In this document: in pieces, positions 1 to 64,000 of the stretch
Numbering within the stretch: position 1 is the first letter of the stretch
How the letters are laid out: the number at the start of each line of letters is the position of its first letter
Assembly (NCBI GenBank): GCA_902766045.1
Contig: CACXCA010000002.1
Span: 62,001-126,000, forward strand
Reading direction: 5' to 3'
Length of the DNA: 64,000 bases
DNA from: an uncultured Bacteroidales bacterium
GTDB lineage: Bacteria; Bacteroidota; Bacteroidia; Bacteroidales; Paludibacteraceae
The notes under the pieces: model-generated
The model's input: the letters and a program-made list of their open reading frames with translations, nothing else
Told to the model about the DNA's origin: nothing
The model's database searches: none
Position numbers and translations under genes: made by a program

Positions 1-534
1 GATTGGGAAATGATAAAGAAAAAGTTATCCATATTAGACACCTTGGAGATGACGGAATGGAAGAAGTGCCTCCTCCCTATTATCGACCAGTTCATCTCCG
101 CATCCAAAGGAAAGGCGAAAAAGTCGTTTTGGGCGAATATCTATAAAGACAAAACATCATATGGTACATATGCCATTACAGGCTGGATTCACCAACTCTT
201 CCCATACATCACGAACAGGAATGATTCAACAACAGATTTACCGGATTGGGGAATTTCGGTAGATGGAATAACATATCAACCCAATCCTTTCCTCAACAAG
301 AAAGTTACATCCAGCGACAACCTAACTTCTAATCATTTCCCCAGCAGCATATTAAAGGTGCCTTTCGTTTGGCATAACCACTACGAAGAAAGAACCGACT
401 CGTTGTATCTCTGGAGCGGAATCTGGGGTGCAAAACAGTATGGCGACAAAACCTTGGAACCTTTCATCTCTTGGGTTTTGACCAAAGGGGAATATAAAAA
501 GGGGAATTATCCTGTCGATGACGATGAAGAATAA
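1..534 (+). CDS. DUF4419-like protein, C-terminal part (cut by window start)
   Basis: The frame is open from the first base (codons for D-W-E precede the first ATG at 10), so this is the 3' part of a gene that begins upstream. About 177 residues are visible. They contain an aromatic-rich stretch with GWIHQLFPYI and later SSILKVPFVWHN, followed by a tryptophan-rich region and an acidic end (DDDEE). This pattern reminds me of the C-terminal half of DUF4419 proteins, a family of unknown function found in bacteria and fungi. The assignment is by memory of the family pattern and is moderate. No signal peptide or membrane segment is visible in this part. A palindromic repeat lies 40 bases after the stop. 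Confidence 0.55.
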   Translation, partial: DWEMIKKKLSILDTLEMTEWKKCLLPIIDQFISASKGKAKKSFWANIYKDKTSYGTYAITGWIHQLFPYITNRNDSTTDLPDWGISVDGITYQPNPFLNKKVTSSDNLTSNHFPSSILKVPFVWHNHYEERTDSLYLWSGIWGAKQYGDKTLEPFISWVLTKGEYKKGNYPVDDDEE

Positions 535-573
535 TCTTTGGCCTCTTGCCGTTTCTCGGTCATTCACCGCACC

Positions 574-601
574 GTAGAGACGCAATGCATTGCGTCTCTA
601 C
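574..601. repeat. Palindromic repeat copy 1 (TAGAGACGC arms, AATGCATT centre)
   Basis: Perfect 28-base palindrome: left arm GTAGAGACGCAATG and its reverse complement, with no loop. It is preceded by CGCACC and followed by AAT. It sits between the DUF4419-like gene and the next membrane-protein gene. It is one of six related elements in this window. Confidence 0.95.
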
Positions 602-620
602 AATCAAAAACACCCTCCGT

Positions 621-1127
621 ATGATATCGCTCGAATTCTGGAAATATTTAAAATGCATGACCCTTATTTGCGTTTTCCTGCAAATCGGTGGTCTTATCGG
701 TGCTGTTTGTACTCAATTATTAGATTCAATAATTGAATCTAATAATGCAATTATTGCCTCTGTCCTCTTTATAGTTACTGCATTGTCTCCTTTTTCCCTG
801 TGGTACTACCGCCACACAAACGATGATCATCCTCTTTTGAGAGCCATCTTATTGGTTCTCTTTTCCACCATTTTAGGCATTGCTATTATGTTTCTTCTGC
901 TGTATTTCATACTGGAGGGTATCGTCTATGTTTTTATGGGCTCTTCTACCGTTGTTGATACTATTGCTGGCATGTCGCTCATTGCTTCCCCATTCATATT
1001 GCTTTTATCCCTGCTATATACATCCTCGACGGTAGAGGGAACAATGGGTTCTCGTATGTGCCTCCTATTTTGGATATTACTGGCTGTCAGCCTGTTTTTT
1101 TTACCGTTGGTCGGATTGTTGTTATGA
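621..1127 (+). CDS. Small multi-pass membrane protein, unknown function
   Basis: I chose the ATG at 621 (168 residues). An upstream in-frame ATG at 546 would force translation through the palindromic repeat at 574-601, giving an N-terminus that looks non-coding. The protein is almost entirely hydrophobic, with about four likely membrane helices (starting near residues 10, 45, 75 and 110) and no soluble domain. A short motif, DDHPLLRAILLVLFS, parallels KDNHPRLKACLLFLIS in the next gene, so the two look like distant tandem paralogues. Family not recognised. It is bounded on both sides by palindromic repeats. Confidence 0.6.
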   Translation: MISLEFWKYLKCMTLICVFLQIGGLIGAVCTQLLDSIIESNNAIIASVLFIVTALSPFSLWYYRHTNDDHPLLRAILLVLFSTILGIAIMFLLLYFILEGIVYVFMGSSTVVDTIAGMSLIASPFILLLSLLYTSSTVEGTMGSRMCLLFWILLAVSLFFLPLVGLLL

Positions 1128-1156
1128 ATCTGGTTAAATAAGGTCGGACTCGCACC

Positions 1157-1184
1157 GTAGAGACGCAATGCATTGCGTCTCTAC
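1157..1184. repeat. Palindromic repeat copy 2
   Basis: Same perfect 28-base palindrome as at 574-601, again preceded by CGCACC and followed by AAT. The downstream flank (CCCACAATCAAAT) resembles the flank after the expanded array near 3000. Confidence 0.95.
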
Positions 1185-1249
1185 AATGCCCACAATCAAA
1201 TGATCACATCTAATAACGCATCTATATCCATATAAAACAAATTAAATAT

Positions 1250-1257
1250 TATATTTG
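1250..1257 (+). promoter_or_regulatory. Bacteroidota -7 box for the 1287 gene
   Basis: TATATTTG, an exact match to the Bacteroidota -7 consensus TAnnTTTG, 29 bases before the ATG at 1287. It supports ATG 1287 over the TTG at 1269, which would leave almost no leader. The -33 element is not obvious. Confidence 0.6.
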
Positions 1258-1286
1258 CAATTAACAAATTGAGCAAAAACAATCGT

Positions 1287-2156
1287 ATGAAATCACACAA
1301 ATTTTGGCATTATCTAATCATTGCTGTCATTCTAAATCTAATTTATGTGGCTGTAGATTCTTTTGCCTCAATCTATGGATTAAGTAGGCTATATTTTTAT
1401 TTTCATACTTTCGCTCCTGATGTTCTCATATTACTTATGATACTACTTGCCATAAGGTATGCCAAGAAAACGAAAGACAATCATCCTCGCTTAAAAGCTT
1501 GCTTATTGTTCTTGATTTCCTCTGTCATGACTTTTTTCCTAAAGGGGAAATTATATTCCATCACGTTAGCTATCTCTTCACTTTTCTCAATGTATCATAG
1601 TAATGATGAGATATATCCTTACCTTATTAACGTAAGTATATGTGATATTCAAGCATTGAATCGTTTTCAACAGCAAGAACCCTCAGAAAGAGACCGCGCA
1701 TCATTCTGCAGTTGGGCAAAAATCGGTAAAATTGATTCGAAAGACATAGAAACCCTCTCCTATTCTGATTCCATGCTCTCTGTTCTATGGACAATAGATA
1801 AAAATGGGATTGTGATGTCTGGAGAGAATAAAACAACGGGGGTATTAACAATAGATAGTTTGGAAATCATCAGTCCCGACTATTTTGGCATGACACATGA
1901 TGATGATGATATGTATATCTTTCCTACAATAATCCATGCACAGGATAGCTTAATAACGACAAATGGCATTTCTCAATTCAATAAAACGTTAACAAGTAAC
2001 ATCGAATTTCTGAACTCATTCCCTCCTGAATACAAATCTCTTGTCATAAATTTTACCATTATAACCGAAAATGATAAAATCAGATACAGTTTTAATTTCA
2101 GATTTTACAATCGATGGAAAGGAGATAAAGAGAAATGTTTTTGGGTAAAAGAATGA
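1287..2156 (+). CDS. Membrane-anchored protein, unknown function
   Basis: 289 residues from ATG 1287. An in-frame TTG at 1269 is possible but lies very close to the predicted transcription start. The first ~105 residues hold about three hydrophobic segments. The rest (about 110-289) is a soluble, probably extracytoplasmic domain rich in Asp, Ser and Ile. I do not recognise the domain. The membrane part shares the pattern NHPxLKAxLLFLIS with the preceding gene. A further membrane-protein gene follows 33 bases downstream, so 1287-2882 is probably one transcript. Confidence 0.7.
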   Translation: MKSHKFWHYLIIAVILNLIYVAVDSFASIYGLSRLYFYFHTFAPDVLILLMILLAIRYAKKTKDNHPRLKACLLFLISSVMTFFLKGKLYSITLAISSLFSMYHSNDEIYPYLINVSICDIQALNRFQQQEPSERDRASFCSWAKIGKIDSKDIETLSYSDSMLSVLWTIDKNGIVMSGENKTTGVLTIDSLEIISPDYFGMTHDDDDMYIFPTIIHAQDSLITTNGISQFNKTLTSNIEFLNSFPPEYKSLVINFTIITENDKIRYSFNFRFYNRWKGDKEKCFWVKE

Positions 2157-2189
2157 ATATAGGTAACAATCAATATAATTTGAAACAGC

Positions 2190-2882
2190 ATGGAATTTAT
2201 CGTAAATATTTTTTTAATTCTGATTATCTCTTTTTTTATTGTAGTCGTATTCATTCTGCCATTAATATGTGTAATAGTTACAATATTAACATTGATATTC
2301 TCCGAGAAGAGTCATCTTTTGCGCAATCTCATAACAACCAATGTTACAGCTATCGTTTTTTTGTTCTCCTTTTCTATATTCGCAACTTTTAGCATTCTGT
2401 TTGGTGAGAAAAAGAGTCTCGATTCTGGTTATGGCGACTGCCGATACATACAAATAACTCCACAATGTAAAATCATCTCTATCGACAATATGCCATTTTA
2501 TATTGAGGGAAAACATAATATAAATAAGATAGATAGCATTGCAGAAGCGGATAGTCTTTTATTTGGGCTCTCCAGGGATCGTTATTTTTGTCTCTCACTA
2601 AAAAACGATTCTCTCCAATATGATTCTGTTTTTTCAAATTTGAATTTACCCGCCTCCTGTACACAAGAAGATCTGATGGATGCAGATAGTTATTATCATA
2701 ATAAATACAAACAAAATTCACGTTCTATTTGGGAAATAATAAAGGTTCCTCTTTTATTAGCTATCGTAATAACATTCATTTTATCATTCATTTTGAAAAC
2801 AATCATTGATTGGTTAGAAAAGATTATACGGTCTTTGATTGAACGGATCAAAGAACGGAAAAGGGAACAATTAAATATCTGA
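2190..2882 (+). CDS. Membrane protein with central soluble domain, unknown function
   Basis: 230 residues. Two or three N-terminal hydrophobic segments (about residues 3-35 and 45-72) are followed by a soluble stretch (about 75-185), one more hydrophobic segment (about 187-208) and a basic amphipathic tail rich in Lys, Arg and Glu (IERIKERKREQ). No known family recognised. It lies 33 bases after the preceding membrane-protein gene and probably shares its transcript. It ends directly before the palindromic repeat and arm-expansion array at 2899-3000. Confidence 0.7.
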   Translation: MEFIVNIFLILIISFFIVVVFILPLICVIVTILTLIFSEKSHLLRNLITTNVTAIVFLFSFSIFATFSILFGEKKSLDSGYGDCRYIQITPQCKIISIDNMPFYIEGKHNINKIDSIAEADSLLFGLSRDRYFCLSLKNDSLQYDSVFSNLNLPASCTQEDLMDADSYYHNKYKQNSRSIWEIIKVPLLLAIVITFILSFILKTIIDWLEKIIRSLIERIKERKREQLNI

Positions 2883-2898
2883 TGGTCAGACACGCACC

Positions 2899-3000
2899 GT
2901 AGAGACGCACGGCCGTGCGTCTCTAACAATGAAATCCCGTGCGTCTCTAACAATGAAATGCCATACGTTCTAACAATGAAATACCGTGCGTTCTAACAAC
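2899..3000. repeat. Palindromic repeat copy 3 with tandemly expanded right arm
   Basis: A near-perfect 28-base palindrome (2899-2926, centre ACGGCCGT) is followed by degenerate tandem copies of its right arm plus a spacer. Each unit is a form of CCGTGCGTCTCTAA followed by CAATGAAAT. Units are approximately 2912-2935, 2936-2959, 2960-2982 and 2983-3000 (the last lacks the spacer). Only one arm has multiplied. Confidence 0.9.
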
Positions 3001-3033
3001 ATCCACAATCAAATACATTGCAAGGCGCATTGT

Positions 3034-3059
3034 TAGAGACGCAATGCATTGCGTCTCTA
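3034..3059. repeat. Palindromic repeat copy 4
   Basis: A 26-base core palindrome, TAGAGACGCAATG plus its reverse complement, followed by C-AATGAAATG. That tail is the same spacer seen in the array at 2912-2982. Confidence 0.95.
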
Positions 3060-3074
3060 CAATGAAATGCATTA

Positions 3075-3109
3075 AAAACGGGAAAGCAACATGATGTTAC
3101 CTTCCCGTT
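3075..3109 (-). terminator. Rho-independent terminator of the AsmA-family gene
   Basis: Read on the minus strand: an arm AACGGGAA, an internal loop that can itself pair partly, then TTCCCGTT running into a T-run. It lies about 20 bases after the stop of the 3131-5971 gene. Confidence 0.75.
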
Positions 3110-3130
3110 CTTGTATCAATTAAATTGATT

Positions 3131-5971
3131 TTACTTATCTACTACTTTCGTTTCTGATGCCTTTTTTATCATGGCATCACCTTTCGTTTCTGCATCTGTA
3201 ATCATCTTATTACCATTTGCTTCTGCATCTGCAATAATTTTATTGGCTTGTGTTTTCGCTTTCGCAATCAGAGCATCACCCGATTTCTTAGCAGCAGCCT
3301 TAGCCAACCCATTTGTAGCCTTAGCTTGCAATGCTGCTGATTGTGCTTCAGCATCTGCAATAACCTTATCTGCCGATGTCTTAGCTGCTGCCACCATCTT
3401 TTCTTTCGATGCTTTAGCCGCAGCCACCATCTTCTCTTTTTGTGCAGTAGCCTCTGCAATGGCTTTTTGTTTTGCTTCATCCACTACTTCTGTCACCTTC
3501 TCCTTTAGTTGCTCCACCATCGAAGCAATACTGAATGTGAACTTAGGATCACTAAAGGTTCCTCCAATCTTTAAATCAAAGGCCATATCCACCGCATTAG
3601 AAACGCTTTTCGGCATCTTAATTGTAGATACATAATCCAATGTCTTATCCAATCCAGATGAACCGGAGAAATTCAATATAGCCGTAGATACTTTAGTTTC
3701 AAACGGATCTGCATATAAACGTCCATCTTTAATAGCAAAGCTGATTGAAACATCCTTTAACTTAGGATCATTCAAGGCAGACAACTTCACCTTATCAGCG
3801 ATTGCATTAAACACCTTGGCATTTTTCAATGCCACCTCTTTCGTCATGAATTTTCCTTTTGCATTGATTGTATTCATGACAGGAGAAAGTGTAGCATCCA
3901 TCTTCGAAGCGAAATCCATGTTCATTGAGAATTTACCCTCTGCATCGGATAACAATGGAACCATCTTTTTAGCCGTTCTTACTTTAGAGAAAACCTCATT
4001 GATGTTCATGTTTTTCACATTCAAATTAACATCCACATTAGGGTTTAACGTATCTTTCGTATCGTATTTTCCAGCTACATTCACTGAACCACCCATGGTG
4101 TTAGCTGATAAAGACTTTATTTGAGCCACAGCATCTTTCACATACAAATCACCCTTCATGGATTGAATGTTGATCGCACCATATTTCAGTTGATCAACCG
4201 CCAAGTTAACTGCGAAATCAAGATTAGCAGGAACAGCAACCGAAGAAGACTCATCTGCTGGTTCTTCAGAGTCAACATCCTCTGATGCACCTAACAACTC
4301 ATTCGTATCAAGCAACTTAGATTTTATATTCATGTTTCCTTTAAGGGTTTCGCCACGCATCACATACTGAATGAAATTCTGAACTTTTCCAGACAAAGCT
4401 AAATCACTACCGCCCAATGCTATATCAGCATTCATGTTTACACACTGAGACGTAAACCCAAGGTCTGCTTCATTAATCTTCACATCATAATCCAATGAAG
4501 GGGTTTTCAACACAAACTCATTCATTTTCAAATCACCATCGATGGCAAACAAATCATATCTTTCGTTATCTACATACGACATCTTTCCGTTCGCTTTTAA
4601 TGCAGCGGTTAAGATACCTTTCAAATCCAAGTCTTCTAAATGAATAACATCTTTGATAGTTCCAAGGTTGATCACTCCATTAGCTGAAACCGAGAAATCA
4701 GGATCAGACACAGGCGTCTTAACATCCAATGTCATCGCAAAAGGATTACCTGCCATTGTAAAATTAAACTTAGAAACATTCACCTCTGTCGAGTCTGTTG
4801 CACCACCAGGATTTGTCACCTTAGCATCTATATTGATCTGATTCATAGAACTTGGCAGGTCAGGATACTTGAACATCGCATCCGTAATCTTTAAATCTGC
4901 GTCAATCATCGGTAAAGTATCACCTTGCATGATTCCTTTTGCTACAGCATTCAACGAAACAGCCCCTGAAGTTTGGATTGATTCAAACTCCTTGCTATAG
5001 ATGGCAGGTATCAATGACAAGATCTGCTTAAAGTCTATCGCCGGAGTCTTCAACTTTATATCCATATTCGTAGTTAGCGAATCAATTATCTGAACAAACC
5101 CTTCAAAATTTGCTTGTATTTCATTTAATTTCAAATAGTTATCAGCAAACACAAACTTACTGCTATCCAAATCTGCTTCCATATCGATATCAGCATTCAA
5201 CACCGCCTTATTCAAATAAGGAACACCTGCCATCGTAACAGAGAGTGAATCTACACCCAATAGCAACTTCAATTTTGAGATTCTATCACTCACCTTACCA
5301 TTAAAGTCTAAATTCACATTATCTAAAACAGCTTTTGTGCCAGACGTTGTATTGTCTTCATATACAATCTTGTCTATAATAAGTTTCAGTTCCTTTATAT
5401 CAGCCAAGGTCTCAATATCAAGAGCCAAATCACCTTTCAGATTTAAATCCACATTTTCAACTGCGGCCGACATGCTATCAGGAATGCTGGCATACGTGAC
5501 TTTTAAATCTTCAACTTTAAACTTCTTCAGATTCAATTTCAAAGGTGCACTCTCCTCTTCTTCCATCACCTCAAGAGAATCCTCCACCACTATATCCCAA
5601 TTGGCTATGCTATCAGCATTTACTATTGCATTTATAGTCGGACGGACCAATTCAATCTTAGATATTTTGTAAGAGTCTTTAAACAAGCTGGTCAGATTAA
5701 CTACCGCATTCAATTTTTCCACATCCAACAATGTGTCATTAGCAAAGGAATCCACACCAACCAACCCGAAATCTTTTAATGTAATCGTAGCATTAGGAAA
5801 ATTGGAGAAAAAACCTAGAGAGAAATCTCCAATATACAATTGAGCTTTCAAAAGAGAACTGGTCTCCGTCTCAATTACCTCTTTAACTTTATCCTTAAAA
5901 AAATAAGGAAGGACAAACAACACACCCAAAAACAAAAGGAGCACTACTCCCAAAATCTTTATAACTTTCAT
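3131..5971 (-). CDS. AsmA-family envelope protein with Ala/Lys-rich repeat tail
   Basis: 946 residues from an ATG preceded by a -7 box at 6006-6013. Residues 1-24 form a single signal-anchor helix. The next ~790 residues are the long beta-rich body typical of AsmA-family proteins, with the N-terminal pattern IGDFSLGFFSNFPNATITLKD and later repeated strands. AsmA-like proteins are inner-membrane-anchored periplasmic proteins linked to outer-membrane lipid homeostasis and are thought to act as bridge-like lipid carriers. The last ~130 residues are unusual: an Ala/Lys/Glu-rich helical tail built on AKASKEKMVAAAK and IADAEANGNK units, predicted as a long charged helix or coiled coil. It is a stand-alone gene with its own terminator, divergent from nifJ. 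Confidence 0.88.
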   Translation of the reverse strand: MKVIKILGVVLLLFLGVLFVLPYFFKDKVKEVIETETSSLLKAQLYIGDFSLGFFSNFPNATITLKDFGLVGVDSFANDTLLDVEKLNAVVNLTSLFKDSYKISKIELVRPTINAIVNADSIANWDIVVEDSLEVMEEEESAPLKLNLKKFKVEDLKVTYASIPDSMSAAVENVDLNLKGDLALDIETLADIKELKLIIDKIVYEDNTTSGTKAVLDNVNLDFNGKVSDRISKLKLLLGVDSLSVTMAGVPYLNKAVLNADIDMEADLDSSKFVFADNYLKLNEIQANFEGFVQIIDSLTTNMDIKLKTPAIDFKQILSLIPAIYSKEFESIQTSGAVSLNAVAKGIMQGDTLPMIDADLKITDAMFKYPDLPSSMNQINIDAKVTNPGGATDSTEVNVSKFNFTMAGNPFAMTLDVKTPVSDPDFSVSANGVINLGTIKDVIHLEDLDLKGILTAALKANGKMSYVDNERYDLFAIDGDLKMNEFVLKTPSLDYDVKINEADLGFTSQCVNMNADIALGGSDLALSGKVQNFIQYVMRGETLKGNMNIKSKLLDTNELLGASEDVDSEEPADESSSVAVPANLDFAVNLAVDQLKYGAINIQSMKGDLYVKDAVAQIKSLSANTMGGSVNVAGKYDTKDTLNPNVDVNLNVKNMNINEVFSKVRTAKKMVPLLSDAEGKFSMNMDFASKMDATLSPVMNTINAKGKFMTKEVALKNAKVFNAIADKVKLSALNDPKLKDVSISFAIKDGRLYADPFETKVSTAILNFSGSSGLDKTLDYVSTIKMPKSVSNAVDMAFDLKIGGTFSDPKFTFSIASMVEQLKEKVTEVVDEAKQKAIAEATAQKEKMVAAAKASKEKMVAAAKTSADKVIADAEAQSAALQAKATNGLAKAAAKKSGDALIAKAKTQANKIIADAEANGNKMITDAETKGDAMIKKASETKVVDK

Positions 5972-6005
5972 AAGAATTCGTTTTTTTGTTATAATTATAA
6001 CGTTA

Positions 6006-6013
6006 CAAAAATA
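6006..6013 (-). promoter_or_regulatory. -7 box of the AsmA-family gene
   Basis: Reads TATTTTTG on the minus strand (TAnnTTTG consensus), 34 bases before the ATG at 5971. Confidence 0.5.
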
Positions 6014-6367
6014 TGAAAATCAAGGTAAAAAAAAGATTTCCAACTTAAAAATTGAACGACAAACGTTATTATTCGTTAAATTATATTCAAATATCTAACA
6101 ATCAAACATTTATAAATAACGAATGTTATATATTTAATCTATATTACACACTATTCGTAGATAATAACCTTATTTTTTATGACAAATTATTAAATTACAC
6201 AATACAAACTCAACAAATTTCAAAAGTGCAATTCAGAAAAAATAAATCTAGCGAATAATTGACGACAAAAATAGGAGAAGAACAAAGTCCCCAAAGTAAT
6301 GTCATAATAAATTCTAAAAATAAATAGTGAAACAAGCAAAAAGCATGTTGAGTTTTATTTTTTTTTT

Positions 6368-6375
6368 TAAATTTG
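6368..6375 (+). promoter_or_regulatory. Promoter of nifJ
   Basis: TAAATTTG matches the -7 consensus TAnnTTTG. A TTG at 6348-6350 lies 17 bases upstream, close to the usual -33 spacing. A T-run fills the spacer. Confidence 0.65.
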
Positions 6376-6453
6376 CAGTTTGTTGGAGGAGATTAGATTT
6401 TCTCAACAACAAGTATAGTTGAAAAATTTTTTATTGTTCAATATTATAATATT

Positions 6454-9400
6454 ATGGCTAAAGAAAAAAAATTCATCACTTGTGATGGTAATGAGGCTGC
6501 TGCACATATTTCATATATGTTCAGCGAATGTGCCTGCATCTACCCTATCACTCCATCTTCAACGATGGCGGAGCACGTAGATGAGTGGGCCGCTCAAGGT
6601 CGCAAGAACATCTTCGGCGAGACAGTATCTGTAACAGAAATGCAATCAGAGGCAGGTGCCGCTGGTGCAGTTCACGGTGCAATCCAAGCAGGTGCGTTGA
6701 CATCAACTTACACAGCTTCTCAAGGTCTGTTGTTGATGATCCCTAACATGTACAAAATCGCTGCTGAGAAGATGCCTGCTGTATTCCATGTTTCAGCTCG
6801 TACAATCGCTTCTCACTCTCTTTGTATCTTCGGAGATCATCAAGACGTTTATGCTTGTCGTCAGACTGGTTTCGCTATGTTGGCAGAAGGTTCAGTACAA
6901 GAGGTTATGGACTTGGCAGGTGTAGCTCACTTGTCAACCATCAAATCACAAGTTCCTTTCTTGAACTTCTTCGACGGATTCCGTACTTCTCACGAAATCC
7001 AGAAAATCGAGAAGTTGGACAACGAAGATTTGGCTGGCTTGATCGATCAAGAGAAATTAGCTGAATTCCGTTCAAGAGCTTTGAATCCAAATAAGCCTGT
7101 TATGCGCGGTATGGCAGAGAACCCAGATACGTTCTTCACACACCGTGAGTCTTGCAACACCATGTATAATAATGTACCTGAAATCGTAGAAAACTACATG
7201 AAGGAGATTTCTAAGATCACAGGACGTAACTATGGTTTGTTTGATTATTATGGAGCTAAAGATGCTGACCGTGTCATCATCGCAATGGGTTCTGTTACTG
7301 AGTGTATCCGCGAAGTGATCGACTTCTTGGCTGCTAAGGGCGAGAAAGTTGGTTTGGTAGCAGTTCACTTGTTCCGCCCATTCTCAACTAAGCATTTGCT
7401 TGCTGCAGTTCCTAAGTCTGCAAAAGTTATCACTGTATTAGATAGAACTAAAGAGCCAGGTGCAAACGGTGATCCTTTGTATTTGGACGTTCGCGAAGCA
7501 TTCTTCGATGTAAAAGATGCTCCTAAAGTAATCGGTGGTCGTTACGGATTAGGTTCTAACGATACTACTCCAGCTCAGATCATCTCTGTTTACGAGAATA
7601 TGGCTATGAAAGAGCCTAAGAACCACTTCACTATCGGTATCGTGGATGACGTTACCTTCACTTCTCTTCCTAAGAAAGAGGAAGTAGCTGTAGGTGGTGC
7701 AGGTATGTTCGAGGCTAAGTTCTATGGTTTGGGTGCTGATGGTACTGTAGGTGCTAACAAGAACTCTGTTAAGATCATCGGTGACAACACTAACAAGCAC
7801 TGTCAAGCATACTTCTCTTACGACTCTAAGAAGTCTGGTGGTTTCACTTGCTCTCACTTGCGTTTCGGTGACTCCCCTATCCGTTCTACATACTTGGTGA
7901 ACACTCCTAACTTCGTTGCATGTCACGTTCAAGCTTACTTGCACATGTACGATGTGACTCGTGGTTTGCAGAAGAACGGTACTTTCCTTTTGAACACTAT
8001 CTGGGAAGGTGAAGAGTTGGCTAAGAATTTGCCTAACAAGGTAAAAGCTTACTTCGCTAAGAATAATATTAAGGTATATTACATCAACGCAACTAAGATT
8101 GCTCAAGAAATTGGTTTGGGTAACCGTACCAATACTATCCTTCAATCTGCATTCTTCCGTATCACAGGCGTTATCCCTGTAGAGTTGGCTGTTGAACAAA
8201 TGAAGAAATTCATCGTTAAGTCTTACGGTAAGAAAGGTGAAGATGTTGTAAACAAGAACTATGCTGCTGTTGATCGTGGTGGCGAATACAAAGAATTAGC
8301 TATTGATCCAGCTTGGGCTAAATTAGGTGAAGATAAAGCTAAAGCTAACAACGATCCTGAATTCATCAATAAGATCGTTCGTCCTATCAATGCACAAAAC
8401 GGTGACTTGTTGCCAGTTTCTGCATTCAAGGGCATCGAAGATGGTGAATGGCCTGCTGGTACAGCTGCTTACGAGAAACGTGGTGTATCTGCATTCGTTC
8501 CTCAATGGAATGCTGCTGACTGTGTACAATGTAACAACTGTGCATTTGTTTGTCCTCACGCATGTATCCGTCCAATCGTTATGACTGACGATGAGGCTAA
8601 GGGTATGAACGGCGATATGATCGAGATGAAGGCTCCTGCTGCTATGAAGGGCATGAAGTTCCGTATGCAAGTAGGCGTTTTGGATTGCTTGGGCTGCGGC
8701 AACTGTGTTGACGTATGTTTGGGTAACAACCCAGAGAAGGGCAAACAAGCTCTTAAGATGGTTGCATTCGATCCAGAATCTCAAGCTACAGCTACAGAGG
8801 CTGCTAACTGGGATTACGCTGTTAAGAAGGTATCTAGCAAGCAACACTTGGTTGACATCACTGCTAACCCTAAGAACTCTCAGTTCGCTACTCCATTGTT
8901 CGAGTTCTCCGGAGCTTGTTCAGGTTGTGGTGAGACTCCATACGTAAAATTGATTTCTCAATTGTTTGGTAACCGTGAGATCGTAGCAAACGCAACTGGA
9001 TGTTCTTCTATCTACTCTGGTTCTATCCCATCCACTCCTTATACAACTAACGAGAAGGGTCAAGGTCCAGCATGGGCTAACTCTTTGTTCGAGGACTTCT
9101 GCGAGTTCGGTTTGGGTATGGAATTGGCTAACGAGAAGATGCGTGAGCGTATCGTTAAGATCATGACTGAGGCTATCGCTGCTGACTGCACTCCTGCTGA
9201 GGCTAAGGAATTGTTCCAAGCATGGTTGGATAACAGAAACGACGCTGCTAAGTCTCAAGAAATCACAGAGAAGATCATTCCTGTCGTAGAAGCAGGTAAG
9301 AGCAAGTGCAACCACTGCAAGCAATTGGCAGAGTTGACTGGCTATATGATCAAACGTTCACAATGGATCATCGGTGGTGACGGTGCATCATACGATATCG

Positions 9401-10011
9401 GTTACGGAGGTTTGGATCACGTGATCGCTTCTGGTAAGAATGTAAACATCTTGGTATTGGATACTGAGGTTTACTCTAACACAGGTGGTCAATCATCTAA
9501 GGCTACTCCTCTTGGTGCAATCGCTAAGTTCGCTGCATCTGGTAAGAGAGTACGTAAGAAAGATTTGGGTATGATCGCAACTACTTATGGTTACGTATAT
9601 GTAGCTCAAGTTGCTATGGGTGCTAACCAAGCACAATGCTTGAAAGCTCTTAAGGAAGCTGAGGCATACGACGGACCATCATTGGTTATCGCATACGCAC
9701 CATGTATCAACCACGGTTTGAAGGCTGGTATGGGTAAGGCACAAGCTGAGGAGGCTAAGGCTGTTGAGTGTGGATACTGGCACTTGTGGAGATTCAACCC
9801 AGCATTGGAAGCAGAGGGCAAGAACCCATTCACATTGGATTCTAAGGAGCCTGACTACAGCAAGTTCCAAGACTTCTTGAAGGGTGAGGTTCGTTACGCA
9901 TCTGTAATGAAGCAATTCCCTAACGAAGCACAAGAGTTGTTCAACGCTTCTGAGGAAATGGCTAAGAAACGTTACCAATCATACGTTCGTATGACTAAGA
10001 TGGAGTATTAA
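6454..10011 (+). CDS. nifJ: Pyruvate:ferredoxin (flavodoxin) oxidoreductase
   Basis: Cytoplasmic enzyme converting pyruvate and CoA to acetyl-CoA and CO2 while reducing ferredoxin or flavodoxin, the main pyruvate-cleaving route in strict anaerobes. It has 1185 residues, the normal length for the single-chain homodimeric form. The order is: N-terminal pyruvate/TPP pyrimidine-binding domain, transketolase C-like and gamma domains, a 2[4Fe-4S] ferredoxin insert with CVQCNNC at about 690 and CLGCGNC at about 745, then the TPP-binding domain with CSGCGET (about 830) and GDG near 975-977 followed by an Asn-containing NTGGQSSKATP segment. Codon use is strongly restricted (GGT, GCT, AAC, AAG), suggesting very high expression. 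It is monocistronic, with its own promoter and a strong terminator. Its last 30 bases and the terminator recur at 12965-13053. Confidence 0.98.
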   Translation: MAKEKKFITCDGNEAAAHISYMFSECACIYPITPSSTMAEHVDEWAAQGRKNIFGETVSVTEMQSEAGAAGAVHGAIQAGALTSTYTASQGLLLMIPNMYKIAAEKMPAVFHVSARTIASHSLCIFGDHQDVYACRQTGFAMLAEGSVQEVMDLAGVAHLSTIKSQVPFLNFFDGFRTSHEIQKIEKLDNEDLAGLIDQEKLAEFRSRALNPNKPVMRGMAENPDTFFTHRESCNTMYNNVPEIVENYMKEISKITGRNYGLFDYYGAKDADRVIIAMGSVTECIREVIDFLAAKGEKVGLVAVHLFRPFSTKHLLAAVPKSAKVITVLDRTKEPGANGDPLYLDVREAFFDVKDAPKVIGGRYGLGSNDTTPAQIISVYENMAMKEPKNHFTIGIVDDVTFTSLPKKEEVAVGGAGMFEAKFYGLGADGTVGANKNSVKIIGDNTNKHCQAYFSYDSKKSGGFTCSHLRFGDSPIRSTYLVNTPNFVACHVQAYLHMYDVTRGLQKNGTFLLNTIWEGEELAKNLPNKVKAYFAKNNIKVYYINATKIAQEIGLGNRTNTILQSAFFRITGVIPVELAVEQMKKFIVKSYGKKGEDVVNKNYAAVDRGGEYKELAIDPAWAKLGEDKAKANNDPEFINKIVRPINAQNGDLLPVSAFKGIEDGEWPAGTAAYEKRGVSAFVPQWNAADCVQCNNCAFVCPHACIRPIVMTDDEAKGMNGDMIEMKAPAAMKGMKFRMQVGVLDCLGCGNCVDVCLGNNPEKGKQALKMVAFDPESQATATEAANWDYAVKKVSSKQHLVDITANPKNSQFATPLFEFSGACSGCGETPYVKLISQLFGNREIVANATGCSSIYSGSIPSTPYTTNEKGQGPAWANSLFEDFCEFGLGMELANEKMRERIVKIMTEAIAADCTPAEAKELFQAWLDNRNDAAKSQEITEKIIPVVEAGKSKCNHCKQLAELTGYMIKRSQWIIGGDGASYDIGYGGLDHVIASGKNVNILVLDTEVYSNTGGQSSKATPLGAIAKFAASGKRVRKKDLGMIATTYGYVYVAQVAMGANQAQCLKALKEAEAYDGPSLVIAYAPCINHGLKAGMGKAQAEEAKAVECGYWHLWRFNPALEAEGKNPFTLDSKEPDYSKFQDFLKGEVRYASVMKQFPNEAQELFNASEEMAKKRYQSYVRMTKMEY

Positions 10012-10071
10012 TAATACGTAAATCTCTATAATGAAAATCGGAGGGCTGATGGGTCCTCCGATTTTTTTATT
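9985..10071 (+). repeat. Duplicated segment, copy A (true nifJ 3' end plus terminator)
   Basis: The first 30 bases (9985-10014) are identical to 12965-12994. The following hairpin and T-run also recur with a few changes. This copy is the genuine nifJ end. Confidence 0.9.
10034..10068 (+). terminator. Terminator of nifJ
   Basis: Stem AAAATCGGAGG pairing with CCTCCGATTTT around a 10-base loop, followed by a run of T. It starts 23 bases after the nifJ stop. Confidence 0.9.
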
Positions 10072-10383
10072 TTCCATGGAAGAGTCAACCACGCATCGTG
10101 TCACCCTCAATAATTCGGACATCAGTTACGATACGTTCCGAAGTAATTTCACTAACCGCATGGTGCAAGATATCATTTGTTGATGGTTATCGATTGACTC
10201 AATTCGATATAACCACTGTCGCAATGAATAACAACGGTTTATCTCTACCTATTTTGGCTGTAAACACTTCAACCATGCTCCAAATCAAACATACTTCCTT
10301 GATTTTTTCGTTGATCTTTTGTGTAACATTTAGGTTTTGTGTAATTTTATGGACAATTTACATACTATCTAAAGGTAACAATT
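10072..10383. other. Intergenic region with possible gene remnant
   Basis: 312 bases between the nifJ terminator and the nuclease-like gene. On the minus strand, about 10083-10170, a short frame reads like a real protein end (HHAVSEITSERIVTDVRIIEG, then a stop). It has no start or upstream continuation, so it may be a decayed gene fragment of unknown origin. Near 10330 the plus strand has TAGGTTTTG, a weak -7-like box that could serve the next gene. The plus-strand frame 10098-10415 overlaps the next gene and looks spurious. Confidence 0.35.
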
Positions 10384-11490
10384 ATGACAGAGAAATGGAA
10401 CCAGTTCGTGTATGATTTGTGTGATGCTCAACAGCGAGATGTGGACGAGAATGAATATCATCGTTTGATTGAAACTCAATTTCAGCTACTTGGATGGGCA
10501 AAATACAGAGGGGAGATATGCCACAAACCGAATATACCAATAGGAAACAACAATTTTATCCAGCCTGATATATTGATAAAAAGAGATGGAGAGGAACTGT
10601 TTGTTATCGAAGTGAAACGTCCAGTTCATTCTATCAGCCAAAGAGAGATACAACAATTGGAATCATATATGCGTCAGCGGAAAATAAAGTTCGGCATATA
10701 TATCGGTGAGCACATTGAGTTGTTCTATGACAAGCCAGAGAGCACTAAAGCAATATCTGTTCTAAAAATTCCGCTTGAACTAAACAACAAATTTGGTGAA
10801 ATGTTTGTTGAGTTGTTTGGGAAGGAAAACTATTCATCTGATTCACTTACCGAGTTCTGTGAGAATAGAATATCAGAGAAGCAGCAGGAGTTGAAAAAGA
10901 TTGAGGCTCAGCAGTATCTTGTTGCCAATGGGGACGCAATTGTGACTGACAATCTAAAGCAATATCTGAGGAACGACTACAAGGACTCTTTCTCAGAAGA
11001 CGAGATTGAGGAAATCTTGTCTGGCCTCACTATTTCTGTCTTGCCAAAGACTATCGTGAAAGAGATGTCTTTGCCTTCTGTTTCACAGATTCAAAGGAGC
11101 ACCATTAATTCAGAAATAAGAGAATTAAAAGTAGTTGCAAATAGCAAATCTTTTTCTGACATATATAATTCTATTGAAAATGATATTCGAAGGAGAAGAA
11201 TCACCTCTTTGTCGTTTAGACGAAGCTTAACTCCAGTTTCTTACAAAGGAGACAAAATTTATTATGGTGAAACAAGACCCAAACCTATAAACAACCACAA
11301 CTTAGAGATACTTTATAACTATTTTTTAAATCAAAAGATTATTGATTTATCATCTTGGGATAGTAATGATTTCTTCAATTTGATTTCAAAACTTACAAAC
11401 GGAAAAACAAATACCCTTGATTACATCTATTATGCCAGCATGTTGCAGGAGATGCTAAATCGATCAAAGTATGTTCAATCCACAAAATAG
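10384..11490 (+). CDS. HsdR_N-like PD-(D/E)XK nuclease-domain protein
   Basis: 368 residues. Residues ~20-130 match the type I restriction R-subunit N-terminal nuclease pattern: PD at 61-62, then a strand ending in EVK with E76 and K78 (D-x13-E-x-K), followed by QREIQQLESYMRQ and IGEHIELFY. This is a complete-looking PD-(D/E)XK active site. No helicase motor follows. Residues ~130-368 are mainly helical and unrecognised. Such stand-alone proteins often occur with mobile or defence genes, but here the neighbours are a flavin reductase and a DIP1984 protein. Substrate and role are unknown; nuclease activity is inferred from the motif only. It lies inside the segment flanked by the two copies of the nifJ 3' end. 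Confidence 0.75.
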   Translation: MTEKWNQFVYDLCDAQQRDVDENEYHRLIETQFQLLGWAKYRGEICHKPNIPIGNNNFIQPDILIKRDGEELFVIEVKRPVHSISQREIQQLESYMRQRKIKFGIYIGEHIELFYDKPESTKAISVLKIPLELNNKFGEMFVELFGKENYSSDSLTEFCENRISEKQQELKKIEAQQYLVANGDAIVTDNLKQYLRNDYKDSFSEDEIEEILSGLTISVLPKTIVKEMSLPSVSQIQRSTINSEIRELKVVANSKSFSDIYNSIENDIRRRRITSLSFRRSLTPVSYKGDKIYYGETRPKPINNHNLEILYNYFLNQKIIDLSSWDSNDFFNLISKLTNGKTNTLDYIYYASMLQEMLNRSKYVQSTK

Positions 11491-11519
11491 ATATTATTAA
11501 TTTTTATTCGTCAATTACA

Positions 11520-12083
11520 ATGAAAAGTTTTGGTTCTAAATCGTGGTTGATTCCTCAACCGGTACTGATCATCGGTACGTATGATAAGAATGGTAAACCC
11601 AATGCCATGAACGCGGCTTGGGGCGGACAATGGGATATGCATGAAATAGTCATCTCTCTCAGTTCTCATGCTACAACTGATAACCTCAAAACGAATGCCG
11701 ACTTCACCGTCACTTTCGCAACTGCCAACACCTTGGTGGCTGCCGACTATGTGGGTATCGTGAGCGGAAGAAACACCCCTAACAAAATGGAGAAAGCTGG
11801 CTGGTCTGTAGAAAAAGCACCTAACGTGAGCGCTCCCCTCTTCAAGGATTTCCCCATGACACTCGAATGCCGCGTGGAACGTAAAATTGACGAATCGGAA
11901 GAGGGCTACAACCTCGTGGCAAAAGTCATCAACATCCTTTGCGATGAACGTTTCTTAGATGCCGACGGCAACCCCGACGTGGAGAAAATGGGTATCATCA
12001 CCTACAACCCCGTACAGCATACATACATAAAGCTTGGTGACAAGGTGGGTAACGCCTTTTCCGACGGCAAACAACTGAAATAA
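11520..12083 (+). CDS. Flavin reductase-like domain protein (flavoredoxin type)
   Basis: 187 residues, the usual size for the FMN-binding split-barrel flavin reductase family. Typical features are the start KSWLIPQPVLIIGTYD, the stretch GKPNAMNAAWGG, SSHATTDNLKTNADFTV and the later ECRVERKIDE. It probably binds FMN and may act in electron transfer to an unknown partner. No signal peptide, so cytoplasmic. It begins 29 bases after the nuclease-like gene with no visible terminator between, so co-transcription is possible. Another, lipid-anchored member of the same broad fold is encoded at 44116. Confidence 0.88.
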   Translation: MKSFGSKSWLIPQPVLIIGTYDKNGKPNAMNAAWGGQWDMHEIVISLSSHATTDNLKTNADFTVTFATANTLVAADYVGIVSGRNTPNKMEKAGWSVEKAPNVSAPLFKDFPMTLECRVERKIDESEEGYNLVAKVINILCDERFLDADGNPDVEKMGIITYNPVQHTYIKLGDKVGNAFSDGKQLK

Positions 12084-12161
12084 AGAGGGAAAGCTCTCAT
12101 TATCATTAGGTGAAAGGAAAACAAATTCCACACATATACCGAATTTAATTTTTAAACGCGT

Positions 12162-12620
12162 ATGAAACTAGCGGAAGCATTACAAGAACGTGCTGACTTG
12201 AACCGTAAGATTCAACAAATGTACACCAGACTTAACAATAATGCCACTGTGCAGGAGGGTGAACAACCTGCCGAAGATCCCAAACTCTTATTAGCTGAGT
12301 TGGATGCTGCAGTGGATCGCCTACAGTGGATAATCGCCCGAGTGAACCTAACAAACTGCGCAACAATCGTCAAAGGAAAATCATTGACTGAATGGATTGC
12401 CGAAAAAGATTGCCTTACACTGAAAATTGAACGGTACCGCAACTTTCTAAACAGTGCAAGCATTCTTGCCGGACGTGCATCCCACACCGAAATCAAGGTG
12501 CTCAGCACCGTGAATGTACGAGAACTACAACTTAAGTTGGATGCACTCTGCAAACAATTGCGTCAGACTGACAACCTTATTCAAGAGACCAATTGGAGCA
12601 CAGAACTCATGGATCGCTAA
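12162..12620 (+). CDS. DIP1984 family protein (septicolysin-like)
   Basis: 152 residues with the characteristic family layout: MKLAEALQERADL at the start, then VQEGEQPAEDPKLLLAELD, ARVNLTNCATIV, TEIKVLSTVNVRELQ and an end close to IQETNWSTEL. The fold is mainly helical and coiled-coil-like, and the family's biochemical role is unknown; the name septicolysin comes from one member. No signal peptide. It is the last of the three genes in the segment bracketed by the nifJ 3'-end copies. Confidence 0.88.
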   Translation: MKLAEALQERADLNRKIQQMYTRLNNNATVQEGEQPAEDPKLLLAELDAAVDRLQWIIARVNLTNCATIVKGKSLTEWIAEKDCLTLKIERYRNFLNSASILAGRASHTEIKVLSTVNVRELQLKLDALCKQLRQTDNLIQETNWSTELMDR

Positions 12621-12861
12621 ATACATCCGTGATTTAATACCATCAAGAGCGTTTCGTCAGGCGAATGTAAAGCCCCACCGAAGACGGGGCCAATGGTCTT
12701 CTCTAAACTATTGCGTTGAGAGCGAGGATAGCTCATTTTAGTGTCTCTGTACACTTTATCGTTAAGTCCTGATCGCTTATAAACGTATTGTTATGCTGTA
12801 TATCGTATTACCTTACATTGATGACGAGCGCTCCTCTTTTTTTCCCCAGAAAATTTATGGG

Positions 12862-12883
12862 TTTGACAGCAGAGCACAACAAG
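12862..12883. repeat. 22-base direct repeat, copy 1
   Basis: TTTGACAGCAGAGCACAAC followed by AAG, identical to 13117-13138. The sequence after it also resembles the other copy (AGTTG, then TAATA and AGATTTGTG). Confidence 0.9.
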
Positions 12884-12964
12884 AAGTTGCTATAATAAAG
12901 ATTTGTGAGATTTGAATAGATTTGTATGATTTCTCGCAAAGCGACTCATATCATATATAGTTCA

Positions 12965-13053
12965 GTTCGTATGACTAAGATGGAGTATTAATAACGTTTT
13001 CTATATAATGAAAATCGGAGGGATTTTAGTCCTCCGATTTTTTTATTTTCCTA
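12965..13053 (+). repeat. Duplicated segment, copy B (orphan nifJ 3' end plus terminator)
   Basis: Bases 12965-12994 are identical to 9985-10014, i.e. the last nine codons of nifJ, its stop and a few bases more. The rest is a diverged copy of the spacer and a hairpin AAAATCGGAGG/CCTCCGATTTT with T-run that would still work as a terminator. There is no nifJ sequence upstream of it. Confidence 0.9.
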
Positions 13054-13116
13054 AGTGTCCTTCGGACAGAAATCTTACAAATATTTACAAATCTGACAAA
13101 TATGTTTACAAATAGA

Positions 13117-13138
13117 TTTGACAGCAGAGCACAACAAG
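13117..13138. repeat. 22-base direct repeat, copy 2
   Basis: Identical to 12862-12883. It lies 40 bases beyond the stop of the convergent lipoprotein gene at 13178-14062. Confidence 0.9.
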
Positions 13139-13177
13139 GAGTTGGTTAATAGAGATTTGTGTGATTTGATTAGAAAC

Positions 13178-14062
13178 CTATTTTTTTGTCTGTCCACTGA
13201 GATTTTTCAGTTTTTCCAATACGACCCATGCAGTGTCGTCTGGAATACCCTTTTTGTATTCGTTTTCAAGTCTTTGAATCATCTCATTTGCTTCTTCTTG
13301 TTTACCCTCCTTGATTAGTTGTTTCGCTTTGTATATAGCCATAATCAAACCGCTTGATAGGCAATCATCTATCCACCATTGTTCTCGATATTGAACACCC
13401 CAACAAAGTGCACAATATTTTTCAGGATCCTCTTCTTTTTCCAACGCTTCATCTAGCCATTTATTCGGATCTTCTAATACATCACCAATAAAGACCATTT
13501 TATCCCCTTGTATTTTAAAATGGAGTTTGTAAATGTTAGCATTCTCTTCACATTTCCTTGTCAAAATCCCATTTTCATAATAGACATACGCTCCACCCCA
13601 ACAAGTTGCCGGACAAAAAGACTTTTCTTCTTCTACTTCTACTTTATAGGCTATAGAAAAACTGTCATTCTCAAAAGAATATAATACATAAAAAGTATTA
13701 TAATCACCGTAATAAACACCAAAATACACTTGTTTACAGCCATCAGGTTGTAAACTCTCTGGGAAATTGTAGATTTGAGTTATATTTATGTCTGCATCCA
13801 AGAGACTCTTTTTTGACACTCGTTTGCCTATGCCAAATTTATCATTATCCGATTCTCCTTCATATTCATCATCGTCATCCTCTTCATCATTAACAACCTC
13901 CTTAACTACCGAATCTTTTTGCAGACTAACTGAATTAGAATCACTCTGTGTAATAATAATAGAATCTCCTGTAATGGTATTAACGATAGGCGCTTCTACC
14001 CCATTATTACAACTGGCAAATCCGACAAGACATACAATTGAAACTATTAATTTACAATGCAT
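13178..14062 (-). CDS. Predicted lipoprotein, unknown function
   Basis: 294 residues. An N-terminal signal peptide ends in a lipobox, GFAS-C18, so the mature protein is predicted to be a lipid-anchored envelope protein. A low-complexity acidic linker follows (DEEDDDDEYEGESDND, about 60-75). The rest is a globular domain with conserved-looking Cys residues (SFCPATCWGG and KYCALCWG) and a C-terminal helical segment resembling one TPR-like hairpin (AKQLIKEGKQEEANEMIQRL). No family recognised. A minus-strand -7 box at 14093-14100 supports the start. Confidence 0.75.
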   Translation of the reverse strand: MHCKLIVSIVCLVGFASCNNGVEAPIVNTITGDSIIITQSDSNSVSLQKDSVVKEVVNDEEDDDDEYEGESDNDKFGIGKRVSKKSLLDADINITQIYNFPESLQPDGCKQVYFGVYYGDYNTFYVLYSFENDSFSIAYKVEVEEEKSFCPATCWGGAYVYYENGILTRKCEENANIYKLHFKIQGDKMVFIGDVLEDPNKWLDEALEKEEDPEKYCALCWGVQYREQWWIDDCLSSGLIMAIYKAKQLIKEGKQEEANEMIQRLENEYKKGIPDDTAWVVLEKLKNLSGQTKK

Positions 14063-14092
14063 AGCAATATATTTTTGACAATTTTACATGAC

Positions 14093-14100
14093 AAATATAA
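14093..14100 (-). promoter_or_regulatory. -7 box of the 13178-14062 lipoprotein gene
   Basis: Reads TATATTTG on the minus strand, 30 bases before the ATG. Confidence 0.6.
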
Positions 14101-14187
14101 TGATATTATGGTTTTAAAGATTTAGAACTTGACAAAATAATCCAATCTGATGCTATAAAATTCATACTGAAAACTAAGTCCGTAGAG

Positions 14188-14195
14188 TACTTTTG
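14188..14195 (+). promoter_or_regulatory. -7 box of the first esterase gene
   Basis: TACTTTTG (TAnnTTTG), 23 bases before the ATG at 14219. Confidence 0.55.
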
Positions 14196-14218
14196 CACAG
14201 AACCCAAAATTTAAAACC

Positions 14219-16009
14219 ATGAAAAACAAACAAATTATACGCATAGCTTTATGTATGCTCTGTTATTTGGGTGCCACTTTCTTTATGAAAGCTGACCCAG
14301 ATTCTAATTTTCATATTTATCTCTGCTTTGGTCAATCCAACATGGAAGGAAACGCCTCCGTTCCTAATTCAGAAAAGGAAGGGGTGGACGAACGTTTTCA
14401 GATGTTGTACACAGCCGACGATTGTTCCAGAGGAGACCGCAAGAAAGGTCAATGGTACACCGCCATTCCACCTTTAGCTCGTTGTTTCCATGACAATAAC
14501 ATCGGATTCGGTCCTGTCGATTACTTCGGACGTACCTTGGTAGCGGAACTCGATCCTAGCATTCGTGTGGGTGTCGTTGTTGTAGCTTGCGGTGGATCTG
14601 ACATTGCATTGTTCGAAAAAGATAAATGCGAAAACTATATCAGAACAGCAGCCGATTGGTTACAAAGCTATGCCAGAGCGTATGGAAACAACCCTTACAA
14701 GAGACTTATGGAGATGGGAAAAGAGGCACAAAAAGTGGGTGTCATCAAAGGAATCCTTATCCATCAGGGCGAAAACAATAACGAACAAGAGGATTGGCCA
14801 GTTCGCTTGAAAGGCGTATATGAAAACATGTTGAACGATCTTGGTTTGAATGCTGCTGAGGTTCCATTACTTGTCGGTGAAGTTCGTCACTCTGGTCCTT
14901 GCAGTGGTCATAATAGAATCATCGCAAACGTACCTAACGTTATACCTACCGCTTATGTAGTCTCTTCTGAAGGATGTGAAGCTGCCTTCGACCAATACCA
15001 CTTCACAGTAGAGGGATACAAAGAATTAGGTAGACATTATGCTCAAAAGATGTTGGAATTATTAGGAGACAATCCAGTTCAACAATCTTCTCTTTCTCTC
15101 TCAACCATTCTTAACCAAGAATCAGAGCCTGGAGAGGTAAGTATAACCGTAAATTATGACGCAGAGGTTATCCAACGTGTGGAGATCTATGCAGACAACG
15201 AACGTATTGCTGAAGGAGACTCCTATGTATGGGAAAATATCTTAGAAGGCTCCCACTCCATCTGGGCTGTTGGATATGATAGCGACAATAAAGAATACAC
15301 TACGCCTAAAAAGACCATAAAAATTCTTCCAGAACAGAAACCATACAATGGAACACCTGCCAAAATTCCTGGCATTATCGAAGCGGAAGAATTCGACTAC
15401 GGAGGTGAAGGAAACGCTTACCACGATAACGACGAACAAAACCGCAACGGTGGCGACCGTAACGAAGGCGTGGATATGAACAATACCGCTATCGGATACC
15501 TCCAAACGGGTGAATGGCTCGAATATACAGTAGAGGTAGAAAAAGATGGCGAATACGAAGTGGAATGTCGGGTGGCTTCCAAGGGAACATCGGGTTCCTT
15601 CACACTCTACATGGACAATACCTTTATCATCCCTGGCGACGATGGTACCCCAGGTGGTTTCGTCAAAGTGCCTAACACGGGTGATTACGAATCATTTGAA
15701 ACGGTGACTGTCAAGTTGAATAAATTAACCAAGGGCAAACATGTGTTAAAGCTAGAAATCACAGGCGATTGGTTTGATTTAGACAATCTGAAATTCAACC
15801 TGATTCAAGAAGATACGAATGTTGACTTAACATTCTCTGATCTAAATGAAATCCCAGCAGGTGATTACTACGTATTCGACGTACTAGGCAGATACATTAA
15901 GATGATCACTATCAATCGAAATAATTCTGAACAATTAAATTCTGGTTTCTATATCTTAAAGAATGACAAAGGAAATTCATACACGTTGCTGATAAGTAAC
16001 AACAAATAA
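14219..16009 (+). CDS. Secreted SASA/CE6-type carbohydrate esterase with CBM6 and T9SS-like C-terminus
   Basis: 596 residues. Residues 1-25 are a signal peptide. Residues ~30-285 form an SGNH-type esterase of the sialate/acetyl-xylan esterase class: nucleophile block GQSNMEG with S40, HQGE at 182-185, and the catalytic DQYH with D258 and H261. It probably removes acetyl groups from plant or host glycans. Residues ~295-370 look like a bacterial Ig domain (RVEIYADNERIAEGD, HSIWAVGYDSDNKEYTT). Residues ~385-525 are a CBM6-like carbohydrate-binding module (IEAEEFDYGGEGNAYHD). The last ~60 residues (YVFDVLGRYIKM, then SGFYILKND) resemble a T9SS type A sorting domain, implying surface export. It has a tandem paralogue downstream with a nearly identical CBM sequence. 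Confidence 0.9.
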   Translation: MKNKQIIRIALCMLCYLGATFFMKADPDSNFHIYLCFGQSNMEGNASVPNSEKEGVDERFQMLYTADDCSRGDRKKGQWYTAIPPLARCFHDNNIGFGPVDYFGRTLVAELDPSIRVGVVVVACGGSDIALFEKDKCENYIRTAADWLQSYARAYGNNPYKRLMEMGKEAQKVGVIKGILIHQGENNNEQEDWPVRLKGVYENMLNDLGLNAAEVPLLVGEVRHSGPCSGHNRIIANVPNVIPTAYVVSSEGCEAAFDQYHFTVEGYKELGRHYAQKMLELLGDNPVQQSSLSLSTILNQESEPGEVSITVNYDAEVIQRVEIYADNERIAEGDSYVWENILEGSHSIWAVGYDSDNKEYTTPKKTIKILPEQKPYNGTPAKIPGIIEAEEFDYGGEGNAYHDNDEQNRNGGDRNEGVDMNNTAIGYLQTGEWLEYTVEVEKDGEYEVECRVASKGTSGSFTLYMDNTFIIPGDDGTPGGFVKVPNTGDYESFETVTVKLNKLTKGKHVLKLEITGDWFDLDNLKFNLIQEDTNVDLTFSDLNEIPAGDYYVFDVLGRYIKMITINRNNSEQLNSGFYILKNDKGNSYTLLISNNK

Positions 16010-16035
16010 TTAATGTTTTAGTTATAATAGATGGC

Positions 16036-16066
16036 AAGGGGATGTATCCCAAAAATGCATCCCCAT
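16036..16066 (+). terminator. Terminator-like hairpin after the first esterase gene
   Basis: GGGGATGTAT pairing with ATGCATCCCC around a short loop, followed by a T-rich stretch. Similar GGGATGT hairpins follow the second esterase gene and occur near 54887. Confidence 0.65.
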
Positions 16067-16207
16067 GTGTTTGTATATTCCCCCAAAGAGTCTATATTGC
16101 TTCCTTTACTCAATATTTTCATGAAAAGAAACTACCTAAAAAGGCTCTTTGAACTAAATATTCCACCCAATGAATCAAAAATTACATTAAGGAACCAATA
16201 AAAGTTC

Positions 16208-16215
16208 TATATTTG
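16208..16215 (+). promoter_or_regulatory. -7 box of the second esterase gene
   Basis: TATATTTG, 26 bases before the ATG at 16242. With the hairpin at 16036, this indicates that the two esterases can be transcribed separately. Confidence 0.65.
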
Positions 16216-16241
16216 CATAGGGAAACTCAAAAAATCGAATC

Positions 16242-18047
16242 ATGAAAAATAAAAAACTCACACTAATAGCTGTATGCTTAGTTTGTTTTCTAAGTGCAAC
16301 TTTTACAATAAAAGCTGCCCCAGACCCTAATTTTCACATCTATATTTGTTGGGGACAATCCAATATGGAAGGAAATGCACCTGTACCAACTTCTGAGCAA
16401 GTAAATGTAGATGAGAGATTCCAATTGCTATACTCTGCGAATGATTGCAGGAACGGAGACCGCAAAAAAGGGCAATGGTACACTGCCATTCCACCTTTAG
16501 CTCGTTGTTTCCACGGAAGTCAAAGTAACGGACAAAGTATGGGATTCGGTCCTATTGATTACTTCGGACGCACCTTGGTCGAGAAATTGGACCCCGCAAT
16601 CAAAGTGGGAGTCATCGTAGTGGCTGTCGGTGGCGCCGACATTCAACTGTTTGAAAAGAACAACTACCAATCGTATCTTAATTCCGCTGCAGACTGGTTG
16701 CAGAATTATGCCAAAGAATATGGCAGTAACCCTTATGGGCGAATCATCGAGATGGCAAAAATTGCTAAAGAAGTGGGTGTCATCAAAGGTATTCTCGTTC
16801 ATCAAGGAGAGACAAACAGCGGTCAAAACGATTGGCCGAGACGTCTGAAAGGTGTCTATGACAATATGTTGTCCGACCTTGGTTTAAAAGCTTCTGAGGT
16901 ACCTCTATTGGTAGGTGAAGTACGTTATACGGGTCCTTGCAGCGGACATAACAATGTTATCCGTACAGTGCCTAATACAATACCTACCGCCCATGTGATT
17001 TCTGCTGACGGATGCGGTGCTGCAGGAGATCAATATCATTTTAACGTGGACGGATATAAGCTATTAGGAAAACGTTATGCAGAAAAGATGTTAGAGCTTT
17101 TAGGTGACAATCCAGTTCAACAAGTTGACCTCTCTATTTCTGCAGCTGTTACGGTAGAATCAGAACCAGGAAAAGTTCAAATCTCTCTAAACAAAGAAAA
17201 CGACAACATAAACAGAGTCGATATCTATGCAGATGGCAATAAGATAGCTAGCAACCAACTATCTTACGAATGGGAAGATGTTGAACAAGGAGACCATACT
17301 ATTTGGGCTGTCGGCTACGACAACCAAAACAAAGAGTACACAACATCGAAGATTAAGATTACCATCATGAAACCACAAACCCCTTTCAATGGTTCTCCCG
17401 CTAAAATTCCAGGAACAATAGAAGCGGAAGAATTTGACTACGGAGGTGAAGGAAACGCTTACCACGATAACGACGAACAAAACCACAACGGTGGCGACCG
17501 TAACGAAGGCGTGGATATGAACAATACCGCTATCGGATACCTCCAAACAGGTGAATGGCTCGAATATACAGTAGAGGTAGAAAAAGATGGCGAATACGAA
17601 GTGGAATGTCGGGTGGCTTCCAAGGAAACATCTGGTTCCTTCACGCTCTACATGGACAATACCTTCATCATCCCTGGCGACGATGGTACCCCAGGTGGAT
17701 TCGTCAAAGTGCCTAACACGGGTAGTTACGAATCATTTGAAACGGTGACTGTCAAGTTGAATAAATTAACCAAGGGCAAACATGTGTTAAAGTTAGAAAT
17801 CACGGGCGATTGGTTTGATTTAGACAATCTGAAGTTCAACCTGATTCAAGAAGAAACGAATGTTGACCTGACAATCTCTGATTTAAATGAAATTCCAGAA
17901 GGAGATTATCAAGTATTCGACATGCTCGGTAGATACATAAAAACGGTCACCATTCAAAGGAATAATTATGAGCTGTTCAATGCAGGATTCTACATTTTGA
18001 AAAACAAAGAAGGAAAATCATACACACTGCTGAGAGGTAGTAAATAA
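16242..18047 (+). CDS. Secreted SASA/CE6-type carbohydrate esterase, tandem paralogue
   Basis: 601 residues with the same architecture as the preceding gene: signal peptide, esterase with GQSNMEG (S40), HQGE and DQYHF, Ig-like domain, CBM6-like module and T9SS-like C-terminus (VFDMLGRYIKT, AGFYILKNK). The esterase and Ig parts have diverged clearly, e.g. an extra GSQSNGQSM loop near residue 90 and different substrate-loop residues. The CBM-coding DNA (17421-17867) differs from 15380-15826 at only about 14 of 447 positions. This points to recent domain transfer or gene conversion. The two enzymes likely act on related but not identical acetylated glycans. Confidence 0.9.
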   Translation: MKNKKLTLIAVCLVCFLSATFTIKAAPDPNFHIYICWGQSNMEGNAPVPTSEQVNVDERFQLLYSANDCRNGDRKKGQWYTAIPPLARCFHGSQSNGQSMGFGPIDYFGRTLVEKLDPAIKVGVIVVAVGGADIQLFEKNNYQSYLNSAADWLQNYAKEYGSNPYGRIIEMAKIAKEVGVIKGILVHQGETNSGQNDWPRRLKGVYDNMLSDLGLKASEVPLLVGEVRYTGPCSGHNNVIRTVPNTIPTAHVISADGCGAAGDQYHFNVDGYKLLGKRYAEKMLELLGDNPVQQVDLSISAAVTVESEPGKVQISLNKENDNINRVDIYADGNKIASNQLSYEWEDVEQGDHTIWAVGYDNQNKEYTTSKIKITIMKPQTPFNGSPAKIPGTIEAEEFDYGGEGNAYHDNDEQNHNGGDRNEGVDMNNTAIGYLQTGEWLEYTVEVEKDGEYEVECRVASKETSGSFTLYMDNTFIIPGDDGTPGGFVKVPNTGSYESFETVTVKLNKLTKGKHVLKLEITGDWFDLDNLKFNLIQEETNVDLTISDLNEIPEGDYQVFDMLGRYIKTVTIQRNNYELFNAGFYILKNKEGKSYTLLRGSK

Positions 18048-18075
18048 ACAAAAATGTTTTAGTTATAGTAATGCC

Positions 18076-18105
18076 AAGGGGATGTTTCAATTGAAGCACC
18101 CCCTT
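18076..18105 (+). terminator. Terminator-like hairpin after the second esterase gene
   Basis: AAGGGG and CCCCTT bracket an inner perfect palindrome TTCAATTGAA, followed by a T-rich tail. It is related to the hairpin at 16036. Confidence 0.65.
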
Positions 18106-18147
18106 ACATTTTACATTATGTATCTTCTATGAGTCAATCACGCCTAT

Positions 18148-18693
18148 CTATTCCGCATATTTAGCACGTTCACCTCCTATCAATTTAGGACGACAATAGG
18201 CGGCTACCACATGAGCCTCTCCTATTTGTTTTATTGCAGGATGAACAGGTACCGCTACATCCTTCAGATGCATTCCGATCAATGTATCTCCAATATCCAA
18301 TCCCGCAGAAGCTTTGACATGCTCAACCACCACAGGTTTTTCAAAACTATGATAGGCTGCAGTAGCAAAAGAACCACCCCCATGCAACCATGGCACAACA
18401 CATACGGGTTCATACCCATACTTTTCAGCACATGCCTCATCTATTACCAACGCACGATTCAAATGCTCACAGCATTGACAGGCTAAAAATATCCCTTTTA
18501 CCGTCAAAATTTTATGCGCTGTCTCAAATATTACCTTGCCAACCTCTTCACTGGAATTCTTCCCTATTCTACCACCTACAACTTCACTGGAAGAACAACC
18601 AATCACAAATATAGATCCCCGTTTCATCGGATGATCATTCAACAAAGCACTTATCACCTGCTCCGTTTGATTCGCTATCTTTTCTAAATCCAT
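18148..18693 (-). CDS. DUF436 / TIGR01440 family protein (YwlG-like)
   Basis: 181 residues, the normal family size. The recognisable signature runs from GSIFVIGCSSSEVVGGRIGKNSS through ACQCCEHLNRALVID to HAVPVH-like and IGMHLKDVAVPVH segments and ends in RPKLIGGERAKY. The family (UPF0340) is of unknown biochemical function, with a conserved Cys-rich CQCCEHLNR motif that could bind a metal or act in catalysis. No signal peptide. Stand-alone minus-strand gene with a -7 box at 18713-18720. Confidence 0.92.
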   Translation of the reverse strand: MDLEKIANQTEQVISALLNDHPMKRGSIFVIGCSSSEVVGGRIGKNSSEEVGKVIFETAHKILTVKGIFLACQCCEHLNRALVIDEACAEKYGYEPVCVVPWLHGGGSFATAAYHSFEKPVVVEHVKASAGLDIGDTLIGMHLKDVAVPVHPAIKQIGEAHVVAAYCRPKLIGGERAKYAE

Positions 18694-19091
18694 CTCACTC
18701 TTCTTTTTTATGCAAAATTATACATTCTCTGCTCTAATTAGATCAAAGATTGCCAAATTTTTATCATGTGAAATAATCATGAACCGATAAAAAAAGAACT
18801 CCGGTTATCCTCTCGGACCTCCGGAGCCAAAACTTTTTACTGTTTCATCAAACTAATATGCTTGATTTGTTTTTCTTTGCATGCAAATATAATAATTTTT
18901 TCATTACAAAACTAGCTAATTCTCTAATTTATAAGGACTTTTATTTTCTCACAAATCATTTTTCCCCATGAATACGATAATTTTTTATAAAAATTTTTTT
19001 TCTTCATAAACACATATTTTTTTTTATCTCCATGAATCTTACCTAAAATATGCTTCTATTTTGTAACTTTACAATCCAATTTTAACATAAC
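18694..19091. other. Divergent intergenic region, DUF436 gene / LtaS-type gene
   Basis: 398 bases. It contains the minus-strand -7 box at 18713-18720, a hairpin-forming CTCCGG/CCGGAG element near 18799-18827 followed by ACTTTTT, a palindrome TTTGCATGCAAA near 18878, and long A/T tracts. The stretch TATTTTGTAAC near 19050 is the best promoter candidate for the downstream gene. The CTCCGG hairpin followed by T-residues on the plus strand could be an attenuator or the end of a small RNA. Confidence 0.4.
18713..18720 (-). promoter_or_regulatory. -7 box of the DUF436 gene
   Basis: Reads TAATTTTG on the minus strand, 19 bases before the ATG at 18693. Confidence 0.5.
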
Positions 19092-21035
19092 ATGACTGAT
19101 TCAAAGAAACTATTCATAAACGAGATATTCGTACTAACCTGGAATCTTCTGATTGCAATGATTTCCTATATGATTTGCCGTTTCATCTACTGGGCGGAAA
19201 ATTATAGTAGTTTTACCAACATATCATTCGATCAATGGACACAAATCATTATCGGCGGACTAAAATTCGATTTGTCGGCTGTGCTATACACCAACATTCT
19301 CCTCATTGTTCTCTTGTCTATCCCCATCCATACAAAATATAAATTATCCGCATTAATCGGCAAAATTCTCTTTTTACTCTTTAATGGAATTGGCATTCTA
19401 ATGAACCTTACAGATGCCGTCTATTACAAATTCACTGGCAGAAGAACCACTGCATCAGTCTTCCATGAATTTGCTGGAGAAGACAATCTAGGTTCAATCT
19501 TCGGAGTTGAGATAATCCGTCATTGGTATCTCGTTTTATCCGCTTTTATCCTGCTATTTCTCTTGTACAAGTTATACAAGGCTCCCCAATATAAAAACTG
19601 TGAGGCTGTTCAATTAAAGTATTACTACCCTATTCGGACGCTTCTTTTCATACTAATCATATACCTCACCGTCAATGGCATGAGAGGCGGCTTTGGTGCA
19701 GCTGTAAGACCCATCACCATCAGCAATGCTAATCAATATGTCTCCAAACCTTCAGAGGCAGCACTTGTGCTGAACACCCCCTTCTCTATCCTTCGAACAA
19801 TTAATAACAAAGCATTTGTCACCCCGTCATATTTCACCCAAGAAGAGATGGAACAGATTTATACACCTGTTCATACACCCAACGACTCTCTCTCGTTTCG
19901 TCCCAAGAATATTGTTGTACTCATCATCGAAAGTTTCGGCAAAGAATATATTGGTTCACTGAACAAAGATTTAGAACCAGCATACAATGGATATACCCCT
20001 TTCACCGATTCATTGGTCAGTCGAAGTCTCACTTTTCGCTACTCCTATAGCAATGGGCGAAAAAGCATCGATGGAATGCCTTCTATTCTGTCGTCCATTC
20101 CGATGTTCGTTGAGCCATTCTTCCTAACAGATGCCTCACTGAATGACGTAAGCGGGTTGGCAAAGGAACTATCATCCAAAGGTTATTATTCCGCCTTTTT
20201 CCACGGAGCACAAAACGGTTCGATGGGCTTTCAAGCCTTTGCCCGTTCCACTGGATTCCAGGATTACTTCGGCAGAACTGAATACAATGAAGATAACAGA
20301 TTCGATGGTGATAAAGACTTTGACGGCACCTGGGCTATCTGGGACGAACCATTCTTGCAATTCTATGCACAAAAGATGAGCGAGATGAAAGAACCATTCA
20401 TAACAGCCCTTTTCACGGCTTCTTCTCATCATCCATTTGTTATTCCATCACAATACAAAGATACTTTCCCTGAAGGCTCCCTAATCATCCACAAATGTAT
20501 CCGATACACCGATCATGCCCTCAGAAAATTCTTTGAGACCGCCTCCCTACAAGAATGGTATAAAAACACACTATTCGTTTTAACAGCAGACCATACCAAT
20601 CTTACTGATCACGTATTTTACCAGACTGATTTAGGAAAATTCTGCGTTCCCATCATTCTTTTTGATCCTTCCGGAGAGACACCAACAGGCATAAAAGATA
20701 TCATCGCGCAACAAACAGATATTATGCCTACCCTCTTAGGCTTACTGAACTACGATAAACCATACGTAGCTTTCGGATGCGATCTACTCAACACACCAGC
20801 AGATGATCTATATGCCGTACATTACAACAACGACATATACCAATACGTAAAACAAAATCATCTGCTACAATTTGACGGAGAAAAAGCCATCGGTTTCTAT
20901 ACGCTATCTGATTCAATCCTACAGAATAACATATTGAATCAGACAGCACTACAAAACACCATGGAAAGGGAATTAAAAGCCATCATACAACAATACATGA
21001 TGCGCATGAATGAAAATCAATTAACAATAAAATAA
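19092..21035 (+). CDS. LtaS-type sulfatase-fold phosphoglycerol/phosphoethanolamine transferase
   Basis: 647 residues. About five membrane helices occupy residues 10-215, followed by an extracytoplasmic alkaline-phosphatase-superfamily domain (about 275-560). Metal and active-site positions are visible: IIESFG with E280, the nucleophile candidate S325 in GRKSIDGMPS, and TADH with D500 and H501. In lipoteichoic acid synthase and its relatives this domain moves phosphoglycerol or phosphoethanolamine between lipids and glycans at the membrane surface. Bacteroidota lack classical teichoic acid, so a role in modifying lipid A, capsule or periplasmic glycan is more likely (inference). Serine rather than the threonine of LtaS at the nucleophile position is notable. 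Monocistronic; convergent with the CAP genes. Confidence 0.88.
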   Translation: MTDSKKLFINEIFVLTWNLLIAMISYMICRFIYWAENYSSFTNISFDQWTQIIIGGLKFDLSAVLYTNILLIVLLSIPIHTKYKLSALIGKILFLLFNGIGILMNLTDAVYYKFTGRRTTASVFHEFAGEDNLGSIFGVEIIRHWYLVLSAFILLFLLYKLYKAPQYKNCEAVQLKYYYPIRTLLFILIIYLTVNGMRGGFGAAVRPITISNANQYVSKPSEAALVLNTPFSILRTINNKAFVTPSYFTQEEMEQIYTPVHTPNDSLSFRPKNIVVLIIESFGKEYIGSLNKDLEPAYNGYTPFTDSLVSRSLTFRYSYSNGRKSIDGMPSILSSIPMFVEPFFLTDASLNDVSGLAKELSSKGYYSAFFHGAQNGSMGFQAFARSTGFQDYFGRTEYNEDNRFDGDKDFDGTWAIWDEPFLQFYAQKMSEMKEPFITALFTASSHHPFVIPSQYKDTFPEGSLIIHKCIRYTDHALRKFFETASLQEWYKNTLFVLTADHTNLTDHVFYQTDLGKFCVPIILFDPSGETPTGIKDIIAQQTDIMPTLLGLLNYDKPYVAFGCDLLNTPADDLYAVHYNNDIYQYVKQNHLLQFDGEKAIGFYTLSDSILQNNILNQTALQNTMERELKAIIQQYMMRMNENQLTIK

Positions 21036-21041
21036 ACGCTA

Positions 21042-21782
21042 TCACATACGGCAAAAATCCTGTACACAATTGTACCGATAACGTGAATGTGATTGGATAG
21101 AAACCCCAATGTTTGTCCAATACGCATCCAATATATTCTTTCGATGTCCCACATCAGGATAATTCTCATCAATCAACAACTGGATCACGATATCCAACGC
21201 ATCTTCACGACCATAATGACAATTTTCACCCACCCGTGAAGCTTTCGAAACAAACTTCTGTATTCTAGCAATACCATCCGTTCCATCTGATGATGAGTGA
21301 CCGATGAGCCCATGCTGCCCCATATCCTTTGCATGATAAGCAGCCGCATCACATAACGTTTTCATCGGCTGTAACATATATCTATTTTTAACATTCTTCA
21401 AATCAACATAATACAACGATTGCAAATCTTTACTAGCCGTCATATTAAGTTTATTTTTTCTGATATACGGCCTAAGGTACTCTATCAAGAAACGATTACC
21501 ATCCAAGCGAGCCAAATTACACAAGAAAACTACCCTTTTCTCTTCATCAGTCATATAATCCACGGCAGCAGCTGTATTAGCCATCTCCTGCTCTTCTGCT
21601 GTAAACAACGAATTGGCTTTAGATGGTTTCCATACATTTCCCGACTCTTCATGTACAATATTATCTACATTTGCCGTATTACTATTAATATACGTGGCAG
21701 ACTCCTTGCTATCACATGAAATCATGGACAAACAAAGAGTCATTCCACAACACGTCAAAATCAGACACAAATGCCTTTTCAT
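21042..21782 (-). CDS. CAP-domain (SCP/PR-1) lipoprotein
   Basis: 246 residues. The signal peptide ends in a lipobox, SMIS-C23, predicting a lipid-anchored envelope protein. After a linker, residues ~65-246 form a CAP domain: ELxxANTAA-like start (EEQEMANTAAAVDYM), LFLCNLARLDG, LCDAAAYHAKDMGQHGLIGHSSSDG (first His), GENCHYG and GHRKNILD (second His), ending in NCVQDF. CAP proteins have varied roles including peptidase-like and sterol or lipid binding; the bacterial members are poorly characterised. It lies 25 bases after its paralogue on the same strand and is probably co-transcribed with it. Confidence 0.9.
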   Translation of the reverse strand: MKRHLCLILTCCGMTLCLSMISCDSKESATYINSNTANVDNIVHEESGNVWKPSKANSLFTAEEQEMANTAAAVDYMTDEEKRVVFLCNLARLDGNRFLIEYLRPYIRKNKLNMTASKDLQSLYYVDLKNVKNRYMLQPMKTLCDAAAYHAKDMGQHGLIGHSSSDGTDGIARIQKFVSKASRVGENCHYGREDALDIVIQLLIDENYPDVGHRKNILDAYWTNIGVSIQSHSRYRYNCVQDFCRM

Positions 21783-21807
21783 CGTATCTAAACTAAACTT
21801 TTAATCT

Positions 21808-22545
21808 TTAAAGCTTTGCAAAATCCTGTACGCAATTATACGTATAAGATGAATGTGGCATAATAGAAACGCCGATATGATTGTACTTATCACTAAGAAT
21901 ATTCTTTCGATGGCCTAAAGAAGAAATATTTTCATCAATCAGCAGATTCATTACAATATATATTGCATACTTTCTATTGGAACCGTAAGTGCAATTCTCT
22001 GCCAAAGCATACCAGGAAGGCACAAAACGTTCCAATCGCTCATCCCAGTCCGTTCCATCGGAAGAAACATGACCTGTGATACCATTCTCCCCCGAATCTT
22101 TTGCGTGATATGCAGCTGCATCACACAATTCTTTCGACGGACGTAACATTACATGATCTTTCACTTCACGCAAATCTGTATAAAGAGAAGCAAGATACTC
22201 ATTTGTCTCCACATTCAATTTATTCTTTTCAACGTATGGAGTAAGATACTCCTCGGCAAAACGTTCCCCATCCAAACGAGCTAAATTACAAAGGAAAATC
22301 ACCTTTTTCTCCTCCTCTGTCAAATAATCGACATCGGCAGCAGTATTCGCCATAGCCAGTTCCTCGTCCGTATAGAGCGAAACCACCTCAGGTTCGGGTT
22401 CTTCTCCTTCGTCTATTTTAGTCGAATCATTCTGTGTTTCTTCTGGAGTGTCGTTCAAAATCGTATCAATCTCCTCTTCGACACATGATACCATCATACC
22501 AAAGAGTATCACGCCTGACAATAAAATCGTTAATAATTTCCTCAT
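21808..22545 (-). CDS. CAP-domain (SCP/PR-1) lipoprotein, tandem paralogue
   Basis: 245 residues with the same plan as the downstream gene: lipobox MMVS-C21, an acidic and Pro-rich linker (EGEEPEPEVV), and a CAP domain carrying ANTAADVDYL, LFLCNLARLDGE-like motif, AKDSGENGITGHVSSDG, AENCTYG and GHRKNILSDKYNHIGV. The two mature domains are clearly homologous while their linkers differ. First gene of the pair; a minus-strand -7 box at 22578-22585 supports the start and a shared transcript. Confidence 0.9.
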   Translation of the reverse strand: MRKLLTILLSGVILFGMMVSCVEEEIDTILNDTPEETQNDSTKIDEGEEPEPEVVSLYTDEELAMANTAADVDYLTEEEKKVIFLCNLARLDGERFAEEYLTPYVEKNKLNVETNEYLASLYTDLREVKDHVMLRPSKELCDAAAYHAKDSGENGITGHVSSDGTDWDERLERFVPSWYALAENCTYGSNRKYAIYIVMNLLIDENISSLGHRKNILSDKYNHIGVSIMPHSSYTYNCVQDFAKL

Positions 22546-22577
22546 ATCTTTACTATTGTTTAGTTCTACAGTTACTA

Positions 22578-22585
22578 CAAATGTA
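22578..22585 (-). promoter_or_regulatory. -7 box of the CAP gene pair
   Basis: Reads TACATTTG on the minus strand, 32 bases before the ATG at 22545. Confidence 0.55.
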
Positions 22586-22721
22586 ATAATAAAGCTTTAT
22601 AAACAAAACAATTCTTTCATTTTTTTTGACTTTATCACAACTTGTTTTATTCAAATAAAATTACGAAATTTGCAAGAGATAGTTAGATTTTAATTTTTAA
22701 TCATCTAAAATATAATAAACA

Positions 22722-24335
22722 ATGGCAAAAAGTGCATTGCAAATCGCTAGAGCTGCTTATCAACCAAAATTGCCTAAGGCTTTCAAAGGTGGCGTAGCTC
22801 TTAAAGAAGGTAAAGCAACTGAGTCAGTTGCAAACCAAGCAGAAATCAAGAAGTTATTCCCTAACACGTATGGTATGCCTATCGTAACATTCGAGGCTGC
22901 TGCTGCTAAATTGTCTATGGGTGACTTTAACGTAGGTGTAATCCTTTCTGGTGGACAAGCTCCTGGCGGACACAACGTTATTTCTGGATTGTTCGACGGA
23001 ATCAAGGCTTTGAACAAAAACTCAAAGTTGTATGGTTTCTTAGGTGGTCCTAGCGGTTTGATCGACCACAAATACATTGAATTAACAGCAGATATCATCG
23101 ACGATTATCGTAACACAGGTGGTTTTGATATCATCGGTTCTGGTCGTACTAAATTGGAAGAGGAATCTCAGTTCGATAGTGGTATCGAGATTTGCAACAA
23201 ATTAGGCATCAAGGCTTTGGTTATCATCGGTGGTGATGACTCTAACACTAACGCTTGTGTATTGGCTGAATACTACTTAGCTAAGAAAGCTGGTATCCAA
23301 GTAATTGGTTGTCCTAAGACAATCGACGGTGACTTGAAGAATGATCAAATCGAGACTTCTTTCGGTTTCGATACAGCATGTAAAGTATATTCTGAAGTAA
23401 TTGGTAACATCATGCGTGATGCTAACTCTGCAAAGAAATACTGGCACTTCATCAAGTTGATGGGTCGTTCTGCTTCTCACATCGCTTTGGAGTGTGGTCT
23501 TCAAACTCAACCAAACATCTGTATTGTATCAGAAGAGGTAGAGGCTAAGAAGATGACTTTGGCTCAAATCGTTAACAACATTGCTGATACTGTAGCTGCT
23601 CGTGCTGCTAAAGGTAACAACTTCGGTGTTGTGTTGATTCCAGAAGGTTTGATCGAGTTCATTCCTGAAATGAAAGTGTTGATCAAGGAATTGAACGATT
23701 TGTTGGCTACTGAATCAGATGTTAAGACTGCTGTTTCTAAACTTTCTGCTAATAGCAAGTCTGTTTACGAGAGTCTTCCTGAAGCTATCGCAAAACAATT
23801 GACATTAGAGCGTGACCCTCACGGTAACGTACAAGTTTCATTGATCGAAACTGAGAAATTGCTTATCGAGATGGTTAAGACTCGTTTGGCTGCAATGAAG
23901 GCTGAAGGTAAATATGTTGGTAAATTCTCTGGTCTTGGTCACTTCTTCGGTTACGAAGGTCGTTGCGCAGCTCCTTCTAACTTCGATGCTGACTACTGCT
24001 ACTCTTTGGGTTACAATGCTGCTAACTTGATCGCTTCTGGCAAATCAGGTTACATGTCATTGATCAAGAACACTACTAAGCCTGCTGATCAATGGATCGC
24101 TGCTGGTGTGCCTATCACAATGATGATGAACATGGAGCAACGTAACGGTAAGCAAAAACCAGTTATCCGCAAAGCATTAGTTGAATTGAACGGTGCACCT
24201 TTCAAAGCATTGGCTGCTAACCGCGAGAAATGGGCAATCGAAACATCTTATGTTTACCCAGGTCCTATCCAATACTTCGGTCCTTCTGAAGTTTGCGACC
24301 AACCAACTAAGACTTTGGCTTTGGAACAAGCTTAA
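22722..24335 (+). CDS. pfp: Pyrophosphate-dependent 6-phosphofructokinase
   Basis: Cytoplasmic glycolytic enzyme that phosphorylates fructose 6-phosphate with PPi in a reversible reaction. 537 residues, matching the long PPi-PFK clade. Key motifs are GGQAPGGHN at 77-85, GGDDSN at 170-175 and [11 protein letters not shown] from 198, containing the catalytic TIDGD. The second Asp in GGDD is the residue associated with PPi rather than ATP use. Codon preference matches nifJ, suggesting high expression. The upstream region has ACGAAATTTGC near 22664, a degenerate -7-like sequence. It ends in a strong terminator. PPi use fits an energy-saving anaerobic glycolysis feeding nifJ. Confidence 0.97.
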
Positions 24336-24354
24336 TCAAGTTGATAATCCACAT

Positions 24355-24391
24355 AAAAAAAACTTCGGGGCATTTGCTCCGAAGTTTTTTT
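24355..24391 (+). terminator. Terminator of pfp
   Basis: AACTTCGGGG pairs with CTCCGAAGTT around a short loop (24361-24390). A-run on one side and T-run on the other make it potentially bidirectional. Confidence 0.9.
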
Positions 24392-24407
24392 ATCGATTAA
24401 TTGGGAA

Positions 24408-24719
24408 TCAAAAATAAATTTGCATGCCCACTTCTGGATTTATACCTAAATCAAAAGCAAAACCTGTTGTTTTATACTGATTTTCATTCTTTTGAATCAA
24501 ATCAATAAAAGAAATATTAAATACACCCATTGACAATCCAAGATGTTTATTAGGACGAACTTCAAATCGTAATGGTTGGATTTCAAATCCAATGCCATTT
24601 TTAATTAATTCATGAGATGAACCATACATAACATAGTCTCCTGTTATATTTGATTTACTAGTAAAATTTGTATGTATATAATAAACACCAAGTTGTGGAA
24701 CATAATGAAATTGGTCACC
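24408..24719 (-). pseudogene. Outer-membrane beta-barrel protein remnant (3' end only)
   Basis: The minus-strand frame codes for about 104 residues with alternating-strand barrel character (HYVPQLGVYYIHTNF, EIQPLRFEVRPNKHLGLSMG) and a classic barrel C-terminus ending in GMQIYF. The frame stays open upstream to the palindromic repeat at 24720-24745, where homology-like sequence stops and no start or signal peptide is available. I therefore read it as the 3' third of an outer-membrane barrel gene truncated at or near the repeat. A small internal ATG (24629) would give 73 residues, but not an exported protein. Confidence 0.6.
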
Positions 24720-24745
24720 GTAGAGACCACGGCCGTGCGTCTCTA
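24720..24745. repeat. Palindromic repeat copy 5 (degenerate)
   Basis: GTAGAGAC-CACGG followed by CCGTGCGTCTCTA: the TAGAGACGC family, with one base missing in the left arm. It sits exactly between the barrel remnant and the stop codon of the metallopeptidase gene. Confidence 0.85.
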
Positions 24746-24749
24746 TTCT

Positions 24750-25775
24750 TTAAAATGGCAAATCCTCATCTATTATATTAGGAGAAGGTGTGTTCATCTC
24801 TTTTGCCTTGCGTTTCTTCTTAGGGAAACTATCTATATATTTAATAAACTGAGTATCATGTTTATATAGCAATCCATTTTTACATCCTAAATAATTGGAC
24901 GAACACAGATTCAAAATCTCCTTCGTTGCTGAAAGAATCCTATCTATACTCACCTCTTCTGGAATCTCATCATTATCATCCAGATAGTTACTAAGATACA
25001 CCTCCGATGGATTTTTTATTCCCAAGATTTCACAAACCAACCATGCAACGGACTCTGCCTCAAACTCTGCCGCATCTATCGAGATATTTCGTTTCGTCCA
25101 ATCTTTCCATGTAGCAGGTGCAGGCAAATGGAAACAGAATAAATGTCCTAATTCATGACACGCACTTGAAAACCAATCACTTTTATGAATAGTCCGGTTG
25201 ACACTCAACAAAAAAGCAGGATACCAAGAGATAAATGAGTTATCGTATGGAATAGAAAGAGATGTAAAATGGTCTTTCACCAACTGAATCTGTGCAAAAA
25301 ACATAGATCCTGCAATAAAATTATTATCCACATATACACCATGAAAGCATAGTTTTCTCATCAACTGACCAATTTCAAAATCAGAGATTTCACCTTTCGT
25401 CTTATAGGAGTCTTCAATACTTTGTAATATTTTCTCTTTGGTCATCCAGTTTGACTTCGACATCAACGGATAGGTATCATTTATATCAAACAAATAATCA
25501 ACAGGTCCAAAAGGCAGAAGAATAATCACAGGACGTGAATTAGGTTTTATTCCTCGATCATATTTCTTACGCCATTCATTTTCCGTAAGCACAAAAGGAG
25601 CTCCAGGACGTTGAATCTCCACCAACATAGAATTAAAGGGTGCAAGATGTCGGAAACGAACGCATGCCTGCATTATCGCCTTAAAATTACCACTTTGACG
25701 AAATGATCTGACATTTTTCCAAAGTTCATCTAACTTACTTTCCGCGTATTCTTTTAATTGATTATTATTATCCAT
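24750..25775 (-). CDS. ArdC/ImmA-IrrE-like zinc metallopeptidase with SSB-like C-terminal tail
   Basis: 341 residues, cytoplasmic. Residues ~10-110 resemble the ssDNA-binding N-terminal domain of ArdC-type antirestriction proteins (FRHLAPFNSMLVEIQRPGAPFVLTENEW, then PVIILLPFGPVDYLFD). Residues ~190-260 carry the zincin motif HELGH at 207-211 and a downstream glutamate-rich helix (AAEFEAESVAWLVCEILG) typical of the ImmA/IrrE/DUF955 fold. The tail is basic (KKKRKAKE) then ends in IIDEDLPF, very like the acidic tip of bacterial SSB (DDDIPF). That tip normally recruits DNA-repair proteins, so this protein may dock on SSB partners (inference). Its -7 box is at 25851-25858. It may be of plasmid or ICE origin, but no other such genes are adjacent. 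Confidence 0.75.
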   Translation of the reverse strand: MDNNNQLKEYAESKLDELWKNVRSFRQSGNFKAIMQACVRFRHLAPFNSMLVEIQRPGAPFVLTENEWRKKYDRGIKPNSRPVIILLPFGPVDYLFDINDTYPLMSKSNWMTKEKILQSIEDSYKTKGEISDFEIGQLMRKLCFHGVYVDNNFIAGSMFFAQIQLVKDHFTSLSIPYDNSFISWYPAFLLSVNRTIHKSDWFSSACHELGHLFCFHLPAPATWKDWTKRNISIDAAEFEAESVAWLVCEILGIKNPSEVYLSNYLDDNDEIPEEVSIDRILSATKEILNLCSSNYLGCKNGLLYKHDTQFIKYIDSFPKKKRKAKEMNTPSPNIIDEDLPF

Positions 25776-25850
25776 TATGTTTATTCAGTTAAAAAGAAAC
25801 AATACTGATTTAACACCTTATAAATTCTTCTCATTCATAGAGGCATGATA

Positions 25851-25858
25851 CAAAGATA
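25851..25858 (-). promoter_or_regulatory. -7 box of the metallopeptidase gene
   Basis: Reads TATCTTTG on the minus strand; the ATG is 75 bases downstream. Confidence 0.45.
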
Positions 25859-25874
25859 ATATTTCCCATAGCAT

Positions 25875-25916
25875 AAAAAAGTCCGCAATGTGGACAAGAA
25901 AAAAACATTGCGGACT
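25875..25916 (-). terminator. Terminator of the 25938-28302 cassette
   Basis: AGTCCGCAATG (25880-25890) pairs with CATTGCGGACT (25906-25916). On the minus strand the stem runs into six T. It starts 21 bases after the stop at 25938. Confidence 0.9.
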
Positions 25917-25937
25917 GTCATTTATATTTTTTTATCG

Positions 25938-27830
25938 TCACCGAGTCACGACCCCTTCTGTCGCCTGTGAAAAATCAACTACAAACTCTACTTCATCCAC
26001 CACGAAACGATATTTCTGTTTCTTCAATCCCTGCACCTTCGTGGTGATGTCATAGACACACTGACACCTGCAGATATCACCAGTTTGATATCCTTTGATA
26101 ATAATGGCGTTCTCCTCTAATGTCGTCATTGATGCCACCTCCCCACAACATGTAAGTTTCACATCGTAAGAAACTATAATACACTCTTTCGTCAGAGGAT
26201 CATATTTATATGAGACCAACGTATCCGTGCGTTCCGCATGACCATCAGAATAATATAAACCTCCTCTTGAGCGATCTGGTTCTTTATTCCCCTCTGCATC
26301 ACTTCCGCCTTTGCATTGACTACTTTTCATAAATATACCTCTTGGCTCATTCATGATAACTCCTTCGTAAATCACGCCAGAGAAAGGGCCGTAATCGATG
26401 TCAAACTCTGTTCCATCAACAATAAAATGATATTTCTGAGGACGCATGCCGTACAATTTAGTGGTAACATCAAACGTACACATACATTTGCATGCCACAT
26501 CAGCCTTGTCTATGGTATTTATAATAATTGAATCATTCTGGATTGTCACCTTAGAATCCAACTCTGCACAACAATTGTAAAGCAAATTGTATGACACTAT
26601 CTCACCCTCACCCGTTAGCACATTAAAGCGATAGGAAACCAATGTGTCTGACTTCTCATGTCTTATCGCAGTAGGCTCTACTTCCTCCACTCCTTTGTCA
26701 TTATCGAACAAGGAATTCTTACATTCGCTACTTCCATAGAACTTACCTCTTTCTCCTCTTAGGATAACACCAACTTCTCCATATGTAGAGGATGTCATAT
26801 CAACGTCAAACACAGTACCATCCACCACAAAAATATAACGTTTTCCCTTCAAGTTCTCCACTCTTGTAGTAACGTCATATAAACAATCGCAACCACACGC
26901 TGACTCCGCTTCATATGAATTAATATAGACAGTATCCTTTGATGCCCTCACATTGGAGAGTATCTGTCCTGGACAGCAATTAAATTCTCTGTCATGAGAG
27001 ACAACCTCACATGCTCCAGGCTCTATAATATAGGTTACCAATGTATCTCCCTTTTTCAAATATCCATAATCGAAAGTTGTGCCAATATTATCTCCTTGTT
27101 CATCAGGAGTTGCTTCTTCCATAAGATTACTTTTACATGGACTGTTCTTTACAAATGCACCCGTTGGAAGATCGAGAAAAGCTCCAGTCTGGACTTGCGA
27201 CAAATCAATGTCATAATTCTTTCCGTCTAGTTTCAAACAATATTTGATAGCCTCAATGTTGCTCAACTCAACAGCTAAGTCAAAACAACAAATGCAATTG
27301 CATATTGCTTCACCCAATTGTACAGGTTGAACCGATATTGTATCCTTCACAGTGGAAAGATTCATACTCCAACCTTCACCACAACAATTTCCGTAATAAG
27401 AGAAAACTTTAAGAGTCAACTGTTTCTCTTTGGAATCATACTTATAAGTGAAAATAGTGTCGTTTTCTGCATTTAACTCACTTACAAATGGATTCGCAGG
27501 ACTATTACTATTATCATCTATCGAATAAATTAACTCCTCACCGCCTATGCATCCACCAACTCTTTTTATCGTTCCATTAACGCCATGTTTATCTGAGAAA
27601 TAGATTCGATTCAGATTTTCTACTTGATATGCATATCTATAATGTCCATTGGCAAAAATAATCACTTGACGAGAAGAATCGACATGAGCAACAGAATCGA
27701 TCATATTTACATCATAAACATGTTTGATACTATCACCATTCAAGATCTCGTCAACAAACATTGTTTGTGCGTATGAAACCGAAACACCGCACATCAAAGC
27801 CATAAGGCCTGTTAGTATATATTTTTTCAT
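25938..27830 (-). CDS. Secreted protein with four cysteine-rich repeats, unknown function
   Basis: 630 residues with a signal peptide cleaved after SVSYA (about residue 21). Residues ~25-95 hold a beta segment (QVIIFANGHYRYAYQVENLNRIYFS) that recurs in other secreted proteins here. The rest is about four tandem units of roughly 125-140 residues. Each contains NCC or TCC, then a CxCxC block (CNCIC, CGCDC, CKCMC, CRCQC) followed by (F/Y)D(V/L/I)(T/A)T, KYxFxVDGxxFDVD and an acidic loop with a further Cys. Isolated CxCxxD-type blocks of this sort occur in small Bacteroidota surface proteins (from memory); four in one chain is unusual. The cysteines could form disulfides or bind metal. It has no C-terminal sorting domain. 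It is translated 4 bases after the small partner gene at 27835-28302. Confidence 0.7.
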   Translation of the reverse strand: MKKYILTGLMALMCGVSVSYAQTMFVDEILNGDSIKHVYDVNMIDSVAHVDSSRQVIIFANGHYRYAYQVENLNRIYFSDKHGVNGTIKRVGGCIGGEELIYSIDDNSNSPANPFVSELNAENDTIFTYKYDSKEKQLTLKVFSYYGNCCGEGWSMNLSTVKDTISVQPVQLGEAICNCICCFDLAVELSNIEAIKYCLKLDGKNYDIDLSQVQTGAFLDLPTGAFVKNSPCKSNLMEEATPDEQGDNIGTTFDYGYLKKGDTLVTYIIEPGACEVVSHDREFNCCPGQILSNVRASKDTVYINSYEAESACGCDCLYDVTTRVENLKGKRYIFVVDGTVFDVDMTSSTYGEVGVILRGERGKFYGSSECKNSLFDNDKGVEEVEPTAIRHEKSDTLVSYRFNVLTGEGEIVSYNLLYNCCAELDSKVTIQNDSIIINTIDKADVACKCMCTFDVTTKLYGMRPQKYHFIVDGTEFDIDYGPFSGVIYEGVIMNEPRGIFMKSSQCKGGSDAEGNKEPDRSRGGLYYSDGHAERTDTLVSYKYDPLTKECIIVSYDVKLTCCGEVASMTTLEENAIIIKGYQTGDICRCQCVYDITTKVQGLKKQKYRFVVDEVEFVVDFSQATEGVVTR

Positions 27831-27834
27831 ACGC

Positions 27835-28302
27835 TTACTCCTTTATAAGTTTAACAATCTGTTCGTTGATTTTCAAAACATAGATGCCCTTTATATTAGG
27901 CAAGGTCATCTGAACAGTTTCACCTGATTGAGATGACTTTATCTCTATCAGCTGTCCCAATACGGAGAAAAGAGCCACTTGAGAATTTTCTTTCAACCCT
28001 TCAATTTGAATGTGCTGATTATCTAAGTATGTAACACGCACCTCGTTCGATTCAACACTCGACATTTCCGATGGTTCTCCATCTTCAAAGTAATACTTTT
28101 TAACCTTTGCAAACGGATATGCCGTAGAGACACTTCCATTGATTACCAGACTATCATTCTTATATTGGAAAGTCGGAGACTCTGCCAATACAAATGACTT
28201 TTTTGTAAAATCGCTGAATTCAACCGTTACCTGAGACGGTTCTGCGAGCATGGTACTACCAAGTCCCATTAAACTCAAAAGAATTAAACCTGTCTTTTTC
28301 AT
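27835..28302 (-). CDS. Small secreted protein with T9SS-type C-terminal domain; cassette partner
   Basis: 155 residues. Signal peptide to about MLAEP (residue ~21). Residues ~22-75 form a beta motif (VTVEFSDFTKKSFVLAESPTFQYK, then AFAKVKKYYFED-like). Residues ~85-155 resemble a type A T9SS sorting domain: QIEGLKENSQVALFSVLGQLIEI, then IKGIYVLKINEQIVKLIKE. Almost nothing besides the sorting-like domain is present, so it is not a normal cargo. It precedes the four-repeat protein in one transcript. The same small-then-large arrangement recurs at 57923-60249. Role unknown. Confidence 0.7.
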   Translation of the reverse strand: MKKTGLILLSLMGLGSTMLAEPSQVTVEFSDFTKKSFVLAESPTFQYKNDSLVINGSVSTAYPFAKVKKYYFEDGEPSEMSSVESNEVRVTYLDNQHIQIEGLKENSQVALFSVLGQLIEIKSSQSGETVQMTLPNIKGIYVLKINEQIVKLIKE

Positions 28303-28465
28303 AATAAAAAAACCTTTTTATAAATATACCATTAAATAATCTGTCAAATTACCCCAAAATCATCATAGAAATACCTTACAAAGAAAATATTTTTATTCAA
28401 AAAAACCAACTTTTATTATAATAAATTACATTTTTTAATAAAAAAATCATTCTATCATCTCTGAT

Positions 28466-30037
28466 TTATTTGATTACAGAAGCACCAGACACTCCATCTG
28501 ACTGATAGATCATCTCCCCTCGATAATTAGCTTTTAGAACTTCCGCCTTATCAACTAACTCATTCAACTCTATAGGAGTCATCTTCACATCATTCGTTCC
28601 AAATTCCGGAGCATTATAGTTTTTCATCATATCACGGTCAAACAAAGGATCCTCATGAGGCAGTTGAAAACGTTTATGCGCTATTCCTTCATTATCAAAA
28701 TAAGACAAGAACAAACGAGTATATGTTCCATCCACACGAGAAGAGACCAAAATCCACCGTCCTGTATTGGACCAATCCCCTATTCCTTCCGCACGTTCTG
28801 TGTTAATAGAATCCAACGGAAGTGCTTGTTTTTTTTCTAAATCATATATATACAAATCAGCATCAGGATGTGAATAATGATACCCTCCAAAATCAGACAG
28901 TGTAAATAAGACATAGCGATTATCCGGTGAAATCTTAGGTTTTGAAACACTCTTTCCCTCCGCTGTTGCATGATACACCATTTCTGGCTTACCCCAAGTC
29001 AAAGAATCTTCTTGAAAGGCAACTCTCATCAAATCATATTTCATATTCTTGTACAATAGAACATTCTGATTGTTCAACAACGAATCACTACTGCAATAAT
29101 ATACATACTTACCATCGGCCGACCAATAAGGATTCATCTCCATTTGATGCGGAGTCTGTAGAATATAACTGACCTCATTTCTCTCTATGTCATACATGAG
29201 CAAATCGGAATAGAAATCCAATGGTTCGATTTTTGAATCAGCCTTTGACATAAACAACTGCATAACCTTATTATTGGAAAATGCTATATAAGGCTTCGTT
29301 GGATGCCAGGCAGAAAAGACGGCAGATACTCTCAAATCACCCACCTTAGTATCCACAAACTGTGTTTTACCATTGTATGTCAACACCATACCACCCACCT
29401 TTCCTCTACAAAAAAAGAGCGCATTTCCCGAACCATTCCGTTGTTTCGTATGACAGTTTACGCACTTAGGACCGTCTTCGCGCGAGACATCATCTATAAA
29501 CCGTTTGTTATCAGCCAAGTCTTTGTATGTTCCATTCTCAAGATTAAACTGAGACAAAGTAATTCTACCCACTGCATTATAAAGCGGTTCGATTAACCGA
29601 CACGTCACATACGGATCGATACTATCGGCTACAACTGTCCACTTAAAACTTGGATACTTATAACAGGTGTTCTTCTTTTTCATATAGACATCCACCCATA
29701 ATGTTTTTGAAACATTCTCTGACATGATTTTATTCCATTCTTTTTTAGAAAAACAGAACTTTCTATCATCATCCGACATTGTCAAAAGAGCATTTCCTTC
29801 CGATGATTTAACACATACCCACCAACAATCAGCTTGATTATCCACCACAAAATTCAATGGTGCAATATTCTGTGGAATAATAATATTTTTATAGTCAGGA
29901 TAGATTTTCAACGTATCCTCCTGCACATCCACATACTGCTTTGGCAACGATGATGTACATGATACCATAACGGATAAATTCAACAAGAACCATCCTATTG
30001 TTTTATATAATCTTTGTGTATGTATTCTTCTCTTCAT
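28466..30037 (-). CDS. TolB-like beta-propeller lipoprotein with single CxxCH, copy B
   Basis: 523 residues. A signal peptide with lipobox VMVS-C27 predicts a lipid-anchored protein. An N-terminal Ig-like part (about 40-150) is followed by a c-type-heme-like motif KCVNCHTKQRN near 195 and then a TolB/PD40-type propeller with repeats such as ADGKYVYYCSSDS, SPDNRYVLFTLSDFG and WSNTGRWILVSSRVDG. The single CxxCH could attach heme covalently, or bind metal if the heme machinery is absent. It is the last gene of a minus-strand series and lies one base from the preceding membrane-protein gene. Paralogue of 31832-33373. Bacteroides relatives are annotated TolB-like translocation protein (from memory); real function unknown. 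Confidence 0.78.
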   Translation of the reverse strand: MKRRIHTQRLYKTIGWFLLNLSVMVSCTSSLPKQYVDVQEDTLKIYPDYKNIIIPQNIAPLNFVVDNQADCWWVCVKSSEGNALLTMSDDDRKFCFSKKEWNKIMSENVSKTLWVDVYMKKKNTCYKYPSFKWTVVADSIDPYVTCRLIEPLYNAVGRITLSQFNLENGTYKDLADNKRFIDDVSREDGPKCVNCHTKQRNGSGNALFFCRGKVGGMVLTYNGKTQFVDTKVGDLRVSAVFSAWHPTKPYIAFSNNKVMQLFMSKADSKIEPLDFYSDLLMYDIERNEVSYILQTPHQMEMNPYWSADGKYVYYCSSDSLLNNQNVLLYKNMKYDLMRVAFQEDSLTWGKPEMVYHATAEGKSVSKPKISPDNRYVLFTLSDFGGYHYSHPDADLYIYDLEKKQALPLDSINTERAEGIGDWSNTGRWILVSSRVDGTYTRLFLSYFDNEGIAHKRFQLPHEDPLFDRDMMKNYNAPEFGTNDVKMTPIELNELVDKAEVLKANYRGEMIYQSDGVSGASVIK

Positions 30038-30038
30038 C

Positions 30039-31823
30039 TTACTCTTTTATTGATTGAAATTTATGTGTATCCATAATATAAAATAAGACATAACTGCCTT
30101 TGTACTTGCGACATAACTCCGATGTATCCGTTTGTTTGTTTTGTTGAAGTAAATAATACTCCCGAAGGCAACTTACCACCTTATTGACAACATTACCGTT
30201 CACTTGTAACGCTTTGACATACGTATCATCATTGGTTTGTGTTGCATACAAGACTGCCGCTTCCGACATATATTGATACAAATCTTTTTTATCCTTCACA
30301 TAAGTAAGGTAGTCATTCAAAGCTCCTTTTATATCCTTTACAAATAATTTTGCAAGCACACATCTTTTCAAATTATCATTATTAAATCGATTATAGGCTA
30401 AATAATACTCCGCTAAATTTGCAAAGACATTCTGAGGGACATCCTGTAAAACTTCATTGCCTTTTATCTTTTTACAAATAGGATATTTCTTATAGAGCAA
30501 CTCCTTATTATTCAAATATGTAGCGTATTCATCGGCTAAATCATCTAAAAAAGAGGTCTGTTTCATCAAATAAATATACCTTGCAGCCAATTCATCATCG
30601 CCCCTTAATAAAGATATAAAAGTCATATTCTTCAGATAACGGAACGATTCACCATAAATCACCCAATTATCCATATTCTGATGATAACTTGCCGCCAAGA
30701 ATGAAGCATAAAAAGTAAGGTCTGCCTCATAAACAATCTCTTCTATCTTATATGGAGACGAGCAAGGAGATAATGGCATATTTACATCAAATAGTTTTTC
30801 ACATTCCTTTCCAAAGTTTCCTTGTGCAATGACACGGTATGCATTAATACCTTTTGTCGGATGTGCTATATCCTTACATTGCTCCACAATTTCTCTCCAC
30901 TTCATCTCATCACATAGACGAGAAAGTTTCATCAACGAACGATAATTCGTTTCATGAAAGGACACAAAGTAAATCAACACAAAAGAACAAAGTAATAGCA
31001 CCAACGAATGGAACGGAAATTTCCGATAAAACGTATCCAATACAGGTATCTCAATCTTCTTAATCAACGGAGAAACAATCAAACAACACAACAAGCATAG
31101 CGAACAGACAAACATCCTGGTGAAATAAGGATCCGGCAAAGGCATTCTCAACGCATACACAAAGGATTCACCATAAAAAAAGTGCGAAACGACATATATC
31201 TCACCGACTGCCACACCCAAAGGTAACAATAAATAGCAAAGTAGTAGTAATCCCTTCTTTTTCTCCAAATATTCCTCGACAGCAATCATCACAATGGAAA
31301 GCATCGAAAAGACACCCAAAACAGGAAGCAACACCAACTGAACAATCAGCATCACATAAGCCATGTTCTTCCCTTTTAAAAACTTATCATACAGCAGATA
31401 GCTTATCAAACACCAGATAGTGCCAAGAATCAAAGCAAAAAAGGTTCCAATTTCAAATCGTGCATAGATAGCCCAACCTCCGCAACCGATGACAATAGTC
31501 AGAAGAATTGATGGCAAGAACGAGAAACCAGACTTTCTTTTGTCAAACAAGTACTCATGCAGTGCGACCATCCCAGTCAAGACGGCTGCCACACTTATTG
31601 CCCCAATCAATGGATAGTGGAATAATAGACTCAGAAAACGAGCAATGTATAACAGAACGCCACAACTCTGTGAAATGGTCTGTTGGGTAAAAAACGAATT
31701 GAACAAGAAATAGTTTTTCCAACCGACCTGATAAAGGAAATCGTAGTTATATATTCCTAAAAAGAGTACTACTCCAATAAAGAATATTACCTTGCTCAAC
31801 CTGCTTATTATCTTTTTGTTCAT
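30039..31823 (-). CDS. Polytopic membrane protein, DUF6057-like, copy B
   Basis: 594 residues. About ten membrane helices fill residues 10-320, and a soluble, helical C-terminal region (about 325-594) has repeated tyrosine-rich motifs (NMDNWVIYGESFRYLKNMTF, LAEYYLAYNRFNNDNLKRCVLAKLFVKD) that suggest TPR-like hairpins. I believe this is the Bacteroidota family DUF6057; the label is from memory. It pairs with a TolB-like lipoprotein gene and is a clear paralogue of 33401-35233. Membrane protein and propeller lipoprotein probably form one envelope complex (inference from repeated pairing). Confidence 0.75.
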   Translation of the reverse strand: MNKKIISRLSKVIFFIGVVLFLGIYNYDFLYQVGWKNYFLFNSFFTQQTISQSCGVLLYIARFLSLLFHYPLIGAISVAAVLTGMVALHEYLFDKRKSGFSFLPSILLTIVIGCGGWAIYARFEIGTFFALILGTIWCLISYLLYDKFLKGKNMAYVMLIVQLVLLPVLGVFSMLSIVMIAVEEYLEKKKGLLLLCYLLLPLGVAVGEIYVVSHFFYGESFVYALRMPLPDPYFTRMFVCSLCLLCCLIVSPLIKKIEIPVLDTFYRKFPFHSLVLLLCSFVLIYFVSFHETNYRSLMKLSRLCDEMKWREIVEQCKDIAHPTKGINAYRVIAQGNFGKECEKLFDVNMPLSPCSSPYKIEEIVYEADLTFYASFLAASYHQNMDNWVIYGESFRYLKNMTFISLLRGDDELAARYIYLMKQTSFLDDLADEYATYLNNKELLYKKYPICKKIKGNEVLQDVPQNVFANLAEYYLAYNRFNNDNLKRCVLAKLFVKDIKGALNDYLTYVKDKKDLYQYMSEAAVLYATQTNDDTYVKALQVNGNVVNKVVSCLREYYLLQQNKQTDTSELCRKYKGSYVLFYIMDTHKFQSIKE

Positions 31824-31831
31824 ACCAAATG

Positions 31832-33373
31832 TTATTCGTATTTTATGATGGATGCACCTGTATTTCCATCTGTTTTCTCAACATCACCTTTAAATGAAGG
31901 AGTGACAGGTGCGTTATCCTCTAATATTTTATATATGTCTGAAGCAGTATATTTTACATCTACCGTACCGAATTCGGGGTAATTGTAATTTTTCAGAAGA
32001 TTTTTGTCAAAGAGTGGATCTTCATGAGGCAATTGGAATGCCTTATGTGCTGTCCCAGTCGTATCAAAATAGGAAAGATATAATCGGGCATAACTACCAT
32101 CTTCTTTGCGGGATCCGACCATCAGCCAGCGACCATTTGACGACCATGTAACATATCCTTCGGCTTGTGGAGAATTCAATGCTTCTATCGGTTTACATTC
32201 ATGTGTTGTCAGATTCAGTAAATAAACATCTGAATCTATATGTGTATAATGATATGCACCATATTCGGAGATAGTCATAGCTATGTATTGATTATCAGGT
32301 GAAACCTGCGGTTTAGATACACTCTTATTATTTCCTGATGCATTATAGATTCGTTCCGGTGCTCCCCATGACATAGATTGCTCATCAAAAGGAATTCGCA
32401 TCAAGTCATATTTCATTGATTTGTATTTATCTATTTTGAAAAGAGTATCGGATGAACAATAGTAAAGATATTTTCCGTCGGCCGACCATATTGGGTATGT
32501 TTCGCTTTGGCCTTTTGTTTTTATGATATAGCTGATTTCATTCTTTACAATATCGTATTGTAGGATGTCTGAACGCCAGTCAAAGGCTTCTATTTTATTG
32601 GGATCTCTTGATCCGAACATTTGGCGTACCGTATTATTAGAAAAAACGATTAATGGTAGAGACGGATGCCAACGTTCGTAGATAGCAGGCATTTCCATAT
32701 CACCCACTTTAGTTGAAATAACCTTGGTCTCTCCATTGTATGTTACCAGCATACCACCACCTTGCGCACGAAATTGAAAGACACTGTTTTCTGGATTATT
32801 TCGTTGTTTGTTATGGCAGTTCATACAGGTTTGATATGCTCCGAGTGAAGGGTCCTTTTTAAATAGATGATTGTCGGCTAATGTTTTTAACCCGCCATTT
32901 TCAATATCATATTGATAAATTCCTATATTACCCGTACTCTCGTATGAAGGTTCAATCCAACGATAGGTGACATATTTGTCGATAGAATCTTTTGCAATGA
33001 TTAACTGGTAAGATGGGAAATGCTTCCATTGTGATTCGTCTTTTAGATAGACATCCACATTCAGTTGTTCTCCCGCATGGTTGTGAAGAAGCTTTTTCCA
33101 TTCTTTTTCGGAAAATTGTATGGTTTTATTCGTTCCCTCAGAAAGAATTGTTTCACCATTCGCAGCTGTTAATTGAGCAATACATTTTTCTCCTTTATTT
33201 AACACCTCGAAATTTAGTGGCATTATATTGGATGGAATCGTAATATTCTGATAATCAGGATACGTTATTAATGAATCATTTGTCTCTTGAAAAATGGCAG
33301 GGACAGTGGATGTACAAGCTATCATATAGAAAGCTGTCAGTATGGTACTTGTTAATTTAATGATCTTGTTCAT
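31832..33373 (-). CDS. TolB-like beta-propeller lipoprotein with single CxxCH, copy A
   Basis: 513 residues. Lipobox MIA-C20 predicts lipid anchoring. The layout matches copy B: Ig-like N-terminus, TCMNCHNKQRN near 182, then propeller blades (ADGKYLYYCSSDT, SPDNQYIAMTISEYG, WSSNGRWLMVGSRKEDG) and a conserved end PQLPHEDP-like (AFQLPHEDPLFDKNLLKNYNYPEFGT). The CxxCH and the QRN that follows are retained in both copies, which argues that the motif is functional. The gene lies 27 bases after the 33401-35233 gene and 8 bases before the next membrane-protein gene, so the four genes look like one transcript. Confidence 0.78.
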   Translation of the reverse strand: MNKIIKLTSTILTAFYMIACTSTVPAIFQETNDSLITYPDYQNITIPSNIMPLNFEVLNKGEKCIAQLTAANGETILSEGTNKTIQFSEKEWKKLLHNHAGEQLNVDVYLKDESQWKHFPSYQLIIAKDSIDKYVTYRWIEPSYESTGNIGIYQYDIENGGLKTLADNHLFKKDPSLGAYQTCMNCHNKQRNNPENSVFQFRAQGGGMLVTYNGETKVISTKVGDMEMPAIYERWHPSLPLIVFSNNTVRQMFGSRDPNKIEAFDWRSDILQYDIVKNEISYIIKTKGQSETYPIWSADGKYLYYCSSDTLFKIDKYKSMKYDLMRIPFDEQSMSWGAPERIYNASGNNKSVSKPQVSPDNQYIAMTISEYGAYHYTHIDSDVYLLNLTTHECKPIEALNSPQAEGYVTWSSNGRWLMVGSRKEDGSYARLYLSYFDTTGTAHKAFQLPHEDPLFDKNLLKNYNYPEFGTVDVKYTASDIYKILEDNAPVTPSFKGDVEKTDGNTGASIIKYE

Positions 33374-33400
33374 TGTATTTCCACTAATTTTTATGGTTGA

Positions 33401-35233
33401 TTATTTGAGGGAATAATTTATATAATCTTCTGTATTAAACACATAGTAGTATGCGTATGTATTTTTGTATTTTTTATACAGTCGTTCTGAAGCTGCTTCC
33501 ATTTGAGCTTTATTACAACGGCTGACCTCATCCACTAAGCTTTTAACCATATAAAATAGTTGTTGATCTATTGGTGCTATTTTAAGATAGGATGGATCAT
33601 TTTTCATTAAAGCATACAAAATCAATGCTTCTTGCATATACTGAGGCACATTAGGATATCTTTTTGCTAACAATGTGAAATATTTAACAAAATGATCTAA
33701 GTTCTTCATATACAATTCAGCCAGTAAACGTCTTTCTATATTATCGCCATCCAAGTAATTAAATTTGAGGTAGTTTTTAGCAAAAAACGAATGAGCTGAT
33801 AAGATACGATCCTCTTTCATGAAATTAATTTTCACTCTTGCGTAATCAGGATAATCAGCATAAAATGCTTTTTTATTCTTCAAATATGCTTCATATTTAT
33901 CTGCCGCATCGCGAAGGAAGAGAGTCTGTTTTAATATATCAATGTAGCGTTTAGCTAACTCGTCATCATCCATTATAATGGCCAATTCAATAAAATATCT
34001 TAATCCTCGATAATTTTCTCCAATAGTTACCCACTGCTCCATATTTAGCTGACGGGCAACCGAAAGGAAAGAACCATATAAGAATAAATCATTGTAATAA
34101 ATAATCATATCAGAGGAAACGTCCGATGGATTGGGAAGAAAAGGCATCTTCATTTCAAACAGATGTTCTTTCAGTTGGTTTGTATTAGCCAAAGCTACAA
34201 CACGGAATGCATTTTCCGTATGAGTTATTTGATTGTTTGTGGATATATTCTTTAAAACACTCTTCCAATCTTTTTCATCCACCAAACGTGCCAGTTTCAT
34301 TTCATGTCTGAATTGTTGACTGGTCTTGTTCATTATTCCATAGCTTATAATAGCCACTTCTGCCAATATAACAACAACAGTTCCAATTTTAGGTAGTCCT
34401 TTTGTCCTGTGTTTCATCCAAATCATGAGTAGTAAGCTCAACATAAACGAAACGTTTATTATCAACAGATCCTTAAAGTATGGGTCTGACAAAGGAGAAA
34501 ACAACACATGCCAGTATCGTTCATTGTAATTGAATTGTATGCAGAAATAAGGTAACAGGAAGAATAACACAATCTGTATAACCAGCATCCATTTCTGTTG
34601 TTGAAGTACCTCGTCAAGAGCGACCATTAGCATTGGAAGAATTGCAAAAATTCCTATATAAGGGTACAAAAGAATCTCTACCAATAAGAAAAGTGAGGCT
34701 TTCATCCAATAGCTTTTCGCTGTCATCTCCCCTTTGCTTATTTTTATCCTATGATACAGACTATATTGGATAAATGTATATAGGGTGCCTACGAGGGTGG
34801 CAAAATAAAAGCCCATTTCGAAGACTGCAAAGATAGAATAGTTGACAGACAAAAAGAGCATGAGTAAAAGAACAGAGGGTAAATATGTTAAGGGAACATA
34901 CTTCTGTTGTTTGTCGAATAGCCACTGAACCATCAGCTGAATAGATGATAGAATCACTGAGATTAGCAAGGAAACAAGCCATGGATGGTAAAACAGTTGA
35001 TTCAGGTATCTTCCAATATATTTCATCCATCCTGCAGACTGGTTCACGGTTTCTTCGGCAAAAACTGGATTATCGATAAAATAATTCCGCCAAAAGAACT
35101 GATACAAAACATCTTTGTAAACAACACATAAAATAATGAAACAGAAGCCAAAAAATAGGGCTCTGATTATCCATGGCAATCGTTTATCTACCAAAATGTT
35201 ATTTATATAGTTACTTTTCGTTCGCTGTTCCAT
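33401..35233 (-). CDS. Polytopic membrane protein, DUF6057-like, copy A
   Basis: 610 residues; about ten membrane helices (residues ~25-320) and a C-terminal helical domain with the same motif order as copy B (QLNMEQWVTIGENYRGLRYF, FAKNYLKFNYLDGDNIERRLLAELYMKN, ending YKKYKNTYAYYYVFNTEDY). Both copies carry the Trp/Tyr-rich YQFFWRNYF or YQVGWKNYF near residue 45. It begins 11 bases after the phosphatase gene, so it may be read from the helicase/phosphatase promoter. Function unknown. Confidence 0.75.
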   Translation of the reverse strand: MEQRTKSNYINNILVDKRLPWIIRALFFGFCFIILCVVYKDVLYQFFWRNYFIDNPVFAEETVNQSAGWMKYIGRYLNQLFYHPWLVSLLISVILSSIQLMVQWLFDKQQKYVPLTYLPSVLLLMLFLSVNYSIFAVFEMGFYFATLVGTLYTFIQYSLYHRIKISKGEMTAKSYWMKASLFLLVEILLYPYIGIFAILPMLMVALDEVLQQQKWMLVIQIVLFFLLPYFCIQFNYNERYWHVLFSPLSDPYFKDLLIINVSFMLSLLLMIWMKHRTKGLPKIGTVVVILAEVAIISYGIMNKTSQQFRHEMKLARLVDEKDWKSVLKNISTNNQITHTENAFRVVALANTNQLKEHLFEMKMPFLPNPSDVSSDMIIYYNDLFLYGSFLSVARQLNMEQWVTIGENYRGLRYFIELAIIMDDDELAKRYIDILKQTLFLRDAADKYEAYLKNKKAFYADYPDYARVKINFMKEDRILSAHSFFAKNYLKFNYLDGDNIERRLLAELYMKNLDHFVKYFTLLAKRYPNVPQYMQEALILYALMKNDPSYLKIAPIDQQLFYMVKSLVDEVSRCNKAQMEAASERLYKKYKNTYAYYYVFNTEDYINYSLK

Positions 35234-35244
35234 CTTTATATCAT

Positions 35245-35733
35245 TTAAATTATTCTCTTAATCAGATATTGATATAGCCCCTCACATGTATCCTCCAACA
35301 GATCCATCACACGTTCAAATCCCTCATTTCCACCATAATATGGATCTGGAACATACGTTTCCGTCGTTCGTATAGCGAACTCAGTCATCTGATGAACCTT
35401 TGCTTCTTGTTCCGGTGTTGCAGCTCGTTCCTTTAATTCATCTACATTGGAATTATCCATTCCGATGATAAGATCAAACTTTTCAAAATCATACCCTTTC
35501 ACCGGTCTAGAGATGGATGTCACATCATAGCCTCTCAGTCCTGCAAAATAACGCATACGAGGATCGGCTGGTTCGCCCTGATGATAACTCAAAATTCCCG
35601 CTGAATCCACAAAAAAACGTTCATCCTCATGTTTAGCCAATACGGCCTTCATCACAGCTTCGGCAGCGGCTGAACGACATATGTTACCTAAGCATACAAA
35701 TAAGATATTATATGTTTTTCGACTCTGTTCCAT
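35245..35733 (-). CDS. Low-molecular-weight protein-tyrosine phosphatase
   Basis: 162 residues, full length for the family. The P-loop CLGNICRS starts at C14 with R20 (Cx5R), and the general-acid loop VPDPYYGG lies near residue 130. It would hydrolyse phosphotyrosine or similar small phosphoesters in the cytoplasm; in many bacteria such enzymes regulate capsule or exopolysaccharide kinases. No kinase or polysaccharide genes are adjacent. Its start lies inside the 3' end of the helicase gene (26-base overlap), so translation is probably coupled. The membrane/TolB modules follow directly. Confidence 0.93.
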   Translation of the reverse strand: MEQSRKTYNILFVCLGNICRSAAAEAVMKAVLAKHEDERFFVDSAGILSYHQGEPADPRMRYFAGLRGYDVTSISRPVKGYDFEKFDLIIGMDNSNVDELKERAATPEQEAKVHQMTEFAIRTTETYVPDPYYGGNEGFERVMDLLEDTCEGLYQYLIKRII

Positions 35734-37087
35734 TCAAATTCTCCCGGTTAACATGTTGTTTTTTCTTTTTCCAAAAAGGTTTCTTTCCTTTTTTTTCTGT
35801 AGCAGAATTAGAACGATGTTCATCCGACGGTTGTCTGCGACTACCATGATTCTTTTTCTCTGGGCCTTTAGATGAATCTTTAGACTTAAAATTTCCTCGT
35901 CCGTGCTTACCCGAATGTCCCTCTTTAGCATTTTGCTTAGGTGCATACGCTGGTCCATCACCAATCTCCTTAGGCATAGGTAATTTATCTATGACTTTAT
36001 TCAGGAATCGTTCGATTTTCAGGAATCGGATCTGATCCTCTTCTGAAATAAAGGTCACTCCTCGTCCTTTACGATTGGCTCTAGCCGTTCTACCTATTCG
36101 GTGAATATAATCCTCCACATCACGAGGCACATCATAATTTATTACCAACTCAATATCATCAATATCGATACCTCGCGACACGATATCCGTAGCTACCAAG
36201 ACAGGCACCTTTCCACTCTTAAAATTAAGTAATGCGGCATCTCGCTCCTCTTGTTCCAAGTCTGAATGAATCTCTGCCACCGATATGTTCTGACGTCGCA
36301 ACAGACGTACCATCTCTTTCACCTTGATTTTTGAGGAAGAGAACACAATCGTTTTGGAAGAATCTTCTTTCAAGACGGAAGTCAACAATGGTAGTTTCTG
36401 CGCCTCATAACAAACATAAGCCCCCTGCTCTATTCCATCTGCTGGTTTTGAGATGGCTATGTTCACCATGGCAGGCTCATGCAAGATTGACTCTGCCAAC
36501 TTCTGTATCTTCGGAGGCATTGTAGCGGAAAACATGATTGTCTGCCTATTTTGTGGCAATCGCTTCACTATCTGGATGATATCATCATAAAAGCCCATGT
36601 CCAACATACGGTCAGCTTCATCCAACACGAAATAACTAACTTTTGAGAAATCCACATTATCCAAAGAGACATGCGATATCAAGCGACCTGGTGTTGCAAT
36701 AACAAAATCAGCCCCCAGCTGTAAAGCTCTTTTCTGCTGTTCCCATGCACCTGCATCATTACCACCATAAACAGCAACCGAACTAACAGGGAGGAAGTAT
36801 GAGAAGCCCTCCAATTGCTGATCAATCTGCTGTGCCAACTCTCTCGTCGGTGCCATGATAATCGCATTGACAGCCTCCTCTGGATGTGGAGTCGTCAACA
36901 TCCTATTAAGTAAAGGTAACAAATATGCTGCGGTCTTTCCCGTACCAGTCTGTGCACAAGCTATAATATCCTTTCCTTCTAATATCAAAGGTATCGACTG
37001 CTCTTGTACGGGAGTCATCTCCTGAAAATTCATCGCCATAAGCCCATCCATTAAACTGGGCTCTAAATTCAGTTCATCAAATTTCAT
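35708..37087 (-). CDS. DEAD-box ATP-dependent RNA helicase (RhlE-like)
   Basis: 459 residues. The Q motif (FQEMTPVQEQ), AQTGTGKT (45-52), PTRELAQQ, a glycine-rich loop, VLDEADRMLDMGF, FSATMP, VATDIVSRGIDID and HRIGRTARANRKG are all present in order. A basic, low-complexity tail from about 385 (HGRGNFKSKDSSKG, KKGKKPFWKKKKQ) is typical of RhlE-type proteins and probably binds RNA. Likely roles are ribosome assembly or mRNA remodelling, often important in the cold. Its -7 box is at 37125-37132. The end overlaps the phosphatase gene. Confidence 0.95.
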   Translation of the reverse strand: MKFDELNLEPSLMDGLMAMNFQEMTPVQEQSIPLILEGKDIIACAQTGTGKTAAYLLPLLNRMLTTPHPEEAVNAIIMAPTRELAQQIDQQLEGFSYFLPVSSVAVYGGNDAGAWEQQKRALQLGADFVIATPGRLISHVSLDNVDFSKVSYFVLDEADRMLDMGFYDDIIQIVKRLPQNRQTIMFSATMPPKIQKLAESILHEPAMVNIAISKPADGIEQGAYVCYEAQKLPLLTSVLKEDSSKTIVFSSSKIKVKEMVRLLRRQNISVAEIHSDLEQEERDAALLNFKSGKVPVLVATDIVSRGIDIDDIELVINYDVPRDVEDYIHRIGRTARANRKGRGVTFISEEDQIRFLKIERFLNKVIDKLPMPKEIGDGPAYAPKQNAKEGHSGKHGRGNFKSKDSSKGPEKKNHGSRRQPSDEHRSNSATEKKGKKPFWKKKKQHVNRENLNGTESKNI

Positions 37088-37124
37088 ACAAATTATTTAT
37101 CTTTCTAATTCTCTCTATATATTG

Positions 37125-37132
37125 CAAATTTA
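37125..37132 (-). promoter_or_regulatory. -7 box of the DEAD-box helicase gene
   Basis: Reads TAAATTTG on the minus strand, 37 bases before the ATG, in the 69-base gap after priA. Confidence 0.6.
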
Positions 37133-37156
37133 TGAAAATTATTGATATTAAAGAAA

Positions 37157-39613
37157 CTACATAGGATCCACATCCACATTTATCATCACACTTCGATATG
37201 CTTTCTGTGATAACAGTTCATTCATCAACTCTCGTAATAACTCCTTTGCTTTTTCAAATGATGCCTTTGATTCAATCTTCAACATGATTTTTTTCAAGTA
37301 AAATGTCTGTATGCGCGAAACCAACGGTTTATCTGGTCCATAAACTCTATCTGCAAAAACAACCCGCATACCATTCGCCAGACAATCCGCTGCGGCATCC
37401 AGCACCATCATATCTTTTGATTTCATATATACGTTGATTAATCGATAATAAGGCGGATATTTGAATGCATATCGTTCATTCATCTGTTCGTTAAACATCC
37501 CTTGATAATCATTGTTTTGAACCATCTTCACCACAGGATGATCGGGGGAACCTGTCTGCAGTACAACAATTCCTCTGTTGTTCTTTCGTCCTGCGCGTCC
37601 GCTGACTTGCGAAAACATCTGAAAGGAACGTTCAAAAGCTCTGAAATCAGGGAAATTCAACGTGGCATCTGCATTCATGATTCCAACTAAACGTACTCGC
37701 TCAAAATCCAATCCTTTCGAAATCATCTGGGTTCCCACCAACACATCAATCTCTCCCTGTTCAAACTGAGAAATGATCTTTTCATAACTCTTACGCGACT
37801 TGGCTACATCCAGATCCAACCGCGCCACCTTTGCATTAGGAAACAACTCTGCTACTTCATCCTCTATCTGCTCAGTTCCAAGTCCGACGGGCGACAATGT
37901 AGGATTACCACATGCCGGACAAACATAAGGGACAGGTATTGAATAGCCACAATAATGGCAAACCAACTGATTACTATTCTTATGATATGTCAAACTTATA
38001 TCACAATTCGTACAACGTGGTGCCGCCATACATGTTCGGCACTCCATATAAGGTGAATAGCCTCTTCTGTTCTGAAACAGAATCACCTGTTCCTTCCTCT
38101 CCAGAGCCTTTCTCATGTGGGACAACAACAAAGGGGTGAAATGCATCACCATCTCTTTCTTCCTTCGTGCTTCCTTCACATCCGCCACTAGGATCTCAGG
38201 CATTTCAATACCTTCATACCGCTGTAGTAGCTCCACCAATCCATACTTCCCTATTTTTGCATTCGAATAAGACTCTATAGATGGAGTAGCTGATCCCAAC
38301 AACACCTTTCCATTCATCAGATGTGCTAAGATAATAGCGGCATTTCCTGCATGATAACGTGGTGCAGGATCAAATTGCTTGTAGGATGTTTCATGCTCTT
38401 CATCCACAATCACAAGTCCTAAATCTTTGAATGGAAGAAATACAGACGATCGAACACCCAACACCACCTTTACATCAGAATGGTCATCTAACAACTGTTT
38501 CCATACCTCAACTCTCTCGGCATCTGAGAACTTGGAGTGATACACCAATAAGCTGTTGCCTAAAACTCTTTTCAATCGATTCGTTATCTGTGTTGTCAGA
38601 GCGATCTCTGGCAATAAGAACAACACCTGTTTCCCTGCCTTAATCATATTATCAATCAGGTGCAGATAAATCTCCGTCTTTCCTGATGAAGTCACACCAT
38701 GCAATAAAACAGTCTGTTTATCCTTAAATTGTTGTAAGATAGACTCATAAGCAGTCTGTTGAACAGGAGATAAAGCAGACAATGGCTTTATGGAGGTCAC
38801 ATGGTCATTCAGCCTACCCACCTCTTTCTTATACGTCTCCAATACGCCTTTTTTCTCTAATGAAGAAAAGGCTGAAATGGAATCACAGCGTTTCAACAAC
38901 TCCTTTTTCGCCACCTCCAAGATTTCTCCATGTCGTAAGAACTGTGATAATTGAAGATAGGTCATCAACATCATTTCCTGTTTCGGATGCTTTGACAATG
39001 CATCCAATAACGTGTTCAACTCCGATTCCTTATGGTAGAAATCAGCCAACCGTACATACACCTCAGTTTTAGGTTTATACTTTTCCTCTATCAACTCAGT
39101 GATTTCCACAGCCCCCATCTCCATCATACGTTTCACAAGAGGAAGAACATTTTTCATGTCCATCATCTTATTCAATTCACTTACTGACAGAGATTTATCA
39201 CCCAAGCAATCCAAAAGAAACTGTTCCCGTTCTTTCAACGGTGCTTCCGCTTCAAAGTCTCTCACAGCAGAGATAGAGGTTTCGCTCTCCAATTTCAGTC
39301 CCGATGGTACTGCGGCTTTAAACACCTCACCTAAGGTACATTGATAATATGTAGCAATCCATTCCCATAACTTCATCTGAAGAGGACGGACAATGCTTTC
39401 ATTATCCAAAACACTTATCACCTCCTTCACGTCAAACCCCTCCGGTGCAGTGAAATGAACACGATAGATAAGAGCTGTATAGAATTTTGTCTTTTGGAAA
39501 GGAACAATAACACGAGCTCCCACTTTTGCATCCGACTGTAGTTCTTCCGGCATCTTATACGTATAAGTATTAGCCAAAGCCAGTGGCAATATGACATCCA
39601 CATACATCTGCAT
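37157..39613 (-). CDS. priA: Primosomal replication restart helicase PriA
   Basis: 818 residues. The N-terminal 3'-end-binding domain (about 1-110), winged-helix region, and helicase core with Walker A GVTSSGKT (306-313) and DEEH are present. The zinc-binding insert has paired cysteines (CRTCMAAPRCTNCD and CHYCGYSIPVPYVCPACG). Motifs GTQMISKGLDFERV and QVSGRAGR follow. PriA restarts replication at collapsed forks by unwinding lagging strands and loading the replicative helicase. All metal ligands and motor motifs are present, so it should be functional. It ends 69 bases before the helicase start. Confidence 0.97.
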   Translation of the reverse strand: MQMYVDVILPLALANTYTYKMPEELQSDAKVGARVIVPFQKTKFYTALIYRVHFTAPEGFDVKEVISVLDNESIVRPLQMKLWEWIATYYQCTLGEVFKAAVPSGLKLESETSISAVRDFEAEAPLKEREQFLLDCLGDKSLSVSELNKMMDMKNVLPLVKRMMEMGAVEITELIEEKYKPKTEVYVRLADFYHKESELNTLLDALSKHPKQEMMLMTYLQLSQFLRHGEILEVAKKELLKRCDSISAFSSLEKKGVLETYKKEVGRLNDHVTSIKPLSALSPVQQTAYESILQQFKDKQTVLLHGVTSSGKTEIYLHLIDNMIKAGKQVLFLLPEIALTTQITNRLKRVLGNSLLVYHSKFSDAERVEVWKQLLDDHSDVKVVLGVRSSVFLPFKDLGLVIVDEEHETSYKQFDPAPRYHAGNAAIILAHLMNGKVLLGSATPSIESYSNAKIGKYGLVELLQRYEGIEMPEILVADVKEARRKKEMVMHFTPLLLSHMRKALERKEQVILFQNRRGYSPYMECRTCMAAPRCTNCDISLTYHKNSNQLVCHYCGYSIPVPYVCPACGNPTLSPVGLGTEQIEDEVAELFPNAKVARLDLDVAKSRKSYEKIISQFEQGEIDVLVGTQMISKGLDFERVRLVGIMNADATLNFPDFRAFERSFQMFSQVSGRAGRKNNRGIVVLQTGSPDHPVVKMVQNNDYQGMFNEQMNERYAFKYPPYYRLINVYMKSKDMMVLDAAADCLANGMRVVFADRVYGPDKPLVSRIQTFYLKKIMLKIESKASFEKAKELLRELMNELLSQKAYRSVMINVDVDPM

Positions 39614-39657
39614 ACTGAATTAGGAATAAAGGGTTTTATATCGGTCTGAAGTTACGG

Positions 39658-39692
39658 AAAAAAGAGGACCCCGCCAAAGCTGAATCCTCTTC
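39658..39692 (-). terminator. Terminator of glyS
   Basis: On the minus strand AAGAGGA pairs with TCCTCTT around a 17-base loop and runs into six T. It lies 23 bases after the glyS stop. Confidence 0.8.
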
Positions 39693-39714
39693 TTCATTCT
39701 TTTTATATTGGGGA

Positions 39715-41262
39715 TTATCCAACAATTTTCTTGTATAGGTTACGCATGCTAACTGCATCACCAATGATTTTGTGCAACTCTTCTACCTTTACACGATCTT
39801 GTTGCATAGTATCACGATAACGTAATGTTACGGTATTATCTTGCAATGTCTGATGATCGACGGTAATACAGAATGGAGTACCAATTGCATCTTGACGACG
39901 ATAACGTTTTCCTATGGTATCCTTCTCCTCGTATGCACATCTGTAATCAAACTTCAACTCGTTCATGATCTCTGCAGCCTTCTCTGGAAGACCATCCTTC
40001 TTTAGCAATGGCAAAACAGCACATTTAACAGGAGCCAAAGCAGGAGGCAAAGACAAAACGACACGTTTATCACCACCTTCTAATTCCTCCTCTTTATATG
40101 AAGCTGCCATAACAGAAAGGAACATACGATCCACACCGATAGAAGTCTCGATAACGTATGGAATATATGATTTATTCTCTTCTGGATCAAAGTATTCCAG
40201 TTTCTTACCAGAGAACTGACTGTGACGAGACAAATCCCAATTGGTACGTGAGTGAATACCTTCCACTTCCTTGAAACCAAATGGCATCAAGAATTCTATA
40301 TCCGTAGCTGCATTTGCATAATGAGCCAATTTATCATGATCATGATAACGATACTTATCGTCACCAAAGCCAAGAGCTTTATGCCACTTCATACGGAACT
40401 CTTTCCAATGCTTAAACCAGTCCATTTCAGTACCTGGCTTAACAAAGAACTGCATCTCCATCTGCTCAAATTCACGCATACGGAAGATAAACTGTCTTGC
40501 AACGATTTCATTACGGAAAGCCTTTCCTATCTGAGCGATTCCGAAAGGAATCTTCATACGACCTGTTTTCTGTACATTCAAGAAGTTAGTGAAGATACCC
40601 TGACATGTCTCTGGACGAAGATAGATGCTTGTAGCACTATCTGCAGTAGATCCAATCTCAGTCTTGAACATCAAGTTAAATTGCTTAACATCCGTCCAGT
40701 TCTTCGTTCCACTGATAGGACAAACAATATTCTCATCCAAGATGATCTGCTTCATCTCATTCAAATCATTGTCATTCAATGCTTTTGCATAACGAGCATG
40801 AAGAGCATCTCTCTTTTCTATGTGTTCCAACACACGAGGATTCGTTGATTTGAATTTCTCAGCATCAAAAGCATCACCAAACTTCTTAGCTGCTTTTTCA
40901 ACCTCTTTATTAATCTTATCGTCGTATTTAGCTATCTGATCCTCAATCAAAACATCTGCACGATAACGCTTCTTCGAATCACGGTTGTCGATCAATGGGT
41001 CATTGAATGCATCAACGTGTCCTGAAGCTTTCCATGTAGTAGGATCCATAAAAATTGCAGCATCAATACCTACAATGTTTTGATGCAACAATGTCATACT
41101 ATCCCACCAGAACTTCTTAATATTATTTTTCAACTCAACACCGTTCTGACCATAATCATAAACAGCACCTAATCCACCATAAATTTCACTAGAAGGAAAT
41201 ACAAATCCATATTCCTTGCAATGTGATACTAATTGTTTAAAAACATCTTCTTGAGAAGCCAT
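39715..41262 (-). CDS. glyS: Glycine--tRNA ligase (class II, dimeric type)
   Basis: 515 residues. It charges tRNA-Gly with glycine in the cytoplasm. The class II motifs are visible: an N-terminal catalytic region starting KEYGFVFPSSEIYGGLGAVYDYG, motif 2 around RPETCQGIFTNF, GKAFRNEI and FRMREFEQMEMQFF, motif 3 around IGVDRMF, and the anticodon-binding domain from LAPVKCAVLPL to the end. This is the single-subunit alpha2 form also found in eukaryotes and archaea, as opposed to the E. coli alpha2beta2 form, although the gene name is used for both. Its -7 box is at 41324-41331; its own terminator follows. Confidence 0.97.
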   Translation of the reverse strand: MASQEDVFKQLVSHCKEYGFVFPSSEIYGGLGAVYDYGQNGVELKNNIKKFWWDSMTLLHQNIVGIDAAIFMDPTTWKASGHVDAFNDPLIDNRDSKKRYRADVLIEDQIAKYDDKINKEVEKAAKKFGDAFDAEKFKSTNPRVLEHIEKRDALHARYAKALNDNDLNEMKQIILDENIVCPISGTKNWTDVKQFNLMFKTEIGSTADSATSIYLRPETCQGIFTNFLNVQKTGRMKIPFGIAQIGKAFRNEIVARQFIFRMREFEQMEMQFFVKPGTEMDWFKHWKEFRMKWHKALGFGDDKYRYHDHDKLAHYANAATDIEFLMPFGFKEVEGIHSRTNWDLSRHSQFSGKKLEYFDPEENKSYIPYVIETSIGVDRMFLSVMAASYKEEELEGGDKRVVLSLPPALAPVKCAVLPLLKKDGLPEKAAEIMNELKFDYRCAYEEKDTIGKRYRRQDAIGTPFCITVDHQTLQDNTVTLRYRDTMQQDRVKVEELHKIIGDAVSMRNLYKKIVG

Positions 41263-41323
41263 ATCAATTATCTATTTTAAATTTCTATTTTTCTACTTTA
41301 CCGTGCTTATTTTATTGAAATTG

Positions 41324-41331
41324 CAAAGTTA
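41324..41331 (-). promoter_or_regulatory. -7 box of glyS
   Basis: Reads TAACTTTG on the minus strand, giving a leader of about 55 bases. Confidence 0.55.
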
Positions 41332-41403
41332 GTTTATTTTTATTAAAATTCAGCATTTTATTGGATAGTATTCTGGATTTTGCAAAATAGTTTTTTTAGA
41401 AAC

Positions 41404-43782
41404 TCACTCTGAGCCTCTTATCGCCTCTCCAATTGATTGAAAAAAGAATCTGATTCCATCAATAAATGAATATTTCGGCATAGTTCCATCTATAGGAAAT
41501 TCCTTTTCATAAAGGATCTCAGACAACGCTTTCGGCAACATGCTCTTGAACTTTTTCTTAGTCCCTTTCGGTATAATAAGCATCTTCAATGAGGGGCATA
41601 GACCAAAAGCATCTTTGCTGATACTCTTGACTAATGGTGGAATAATAACTATTTCCAAATCACAACAATTATAGAAAGCATTTTTCCCTATACTACTTAC
41701 CGACTTAGGAATGGTAGCAATCCGTTTAAAAGCAAAATACGAAATAAGAGTTCCTGCCTTGGTATCTATCAACATTCCATCCCGAACAGCAAACTGGCGC
41801 GACTTACTCTCTATCTTAATTTCAAATATATTTCGAAATGGATTATCTCCTATGCTGACAAGAGAAGATGGAAGGGTGATATTAATTAAACTTTTACAGT
41901 CAGAAAATGCCCCGCCTCCAATACTCAATAAAGAGTCAGGAAGATCTACTTTCGCTAATTTGCCACAATCAGAAAAGGCACCTTCACCAATACTTTTGAC
42001 TGAAGGTGGTAGTATAACCTCCTCTAAATATTCACACTTCGAGAAAGCACATTCTTCAATCTTTTCAAGTGACTTAGGAAAATCTATTTTCTCAAATAAT
42101 GTACCTTCAAACACATGTCGTCCAATAGTGGTAAATGAATCCGGGAATGAGACCTCCTCCAATGAAGTATCTTTGAAAGCATATTCACCAATATATGTAA
42201 GAGATTCAGGGATTGACAATTCATCTAATGGGGTCTCTTCGAATGCATGACTACCGATGCTTGTAAGTGTGGACGGAAGAGTTAATTCTACTAAACTAGT
42301 TCCCTCGAAAGCATAATCTCCAATACTTGTAAGGAAAGATGGAAGCGTGACTTCATTCAAATAAGTTCCTTGGAAAGTATGTTTACCAATGCTCGTAATT
42401 GAGGATGGAAGGGTTAATTCTTCCAAACTGGTGTTATGAAAGGCATAATCACCAATACTCGTAAGTGTCTCAGGGAACGTCACCTCATCTAAATTTGTAT
42501 TTTCAAATGCATGATTACCGATGCTTACAAGGGAAGCTGGCATTTTAAATTCCTCTATATTAGCGTTTTCAAAAGCATAATCACCGATGTTCGTAATAGA
42601 ATCCGGAACAGAAAGATTTCCTATGTCTTTACTTTTAAACACATAATTTCCAATAGATTTGACAATTTCAGGAATATCATAATTTATATCCTCTTCTGAG
42701 CTTTGTACAGATATAAGACGTCCGTCAAGAAGATCTATCACCATTTTATTCTGCACAATGAACCGTGGCGATTCACTTTCTATTTTTTCCACAGAAGAAA
42801 AAGGATCATCACCTATGCTTGTCAGAGATGCCGGCAATGTGAGCTTCTGTAATCTATAACAGTCATCAAATGCAAAATTTCCTATACTTTCGAGCGAAGA
42901 TGGAAGATTGATCTCATAACAAGTGCAAGAATCAAAGGCATATTCACCAATATTTATAAGAGAAGATGGAAGTGTAATCCGTTCTAAATCACATTTATAA
43001 AAAGCATATGGCTCAATGCTTTTGATAGATTCAGGAACAATAATGTTCTTTTCATATTTTTCGCCATTCCTTAAATAGGTTATCACACGGCCCTCTTGGA
43101 GATCCAACAGCATATTAGACTGAAGGACAAAACGTGAGGATTCGCTTATGATATGCAATGGCAAATTATTATGATATTCAAATGGACTATATTCAACATT
43201 CGTGAGAGATGAAGGCAACACCAACTCCTTCCCCCAAGGATCATAGAAAGCACTTTCCTCAATGGTCGTGATAGTTGACGGTAGAATCAATTTATCAGGC
43301 AAATCACACTCGCAAAAAGCATAACTACCAATTATTTTAACTGATTCTGGAAAGATAACTCCCTCATCCTCATTATATTCCAAGAAAGATATTAATCTAC
43401 CCTTCTGACTGTCTATCAACATTCCATTCTGAACAACGAAACGAGATGATTTACTAACTATATCATCAATATGTGGTTCGAATGGATTATTTCCAATTGT
43501 TGTAATGGACGCAGGGAGTTCCACATGATAGATATCGCTATGTTCAAAAGCAAAGTCACAGATCACCTCTGTTCCCTCTTTTATACAATAATGAGTGCTA
43601 GTCCCTTTTCTTTCTCGCGCTTCCAACAACCTTTTCCCGTCAGCGCTATACAATACGCCGAACTCATCCTCAATGCAATTGTCATAATCATCATCTGACA
43701 CCTCTGTCGAAAGTGGCTCCTTCTCTTCTGTATCCTTAGAAGGAGCGTCAAAATTCATGCTGTTCTGATTAAAAAAATCCAT
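41404..43782 (-). CDS. BspA-type leucine-rich-repeat protein (LRR_5)
   Basis: 792 residues. Over 20 repeats of about 23 residues follow the pattern LPSSLTSIGDYAFEGTSLEEVT, typical of BspA-like proteins (LRR_5). Degenerate non-LRR spacers of about 45 residues (VQNGMLIDSQKGRLISFL and similar) interrupt the solenoid several times. BspA proteins are usually surface adhesins, but this one has no signal peptide, lipobox or sorting domain. Its N-terminus is acidic and hydrophilic, and a short amphipathic C-terminus (FFFQSIGEAIRGSE) ends it. It may be cytoplasmic, or exported in an unrecognised way. Many repeats are nearly identical, so length variation is likely. Confidence 0.88.
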   Translation of the reverse strand: MDFFNQNSMNFDAPSKDTEEKEPLSTEVSDDDYDNCIEDEFGVLYSADGKRLLEARERKGTSTHYCIKEGTEVICDFAFEHSDIYHVELPASITTIGNNPFEPHIDDIVSKSSRFVVQNGMLIDSQKGRLISFLEYNEDEGVIFPESVKIIGSYAFCECDLPDKLILPSTITTIEESAFYDPWGKELVLPSSLTNVEYSPFEYHNNLPLHIISESSRFVLQSNMLLDLQEGRVITYLRNGEKYEKNIIVPESIKSIEPYAFYKCDLERITLPSSLINIGEYAFDSCTCYEINLPSSLESIGNFAFDDCYRLQKLTLPASLTSIGDDPFSSVEKIESESPRFIVQNKMVIDLLDGRLISVQSSEEDINYDIPEIVKSIGNYVFKSKDIGNLSVPDSITNIGDYAFENANIEEFKMPASLVSIGNHAFENTNLDEVTFPETLTSIGDYAFHNTSLEELTLPSSITSIGKHTFQGTYLNEVTLPSFLTSIGDYAFEGTSLVELTLPSTLTSIGSHAFEETPLDELSIPESLTYIGEYAFKDTSLEEVSFPDSFTTIGRHVFEGTLFEKIDFPKSLEKIEECAFSKCEYLEEVILPPSVKSIGEGAFSDCGKLAKVDLPDSLLSIGGGAFSDCKSLINITLPSSLVSIGDNPFRNIFEIKIESKSRQFAVRDGMLIDTKAGTLISYFAFKRIATIPKSVSSIGKNAFYNCCDLEIVIIPPLVKSISKDAFGLCPSLKMLIIPKGTKKKFKSMLPKALSEILYEKEFPIDGTMPKYSFIDGIRFFFQSIGEAIRGSE

Positions 43783-44115
43783 AATTTCTATTGGGTTATA
43801 ATAACTTTTTATAGCATTCTTTTTTTGTCATACGTACTAATTGAGTAGATAACGTTTGAAAAATAATAGAATGACATTCAATCTCTATTGGTCGAGTTCA
43901 ATATTCTTCCCTCATCCAAATGCAAAGATAAAAAAAGTGATTAATAATCCTAATTTTCTTATCAGACAGTATGGTCGATTATGGTTCCGGAAAGATTTAA
44001 CTTCATATAGCTCTTTCCTCCTTGAATATAGCTACTCTTCTCTGACTGAAAATATTTCCACATAACTACGAATAAATCATTATATTTGCACTATTAACAC
44101 AATTATTCACACATC
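43783..44115. other. Divergent intergenic region
   Basis: 333 bases between the LRR gene and the flavin-reductase lipoprotein gene. It contains the plus-strand -7 box at 44081-44088. The plus-strand frame 43856-44065 has no ribosome-binding context or recognisable features, and I do not call it. No clear promoter for the LRR gene was seen. Confidence 0.6.
44081..44088 (+). promoter_or_regulatory. -7 box of the 44116 gene
   Basis: TATATTTG, 27 bases before the ATG at 44116. Confidence 0.65.
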
Positions 44116-44724
44116 ATGAAACAATTATTATTCAGCATTTTGTGCATCACCCTGATCGGCTGTAACACAACACAACAAGAGGAATCTAATAACACGGAAA
44201 CCAACAAGGCTAACACCGAACTGACAGCCTTCAACGTACAAGAAACGTTTGAGAAAAATGGATTCACCTGGTTCACAGAGAACCTGATTCTATGCAGCGG
44301 TGACACAACCGAAAGCAATGCCATGACCATCGGATGGGGCTCCATCGGTAACTATATTGGTCATGATCGTCCTACCGTAACCGTCTATGTAGCTCCTGCA
44401 CGCTACACCTATAAATTCATGGAGAAATATCCTCGTTTCACTATCATGCAGTTTGACGACCCTGCAATATGGAAGTACATGGGAACTAAAAGCGGACAAG
44501 ACGGAGACAAGGCCGCAGCCCTCAACTTACACGTAGCTTATACTGAACACGGAACACCTTATTACGAGGAAGCCTCCATGGTCATCGAATGTGAAACCAT
44601 GACGGCATGGCACCAGACAGAACAGGATTTCCGCAACAACACTCCCAAAGAGTGGTACAGCAATTTTGATGCAGGCATCCATACCATCTATATCGGTGAA
44701 ATCATCGGAGCATGGAAAAGATAA
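44116..44724 (+). CDS. Flavin reductase-like lipoprotein
   Basis: 202 residues. A signal peptide with lipobox LIG-C16 and an Asn/Thr/Glu-rich linker (to about 38) precede an FMN-binding split-barrel domain (VQETFEKNGFTWFTENLILCSGD, AMTIGWGSIGNYIGHDRPTVTVYV, YTYKFMEKYPRFTIM, later VIECETM). Cytoplasmic members of this family reduce or carry flavin. A lipid-anchored copy suggests an envelope-located redox role, for example flavin-based extracytoplasmic electron transfer (inference). It overlaps the downstream kinase gene by 13 bases, so the two are translationally linked. Confidence 0.78.
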   Translation: MKQLLFSILCITLIGCNTTQQEESNNTETNKANTELTAFNVQETFEKNGFTWFTENLILCSGDTTESNAMTIGWGSIGNYIGHDRPTVTVYVAPARYTYKFMEKYPRFTIMQFDDPAIWKYMGTKSGQDGDKAAALNLHVAYTEHGTPYYEEASMVIECETMTAWHQTEQDFRNNTPKEWYSNFDAGIHTIYIGEIIGAWKR

Positions 44725-45266
44725 TCATAATAACAGGAGCCTCTCATACAGGCAAGACCTTACTTGCACAACGATTACTTGAACAATTCAAGTATCCCAC
44801 TCTCAGCATAGACCACCTGAAGATGGGGTTGATCCGTAGCGGATACACCCCACTCACGCCGGAAGAGGATGATTCTCTTACAGAATACCTCTGGCCGGTG
44901 GTCCGTGAGATCATCAAAACAGCAATCGAGAACCAACAAAACCTAATTGTTGAAGGATGTTATATTCCTTTTGATTGGAGAAGAGATTTCCCCGAGGAGT
45001 ATCTCTCCTCTATCCGCTATGTATGCCTTGTCATGACAGACCATTACATAGACACTCACTTTGATGTAATCAGAAATAAAGCATCTGTGATAGAACATAG
45101 GAAAGGTATCGATTCCTGTTCCCTTCAATCACTAAAAACAGATAACCGCACCTACCAAAAAGGATGTGAAGCTAACGGAGAAAAATTCGTCTGTATAGAT
45201 GATAACTACGAAGAGACATTAGATGCTCTGATAAACCAAATGGATGCACATGAGGGTACGTTATAA
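44712..45266 (+). CDS. P-loop kinase-like protein
   Basis: 184 residues. Walker A GASHTGKT at 9-16 near the N-terminus, a DHLK segment after a beta strand (SIDHLKMG), NLIVEGCYIPFDW as a probable Walker B strand, and a C-terminal LID/helix region fit small-molecule kinases of the AAA_33/adenylate-kinase-like class. The substrate is not evident. There is no toxin-like partner, so zeta toxin is less likely. The start lies within the end of the flavin-reductase lipoprotein gene, although a cytoplasmic kinase and an envelope flavoprotein make an odd pair. The 3' end overlaps the convergent transporter gene by 6 bases. Confidence 0.7.
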   Translation: MEKIIIITGASHTGKTLLAQRLLEQFKYPTLSIDHLKMGLIRSGYTPLTPEEDDSLTEYLWPVVREIIKTAIENQQNLIVEGCYIPFDWRRDFPEEYLSSIRYVCLVMTDHYIDTHFDVIRNKASVIEHRKGIDSCSLQSLKTDNRTYQKGCEANGEKFVCIDDNYEETLDALINQMDAHEGTL

Positions 45267-46568
45267 TACCCCATGCGAATGACGAACCAACCACTTCCTC
45301 ATACTGAACAACAGACATCCCATTACAATAGAGAAGATTGACAAGAATTGGAAGATCGTTCCTGCCCCCAATTTGGTAACATAAGAAGCTAAGAATCCAC
45401 CCATCAGATTAGCAAAGAAACTACTAAGGAGCCAGCACCCCATCATCAATGAGGCTAACTTCACTGGCGATAACTTAGAAACCATAGACAATCCGATAGG
45501 AGACAAACATAACTCGCCCAACGTATGAAATAGATAAGCAAAGATCATAAATAAGATATTGGCTTTCACTGCCTCATCTGCCACATCTCCGCCACGCTGC
45601 ATCACCGCACCGACAAGCACTAAAAATCCGACACCCAAGAGTATCATTCCCATCGACATCTTAGTCGGCACATTCGGTTCCTTTCCGATCTTTCCTAGTC
45701 GTTGCCATACGACAGACAAGATTGGTGCCAAAATAACAATGAAAACAGGATTGATAGACTGAAACCAAGCCGTTGGCACTTCATAATTTAACACAGATCG
45801 ATCAATATACTTCTCCGTATAAAGAGTCATCGAACTGCCTGCTTGCTCAAATCCTGCAAAAAAGAAGATACTGAACAGAACAAAAACAAGGATAACCCAG
45901 ATTCTATCCTTCTCGTCAGGAGAAAGAGGTGTATTCCCATATTGATCCGACTCACTGGAGCGGATTGGCTTTTTACACAAATCACCTAATAATCTATCCC
46001 CTAATAGTTTATATATCATAAATCCTATTAACATACCCAAGGCAGCGATTAGGAATCCGTAGCGATATCCATAATGAACTGCGAAATAGCCCGTGAGTAA
46101 CGGTGCAAAAAAGGCGCCAATGTTGATGCCCATATAAAATATAGTATAAGCTGAATCTTTACGAGCATCACCTTGTTCATAAAGATTACCCACAATAACA
46201 GATATATTGGGTTTGAAGAATCCATTTCCGATGATTAAAAGGGACAACCCTAAATACAAGAATGTAAGACTTGTTTCATAGAATAAGCAAAACTGTCCCA
46301 TCATCATTGTGATGGCCCCTATGGCTATAGCTCGACGCTGACCGATATAATTGTCGGCCAACCAACCGCCTATCAACGGAGTGAAATAAACTAAACCTGT
46401 GAACACACCATACAACAAAGAGGCATTTTCGTCAGAGAAACCCAATCCGCCATTCAGCAAAGATTCGGTAAGATACAACACTAACAGAGCGCGCATTCCA
46501 TAGTAACTAAAACGCTCCCACATTTCCGTTGCGAATAATAGGTAAAGGCCTTTAGGATGTTTTGCCAT
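45261..46568 (-). CDS. POT/PTR family peptide:proton symporter
   Basis: 435 residues with about 12 membrane helices. The POT signature is clear: HPKGLYLLFATEMWERFSYYGMRALLVLYL at the start (ExxERFxYY) and GGWLADNYIGQRRAI, then NIGAFFAPLLTGYFAVHYGYRYGF, and GELCLSPIGLSMVSKLSP late. It imports di- and tripeptides using the proton gradient. At 435 residues it is somewhat shorter than many POT proteins (about 450-550), but all core motifs are present. It lies downstream of the flotillin gene and its terminator, so it is probably transcribed from its own promoter, not identified here. Confidence 0.92.
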   Translation of the reverse strand: MAKHPKGLYLLFATEMWERFSYYGMRALLVLYLTESLLNGGLGFSDENASLLYGVFTGLVYFTPLIGGWLADNYIGQRRAIAIGAITMMMGQFCLFYETSLTFLYLGLSLLIIGNGFFKPNISVIVGNLYEQGDARKDSAYTIFYMGINIGAFFAPLLTGYFAVHYGYRYGFLIAALGMLIGFMIYKLLGDRLLGDLCKKPIRSSESDQYGNTPLSPDEKDRIWVILVFVLFSIFFFAGFEQAGSSMTLYTEKYIDRSVLNYEVPTAWFQSINPVFIVILAPILSVVWQRLGKIGKEPNVPTKMSMGMILLGVGFLVLVGAVMQRGGDVADEAVKANILFMIFAYLFHTLGELCLSPIGLSMVSKLSPVKLASLMMGCWLLSSFFANLMGGFLASYVTKLGAGTIFQFLSIFSIVMGCLLFSMRKWLVRHSHGVL

Positions 46569-46609
46569 TTTTATAATTCAAAAACTAATTGTTAAAACTA
46601 ACAAAAGAA

Positions 46610-46633
46610 GGATGAAAATAGTCATTTTCATCC
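46610..46633 (-). terminator. Terminator of the floA-containing cluster
   Basis: GGATGAAAAT pairs with ATTTTCATCC around AGTC. On the minus strand it is followed by a T-rich tail. It lies 16 bases after the flotillin stop. Confidence 0.75.
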
Positions 46634-46649
46634 CTCTTTCCTATATAAG

Positions 46650-47627
46650 TTATGCTTCTTTTTTCTGAGCTGGTTTACCGATAGCTTCTCGCATGGATGT
46701 ATCGGCTTCCATATTCTTCATTCTATAGTAATCCATAATACCTAGGTTACCATTTCTGAAAGCTTCTGCCATAGCCTTAGGTACTTCAGATTCTGCTTCG
46801 ATCACTCTTGCACGAGCCTCTTGAGCCTTAGCCTTCATTTCTTGCTCTGCCGCGATAGCCATTGCACGACGCTCCTCAGCTTTTGCTTGTGCGATATTCT
46901 TATCAGCCTGTGCTTGGTCTATTTGCAATTGTGCACCGATATTCTTTCCAACATCAATATCTGCAATATCAATAGAAAGAATCTCAAAAGCCGTTCCTGC
47001 ATCCAATCCCTTACGTAAAACCAATTTTGAGATAGAGTCTGGATTCTCCAAAACTGACTTATGTGTTTCACTAGAACCAATTGAGGATACAATACCTTCA
47101 CCGACACGTGCCAAAATAGTCTCCTCGCCTGCTCCACCGACCAACTGTTGCAAGTTAGCACGAACTGTCACACGGGCCTTGGCAATCAACTGAATACCAT
47201 CCTTCGCTACCGCCGTTACAGGAGGTGTATCAATCACCTTAGGGTTAACTGACATCTGTACAGCTTGCAAGACATCACGACCTGCCAAGTCAATACCTGT
47301 CACCATCTTAAAATCCAACTCAATATTAGCCTTTGATGCAGATACCAATGCATGAACAACACGATCCACATGTCCTCCTGCCAAATAGTGAGCTTCCAAC
47401 TCATCTCTTGTTATGGATTTCAAACCTGCCTTATGAGCCTCGATCAATCCCTGTACAATCAAACTAGGTGGCACATTACGAATACGTGACATAAACAACT
47501 GTATAAGAGACACGTTAACGCCCGACACTTTAGCCGATAACCAAAGTAACACCGGGAAGAAATGGAAGAATAGCGCCAAACCAATCACACATAACGCTAT
47601 TCCGACGAATAAAAACACTCCAGTCAT
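46650..47627 (-). CDS. floA: Flotillin-like protein FloA
   Basis: 325 residues, standard for the UPF0365/FloA family. An N-terminal hydrophobic hairpin (about 1-35) precedes the PHB/flotillin domain ([86 protein letters not shown]) and the Ala/Glu-rich coiled coil from about 230 ([28 protein letters not shown]). Flotillins organise membrane microdomains and scaffold signalling or secretion complexes. It is the last gene of the minus-strand cluster and lies 52 bases after a shorter paralogue. Confidence 0.95.
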
Positions 47628-47679
47628 ACTATTGAATTTTTAATTTTAAATATAATTTATTTCCTTCTTATCTCTTTCT

Positions 47680-48381
47680 TTATGCACCCCAGACATCCGC
47701 TTTTTGCATGAACAGATTGATATGCATAATATCATACACCGTGGTTGAATCAAGATGCTGACTCATCAACTCATTCACAATATCATCTATGTGACCGACA
47801 ACCTCCTGATATGAATCATAACCACCTATTATCTTTATAACAGATTCCGATACACGTGCCAATAATGTATCCTCACCTGCTCCACCCACGATTCTGTCCG
47901 GATTCGTGCGTACTGTAATCTCTGCATTCACATTGACCTGTATCTCATCTTTCGTATAAGCTGCAATAGGCTTGGTACGAATCACCTTCGGATGAATCGT
48001 TGTCTGAACAACATCCAAGACATCGCGTCCTGATAAATCAATACTCGTCGCCTTCTCAAAACTCAAATCAAATCCCGACTTAGAAGCGGCCACCATCGCA
48101 TGAATCACTTTTTCAACATTACCCTCCGATAGATAATGCGCCTCCAAATCATCTAGAGTCACCTGTTTCAAACCAGCCTTATGCGCCTCAATCAATGACT
48201 TCAAAATAGGTTCTGGTGCCGTATTATGCATACTTAACAAAAGAACTTTTCTGAACGGAACACTTATTCCTAGGTTCTTTGCAGAAAACCATAACGAGAA
48301 AGGAACTGAAACCAGTATATAAAATACCCCAACAATGAAAGCTACAAAAACAGCTATTCCAAGTATATACAAAACTGCCAT
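47680..48381 (-). CDS. Short flotillin-like paralogue lacking the coiled coil
   Basis: 233 residues. It aligns with FloA from the N-terminal membrane segment through the PHB domain ([96 protein letters not shown] in outline). It stops just where FloA begins its coiled coil, with a different tail (MQKADVWGA). It could co-assemble with FloA and modulate oligomer size (inference). The frame is intact and the codon pattern normal, so it is not an obvious decayed copy. Confidence 0.85.
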   Translation of the reverse strand: MAVLYILGIAVFVAFIVGVFYILVSVPFSLWFSAKNLGISVPFRKVLLLSMHNTAPEPILKSLIEAHKAGLKQVTLDDLEAHYLSEGNVEKVIHAMVAASKSGFDLSFEKATSIDLSGRDVLDVVQTTIHPKVIRTKPIAAYTKDEIQVNVNAEITVRTNPDRIVGGAGEDTLLARVSESVIKIIGGYDSYQEVVGHIDDIVNELMSQHLDSTTVYDIMHINLFMQKADVWGA

Positions 48382-48441
48382 AACACCTATATATTATAAT
48401 ATTAATAAATCATTCTGTTCCGTTCTCGTTCTCATAATCAA

Positions 48442-49419
48442 TTAATTATGGAACAATGCATAACTATAAAACACATTCAATGCAAGGATCACAATTGAAT
48501 AATTCACCAACAAACGATAATCGCCTGCATTACGAGCCTTGGCTATAACATAATAGAGGCTGAATGCGGGTATCAAAGTAAAGCATACATACAATCGCAA
48601 TGATAACGAGCTATGCAATGCTGGTGTATTATATATTATATATCCAAAGACTGCCCATATAAGTGTGATCCACACATAAAGCAATATCTTCGTCTTTTTT
48701 TCACCCCAAACAATAGGAAACGTATGACATTCCAATTCACGATCGCCCTTCTCTGTTGACAAATCCTTAATCACTTCAACCACAAAGGTCCATGCAAAAA
48801 CCAAAAGAGCGATTCCTCCTGTATAAGATAGACAATCCGACATCAAAAGACTAAGGTCTGGATCCATCATGAAATGCTGAACAAGGAAATAATTTTGGAA
48901 GATCGTCACCATCATAGGAACCAACCCCATCAAGATAGCAACCACCAGATTTCCTAACACTAAGATTCGCTTATACGTGGAAGAATAGAACCATAATATA
49001 CCTGTAAAGAACAACATCATCAACGCATAATCAAACGACCGTGCATGCCAACAGAGCCACAAGGCAAACAGAACGCCCACCACCGTCAGAGCAATATACA
49101 AGGTCATTGCGGTATGCTTTTCTATTACACGTCCCACGACACGCGTCAACGGACGATTGATCTCATCTATCTTTAAGTCAAAATAATCATTAATAACAAA
49201 ACCTCCCGCTGCCATAAAGACAGATGCCAGCACCAAGTTCGCCAGATCCATAACAGACATCAATGGTGTCATTCCGTATTGTGCCAACATTGGTGTAATG
49301 ATAAAGTAATACGTAACCACCTGCATTACAGCTATGAGCAATAACGTGGGAAAATGTAATAATCTATTTAAATTCTTTATCGTTTCCATATCTAATATAT
49401 CCTTTTCATAAATCACCAT
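48442..49419 (-). CDS. UbiA-family prenyltransferase (geranylgeranylglycerol-phosphate geranylgeranyltransferase-like)
   Basis: 325 residues from the ATG at 49419; an ATG at 49389 ([10 protein letters not shown]) is equally plausible and would remove the 7-base overlap with the preceding gene. About eight to nine membrane helices. The two Asp-rich motifs of the UbiA superfamily are visible: [14 protein letters not shown] and DLSTEKGD. These bind Mg2+-prenyl diphosphate. Bacteroidota members of this type are usually annotated as digeranylgeranylglyceryl-phosphate synthase-like and found with KdsC and DUF2520 genes, exactly as here. The prenyl acceptor cannot be read from sequence. Confidence 0.9.
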
Positions 49420-49931
49420 CCGAATGCCTCTGTATTATCCATCCAATCGCCATTCGCTTTCATCACCTGTTCAATCACATCCCGACCACATCCTTTTCCT
49501 CCCTCTTTAGGGGAAATATAACGTGCGATCGACTTAATCTCAGGAACTGCATCTGCAGGACAACAAGGGAAACCACACCGCTTCATAATCTGAAAATCAG
49601 GTATGTCATCACCCATATATAAAACCTCCTCCTCCTTCAAATCATACTTGTTTAAGAACTCCTCAAACGTCTTGATTTTATAAGCAGCTCCCATATACAC
49701 ATCTTTAATTCCTAAAGCCACAAAACGTTTTCTTACCGACTCTGTGTTTCCTCCCGTGATAATCGCCAGACGATACCCTTTCTTCACAGCCAACTGGATT
49801 GCATATCCATCCTTAATATTCACCATTCTCATAGGTTCACCTGACGGATGCAAAGGAACACAATCGGAAGAAAGAACACCATCCACATCGAATACCAATG
49901 CCTTTATTTTTTGTAATTCATCTTTAAACAC
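49413..49931 (-). CDS. KdsC-type HAD phosphatase (3-deoxy-D-manno-octulosonate 8-phosphate phosphatase-like)
   Basis: 172 residues, typical for the cap-less HAD C0 class. DVDGVLSSD has nucleophile D15 and acid D17. [15 protein letters not shown] and YMGDDIPDF complete the HAD motifs. The tail [18 protein letters not shown] is the KdsC-type C-terminal segment. The expected reaction is dephosphorylation of KDO 8-phosphate in lipopolysaccharide core synthesis. The UbiA and DUF2520 neighbours form a common Bacteroidota group whose joint role is unclear. It overlaps the UbiA gene by 7 bases. Confidence 0.92.
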
Positions 49932-49958
49932 AATATCTTCTTTTTCTGTTTTACACTA

Positions 49959-50750
49959 CTATTTCTGACGTTCCGCCAACTGATGGATCGACAAAGACAT
50001 CAACTCATATATCTGTTGCATCATAGGCTGATCCTGCAGCATCATCTTATGCATCTCCATAACATTCTGATCATAACGCACCGCTGGTCCTGACTGAGCT
50101 TTCACCGGCTCCATCGTATGCACCTTCTCGGTCGTTTCATCAATCAGAGGCAGTAACACATCAAACGGCACACCACATTTCTTTAACAATTCACCTGCCA
50201 AAGCATACGAGTGATTGGCAAAATTACAAGCGAACACAGCCGCCAGATGAATCTTCTTTCGGTCCTCCGAACTGACTTGATAAAGTTTCTGTGACAGAGC
50301 GGAAACTGTCGCTTTCAACATTCCATACACCTCTTCATCAGCACCTTCCAGAAGGAATGGAACCTTGGCAAAATCGACCGTCTTTTCTTTCGAAAACGTC
50401 TGCATCGGATAGATGACACCACAGCGAGCTGTATATTTCTCAAGAAGAGACATTGGCAGACTTCCTGCCGTATGAACCAAGACTTTTCCTTTTAGATTCT
50501 TTTGAGCTTGATCCAAGACCTCTGTAATAACAGAATCCTTGAGCGCACAAATATACAAATCACCCTGATCTGAAATACAATTCGCTTGCGTGGTATAACC
50601 ACAATCCAGCTTGTCTGACAACTCCTTTGCCGATGCTTCAGTTCGACTATATACCTGTAAAATAGAGTATCCGACAGCATGCAACGCACAAGCCAACTGA
50701 GTAGCCAAACGTCCGCTTCCAATAAAAACTATTTTACACGATTGAACCAT
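49959..50750 (-). CDS. Rossmann-fold and DUF2520 domain protein
   Basis: 263 residues. The NAD(P)-binding loop GSGRLATQLACALHAVGY lies near residue 11, followed by VYSRTEASAKELSDKL and, after about 130, the DUF2520 helical domain (HLAAVFACNFANHSYALAGELLKKCGVPFDVLLPLIDETTEKV). The fold is that of 6-phosphogluconate or pyrroline-5-carboxylate reductase-like dehydrogenases. The substrate is unknown. First of the DUF2520/KdsC/UbiA triplet; only 27 bases separate it from kdsC. Confidence 0.93.
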   Translation of the reverse strand: MVQSCKIVFIGSGRLATQLACALHAVGYSILQVYSRTEASAKELSDKLDCGYTTQANCISDQGDLYICALKDSVITEVLDQAQKNLKGKVLVHTAGSLPMSLLEKYTARCGVIYPMQTFSKEKTVDFAKVPFLLEGADEEVYGMLKATVSALSQKLYQVSSEDRKKIHLAAVFACNFANHSYALAGELLKKCGVPFDVLLPLIDETTEKVHTMEPVKAQSGPAVRYDQNVMEMHKMMLQDQPMMQQIYELMSLSIHQLAERQK

Positions 50751-50771
50751 ATATTCATCATCCTCATTATC

Positions 50772-51197
50772 CTATTCCACTTCCTCTGCCTCTACCGTTT
50801 CTGCATCATCTATCTTTTCACGCGAGGAAGATTTAGCAGAAATCGGGCCTTTGTTCTTCTTAACCGTATAGATTAGAAGTGCCCCAATGCCGATTAACAA
50901 CAATGGCCAGATAAAGTTAGCGAACTTACCTATATAAGTAGCTATATCTGGGAAACAAACAACTAATCCAATGATTCCGAACAAAGAAGCCACCTTCAAC
51001 TCTTTACCATACAAGAAGATAGCTGCTAGATAAAAAGGAAAACATTTAGGATTTAATAAAAAATTACCCTCAGACAAGACTCCTAATTCCCGCAGCAACA
51101 ATAGAAATCCAAAAAATACAAATGCGATACCACAAAGAGTGCGTTTATCCTTCTTTTCACTCTTAGATATGTTTTCTTTTATTTCGTTTATATCCAT
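50772..51197 (-). CDS. Small membrane protein (LiaF-TM/DUF5668-like)
   Basis: 141 residues. A charged N-terminus is followed by about four hydrophobic segments (GIAFVFFGFLLLLRELGVL, FPFYLAAIFLYG, SLFGIIGLVVCFPD, FIWPLLLIGIGALLIYTV) and an acidic cytoplasmic tail (DDAETVEAEEVE). This fits the DUF5668/LiaF transmembrane-domain type often linked to envelope stress responses; assignment moderate. It lies 21 bases before the DUF2520 gene and 67 bases after the nitroreductase gene. Confidence 0.65.
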   Translation of the reverse strand: MDINEIKENISKSEKKDKRTLCGIAFVFFGFLLLLRELGVLSEGNFLLNPKCFPFYLAAIFLYGKELKVASLFGIIGLVVCFPDIATYIGKFANFIWPLLLIGIGALLIYTVKKNKGPISAKSSSREKIDDAETVEAEEVE

Positions 51198-51264
51198 AGC
51201 ATATCAGTTTTATATTTTTCAATAACTTGTTTTTTTTATCTCCTCGTAACGTAATCAGTTTCAA

Positions 51265-51801
51265 TCAGAAGCTATTACGTTTCACCTTTTCCCATTTCAA
51301 ACGGGTCTCGTCAAACGCATTTTTCTCTTCTGCCTTATAACCAATGGCAATGATGCACTCAATACGCATATTATCAGGAGCATTGACAATCTCCTTCAGA
51401 TAATCCTCTGTGGTTTGTTCATCTGACTTCATTCTGTTACGTACTTGTATCCAGCAAGATCCAAGTCCCAGATCCTCGGCTGCCAATTGCATATAAGCAG
51501 CTGCAATAGAAGCATCTTCCACCCAAACATCACTAAGAGCATCTTCCGCCATTACAAGGACAGCCACCGGTGCACCATCCAAGAATTTACAGCCCATTTC
51601 ACGACACACAGACATCTGTAATAACTTATCCTCATCATCCACTACAACAAAGTGCCAAGGCTGACAACGCTTTGATGATGGAGCCATCAAAGCAGCTTTT
51701 AAAATAGCATTCAGTTTATCCTCCTCAATAGGACGATCCTGAAACTTACGAATACTTCTTCTCGTCTTTACTAATTCATTAAATGTATTCATCTCAATCA
51801 C
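51265..51801 (-). CDS. Nitroreductase-family FMN oxidoreductase
   Basis: 178 residues, cytoplasmic. Family motifs: TRRSIRKFQDRPIEEDKL, ALMAPSSKRCQPWHFVVVDDEDKL (FMN-phosphate contacts), DASIAAAYMQLAAEDLGLGSCWIQ and IECIIAIGYKAEEK. It would reduce a nitro compound, quinone or flavin with NAD(P)H. Physiological substrate not predictable. It lies 5 bases from the preceding DUF4359 gene. Confidence 0.92.
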   Translation of the reverse strand: MIEMNTFNELVKTRRSIRKFQDRPIEEDKLNAILKAALMAPSSKRCQPWHFVVVDDEDKLLQMSVCREMGCKFLDGAPVAVLVMAEDALSDVWVEDASIAAAYMQLAAEDLGLGSCWIQVRNRMKSDEQTTEDYLKEIVNAPDNMRIECIIAIGYKAEEKNAFDETRLKWEKVKRNSF

Positions 51802-51806
51802 CTGAT

Positions 51807-52190
51807 TTAATTACTTTTCATAAATTCCTGGAATACTGTTTCTAACTTATCAGAAACATATACTTTTCCAAACGCACCTACTCCAACGGTCTGGTTCTCC
51901 CCATTCCACTTACACTTCGTCAAGGAAAGTACTATGTAGTTTTCTCTGGAAACAAGGCAGTCAACAGCATTATCAACCATCTTATTTCCTACCAAAGATC
52001 CTAACGTCTTACCTAACACATCGCCCCATTTATTTTTACTATTCTTATCAACCTGATCATCTATTGCTGTTTTCATAGACTTTTCAAGCTTTTCCTTCAC
52101 TGCATCCTTATGCATATCTATCGAAGGATTAGTAAATGCCATATAACCGGCAAGAGCTACTAAGAGAATGAGAATCAATTTAAATTTCAT
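51807..52190 (-). CDS. DUF4359 protein
   Basis: 127 residues. An N-terminal signal or anchor helix (LILILLVALAGYMAFTNPS) and a short exported domain with the family's MHKDAVKEKLEKSM segment, a later VDCLVSRENYIVLSLTKCKWNGENQTVGVGAFGKVYVSD block, and two cysteines that could form a disulfide. Function unknown. It is the first gene of the minus-strand cluster that runs to the terminator at 46610. Confidence 0.8.
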   Translation of the reverse strand: MKFKLILILLVALAGYMAFTNPSIDMHKDAVKEKLEKSMKTAIDDQVDKNSKNKWGDVLGKTLGSLVGNKMVDNAVDCLVSRENYIVLSLTKCKWNGENQTVGVGAFGKVYVSDKLETVFQEFMKSN

Positions 52191-52364
52191 CTTTTTTCTT
52201 TTTTGTGTGAGTCCTATAAATTCATTTCATAAATTTTTGAAAATCAAGAAACACCGAAATGTTTATCAACCCACAATTTATACAATTTATTTTAAAACGG
52301 TGAATTTATAAAACCACCTTTTATTTTTTCTGCTAAGATATAAATATTTTATCTATTTTTAAAC

Positions 52365-52372
52365 TATATTTG
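52365..52372 (+). promoter_or_regulatory. -7 box of the pentapeptide/peptidase pair
   Basis: TATATTTG, 15 bases before the ATG at 52387 and 24 before the ATG at 52396. The position favours the second start, since a 15-base spacing would leave almost no leader. Confidence 0.6.
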
Positions 52373-52395
52373 CCAGTGAAAATTTAATGTATAGA

Positions 52396-53361
52396 ATGAA
52401 TAATTATTGGAGTAATACAATATTTAGTTTGATTGTACTTTTTTCTTTTGTCGGATGTTCTCATGCGAAAGACAAAAGTGCACTCAAAGAGATAAAAGCA
52501 TCTGAGATTATTAGAACAATAAATAAAGGGAAAGATGTCTCTATCGTCAATGCTATCATCTATGACGATTTAGATTTCACTTCCGTAGAAGACAAGGCTG
52601 TTTCTGCGACTAACGAGGTGACAGTTCAAATTCCACGACAGATTTATTTTCAGGATTGTGTTTTCATGGGACGCGTATCTACGTATGAACGTATGACACG
52701 CAGAAAAAGTCGTTTTCCTATTTACAAGAAAGTTCATTTCGGTGGAGAAGTTTGTTTCTATAATTGCGACTTCAGAAAAACACTAAATTTCAATGAAGCA
52801 ACCGTAGATGGTAACTTGAATTTCACCCAAACACAATTCAACGACACAACGACCTTCAATCATATATTAGTCAATGGAACACAAAGTCAATTTGTAAAAA
52901 TCAATGCGAACAAGGAATTCAGCTTCGTATATAGCACCGTTCGCGGAAATCTCAACTTTATGGATGCTCAATTTCAAGATAAATTATCATTCTCTGGATT
53001 AACTGCACAGAACTTGATATTGAACAATACTCAAATAGAAAAATCATTGGATCTCTCCAATATGACTCTTCTGGGAATCTTACAATTCAACTATAGTCAA
53101 TGCAAAGGAGAAGCGTTCCTAAGTTATTCTAAATTCTTTGATCGTGTGAGTATCAACGAGACCTCCTTCGAAAGTGATTTATCTTTCGAGGCATCTTATT
53201 TCTATGGTAAGGTGAAGATGAACAAATCCTCATTCGCCAATAAAATCAACACTCAGGGAGCAATCTTTATTGAGGTGCCTGAAATGAACGAGATAAAAAG
53301 AAACAACGAAGAGCCGATCTTGATAGAGACAAGACCTGCTTCAACAATACAAATAAATTAA
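52396..53361 (+). CDS. Lipoprotein with pentapeptide-like repeats
   Basis: 321 residues from ATG 52396 (an in-frame ATG at 52387 adds three residues). The signal peptide ends in the lipobox FVG-C. From about residue 90 the chain consists of about 20-residue strands of the form FNEATVDGNLNFTQTQFND and LSFSGLTAQNLILNNTQIEKSLD, consistent with a right-handed beta-helix related to pentapeptide-repeat proteins. A short Lys-rich segment ahead of it (KSALKEIKASEIIRTINKGKDVSI) is the usual N-cap. It is followed 18 bases later by a lipoprotein peptidase gene, so the two are probably exported together. Confidence 0.75.
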   Translation: MNNYWSNTIFSLIVLFSFVGCSHAKDKSALKEIKASEIIRTINKGKDVSIVNAIIYDDLDFTSVEDKAVSATNEVTVQIPRQIYFQDCVFMGRVSTYERMTRRKSRFPIYKKVHFGGEVCFYNCDFRKTLNFNEATVDGNLNFTQTQFNDTTTFNHILVNGTQSQFVKINANKEFSFVYSTVRGNLNFMDAQFQDKLSFSGLTAQNLILNNTQIEKSLDLSNMTLLGILQFNYSQCKGEAFLSYSKFFDRVSINETSFESDLSFEASYFYGKVKMNKSSFANKINTQGAIFIEVPEMNEIKRNNEEPILIETRPASTIQIN

Positions 53362-53379
53362 AACTAAACATTTTATAAA

Positions 53380-54807
53380 ATGAACAAATTCAGAAGTAAA
53401 ATTTTTGCATTCCTACTCATTCCTTGTATTACGTTCACCTCTTGCGATGACGAAACAATAGAGACCGTATTGAATGTAGTAGATGAAATCTTAAACATCT
53501 TTGGTTTCAACATGGAAAACGAGGATGTGGAAGATCAGGAGACAGCTGACGATGAGTCAGACGCAGTCATCACTGACACGAAAGTTAGTTGGGAAGCTAA
53601 ATGTCCTCCTATCGGTAACCAAGGTAGCTATGGTACATGTGTAGCATGGGCAACTGCTTATGGAATGAAGACAACATTGAACGTGATCGATGGTACTTGG
53701 TCTTCTGCCAGCAGTGCATCTCACCAATGTAGTCCAATCGACCTTTGGCACTTGATTCCAACATCTGGTAAGAGCACCAAATGTAATGGTTCAAACTTTG
53801 AGCCTGCACTTCAAGCCATGATAGACAATGGTGTTGCTACCATGTCTGAGGTTCCATTCACTCAAAACAAAATGACTTGTGATAACGTTACTGGAAAAGG
53901 TTCTTCTAACAAATTAGGTCAATTCAGAATCGTTGCTTATAGTGCAGAGATGAGTAACAATGGTAAAGCGTATGGTATGAATGTTACCAACATCAAATAC
54001 TACCTAAAAGAGGGTCCATTGGTAATCGGTGCTCAATTAGGAAACCGCTTCATGAACTGGAAAGGTAGCAACGTGATCACATATGATGATAAGACATACA
54101 ATGGTCAACATGCTTATCACGCAATGACACTTGTAGGCTATGATGACAGCAAAAACGCATTCCGTGTACGTAACTCATGGGGCGCAGACGATTGGGGTGA
54201 CAATGGTTCCATCTGGGTGGATTACGACTTCTTCGTAAAACAATTCTGCTTCGGTGTATGGAGCGCTTCTAACAAAGCTGCATCCACTTCTTCTGCAAGC
54301 TTGAAATCAGCTTCTGCTAAAGATATAAAGGTGGCTGTTCTATCGGATGTTGCAGAGACTTCTACATTACGTACAGTGACCTACACCATCACAAACAACA
54401 GTTCTTCTGCAATCTCCACAGACAACTACCCTATCTCTTATATTCTTTTCAAAGCTAAACACTTTGCTGAAAGATATATTGTAATGGATAAAGCTGAAAG
54501 CAAGACAATCAAGGCTGGCGAGACTGTTACATTGTCTCACTCTTACGAAATCCCTGCTGAAGCATCTGATGGTAAATATTTCTTAGCACTGATAGCTGAC
54601 CCAACCAATGAGATCGGTGACAGAAACAGAGACGACAACTTCTTCTATGTTACAAGTGAAAACGGATTACCTCTACTTATGCTTCAAAACACATTGTCAG
54701 GGGTTCCTCAAAACATATCTGAAGTTCGTTCTTTGGTATGCGCTTCTAACAAGAATGCATATAGAAACACTGAGATAGAAGCTTCATTAAGAAAAGCAAA
54801 GAAATAA
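53380..54807 (+). CDS. Papain-like (C1) cysteine peptidase lipoprotein
   Basis: 475 residues. Lipobox TFTS-C22 predicts a lipid-anchored surface or periplasmic protein, followed by an acidic linker (ENEDVEDQETADDESD). Residues ~70-300 form a C1A domain with Q81, catalytic C87 (QGSYGTCVAWA), H247 (GQHAYHAMTLVGYDD) and N265 (RNSWG). Residues ~315-460 look like a CARDB/Ig-type domain (YTITNNSSSAISTDNYPISY, HSYEIPAEASDGKYFLALIADPTNEIGD). All catalytic residues are present. C1 peptidases of gut Bacteroidota degrade host or peer proteins. Second gene of a pair with the pentapeptide-like lipoprotein. Confidence 0.9.
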   Translation: MNKFRSKIFAFLLIPCITFTSCDDETIETVLNVVDEILNIFGFNMENEDVEDQETADDESDAVITDTKVSWEAKCPPIGNQGSYGTCVAWATAYGMKTTLNVIDGTWSSASSASHQCSPIDLWHLIPTSGKSTKCNGSNFEPALQAMIDNGVATMSEVPFTQNKMTCDNVTGKGSSNKLGQFRIVAYSAEMSNNGKAYGMNVTNIKYYLKEGPLVIGAQLGNRFMNWKGSNVITYDDKTYNGQHAYHAMTLVGYDDSKNAFRVRNSWGADDWGDNGSIWVDYDFFVKQFCFGVWSASNKAASTSSASLKSASAKDIKVAVLSDVAETSTLRTVTYTITNNSSSAISTDNYPISYILFKAKHFAERYIVMDKAESKTIKAGETVTLSHSYEIPAEASDGKYFLALIADPTNEIGDRNRDDNFFYVTSENGLPLLMLQNTLSGVPQNISEVRSLVCASNKNAYRNTEIEASLRKAKK

Positions 54808-54845
54808 AATTTAAGATGGATTTTCAATAAAATTCATTTCATAAT

Positions 54846-54873
54846 TAACGGACGTGGCGTGCCACGTCCGTTA
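54846..54873. terminator. Palindromic hairpin after the peptidase gene
   Basis: TAACGGACGTGGC and its perfect reverse complement around GT, followed by TTGTTAT. The 13-base stem is strong enough to terminate, although the T-run is weak. Confidence 0.6.
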
Positions 54874-54886
54874 TTGTTATATAAAA

Positions 54887-54914
54887 GGGGATGTATCAAA
54901 ATTGATATGCCATT
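54887..54914. repeat. ATCAAAATTGAT hairpin, terminator-like element
   Basis: Core TATCA/AAAT/TGATA with imperfect outer GGGGATG and CCATT flanks. It resembles the perfect hairpin at 60268-60295. Confidence 0.55.
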
Positions 54915-54923
54915 CCTGTTAAT

Positions 54924-55029
54924 ACACGTAGAGATGTACGGACACGAGAGACGAACGGACACGAGAGACGCACGGACATGTGGAGACGTACGGACATGTG
55001 GAGACGCACGGCCGTGCGTCTCTACGTGT
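54924..55029. repeat. Palindromic repeat copy 6 with tandemly expanded left arm
   Basis: The outer arms ACACGTAGAGA (54924-54934) and TCTCTACGTGT (55019-55029) are inverted repeats. The inner core 55001-55022 is the perfect GAGACGCACGG palindrome of the same family as the other copies. Between them the left half is present as about four tandem 17-18-base units (54938-54954, 54955-54971, 54972-54989, 54990-55007): two ACGGACACGAGAGACG forms, then two ACGGACATGTGGAGACG forms. Confidence 0.9.
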
Positions 55030-55038
55030 TTATGTGAT

Positions 55039-55566
55039 TTATTGCCAAAATATTCGATAGATAAGATAGCCAAGTCCTGCAACTATCAAGATACAGATAA
55101 GAGTCACAATATTGAGCTTCCGCATGACCGACTCATCTCTCTCCACATACCCCTTAATCAAATATCGATTAATATAATTCGCACAGAAGAAAACATCCAC
55201 CACACTACCCAGTCCTGGAATAAAACCTAACAGCAAATCAACCAGGACGACACATGTCACCGCCAACGTCAAGCGAACCGATTTAATCACCTTGGCACAC
55301 AAGCCGACATACGCAAAGCCAAGCACACCCGAAAGCAAATCACCTCCAATCTCTAAGAATCCTAACAAGGCATCCGCCACATCAAACCCCACAGCTCCCG
55401 TTATCAGGATCTTGTAATAGTTGGACGATTCGATGACCGCCCGTCTTGCTTCCCATGCCTGTTTTTTCTGAAGGTACTTCTCTCGGAATCGTTCTTGTTT
55501 AAGTTTCTCTTCTTCTGAATCAAAACCAAACTTCGCCCGTGTTCTCTCTCTCCTACTGTTCGACAT
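55039..55566 (-). CDS. Small membrane protein (DUF4112-like)
   Basis: 175 residues. A basic, Arg/Lys-rich N-terminus (about 1-45, MSNSRRERTRAKFGF) precedes three or four hydrophobic segments, including DLLLGFIPGLGSVVDVFFCANYI, which resembles the LLGxIPGxGDxxD core of DUF4112 membrane proteins. The N-terminal charge suggests contact with a cytoplasmic partner. Its ATG overlaps the stop of the preceding 707-residue gene as TAATG, so the two are translationally coupled. Function unknown. Confidence 0.65.
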   Translation of the reverse strand: MSNSRRERTRAKFGFDSEEEKLKQERFREKYLQKKQAWEARRAVIESSNYYKILITGAVGFDVADALLGFLEIGGDLLSGVLGFAYVGLCAKVIKSVRLTLAVTCVVLVDLLLGFIPGLGSVVDVFFCANYINRYLIKGYVERDESVMRKLNIVTLICILIVAGLGYLIYRIFWQ

Positions 55567-57689
55567 TATATCTCTAATTTCTTTTCACCTTTCAGGATAG
55601 CCTCAAGGTCAGCTACAGAAAGTTGTTCAGACTCAACTCCTGCCAAATCAATCAAAGCATTACGAAGCGTATCTACATCAGTTGCTGTGTTTGCTCTCTT
55701 CAAGACCTCCAACAACACTTTATTCTTCTTATCAATTGTTGACATGGTTGCTTGGAACTCTTGCTTCATACGCTCCATCTCCTGACGATAAACAGCATCC
55801 TCCAACTGACTCTTCATCTGCTCTGTCTGCAGATAGCTCCAATTCTTCACCAACTCGGTAGCTTTCTCTATAGTAGTACTCAACGACTGATCCATCTCTA
55901 CCGTGACATCTCCCTCAGAAAGATTGAAATCCTTCAGTAGAGCGTGTGAGATAGTTCCTCCTTCCTCTTTTATCTCTTCAAAAACAGATTTTGCGAACTG
56001 ACGAAGATTGTTTTCCACTTCAGCCGACAATGGTGCTATATTCGTCTCACTTGTCACCTGAACAAGTCGATCATCCAACTTGCTCTCAATAATAGATTTA
56101 CCAGCCTGTAACAATGATATAAGATTCTTCAAGCTCTTCAGAATCTCCAACTTTTGTTGAGGAGAACACTCCAGCTGCTCCGTTATCTTCTCCCGGAAGG
56201 CTTTTAACTGATTCTTACATGCTTCATATTCTACTTTATCCTTATTCAGCTGTTCCGTATGAGATTTCTTGTCTTCAGACCCCTCATACACATCCATAAT
56301 CGTCTCCTCGTATGCAGAAACAAAACGGCCATTCTGTTCATTCCACTCTGAGATCTCTTTTTGATAATTCTTCTGAGCCATTCCCAATGTGAAGAGACGT
56401 TTCATCACCCCTGGTTCTGTCGGTTTTGCATTTATAACCCGATTGTAATTATCTTTCTGAGAATCTAACATTCCCTGCCATTCGATTAACTGACTATCAT
56501 AAAGAGCAATATTCTCCATGTGGTCATTGATGCTCGACTCCAATTCAGCCATACGTTTCAACACGGCTTCTCTCTCCTGCTTGATTGTACTCAAGCCACC
56601 TGTATAGAGTGAATCCAGCAATTTCTGTAAATCGTCAGAAAGCACACTATTACACAATCGCAGGAAGGCATCCGCTTTGGGAATATAGAGATCATTCAAC
56701 ACCTTATGAATCGTAGCCAAACGCATCAAATCACTATTGATCTGCTGACGGTCTTTCTTTATACTGCTTTCAAACTCAACATACTCTCGTTGCATCTGAA
56801 CCGTTTTCTCCTGAGCATCCATCCAATGATGAAGATAAGAAAGCACACCCATCACCAAGGTACCATAGATTCCACCTTTCGGACCTATCGCCTTATTCAT
56901 CTTCATCCAGACAGGCAATTGATCAACAGTCTTCTGATAATGATCCGCAATTTCACCCAACAACAGCGTACAATTCTCATCCAACTTATTGAAATCCAGC
57001 TGAATCTGTTTCTGCATAGCATTCACATCCAACCACTGAATCGAATCAAAATCAAACAACTTAGGCGCCACCACCTTGATAGCGTCGCCAAACACATCCA
57101 CTAACGCATTAGAGTACTGTAAGAAAACAGACTGAACGCCATTACGGAGCTCCACAAAATCATGAACAATATTCTTAACACTCAACTCGGCACTAACATA
57201 GCCATCCACCATCTTCCCATAATTCTGCATCAGAGCGCTACTCTTTGTACGTATGGCATCAATTCCATTGGTCCCTTGTAACCATTTATGTAATGAATTG
57301 AGGTCGCTGGCAAGTTCGATAGAGAAAGCATCGTTCACACTACGTTTTGCCTCATTAATGAAATCGCTCGTGGTATTCAAATCATCCTGAACCAACGACA
57401 GCGCCTCACTCGTGTTACCGACTTCCAACTGTGCATTTAACTCATACTGATCCACCAAGCTCATCGTACCGTTGTTGGTGACGATAGCCTTTTTGATTGC
57501 CTCTGAAGAATCGTACGCCTTATACGCACGATAGATGACTCCGCTCAATTCAGCGCCATCAGAACATTTCACTTTTTTATCCGTCCGAAGGATATATGCA
57601 ACATCCGCTCTGGAAATTGTTTCATTGTTTCTTATCGAATACTCAGCTATATCCTTTATGTATTCATATATTTTCTTTTCATCTCTCAT
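55566..57689 (-). CDS. Large cytoplasmic coiled-coil protein
   Basis: 707 residues, hydrophilic and mostly helical. It starts with a small domain of the pattern IKDIAEYSIRNNETISRADVAYILRTDKKVKCSDGAEL. Extended coiled coils follow, broken by hinges around residues 210-265 and 420-460; one short hydrophobic stretch near 265 (GGIYGTLVMGVLSYLHHW) could touch membrane. The last 40 residues are short helices. No Walker motifs or catalytic residues recognised. It may scaffold the membrane protein encoded downstream. A -7 box is at 57715-57722. Confidence 0.7.
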   Translation of the reverse strand: MRDEKKIYEYIKDIAEYSIRNNETISRADVAYILRTDKKVKCSDGAELSGVIYRAYKAYDSSEAIKKAIVTNNGTMSLVDQYELNAQLEVGNTSEALSLVQDDLNTTSDFINEAKRSVNDAFSIELASDLNSLHKWLQGTNGIDAIRTKSSALMQNYGKMVDGYVSAELSVKNIVHDFVELRNGVQSVFLQYSNALVDVFGDAIKVVAPKLFDFDSIQWLDVNAMQKQIQLDFNKLDENCTLLLGEIADHYQKTVDQLPVWMKMNKAIGPKGGIYGTLVMGVLSYLHHWMDAQEKTVQMQREYVEFESSIKKDRQQINSDLMRLATIHKVLNDLYIPKADAFLRLCNSVLSDDLQKLLDSLYTGGLSTIKQEREAVLKRMAELESSINDHMENIALYDSQLIEWQGMLDSQKDNYNRVINAKPTEPGVMKRLFTLGMAQKNYQKEISEWNEQNGRFVSAYEETIMDVYEGSEDKKSHTEQLNKDKVEYEACKNQLKAFREKITEQLECSPQQKLEILKSLKNLISLLQAGKSIIESKLDDRLVQVTSETNIAPLSAEVENNLRQFAKSVFEEIKEEGGTISHALLKDFNLSEGDVTVEMDQSLSTTIEKATELVKNWSYLQTEQMKSQLEDAVYRQEMERMKQEFQATMSTIDKKNKVLLEVLKRANTATDVDTLRNALIDLAGVESEQLSVADLEAILKGEKKLEI

Positions 57690-57714
57690 AGACGTAATAG
57701 ATTTTAGTTTTAAG

Positions 57715-57722
57715 CAAAAATA
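57715..57722 (-). promoter_or_regulatory. -7 box of the coiled-coil gene
   Basis: Reads TATTTTTG on the minus strand, 25 bases before the ATG at 57689. Confidence 0.5.
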
Positions 57723-57922
57723 TATAATAGAATTGTACTATTTCTTTTTTCCATAAATGATTTTATCATTTTTTCATCTTCATCCACCTTGTGCATCAAA
57801 TTAAAGATAAAATTCTATATGTGCAACAAAGAAAATAAAATTTTATGCAAAATAACACATATTTCAAAAAAAATTAGTAGATTGCAAAACTTTTATTATT
57901 TTTATTTAAACCGTTGAGAACC

Positions 57923-58414
57923 ATGTTTACACACAAAGAAACTCTTTTCTTTGGAGGAATTTTATTGTGCACAGGAGCCATCTGGGCGAATGACACAGCG
58001 ACCACCAAAGTAATCGTAAAAACAGAGAAGGAATCGACAGAGTACAACATGTACGATTCAGGTAAAATGTACTTTTCAGAAGATTACTTAGTATTAGACC
58101 CCATGGGTGATAGTAATCTGAAAAAGGTCAAGTTGGCAGAGATTCAAAATCTGCAGTTTTCACCCCTCAGCAGTTCTGGCATAAAGGATGTGCAAAGACT
58201 ATCAAACCGGATTTATCCCAACCCGGTAACAGAGCAGTTGATCATTCTCTCTGACGAAGAGGAGGATTTCTATTATTCCATCTATTCTATTGATGGGAAA
58301 TTAGTTTCTTCCGGACGCAGTCGGACAGGAGAAGTTATCAATGTAGCGTCTTTAGCAACAGGAATTTATGAAATTAAATTTAACAACCAGAACCTTCGAT
58401 TTATTAAACAATGA
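57923..58414 (+). CDS. Small secreted protein with T9SS-type C-terminal domain; cassette partner 2
   Basis: 163 residues from ATG 57923; a TTG nine bases upstream is in frame but unneeded. Signal peptide to about IWAND. Beta motif VIVKTEKESTEYNMYDSGKMYFSEDYLVLD and VKLAEIQNLQFSP. From about residue 90 a type A T9SS sorting-like domain: RIYPNPVTEQLIILSDEEEDFYYSIYSIDGKLV, then LATGIYEIKFNNQNLRFIKQ. Like 27835-28302, it is little more than a beta motif plus a sorting domain. Its stop overlaps the downstream start by four bases (ATGA). Confidence 0.75.
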   Translation: MFTHKETLFFGGILLCTGAIWANDTATTKVIVKTEKESTEYNMYDSGKMYFSEDYLVLDPMGDSNLKKVKLAEIQNLQFSPLSSSGIKDVQRLSNRIYPNPVTEQLIILSDEEEDFYYSIYSIDGKLVSSGRSRTGEVINVASLATGIYEIKFNNQNLRFIKQ

Positions 58415-60249
58415 AAAAAATAGTAACATTTGCTATAGCTATGTGTATCATTTCATTAGCCTTAGCACAAAACAGCATGAATTTCCATTTCAACAATGGT
58501 AAAAAAGAGAGTATTAACATCGCAGACATTGATACAATACATTTCCCTATTGGAGAAATCAATGTGACAGGCAAGGTAAGAAAGAATTACGCCATCACAA
58601 GTATTGACAGTGCCACCTTTACATTAAAAGGGAATCAGACCATGGAAGCAAAAAACTTCTCTGATACGGTAAATGGTGTCATCATAGACATGGTATATGT
58701 TGAAGGAGGCACATACATTCGTGGATGTGACAACTGTGCAGAAGTGGACAAGAAATACGAGTCGCCTAGTCATCAGGTGACAGTTAGCGACTTTTACATC
58801 GCCAAATACGAAGTGACCAACGAATTATACAATGCCGTAATGGGAACTACCTCCAATTTTTGGGAGAAGAAGAAAGCGCCTAAGATTGGAGTCAACTGGT
58901 TTGGTGCGAATGAGTTCATTTGCAAGCTTAATGAGTTGACAGGCAGGAACTATCGTCTGCTCACGGATGCAGAATGGGAATTTGCCGCACGAGGAGGAAA
59001 CCAAGGCATACCCAAGAATCACAAATTCTCAGGCAGTAACAACATTGATGAAGTGGCATGGTATGCCGACAATAGTGGCGGGCAATCACACGAAGTGGGC
59101 ACGAAAGCGCCTAACGAATTAGGGCTATATGACATGAGTGGCAACTCATGGGAATGGGTCTATGACTGGCTGATTGGCTATACAGAAGAGGCCAAGACAA
59201 ATCCCGTGCAACTGACAGGATCAGGTAACAAGACGAGAAGAGGGGGCAGTTATGATGAACCAGAAGATTTTGCCAGAGTGAGTCGTCGCGCCATTCGATC
59301 AAGAGACGGAGCTGCTGGCATGGGACTTCGCTTAGGGTTATCTACAACTGTGCTTGATGGCATGAAAGAGCCCTGTGTAGCAGCCAATCCACAAGCAACC
59401 AAATGTGACGGAAGTGAATATCGCGACTGTCGTCTGATTACAGGAGAAGATGAAGCATGGGTAGGCGAAAGTGCCACCCTACTCTTGCAAGAAGATGGAG
59501 CAGCGGCCATATCTGGGTATCCCGTGGTGTCAGGAGAATGGTACACATTAAACAACCGTTCTTTGAACATTGTCTCCAGCAAAGGTGTCACTACGACCTA
59601 TGCATACTACGTGTTTAGTGAAGACGAGATTACAATGATCAACGACGCAGGTATGCCATACCGACTATACAAAAAAGCAAAATCAGAATCCAAATCACTG
59701 CCGACGATTCCGACAATAACAAATCCTACTGCTTTAGAGAAGTTAATCGAGGCAGTAGAACCAGAACGATTTGTCACTGCAGAGCAATTGGCACATCCGG
59801 ACACAACTGTTCGGGACCCAAGAATTATGGCAGATGATGGATATACATGGTTTATGGATGGAAGATGCTGTGGAGGAAATCACAAATACAGGTTCCATCT
59901 ATCACCTAACGGAGATGCCGAATTTGTGGTAATGGATTATGACGACACGTACAAAGAAAACATTTTAGCAAAAGGCAGATGGTTTACGGTCGGTAATATT
60001 GCACTTCATATCATGTTAAATGGCAAATATTACAACTATCTGTACACGTCAGGGACAAGAACATTCTCGAACAGCGAGTATTTACCAGAAGGCCCTATTT
60101 TCTGCCACATCTCCTTCCAAAGTTACGAGCGAGGAGATTTCAGAATCTTTAGTCGCACAAAATACGATGACAAGGTAAAACGACCAAGAGGATTCAACGG
60201 AGAGAATCCAATACACGATCCCGTTGAGTATCAACCCTATTCAGAATAG
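58411..60249 (+). CDS. Secreted SUMF1/FGE-fold protein
   Basis: 612 residues. Signal peptide (about 1-20), then a short segment NFHFNNGKKESINIADIDTIHF that repeats the beta motif of the partner gene. Residues ~90-310 are a formylglycine-generating-enzyme-like domain: MVYVEGGTYIRGCD, FYIAKYEVTNELYNAVMG, YRLLTDAEWEFAARGG, ELGLYDMSGNSWEWVYDW, RRGGSYDE and GMGLRLG. The two catalytic cysteines of true FGE near the C-terminal RxGGSF region are not present, so it is probably a binding or structural member. Residues ~330-612 hold two lipocalin-like beta domains with several Cys (GRCCGGNHKYRFHLS). No sorting domain of its own. Confidence 0.8.
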   Translation: MKKIVTFAIAMCIISLALAQNSMNFHFNNGKKESINIADIDTIHFPIGEINVTGKVRKNYAITSIDSATFTLKGNQTMEAKNFSDTVNGVIIDMVYVEGGTYIRGCDNCAEVDKKYESPSHQVTVSDFYIAKYEVTNELYNAVMGTTSNFWEKKKAPKIGVNWFGANEFICKLNELTGRNYRLLTDAEWEFAARGGNQGIPKNHKFSGSNNIDEVAWYADNSGGQSHEVGTKAPNELGLYDMSGNSWEWVYDWLIGYTEEAKTNPVQLTGSGNKTRRGGSYDEPEDFARVSRRAIRSRDGAAGMGLRLGLSTTVLDGMKEPCVAANPQATKCDGSEYRDCRLITGEDEAWVGESATLLLQEDGAAAISGYPVVSGEWYTLNNRSLNIVSSKGVTTTYAYYVFSEDEITMINDAGMPYRLYKKAKSESKSLPTIPTITNPTALEKLIEAVEPERFVTAEQLAHPDTTVRDPRIMADDGYTWFMDGRCCGGNHKYRFHLSPNGDAEFVVMDYDDTYKENILAKGRWFTVGNIALHIMLNGKYYNYLYTSGTRTFSNSEYLPEGPIFCHISFQSYERGDFRIFSRTKYDDKVKRPRGFNGENPIHDPVEYQPYSE

Positions 60250-60267
60250 GCAAAGCAATTGAAGAAT

Positions 60268-60295
60268 GAGGGTGTATCAAAATTGATACGCCCTC
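60268..60295. terminator. Terminator between the cassette and the convergent TPR gene
   Basis: GAGGGTGTATCA and TGATACGCCCTC (12-base stem, one G-U) around AAAT, followed by TTTT on the plus strand. It can serve the 58411 gene, and its symmetry may also let it serve the convergent TPR gene. Confidence 0.85.
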
Positions 60296-60324
60296 TTTTC
60301 GTATCTGACCCAAATTGAATTTTA

Positions 60325-61863
60325 CTATTTCTTTTTCCCCCTCAATGATTTCATCTTTTGTTTATCTTCTTCCGCCTTATGCCTCAAATCATCAACCACA
60401 GAAAGATCACTTAAATCTACAGTTTCACAACACCAAGCCCGAAGTCCATGCGCCTCAGCATTTGTATCATCAATTTCCAACGCACGACTAAATTCTTCAA
60501 TTGCCTTAAAACGTTCACTCTGAACCATATAGATTTTACCTTTCACGACAAATGCATCAGAATATTCATTACACTGAGAAAGGGCACGATTTACATCAGC
60601 CATGGCATTATCATACTGTCTCATTTTCAACCATAAATCAGCGCGATTGCAATACGCACCAGCCGCAGTAGAATCCAATTCGATGGCTTTGTTAAAATCA
60701 CTCAGTGCACCAAGCGTATCTGATATTATCCTAATGGAAGCAAAATATAAATAACGAATCTCTGCATCAGTAGAATCTAAATTCATGGTTTTGTCAAAAT
60801 CCATCAGTCCATCATGTGGTTCTTCCATTTTCTTCTTTAAATTTCCTCGATAGAAATAGGCCTCAGCATCCGTAGAATCTAATTCGATGGATTTGTTAAA
60901 ATCTCTCAGTGCACCTTCATTATCTTCCATATCTCCCTTTAGACATCCACGACTTAAATACGCCTCTGCATAATCAGGATCCGAGTCGATGGCTTTATCA
61001 TAGTCTTTCAAGGCATCAAGCGTATCCCCCATTTCTTTCTTTATATTTCCTCGTCCCAAATAGGCATCTGCTTTCGTAGAAGTAAATTCAGTGGCTTTGT
61101 TAAAATCTCTCAGCGCGCCTTCTTTATCATCCATGTCTACTTTTATATGTCCACGAAACAAATACGTAGCAGCATAATCAGGAGCCAATTCAATAGCTTT
61201 ATCAAAGTCTTTCAGTGCACCTTCTTTATCCTCATGAAGAAGTTCTCTTAGACATCCACGGCCCAAATACGCCTCTGCATAATCAGGATCCATTAGAATG
61301 GCTTTTTCAAAGTCTTTCAATGCGTCCTCTTGCTCAACCTCCATATCTGTCCTTAACGTTCCCCGATAATAGTAAAACTCCGCAGCATAATCAGGAGCCA
61401 ATTCGATGGCTTTGTCATAATCTTTCAGGGCGCCCTCACCATCACTACCTTTTCTTAAAAATCCACGATAGAAATAAGCACTTGCATAGTCAGGAGCCAA
61501 TTCAATGGCTTTATTAAAATCCTTCAGTGCTCCGATCGAATCACCCATCCATCCCTTTATTTCTCCACGATTATAATAACCCGTTGCGTCGTTAGGATCG
61601 ATTTCAATTGCCTTATTGATTTGGTCAATCGCTTTAAAGAATAAGTTATTTGCTTTCTGAGGATTCTTATCCTGAATTTTCTTAGCTTGTTCAGTATATT
61701 TAGAGGCGAGGTCAAAATATTTGACTGCCTTTTCCATACCCTTTGCATCAAACAACGCCCCTTCTGTCGTCTGGGCTGTCTCCGACTGTTTCGCCTTCTT
61801 CGCCTGACCAGACCAACAGCAGCCAAACAACATAATTGCTACGATAACATAAAACGGTTTCAT
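60325..61863 (-). CDS. TPR-repeat lipoprotein
   Basis: 512 residues from the ATG at 61863 (MKPFYVIVAIMLFGCCWSG); an in-frame ATG at 61932 would bury the signal peptide. The lipobox LFG-C predicts lipid anchoring. From about residue 45 to the end there are about 12 TPR units of 34 residues, mostly ALKDFDKAIELAPDYAEAYxxRG. Neighbouring units are nearly identical, so recent unit duplication is likely. TPR lipoproteins act as scaffolds in envelope assemblies. The downstream part becomes more diverged (RALSQCNEYSDAFVVKGKIYMV) and ends basic. Convergent with the cassette above. Confidence 0.88.
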   Translation of the reverse strand: MKPFYVIVAIMLFGCCWSGQAKKAKQSETAQTTEGALFDAKGMEKAVKYFDLASKYTEQAKKIQDKNPQKANNLFFKAIDQINKAIEIDPNDATGYYNRGEIKGWMGDSIGALKDFNKAIELAPDYASAYFYRGFLRKGSDGEGALKDYDKAIELAPDYAAEFYYYRGTLRTDMEVEQEDALKDFEKAILMDPDYAEAYLGRGCLRELLHEDKEGALKDFDKAIELAPDYAATYLFRGHIKVDMDDKEGALRDFNKATEFTSTKADAYLGRGNIKKEMGDTLDALKDYDKAIDSDPDYAEAYLSRGCLKGDMEDNEGALRDFNKSIELDSTDAEAYFYRGNLKKKMEEPHDGLMDFDKTMNLDSTDAEIRYLYFASIRIISDTLGALSDFNKAIELDSTAAGAYCNRADLWLKMRQYDNAMADVNRALSQCNEYSDAFVVKGKIYMVQSERFKAIEEFSRALEIDDTNAEAHGLRAWCCETVDLSDLSVVDDLRHKAEEDKQKMKSLRGKKK

Positions 61864-61933
61864 AAAAAATAGTATAAATAACCAATAAAATCTAATTAGG
61901 GGCAAGTTATAGATAAAAATTGATTTGTGCAAT

Positions 61934-61941
61934 TATATTTG
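61934..61941 (+). promoter_or_regulatory. Orphan -7 box pointing toward the hsdR 3' end
   Basis: TATATTTG on the plus strand, with no plus-strand gene downstream; transcription from it would run antisense to hsdR. Confidence 0.3.
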
Positions 61942-62039
61942 CGAGCTAGGAAGGGAAAGCAACGTTCTACACACACATCATAATAAATCAGGTGAGGATG
62001 ATGGCTAAAGATGTTTTTCCCTATCTCAACTTCATCAGG

Positions 62040-64000
62040 CTACTCATATTTCTTAAAGTTCTCAGCCTGCTCAAAGATTTCCTTGAACACTTCGTCCTGT
62101 GGAACGGGAGGATAACCATGCTCCGCCAATATCAGAATCAAATCCATTTGCAGTTCCGCTTTGATGTCCGAACGATTTGCCCAATCGGTATATTTTGACT
62201 TGTCATCCACCATTTTCTTTACGGCAGCTGCCAACGTCAGCAGTTTATCCTCAGGATATTCAAAACCGAACTTATGAGCAATTTCTTTCAAAATATCGTA
62301 GAAAGCCTTCTCCTCGTAAGTGATACCTAAGTCCTTAAACGATTTTTTCTCTTTGCTCACTTCCCGCAGCAATTCCGCCATCTGTTTGGCTACCTCATTA
62401 AGCACCTCTTCTGCAAATATGGCATTGTCACTACGGTCATTATATCGTTGTACCAACGCATTCAGACGCTTTGTGAAGTCCACCCCTTTCATCTTATTTA
62501 CTTTCTTAAAGTCAGTAATCACCGTTCGAAGCAGTTTCTCCATAAGCTTCACCTTAGTATTGGGCAACTTCAACTTCTCCAACCTTTTCATGTAATCCTC
62601 GCTCAGCAAATCCAGATCCTTTGTGTTCGCATTCACCTGAGCCACTTCCTCCACTCCGTCTGACTGCAAAGCTTCTGCAATCATCTGGCTCACTTTACGG
62701 TTCATTTGTGAAGCATCAGGAGCATCACCTTTTGTCAGTTTGTATATGATAGACCTTACACCCGTGAAGAAATGGATGTCCTCACGATCTTTATCGCTGA
62801 TTGCCTCATGATTGGAACAGAGATTAAAAGCCGATTTCAGTTTTTTTGCATGTCCCATAAACACGTTTTGCGATTTCTCCGTAGCCTGTATGAACTCAGC
62901 CGCATGTTTCAAACATTCTAACTGTTCCAATGGTGTTCCATCTGAGAACTTACTGTAATCAAAAGCATGAAACATTCGACGCAGGATATCCAATTCGTCT
63001 TTCACCATCGTCACACTCTGTTCGATGGTTTCTACATTTTCACCCAACTCACCACCACCGGCATACTGTTTCAGAGCATTATTCATATTGCTCTTGATAC
63101 CAATATAGTCAACCACCAATCCTTTGTCTTTGCCTTCATACACACGATTCACCCTTGAGATGGTTTGTACCAACGTATGTTTCTGCAAAGGCTTATCAAT
63201 ATACATCGTATCAAGACAAGGCACATCAAAGCCCGTTATCCACATAGACACGACAATTACTATCTTAAAGTTCGAATCTGGATTCTTAAACAAGACATCA
63301 AGGGCCTTGCGGTCTTCGTCAGAGCCAATCAGTTCACGCAGTTTCGGATCATCATCCTTCTCACGAGTCATTACCAATCGGATGCGCTCCACAGGAGTCT
63401 GGTCTTCATCTCCTATTTTCTCTTCCCATTCAGGACGCAAAGCGACAATCTGTTTGTAAAGGTCGTAAGCAATCTCGCGACTAGAGCATACGAACATCGC
63501 CTTACCACACACTGTACTGCCTTCCTCTATTCGTTTCTCATAGTGTTCTATGAAATCATGTGCCACCACAGCCAATCGTTTAGGGTCTCCCAGAATCTTG
63601 TTCATCTGCGTCACCGCCCTCTTGCTCTCCTCTATCTGGTATTCATTGGCACCTTGTTCTGCACATTGCTTGTAGTATGCCTCTATAGCCTCCAGTTGCT
63701 TATGGTCGGCAAACACTTTGGCTGCCCGTCCCTCATAGACAATTCGTCGGGTGATACCATCTGCCACCGACTCTGTCATCGTATATGAATCCACCACATC
63801 ACCAAACACATCTATCGTAGCATCGATTGGAGTTCCCGTGAAGCCTACGTATGTGGCATTAGGTAATGAGTCATGCAGATACTTAGCGAAGCCATAACCG
63901 CGCTTCACACCCTTATCAGTAATGGTCATATTCTGTTCCACATTCGTCTGCGAACGGTGTGCCTCATCCGAGATGCAAATGATGTTGGCACGATCAGACA
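62040..64000 (-). CDS. hsdR: Type I restriction enzyme R subunit, C-terminal part (cut by window end)
   Basis: The frame continues beyond the window, so the start is not visible; about 653 residues are present. The first codons read ANIICISDEAHRSQTN, i.e. motif II (DEAH) of the HsdR translocase. Then VGFTGTP (motif III), KIVIVVSMWITGFDVPCLDTMYIDKPLQKH and TISRVNRVYEGKDKGLVVDYIG (motifs V and VI). The rest is the HsdR C-terminal helical domain (DUF3387-like), ending in QAENFKKYE. HsdR translocates DNA and cuts it; the nuclease domain is outside this window. No hsdM or hsdS lies downstream, so partners, if present, lie upstream (beyond 64000). Confidence 0.95.
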   Translation of the reverse strand, partial: SDRANIICISDEAHRSQTNVEQNMTITDKGVKRGYGFAKYLHDSLPNATYVGFTGTPIDATIDVFGDVVDSYTMTESVADGITRRIVYEGRAAKVFADHKQLEAIEAYYKQCAEQGANEYQIEESKRAVTQMNKILGDPKRLAVVAHDFIEHYEKRIEEGSTVCGKAMFVCSSREIAYDLYKQIVALRPEWEEKIGDEDQTPVERIRLVMTREKDDDPKLRELIGSDEDRKALDVLFKNPDSNFKIVIVVSMWITGFDVPCLDTMYIDKPLQKHTLVQTISRVNRVYEGKDKGLVVDYIGIKSNMNNALKQYAGGGELGENVETIEQSVTMVKDELDILRRMFHAFDYSKFSDGTPLEQLECLKHAAEFIQATEKSQNVFMGHAKKLKSAFNLCSNHEAISDKDREDIHFFTGVRSIIYKLTKGDAPDASQMNRKVSQMIAEALQSDGVEEVAQVNANTKDLDLLSEDYMKRLEKLKLPNTKVKLMEKLLRTVITDFKKVNKMKGVDFTKRLNALVQRYNDRSDNAIFAEEVLNEVAKQMAELLREVSKEKKSFKDLGITYEEKAFYDILKEIAHKFGFEYPEDKLLTLAAAVKKMVDDKSKYTDWANRSDIKAELQMDLILILAEHGYPPVPQDEVFKEIFEQAENFKKYE

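Follow-up and report, generated by a model that had tools for sequence, protein, structure and literature searches.

In the genome of an uncultured Bacteroidales bacterium of the Paludibacteraceae, we identified two-gene units in which a small protein carrying a type A C-terminal sorting domain (CTD) of the type IX secretion system (T9SS), hereafter mini-CTD protein or mini, is encoded directly ahead of a larger protein that has a signal peptide but lacks a sorting domain. That this unit is a real and widespread arrangement is very well supported. We consider it probable (roughly 60%) that the two proteins together make up one split T9SS substrate, the mini supplying the sorting domain in trans; binding, co-export and anchoring of the partner are what we infer. 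The unit first came to attention at positions 25938-28302 of the window, i.e. the whole stretch of 64,000 nt that was analysed (contig CACXCA010000002.1, positions 62,001 to 126,000).

A small sorting-domain protein and its Cys-repeat partner

The mini of this unit (27835-28302, minus strand) has 155 aa and consists, as the sequence-only reading had described it, of little besides a signal peptide (residues 1-20, 28243-28302, minus strand; MKKTGLILLSLMGLGSTMLA|EP), a beta module (residues 22-76, 28075-28239, minus strand) and a T9SS type A sorting domain (residues 98-154, 27841-28011, minus strand). Signal peptides were assigned throughout by a simple hydrophobicity rule or by eye rather than by a trained predictor such as SignalP. 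Model TIGR04183 matches residues 98-154 with 28.1 bits (cut-off 23) over its positions 12-71 of 72, and PF18962 gives 19.5, under the Pfam cut-off of 27, so the sorting domain is divergent. Weak Ig/filamin-like and Hfq-like resemblances of the chain, returned by Foldseek against the PDB, were not used.

The source genome is a 3.35-Mb draft whose nearest named relatives, judged by a gene of a mini/partner locus, are forestomach and rumen Paludibacteraceae MAGs. It encodes SprA (2379 bits), PorU (997 bits) and PorV (474 bits) and contains 74 sorting-domain matches, and T9SS export is therefore expected to work. About 12 of these matches lie in proteins of only 150-190 aa. With a TIGR04183-type domain above the curated cut-off, a Sec signal peptide (by sequence reading and simple hydrophobicity) and the T9SS machinery in its own genome, the 155-aa protein is a probable T9SS type A substrate, with a predicted SprA/PorU-dependent secretion. 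The window also holds two near-cut-off sorting-domain matches (about 22-23 bits; 15830-15982 and 17868-18026), located C-terminally in two adjacent 600-aa proteins.

The start of the partner gene lies 4 nt after the stop of the mini gene. Its product (25938-27830, minus strand; 630 aa) has a Sec-type N-terminus (MKKYILTGLMALMCGVSVSYA|QT, by eye), an N-terminal beta module right behind the signal peptide (residues 22-80, 27591-27767, minus strand; assigned by profile, with six strands at residues 23-78 and a pLDDT of about 80), and four Cys-rich repeats of ~100 aa each (CC...CxCxC...YxFxVDGxxFxVD; 25944-27458, minus strand), which DSSP of the model places in predicted beta domains at residues 125-229, 263-367, 396-503 and 537-629. 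The AlphaFold model as a whole is all-beta (pLDDT 71), and a Foldseek search of the PDB returned nothing below E 0.001. No T9SS CTD model matched the protein, bearing out the earlier description of a secreted protein lacking a sorting domain of its own, whether of type A, B or C. Nor does it appear to be a surface lipoprotein: the cleavage site is SPI-like (VSYA|QT), and the lipobox heuristic is negative for a Cys after the signal peptide. The identities Lsr2 (Pfam) and DpsA (NCBIfam) were rejected, as their matches are far under the cut-offs.

Downstream of the partner gene is a terminator-like hairpin with a T run (25880-25916, minus strand; MFE -18.8 kcal/mol, z -4.8), and a pattern scan near the end of the mini gene returned just one weak 5-pair hairpin candidate, which together fit a single operon. 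Elsewhere in the window, 28466-35233 holds a tandem duplicate of another two-gene unit (a PD40-propeller protein with a CxxCH motif, CVNCHTK or CMNCHNK, plus a DUF6057 membrane protein), and 21042-22545 two tandem paralogues with a YkwD/CAP-like domain and lipoprotein-signal-like N-termini.

Two paralogues of the Cys-repeat protein in the same genome (G000:C22 and C11) have a single repeat, no mini and a lipobox. Their mature chains start with CKKDE and CEKDE, which we take to resemble the lipoprotein export signal of Bacteroidota. This suggests that without a mini the Cys-repeat domain may reach the surface by a lipid anchor instead. A single-repeat Cys lipoprotein is also encoded ~3 kb from sprA (L036, 1381-1869); its resemblance to the BamJ family is weak (E 0.006, far under the cut-off).

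Recurrence of the pair and diversity of the partners

The source genome contains ten mini and partner pairs, two of them inside the window (25938-28302 and 57914-60249) and the others at C69, C20, C81, C17, C62, C27, C2:56.2k and C71:24k. In each the mini gene comes first, followed by a CTD-less signal-peptide gene, mostly overlapping by ATGA. The second pair of the window, on the plus strand, consists of a 166-aa mini (57914-58414; TIGR04183 45.6 bits at G000:C2:120211-120411) and, after a 4-nt overlap (ATGA), a 612-aa partner (58411-60249) with a signal peptide, a beta module (96.4 bits with the N-module profile), an FGE-sulfatase-like domain (PF03781, 119.7 bits) and no sorting domain.

A profile search of twelve congeners recovered several full-length minis in each. 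The resulting genus set comprises 96 minis, from genomes G000-G012 of the genus and from one further genome, G014. For 89 of them a CTD-less signal-peptide gene begins no more than 25 nt downstream, and in 51 cases the two genes overlap by exactly 4 nt. Outside the genus a partner lies within 60 nt of 36 of 41 minis and within 124 nt of 39; over all 137 minis, the exact 4-nt overlap occurs 64 times. The gene-order comparison proposed with the sequence-only reading thus came out in its favour, homologues of the small gene being mostly found next to a secreted gene. Two of the seven exceptions in the genus set (L091 and L092) are followed by a CotH-like partner at a distance of a few hundred nt, which exceeded the limit of our script. 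The other five (L022 at G000:C18, L047, L048, L093 and L102) form a conserved group of minis without adjacent cargo.

None of 29 large CTD genes is followed by a signal-peptide gene within 60 nt (Fisher p about 4e-23, a value to be read knowing that related species are not independent samples and that the controls are the CTD genes of the fetched loci). We regard the pairing of mini-CTD and partner genes as well supported. In one congener, four mini and cargo pairs are clustered in a single 20-kb stretch (L084, 6400-26399 of G012:C111).

A sample of 295 Bacteroidales genomes searched with the profile yielded full-length minis from dozens of genera, spread over roughly 30 families or more. SprA was present in 42 of 42 tested mini-bearing genomes outside the genus and also in nearly all mini-free genomes tested, so this co-occurrence serves as a consistency check only. 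Among 395 genomes drawn from the phylum, matches to the mini at E 1e-20 were confined to its own genome and one other, and at that sensitivity the family looks largely restricted to Bacteroidales.

The sorting domain is confined to one side of the pair: 19 of 20 minis match TIGR04183 (E 0.01), and the T9SS sorting-domain models match none of 47 dissimilar partners. Nearly all partners also lack a lipobox (heuristic). The domains found in these 47 are typical of surface or secreted proteins and comprise Cthe_2159 (9), FISUMP (5), CotH (3), GH43, pectate lyase and heparinase-like domains, as well as C10 peptidase (one with a Spi-type inhibitor domain), LRR, FGE, esterase, PETase-like, fasciclin and lamin-tail domains. 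Since the partners of other minis belong to so many unrelated families, the Cys repeats by which the pair had originally been named are incidental to the arrangement.

Homologous beta modules and the case for sorting in trans

The earlier observation of a beta motif common to both proteins extends to homology of whole modules. Aligned with hhalign, the mini and partner modules match over 54 columns (of 57 in the mini module), near full length and in the same order, with an E-value of 8.4e-8 and a score of 34.8, against 10.5 for the best of 150 column shuffles. With gap-rich columns kept, one of the first 20 shuffles reached a high probability; none of the 150 did after removal of those columns. 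Neither module showed similarity to the CTD in hhalign. Six strands, the last of them preceded by a short turn, make up each module in two AlphaFold models; for the mini module, modelled in the orthologous L123 protein, it is a short HHH turn that comes before the sixth strand. These comparisons indicate that the two modules are homologous.

A strict regular expression of the motif matched just 44 of 89 partners, and profiles were used instead. When tested on partners of other lineages, the partner-module profile built within the genus picks out 33 of 41 N-termini (E 0.01), against none of 39 internal segments of those partners and two of 39 shuffled sequences. In proteins of two other Bacteroidales families (L209 and L210), a LamG-like cargo, a beta module and a CTD are joined in one chain. 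As in the mini, the module there directly precedes the CTD; the difference is that module and CTD form the C-terminus of the cargo itself.

The source genome also encodes about seven proteins with an N-module and a signal peptide, and with neither a CTD nor an adjacent mini (L141, L143, L145, L146, L148, L153 and L154), one of them a 3-repeat Cys protein. From their sequences we take the others to include one GH53-like, one GH5-like and one esterase-like protein and a paralogous family of 460-474 aa. Such orphan N-module proteins could reside in the periplasm, leave by other means or depend on an orphan mini; conversely, the conserved group of minis without adjacent cargo might serve them.

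In the mechanism that we favour, both proteins would cross the inner membrane by Sec and, having been made from the same message, would associate in the periplasm, most likely via their homologous beta modules. The T9SS (SprA/PorV) would then recognise the CTD of the mini and the complex would cross the outer membrane, after which PorU would cleave and attach the mini. The partner would end up on display at the surface or be released there. A single small carrier module would in this way serve many unrelated cargos, each with its dedicated copy.

The trans role proposed by the sequence-only reading is the most likely one, because homologues of the small gene mostly have an adjacent secreted gene and the two proteins share a homologous module. 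Contact between the two is less certain. Homologous modules may share ancestry without binding each other. Across different cargos, alignment-based covariation between mini and partner modules is weak (0.14), and the CTD control is stronger (0.31). A pairwise measure gives 0.22, equal to the CTD control within the genus; only outside it do the modules alone covary (0.31, versus -0.03 for the CTD control). Similarity of mini modules tracks that of partner modules above permutations, its size and the comparison with the CTD depending on the measure. AlphaFold of an in-frame orthologous pair (L123, its stop read as Gly) gave a pTM of 0.35 and no confident arrangement or interface.

The mini by itself is a complete T9SS substrate, and it could therefore be an anchor rather than an exporter, secreted and attached alone and holding through the beta modules a partner that arrives by another route. 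The homology of the modules and the existence of orphan N-module proteins without a mini agree with this. However, no second route is apparent for partners that lack a sorting domain and, nearly always, a lipobox, and the -4 overlap, a close translational coupling, suggests that the two are assembled before they are exported, which makes an anchor unlikely. We judge it somewhat less likely again that the genes are merely co-expressed, the mini being an independent secreted protein and the partner remaining periplasmic or leaving otherwise, with a common process and no contact between them. The weak covariation and the lack of a confident predicted interface speak for such an arrangement, but dozens of unrelated partner folds alongside a constant mini fit a carrier better than a common process, and homologous modules occur in both proteins.

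A mini that is small, co-translated and secreted might also be a periplasmic chaperone, quality-control protein or inhibitor that guards its partner before export and is then itself cleared by the T9SS, and some partners are indeed enzymes, including the C10 peptidase with a Spi-type inhibitor domain. Yet a sorting domain of its own would be needless unless the complex is exported, and non-enzymatic repeat proteins are partners too; we hold this to be improbable. Least credible by far is that the pairs are remnants of an ancestral fusion of cargo and CTD broken by frameshift or sequencing error. The order cargo-module-CTD does exist in the fused L209 and L210, but in the pairs the CTD is encoded ahead of the cargo, and both genes code for a signal peptide and a module of their own. 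The gene order is moreover kept across many families, which rules out a split-gene artefact; an old gene split is possible as the origin of the pairs.

Known systems and implications for the T9SS

The mini shares with T9SS type A substrates (TIGR04183 / PF18962) a Sec signal peptide, a type A CTD and a genome with SprA, PorU and PorV. In type A substrates described so far, however, cargo and CTD form one chain, whereas in our pairs the CTD belongs to a small protein of its own and is absent from the cargo. For T9SS type B substrates, the cognate partners are PorP/SprF-like shuttle proteins (PMC9143113, PMC12618676). There too a substrate is co-encoded with a dedicated partner that matters for export or anchoring, but the CTD is on the cargo and the partner is an outer-membrane barrel, whereas the mini is itself a substrate with a type A CTD. 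A further parallel is Tat 'hitchhiker' export, in which a signal-less subunit is carried folded by a signal-bearing one (Ni-Fe hydrogenase, PaoABC; PMC9251779, PMC4273604), and peroxisomal piggyback import, in which a partner transports a subunit without a signal (PMC9251779). The mini pair would likewise consist of a signal-less subunit riding with a signal-bearing one, and its outer-membrane signal is indeed found on a single, co-encoded subunit. The membrane and the machine are different, and mini and partner would each cross the inner membrane by their own Sec signal peptide. No description of a T9SS signal or carrier acting in trans was found in the open-access papers searched (subscription journals and preprints not included), and the novelty of such a signal is limited to that literature.

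We see about even odds that these pairs represent a general trans-acting sorting system of Bacteroidales, in which small carriers, about ten per genome in this genus, would lend their T9SS signal to dedicated unrelated cargos via paired homologous beta modules and the T9SS would export the complexes. At present it is the cargo's own CTD by which T9SS substrates are recognised. If split substrates exist, the T9SS would have to pass protein complexes, a requirement for which the mini and partner pair offers a simple two-gene test of the transport range of SprA. The set of T9SS substrates would also be larger than CTD searches show, and inventories of surface proteins compiled for Bacteroidales, from the rumen and elsewhere, would lack an entire class, among them glycoside hydrolases, pectate lyases and CotH-like and adhesin-like proteins.
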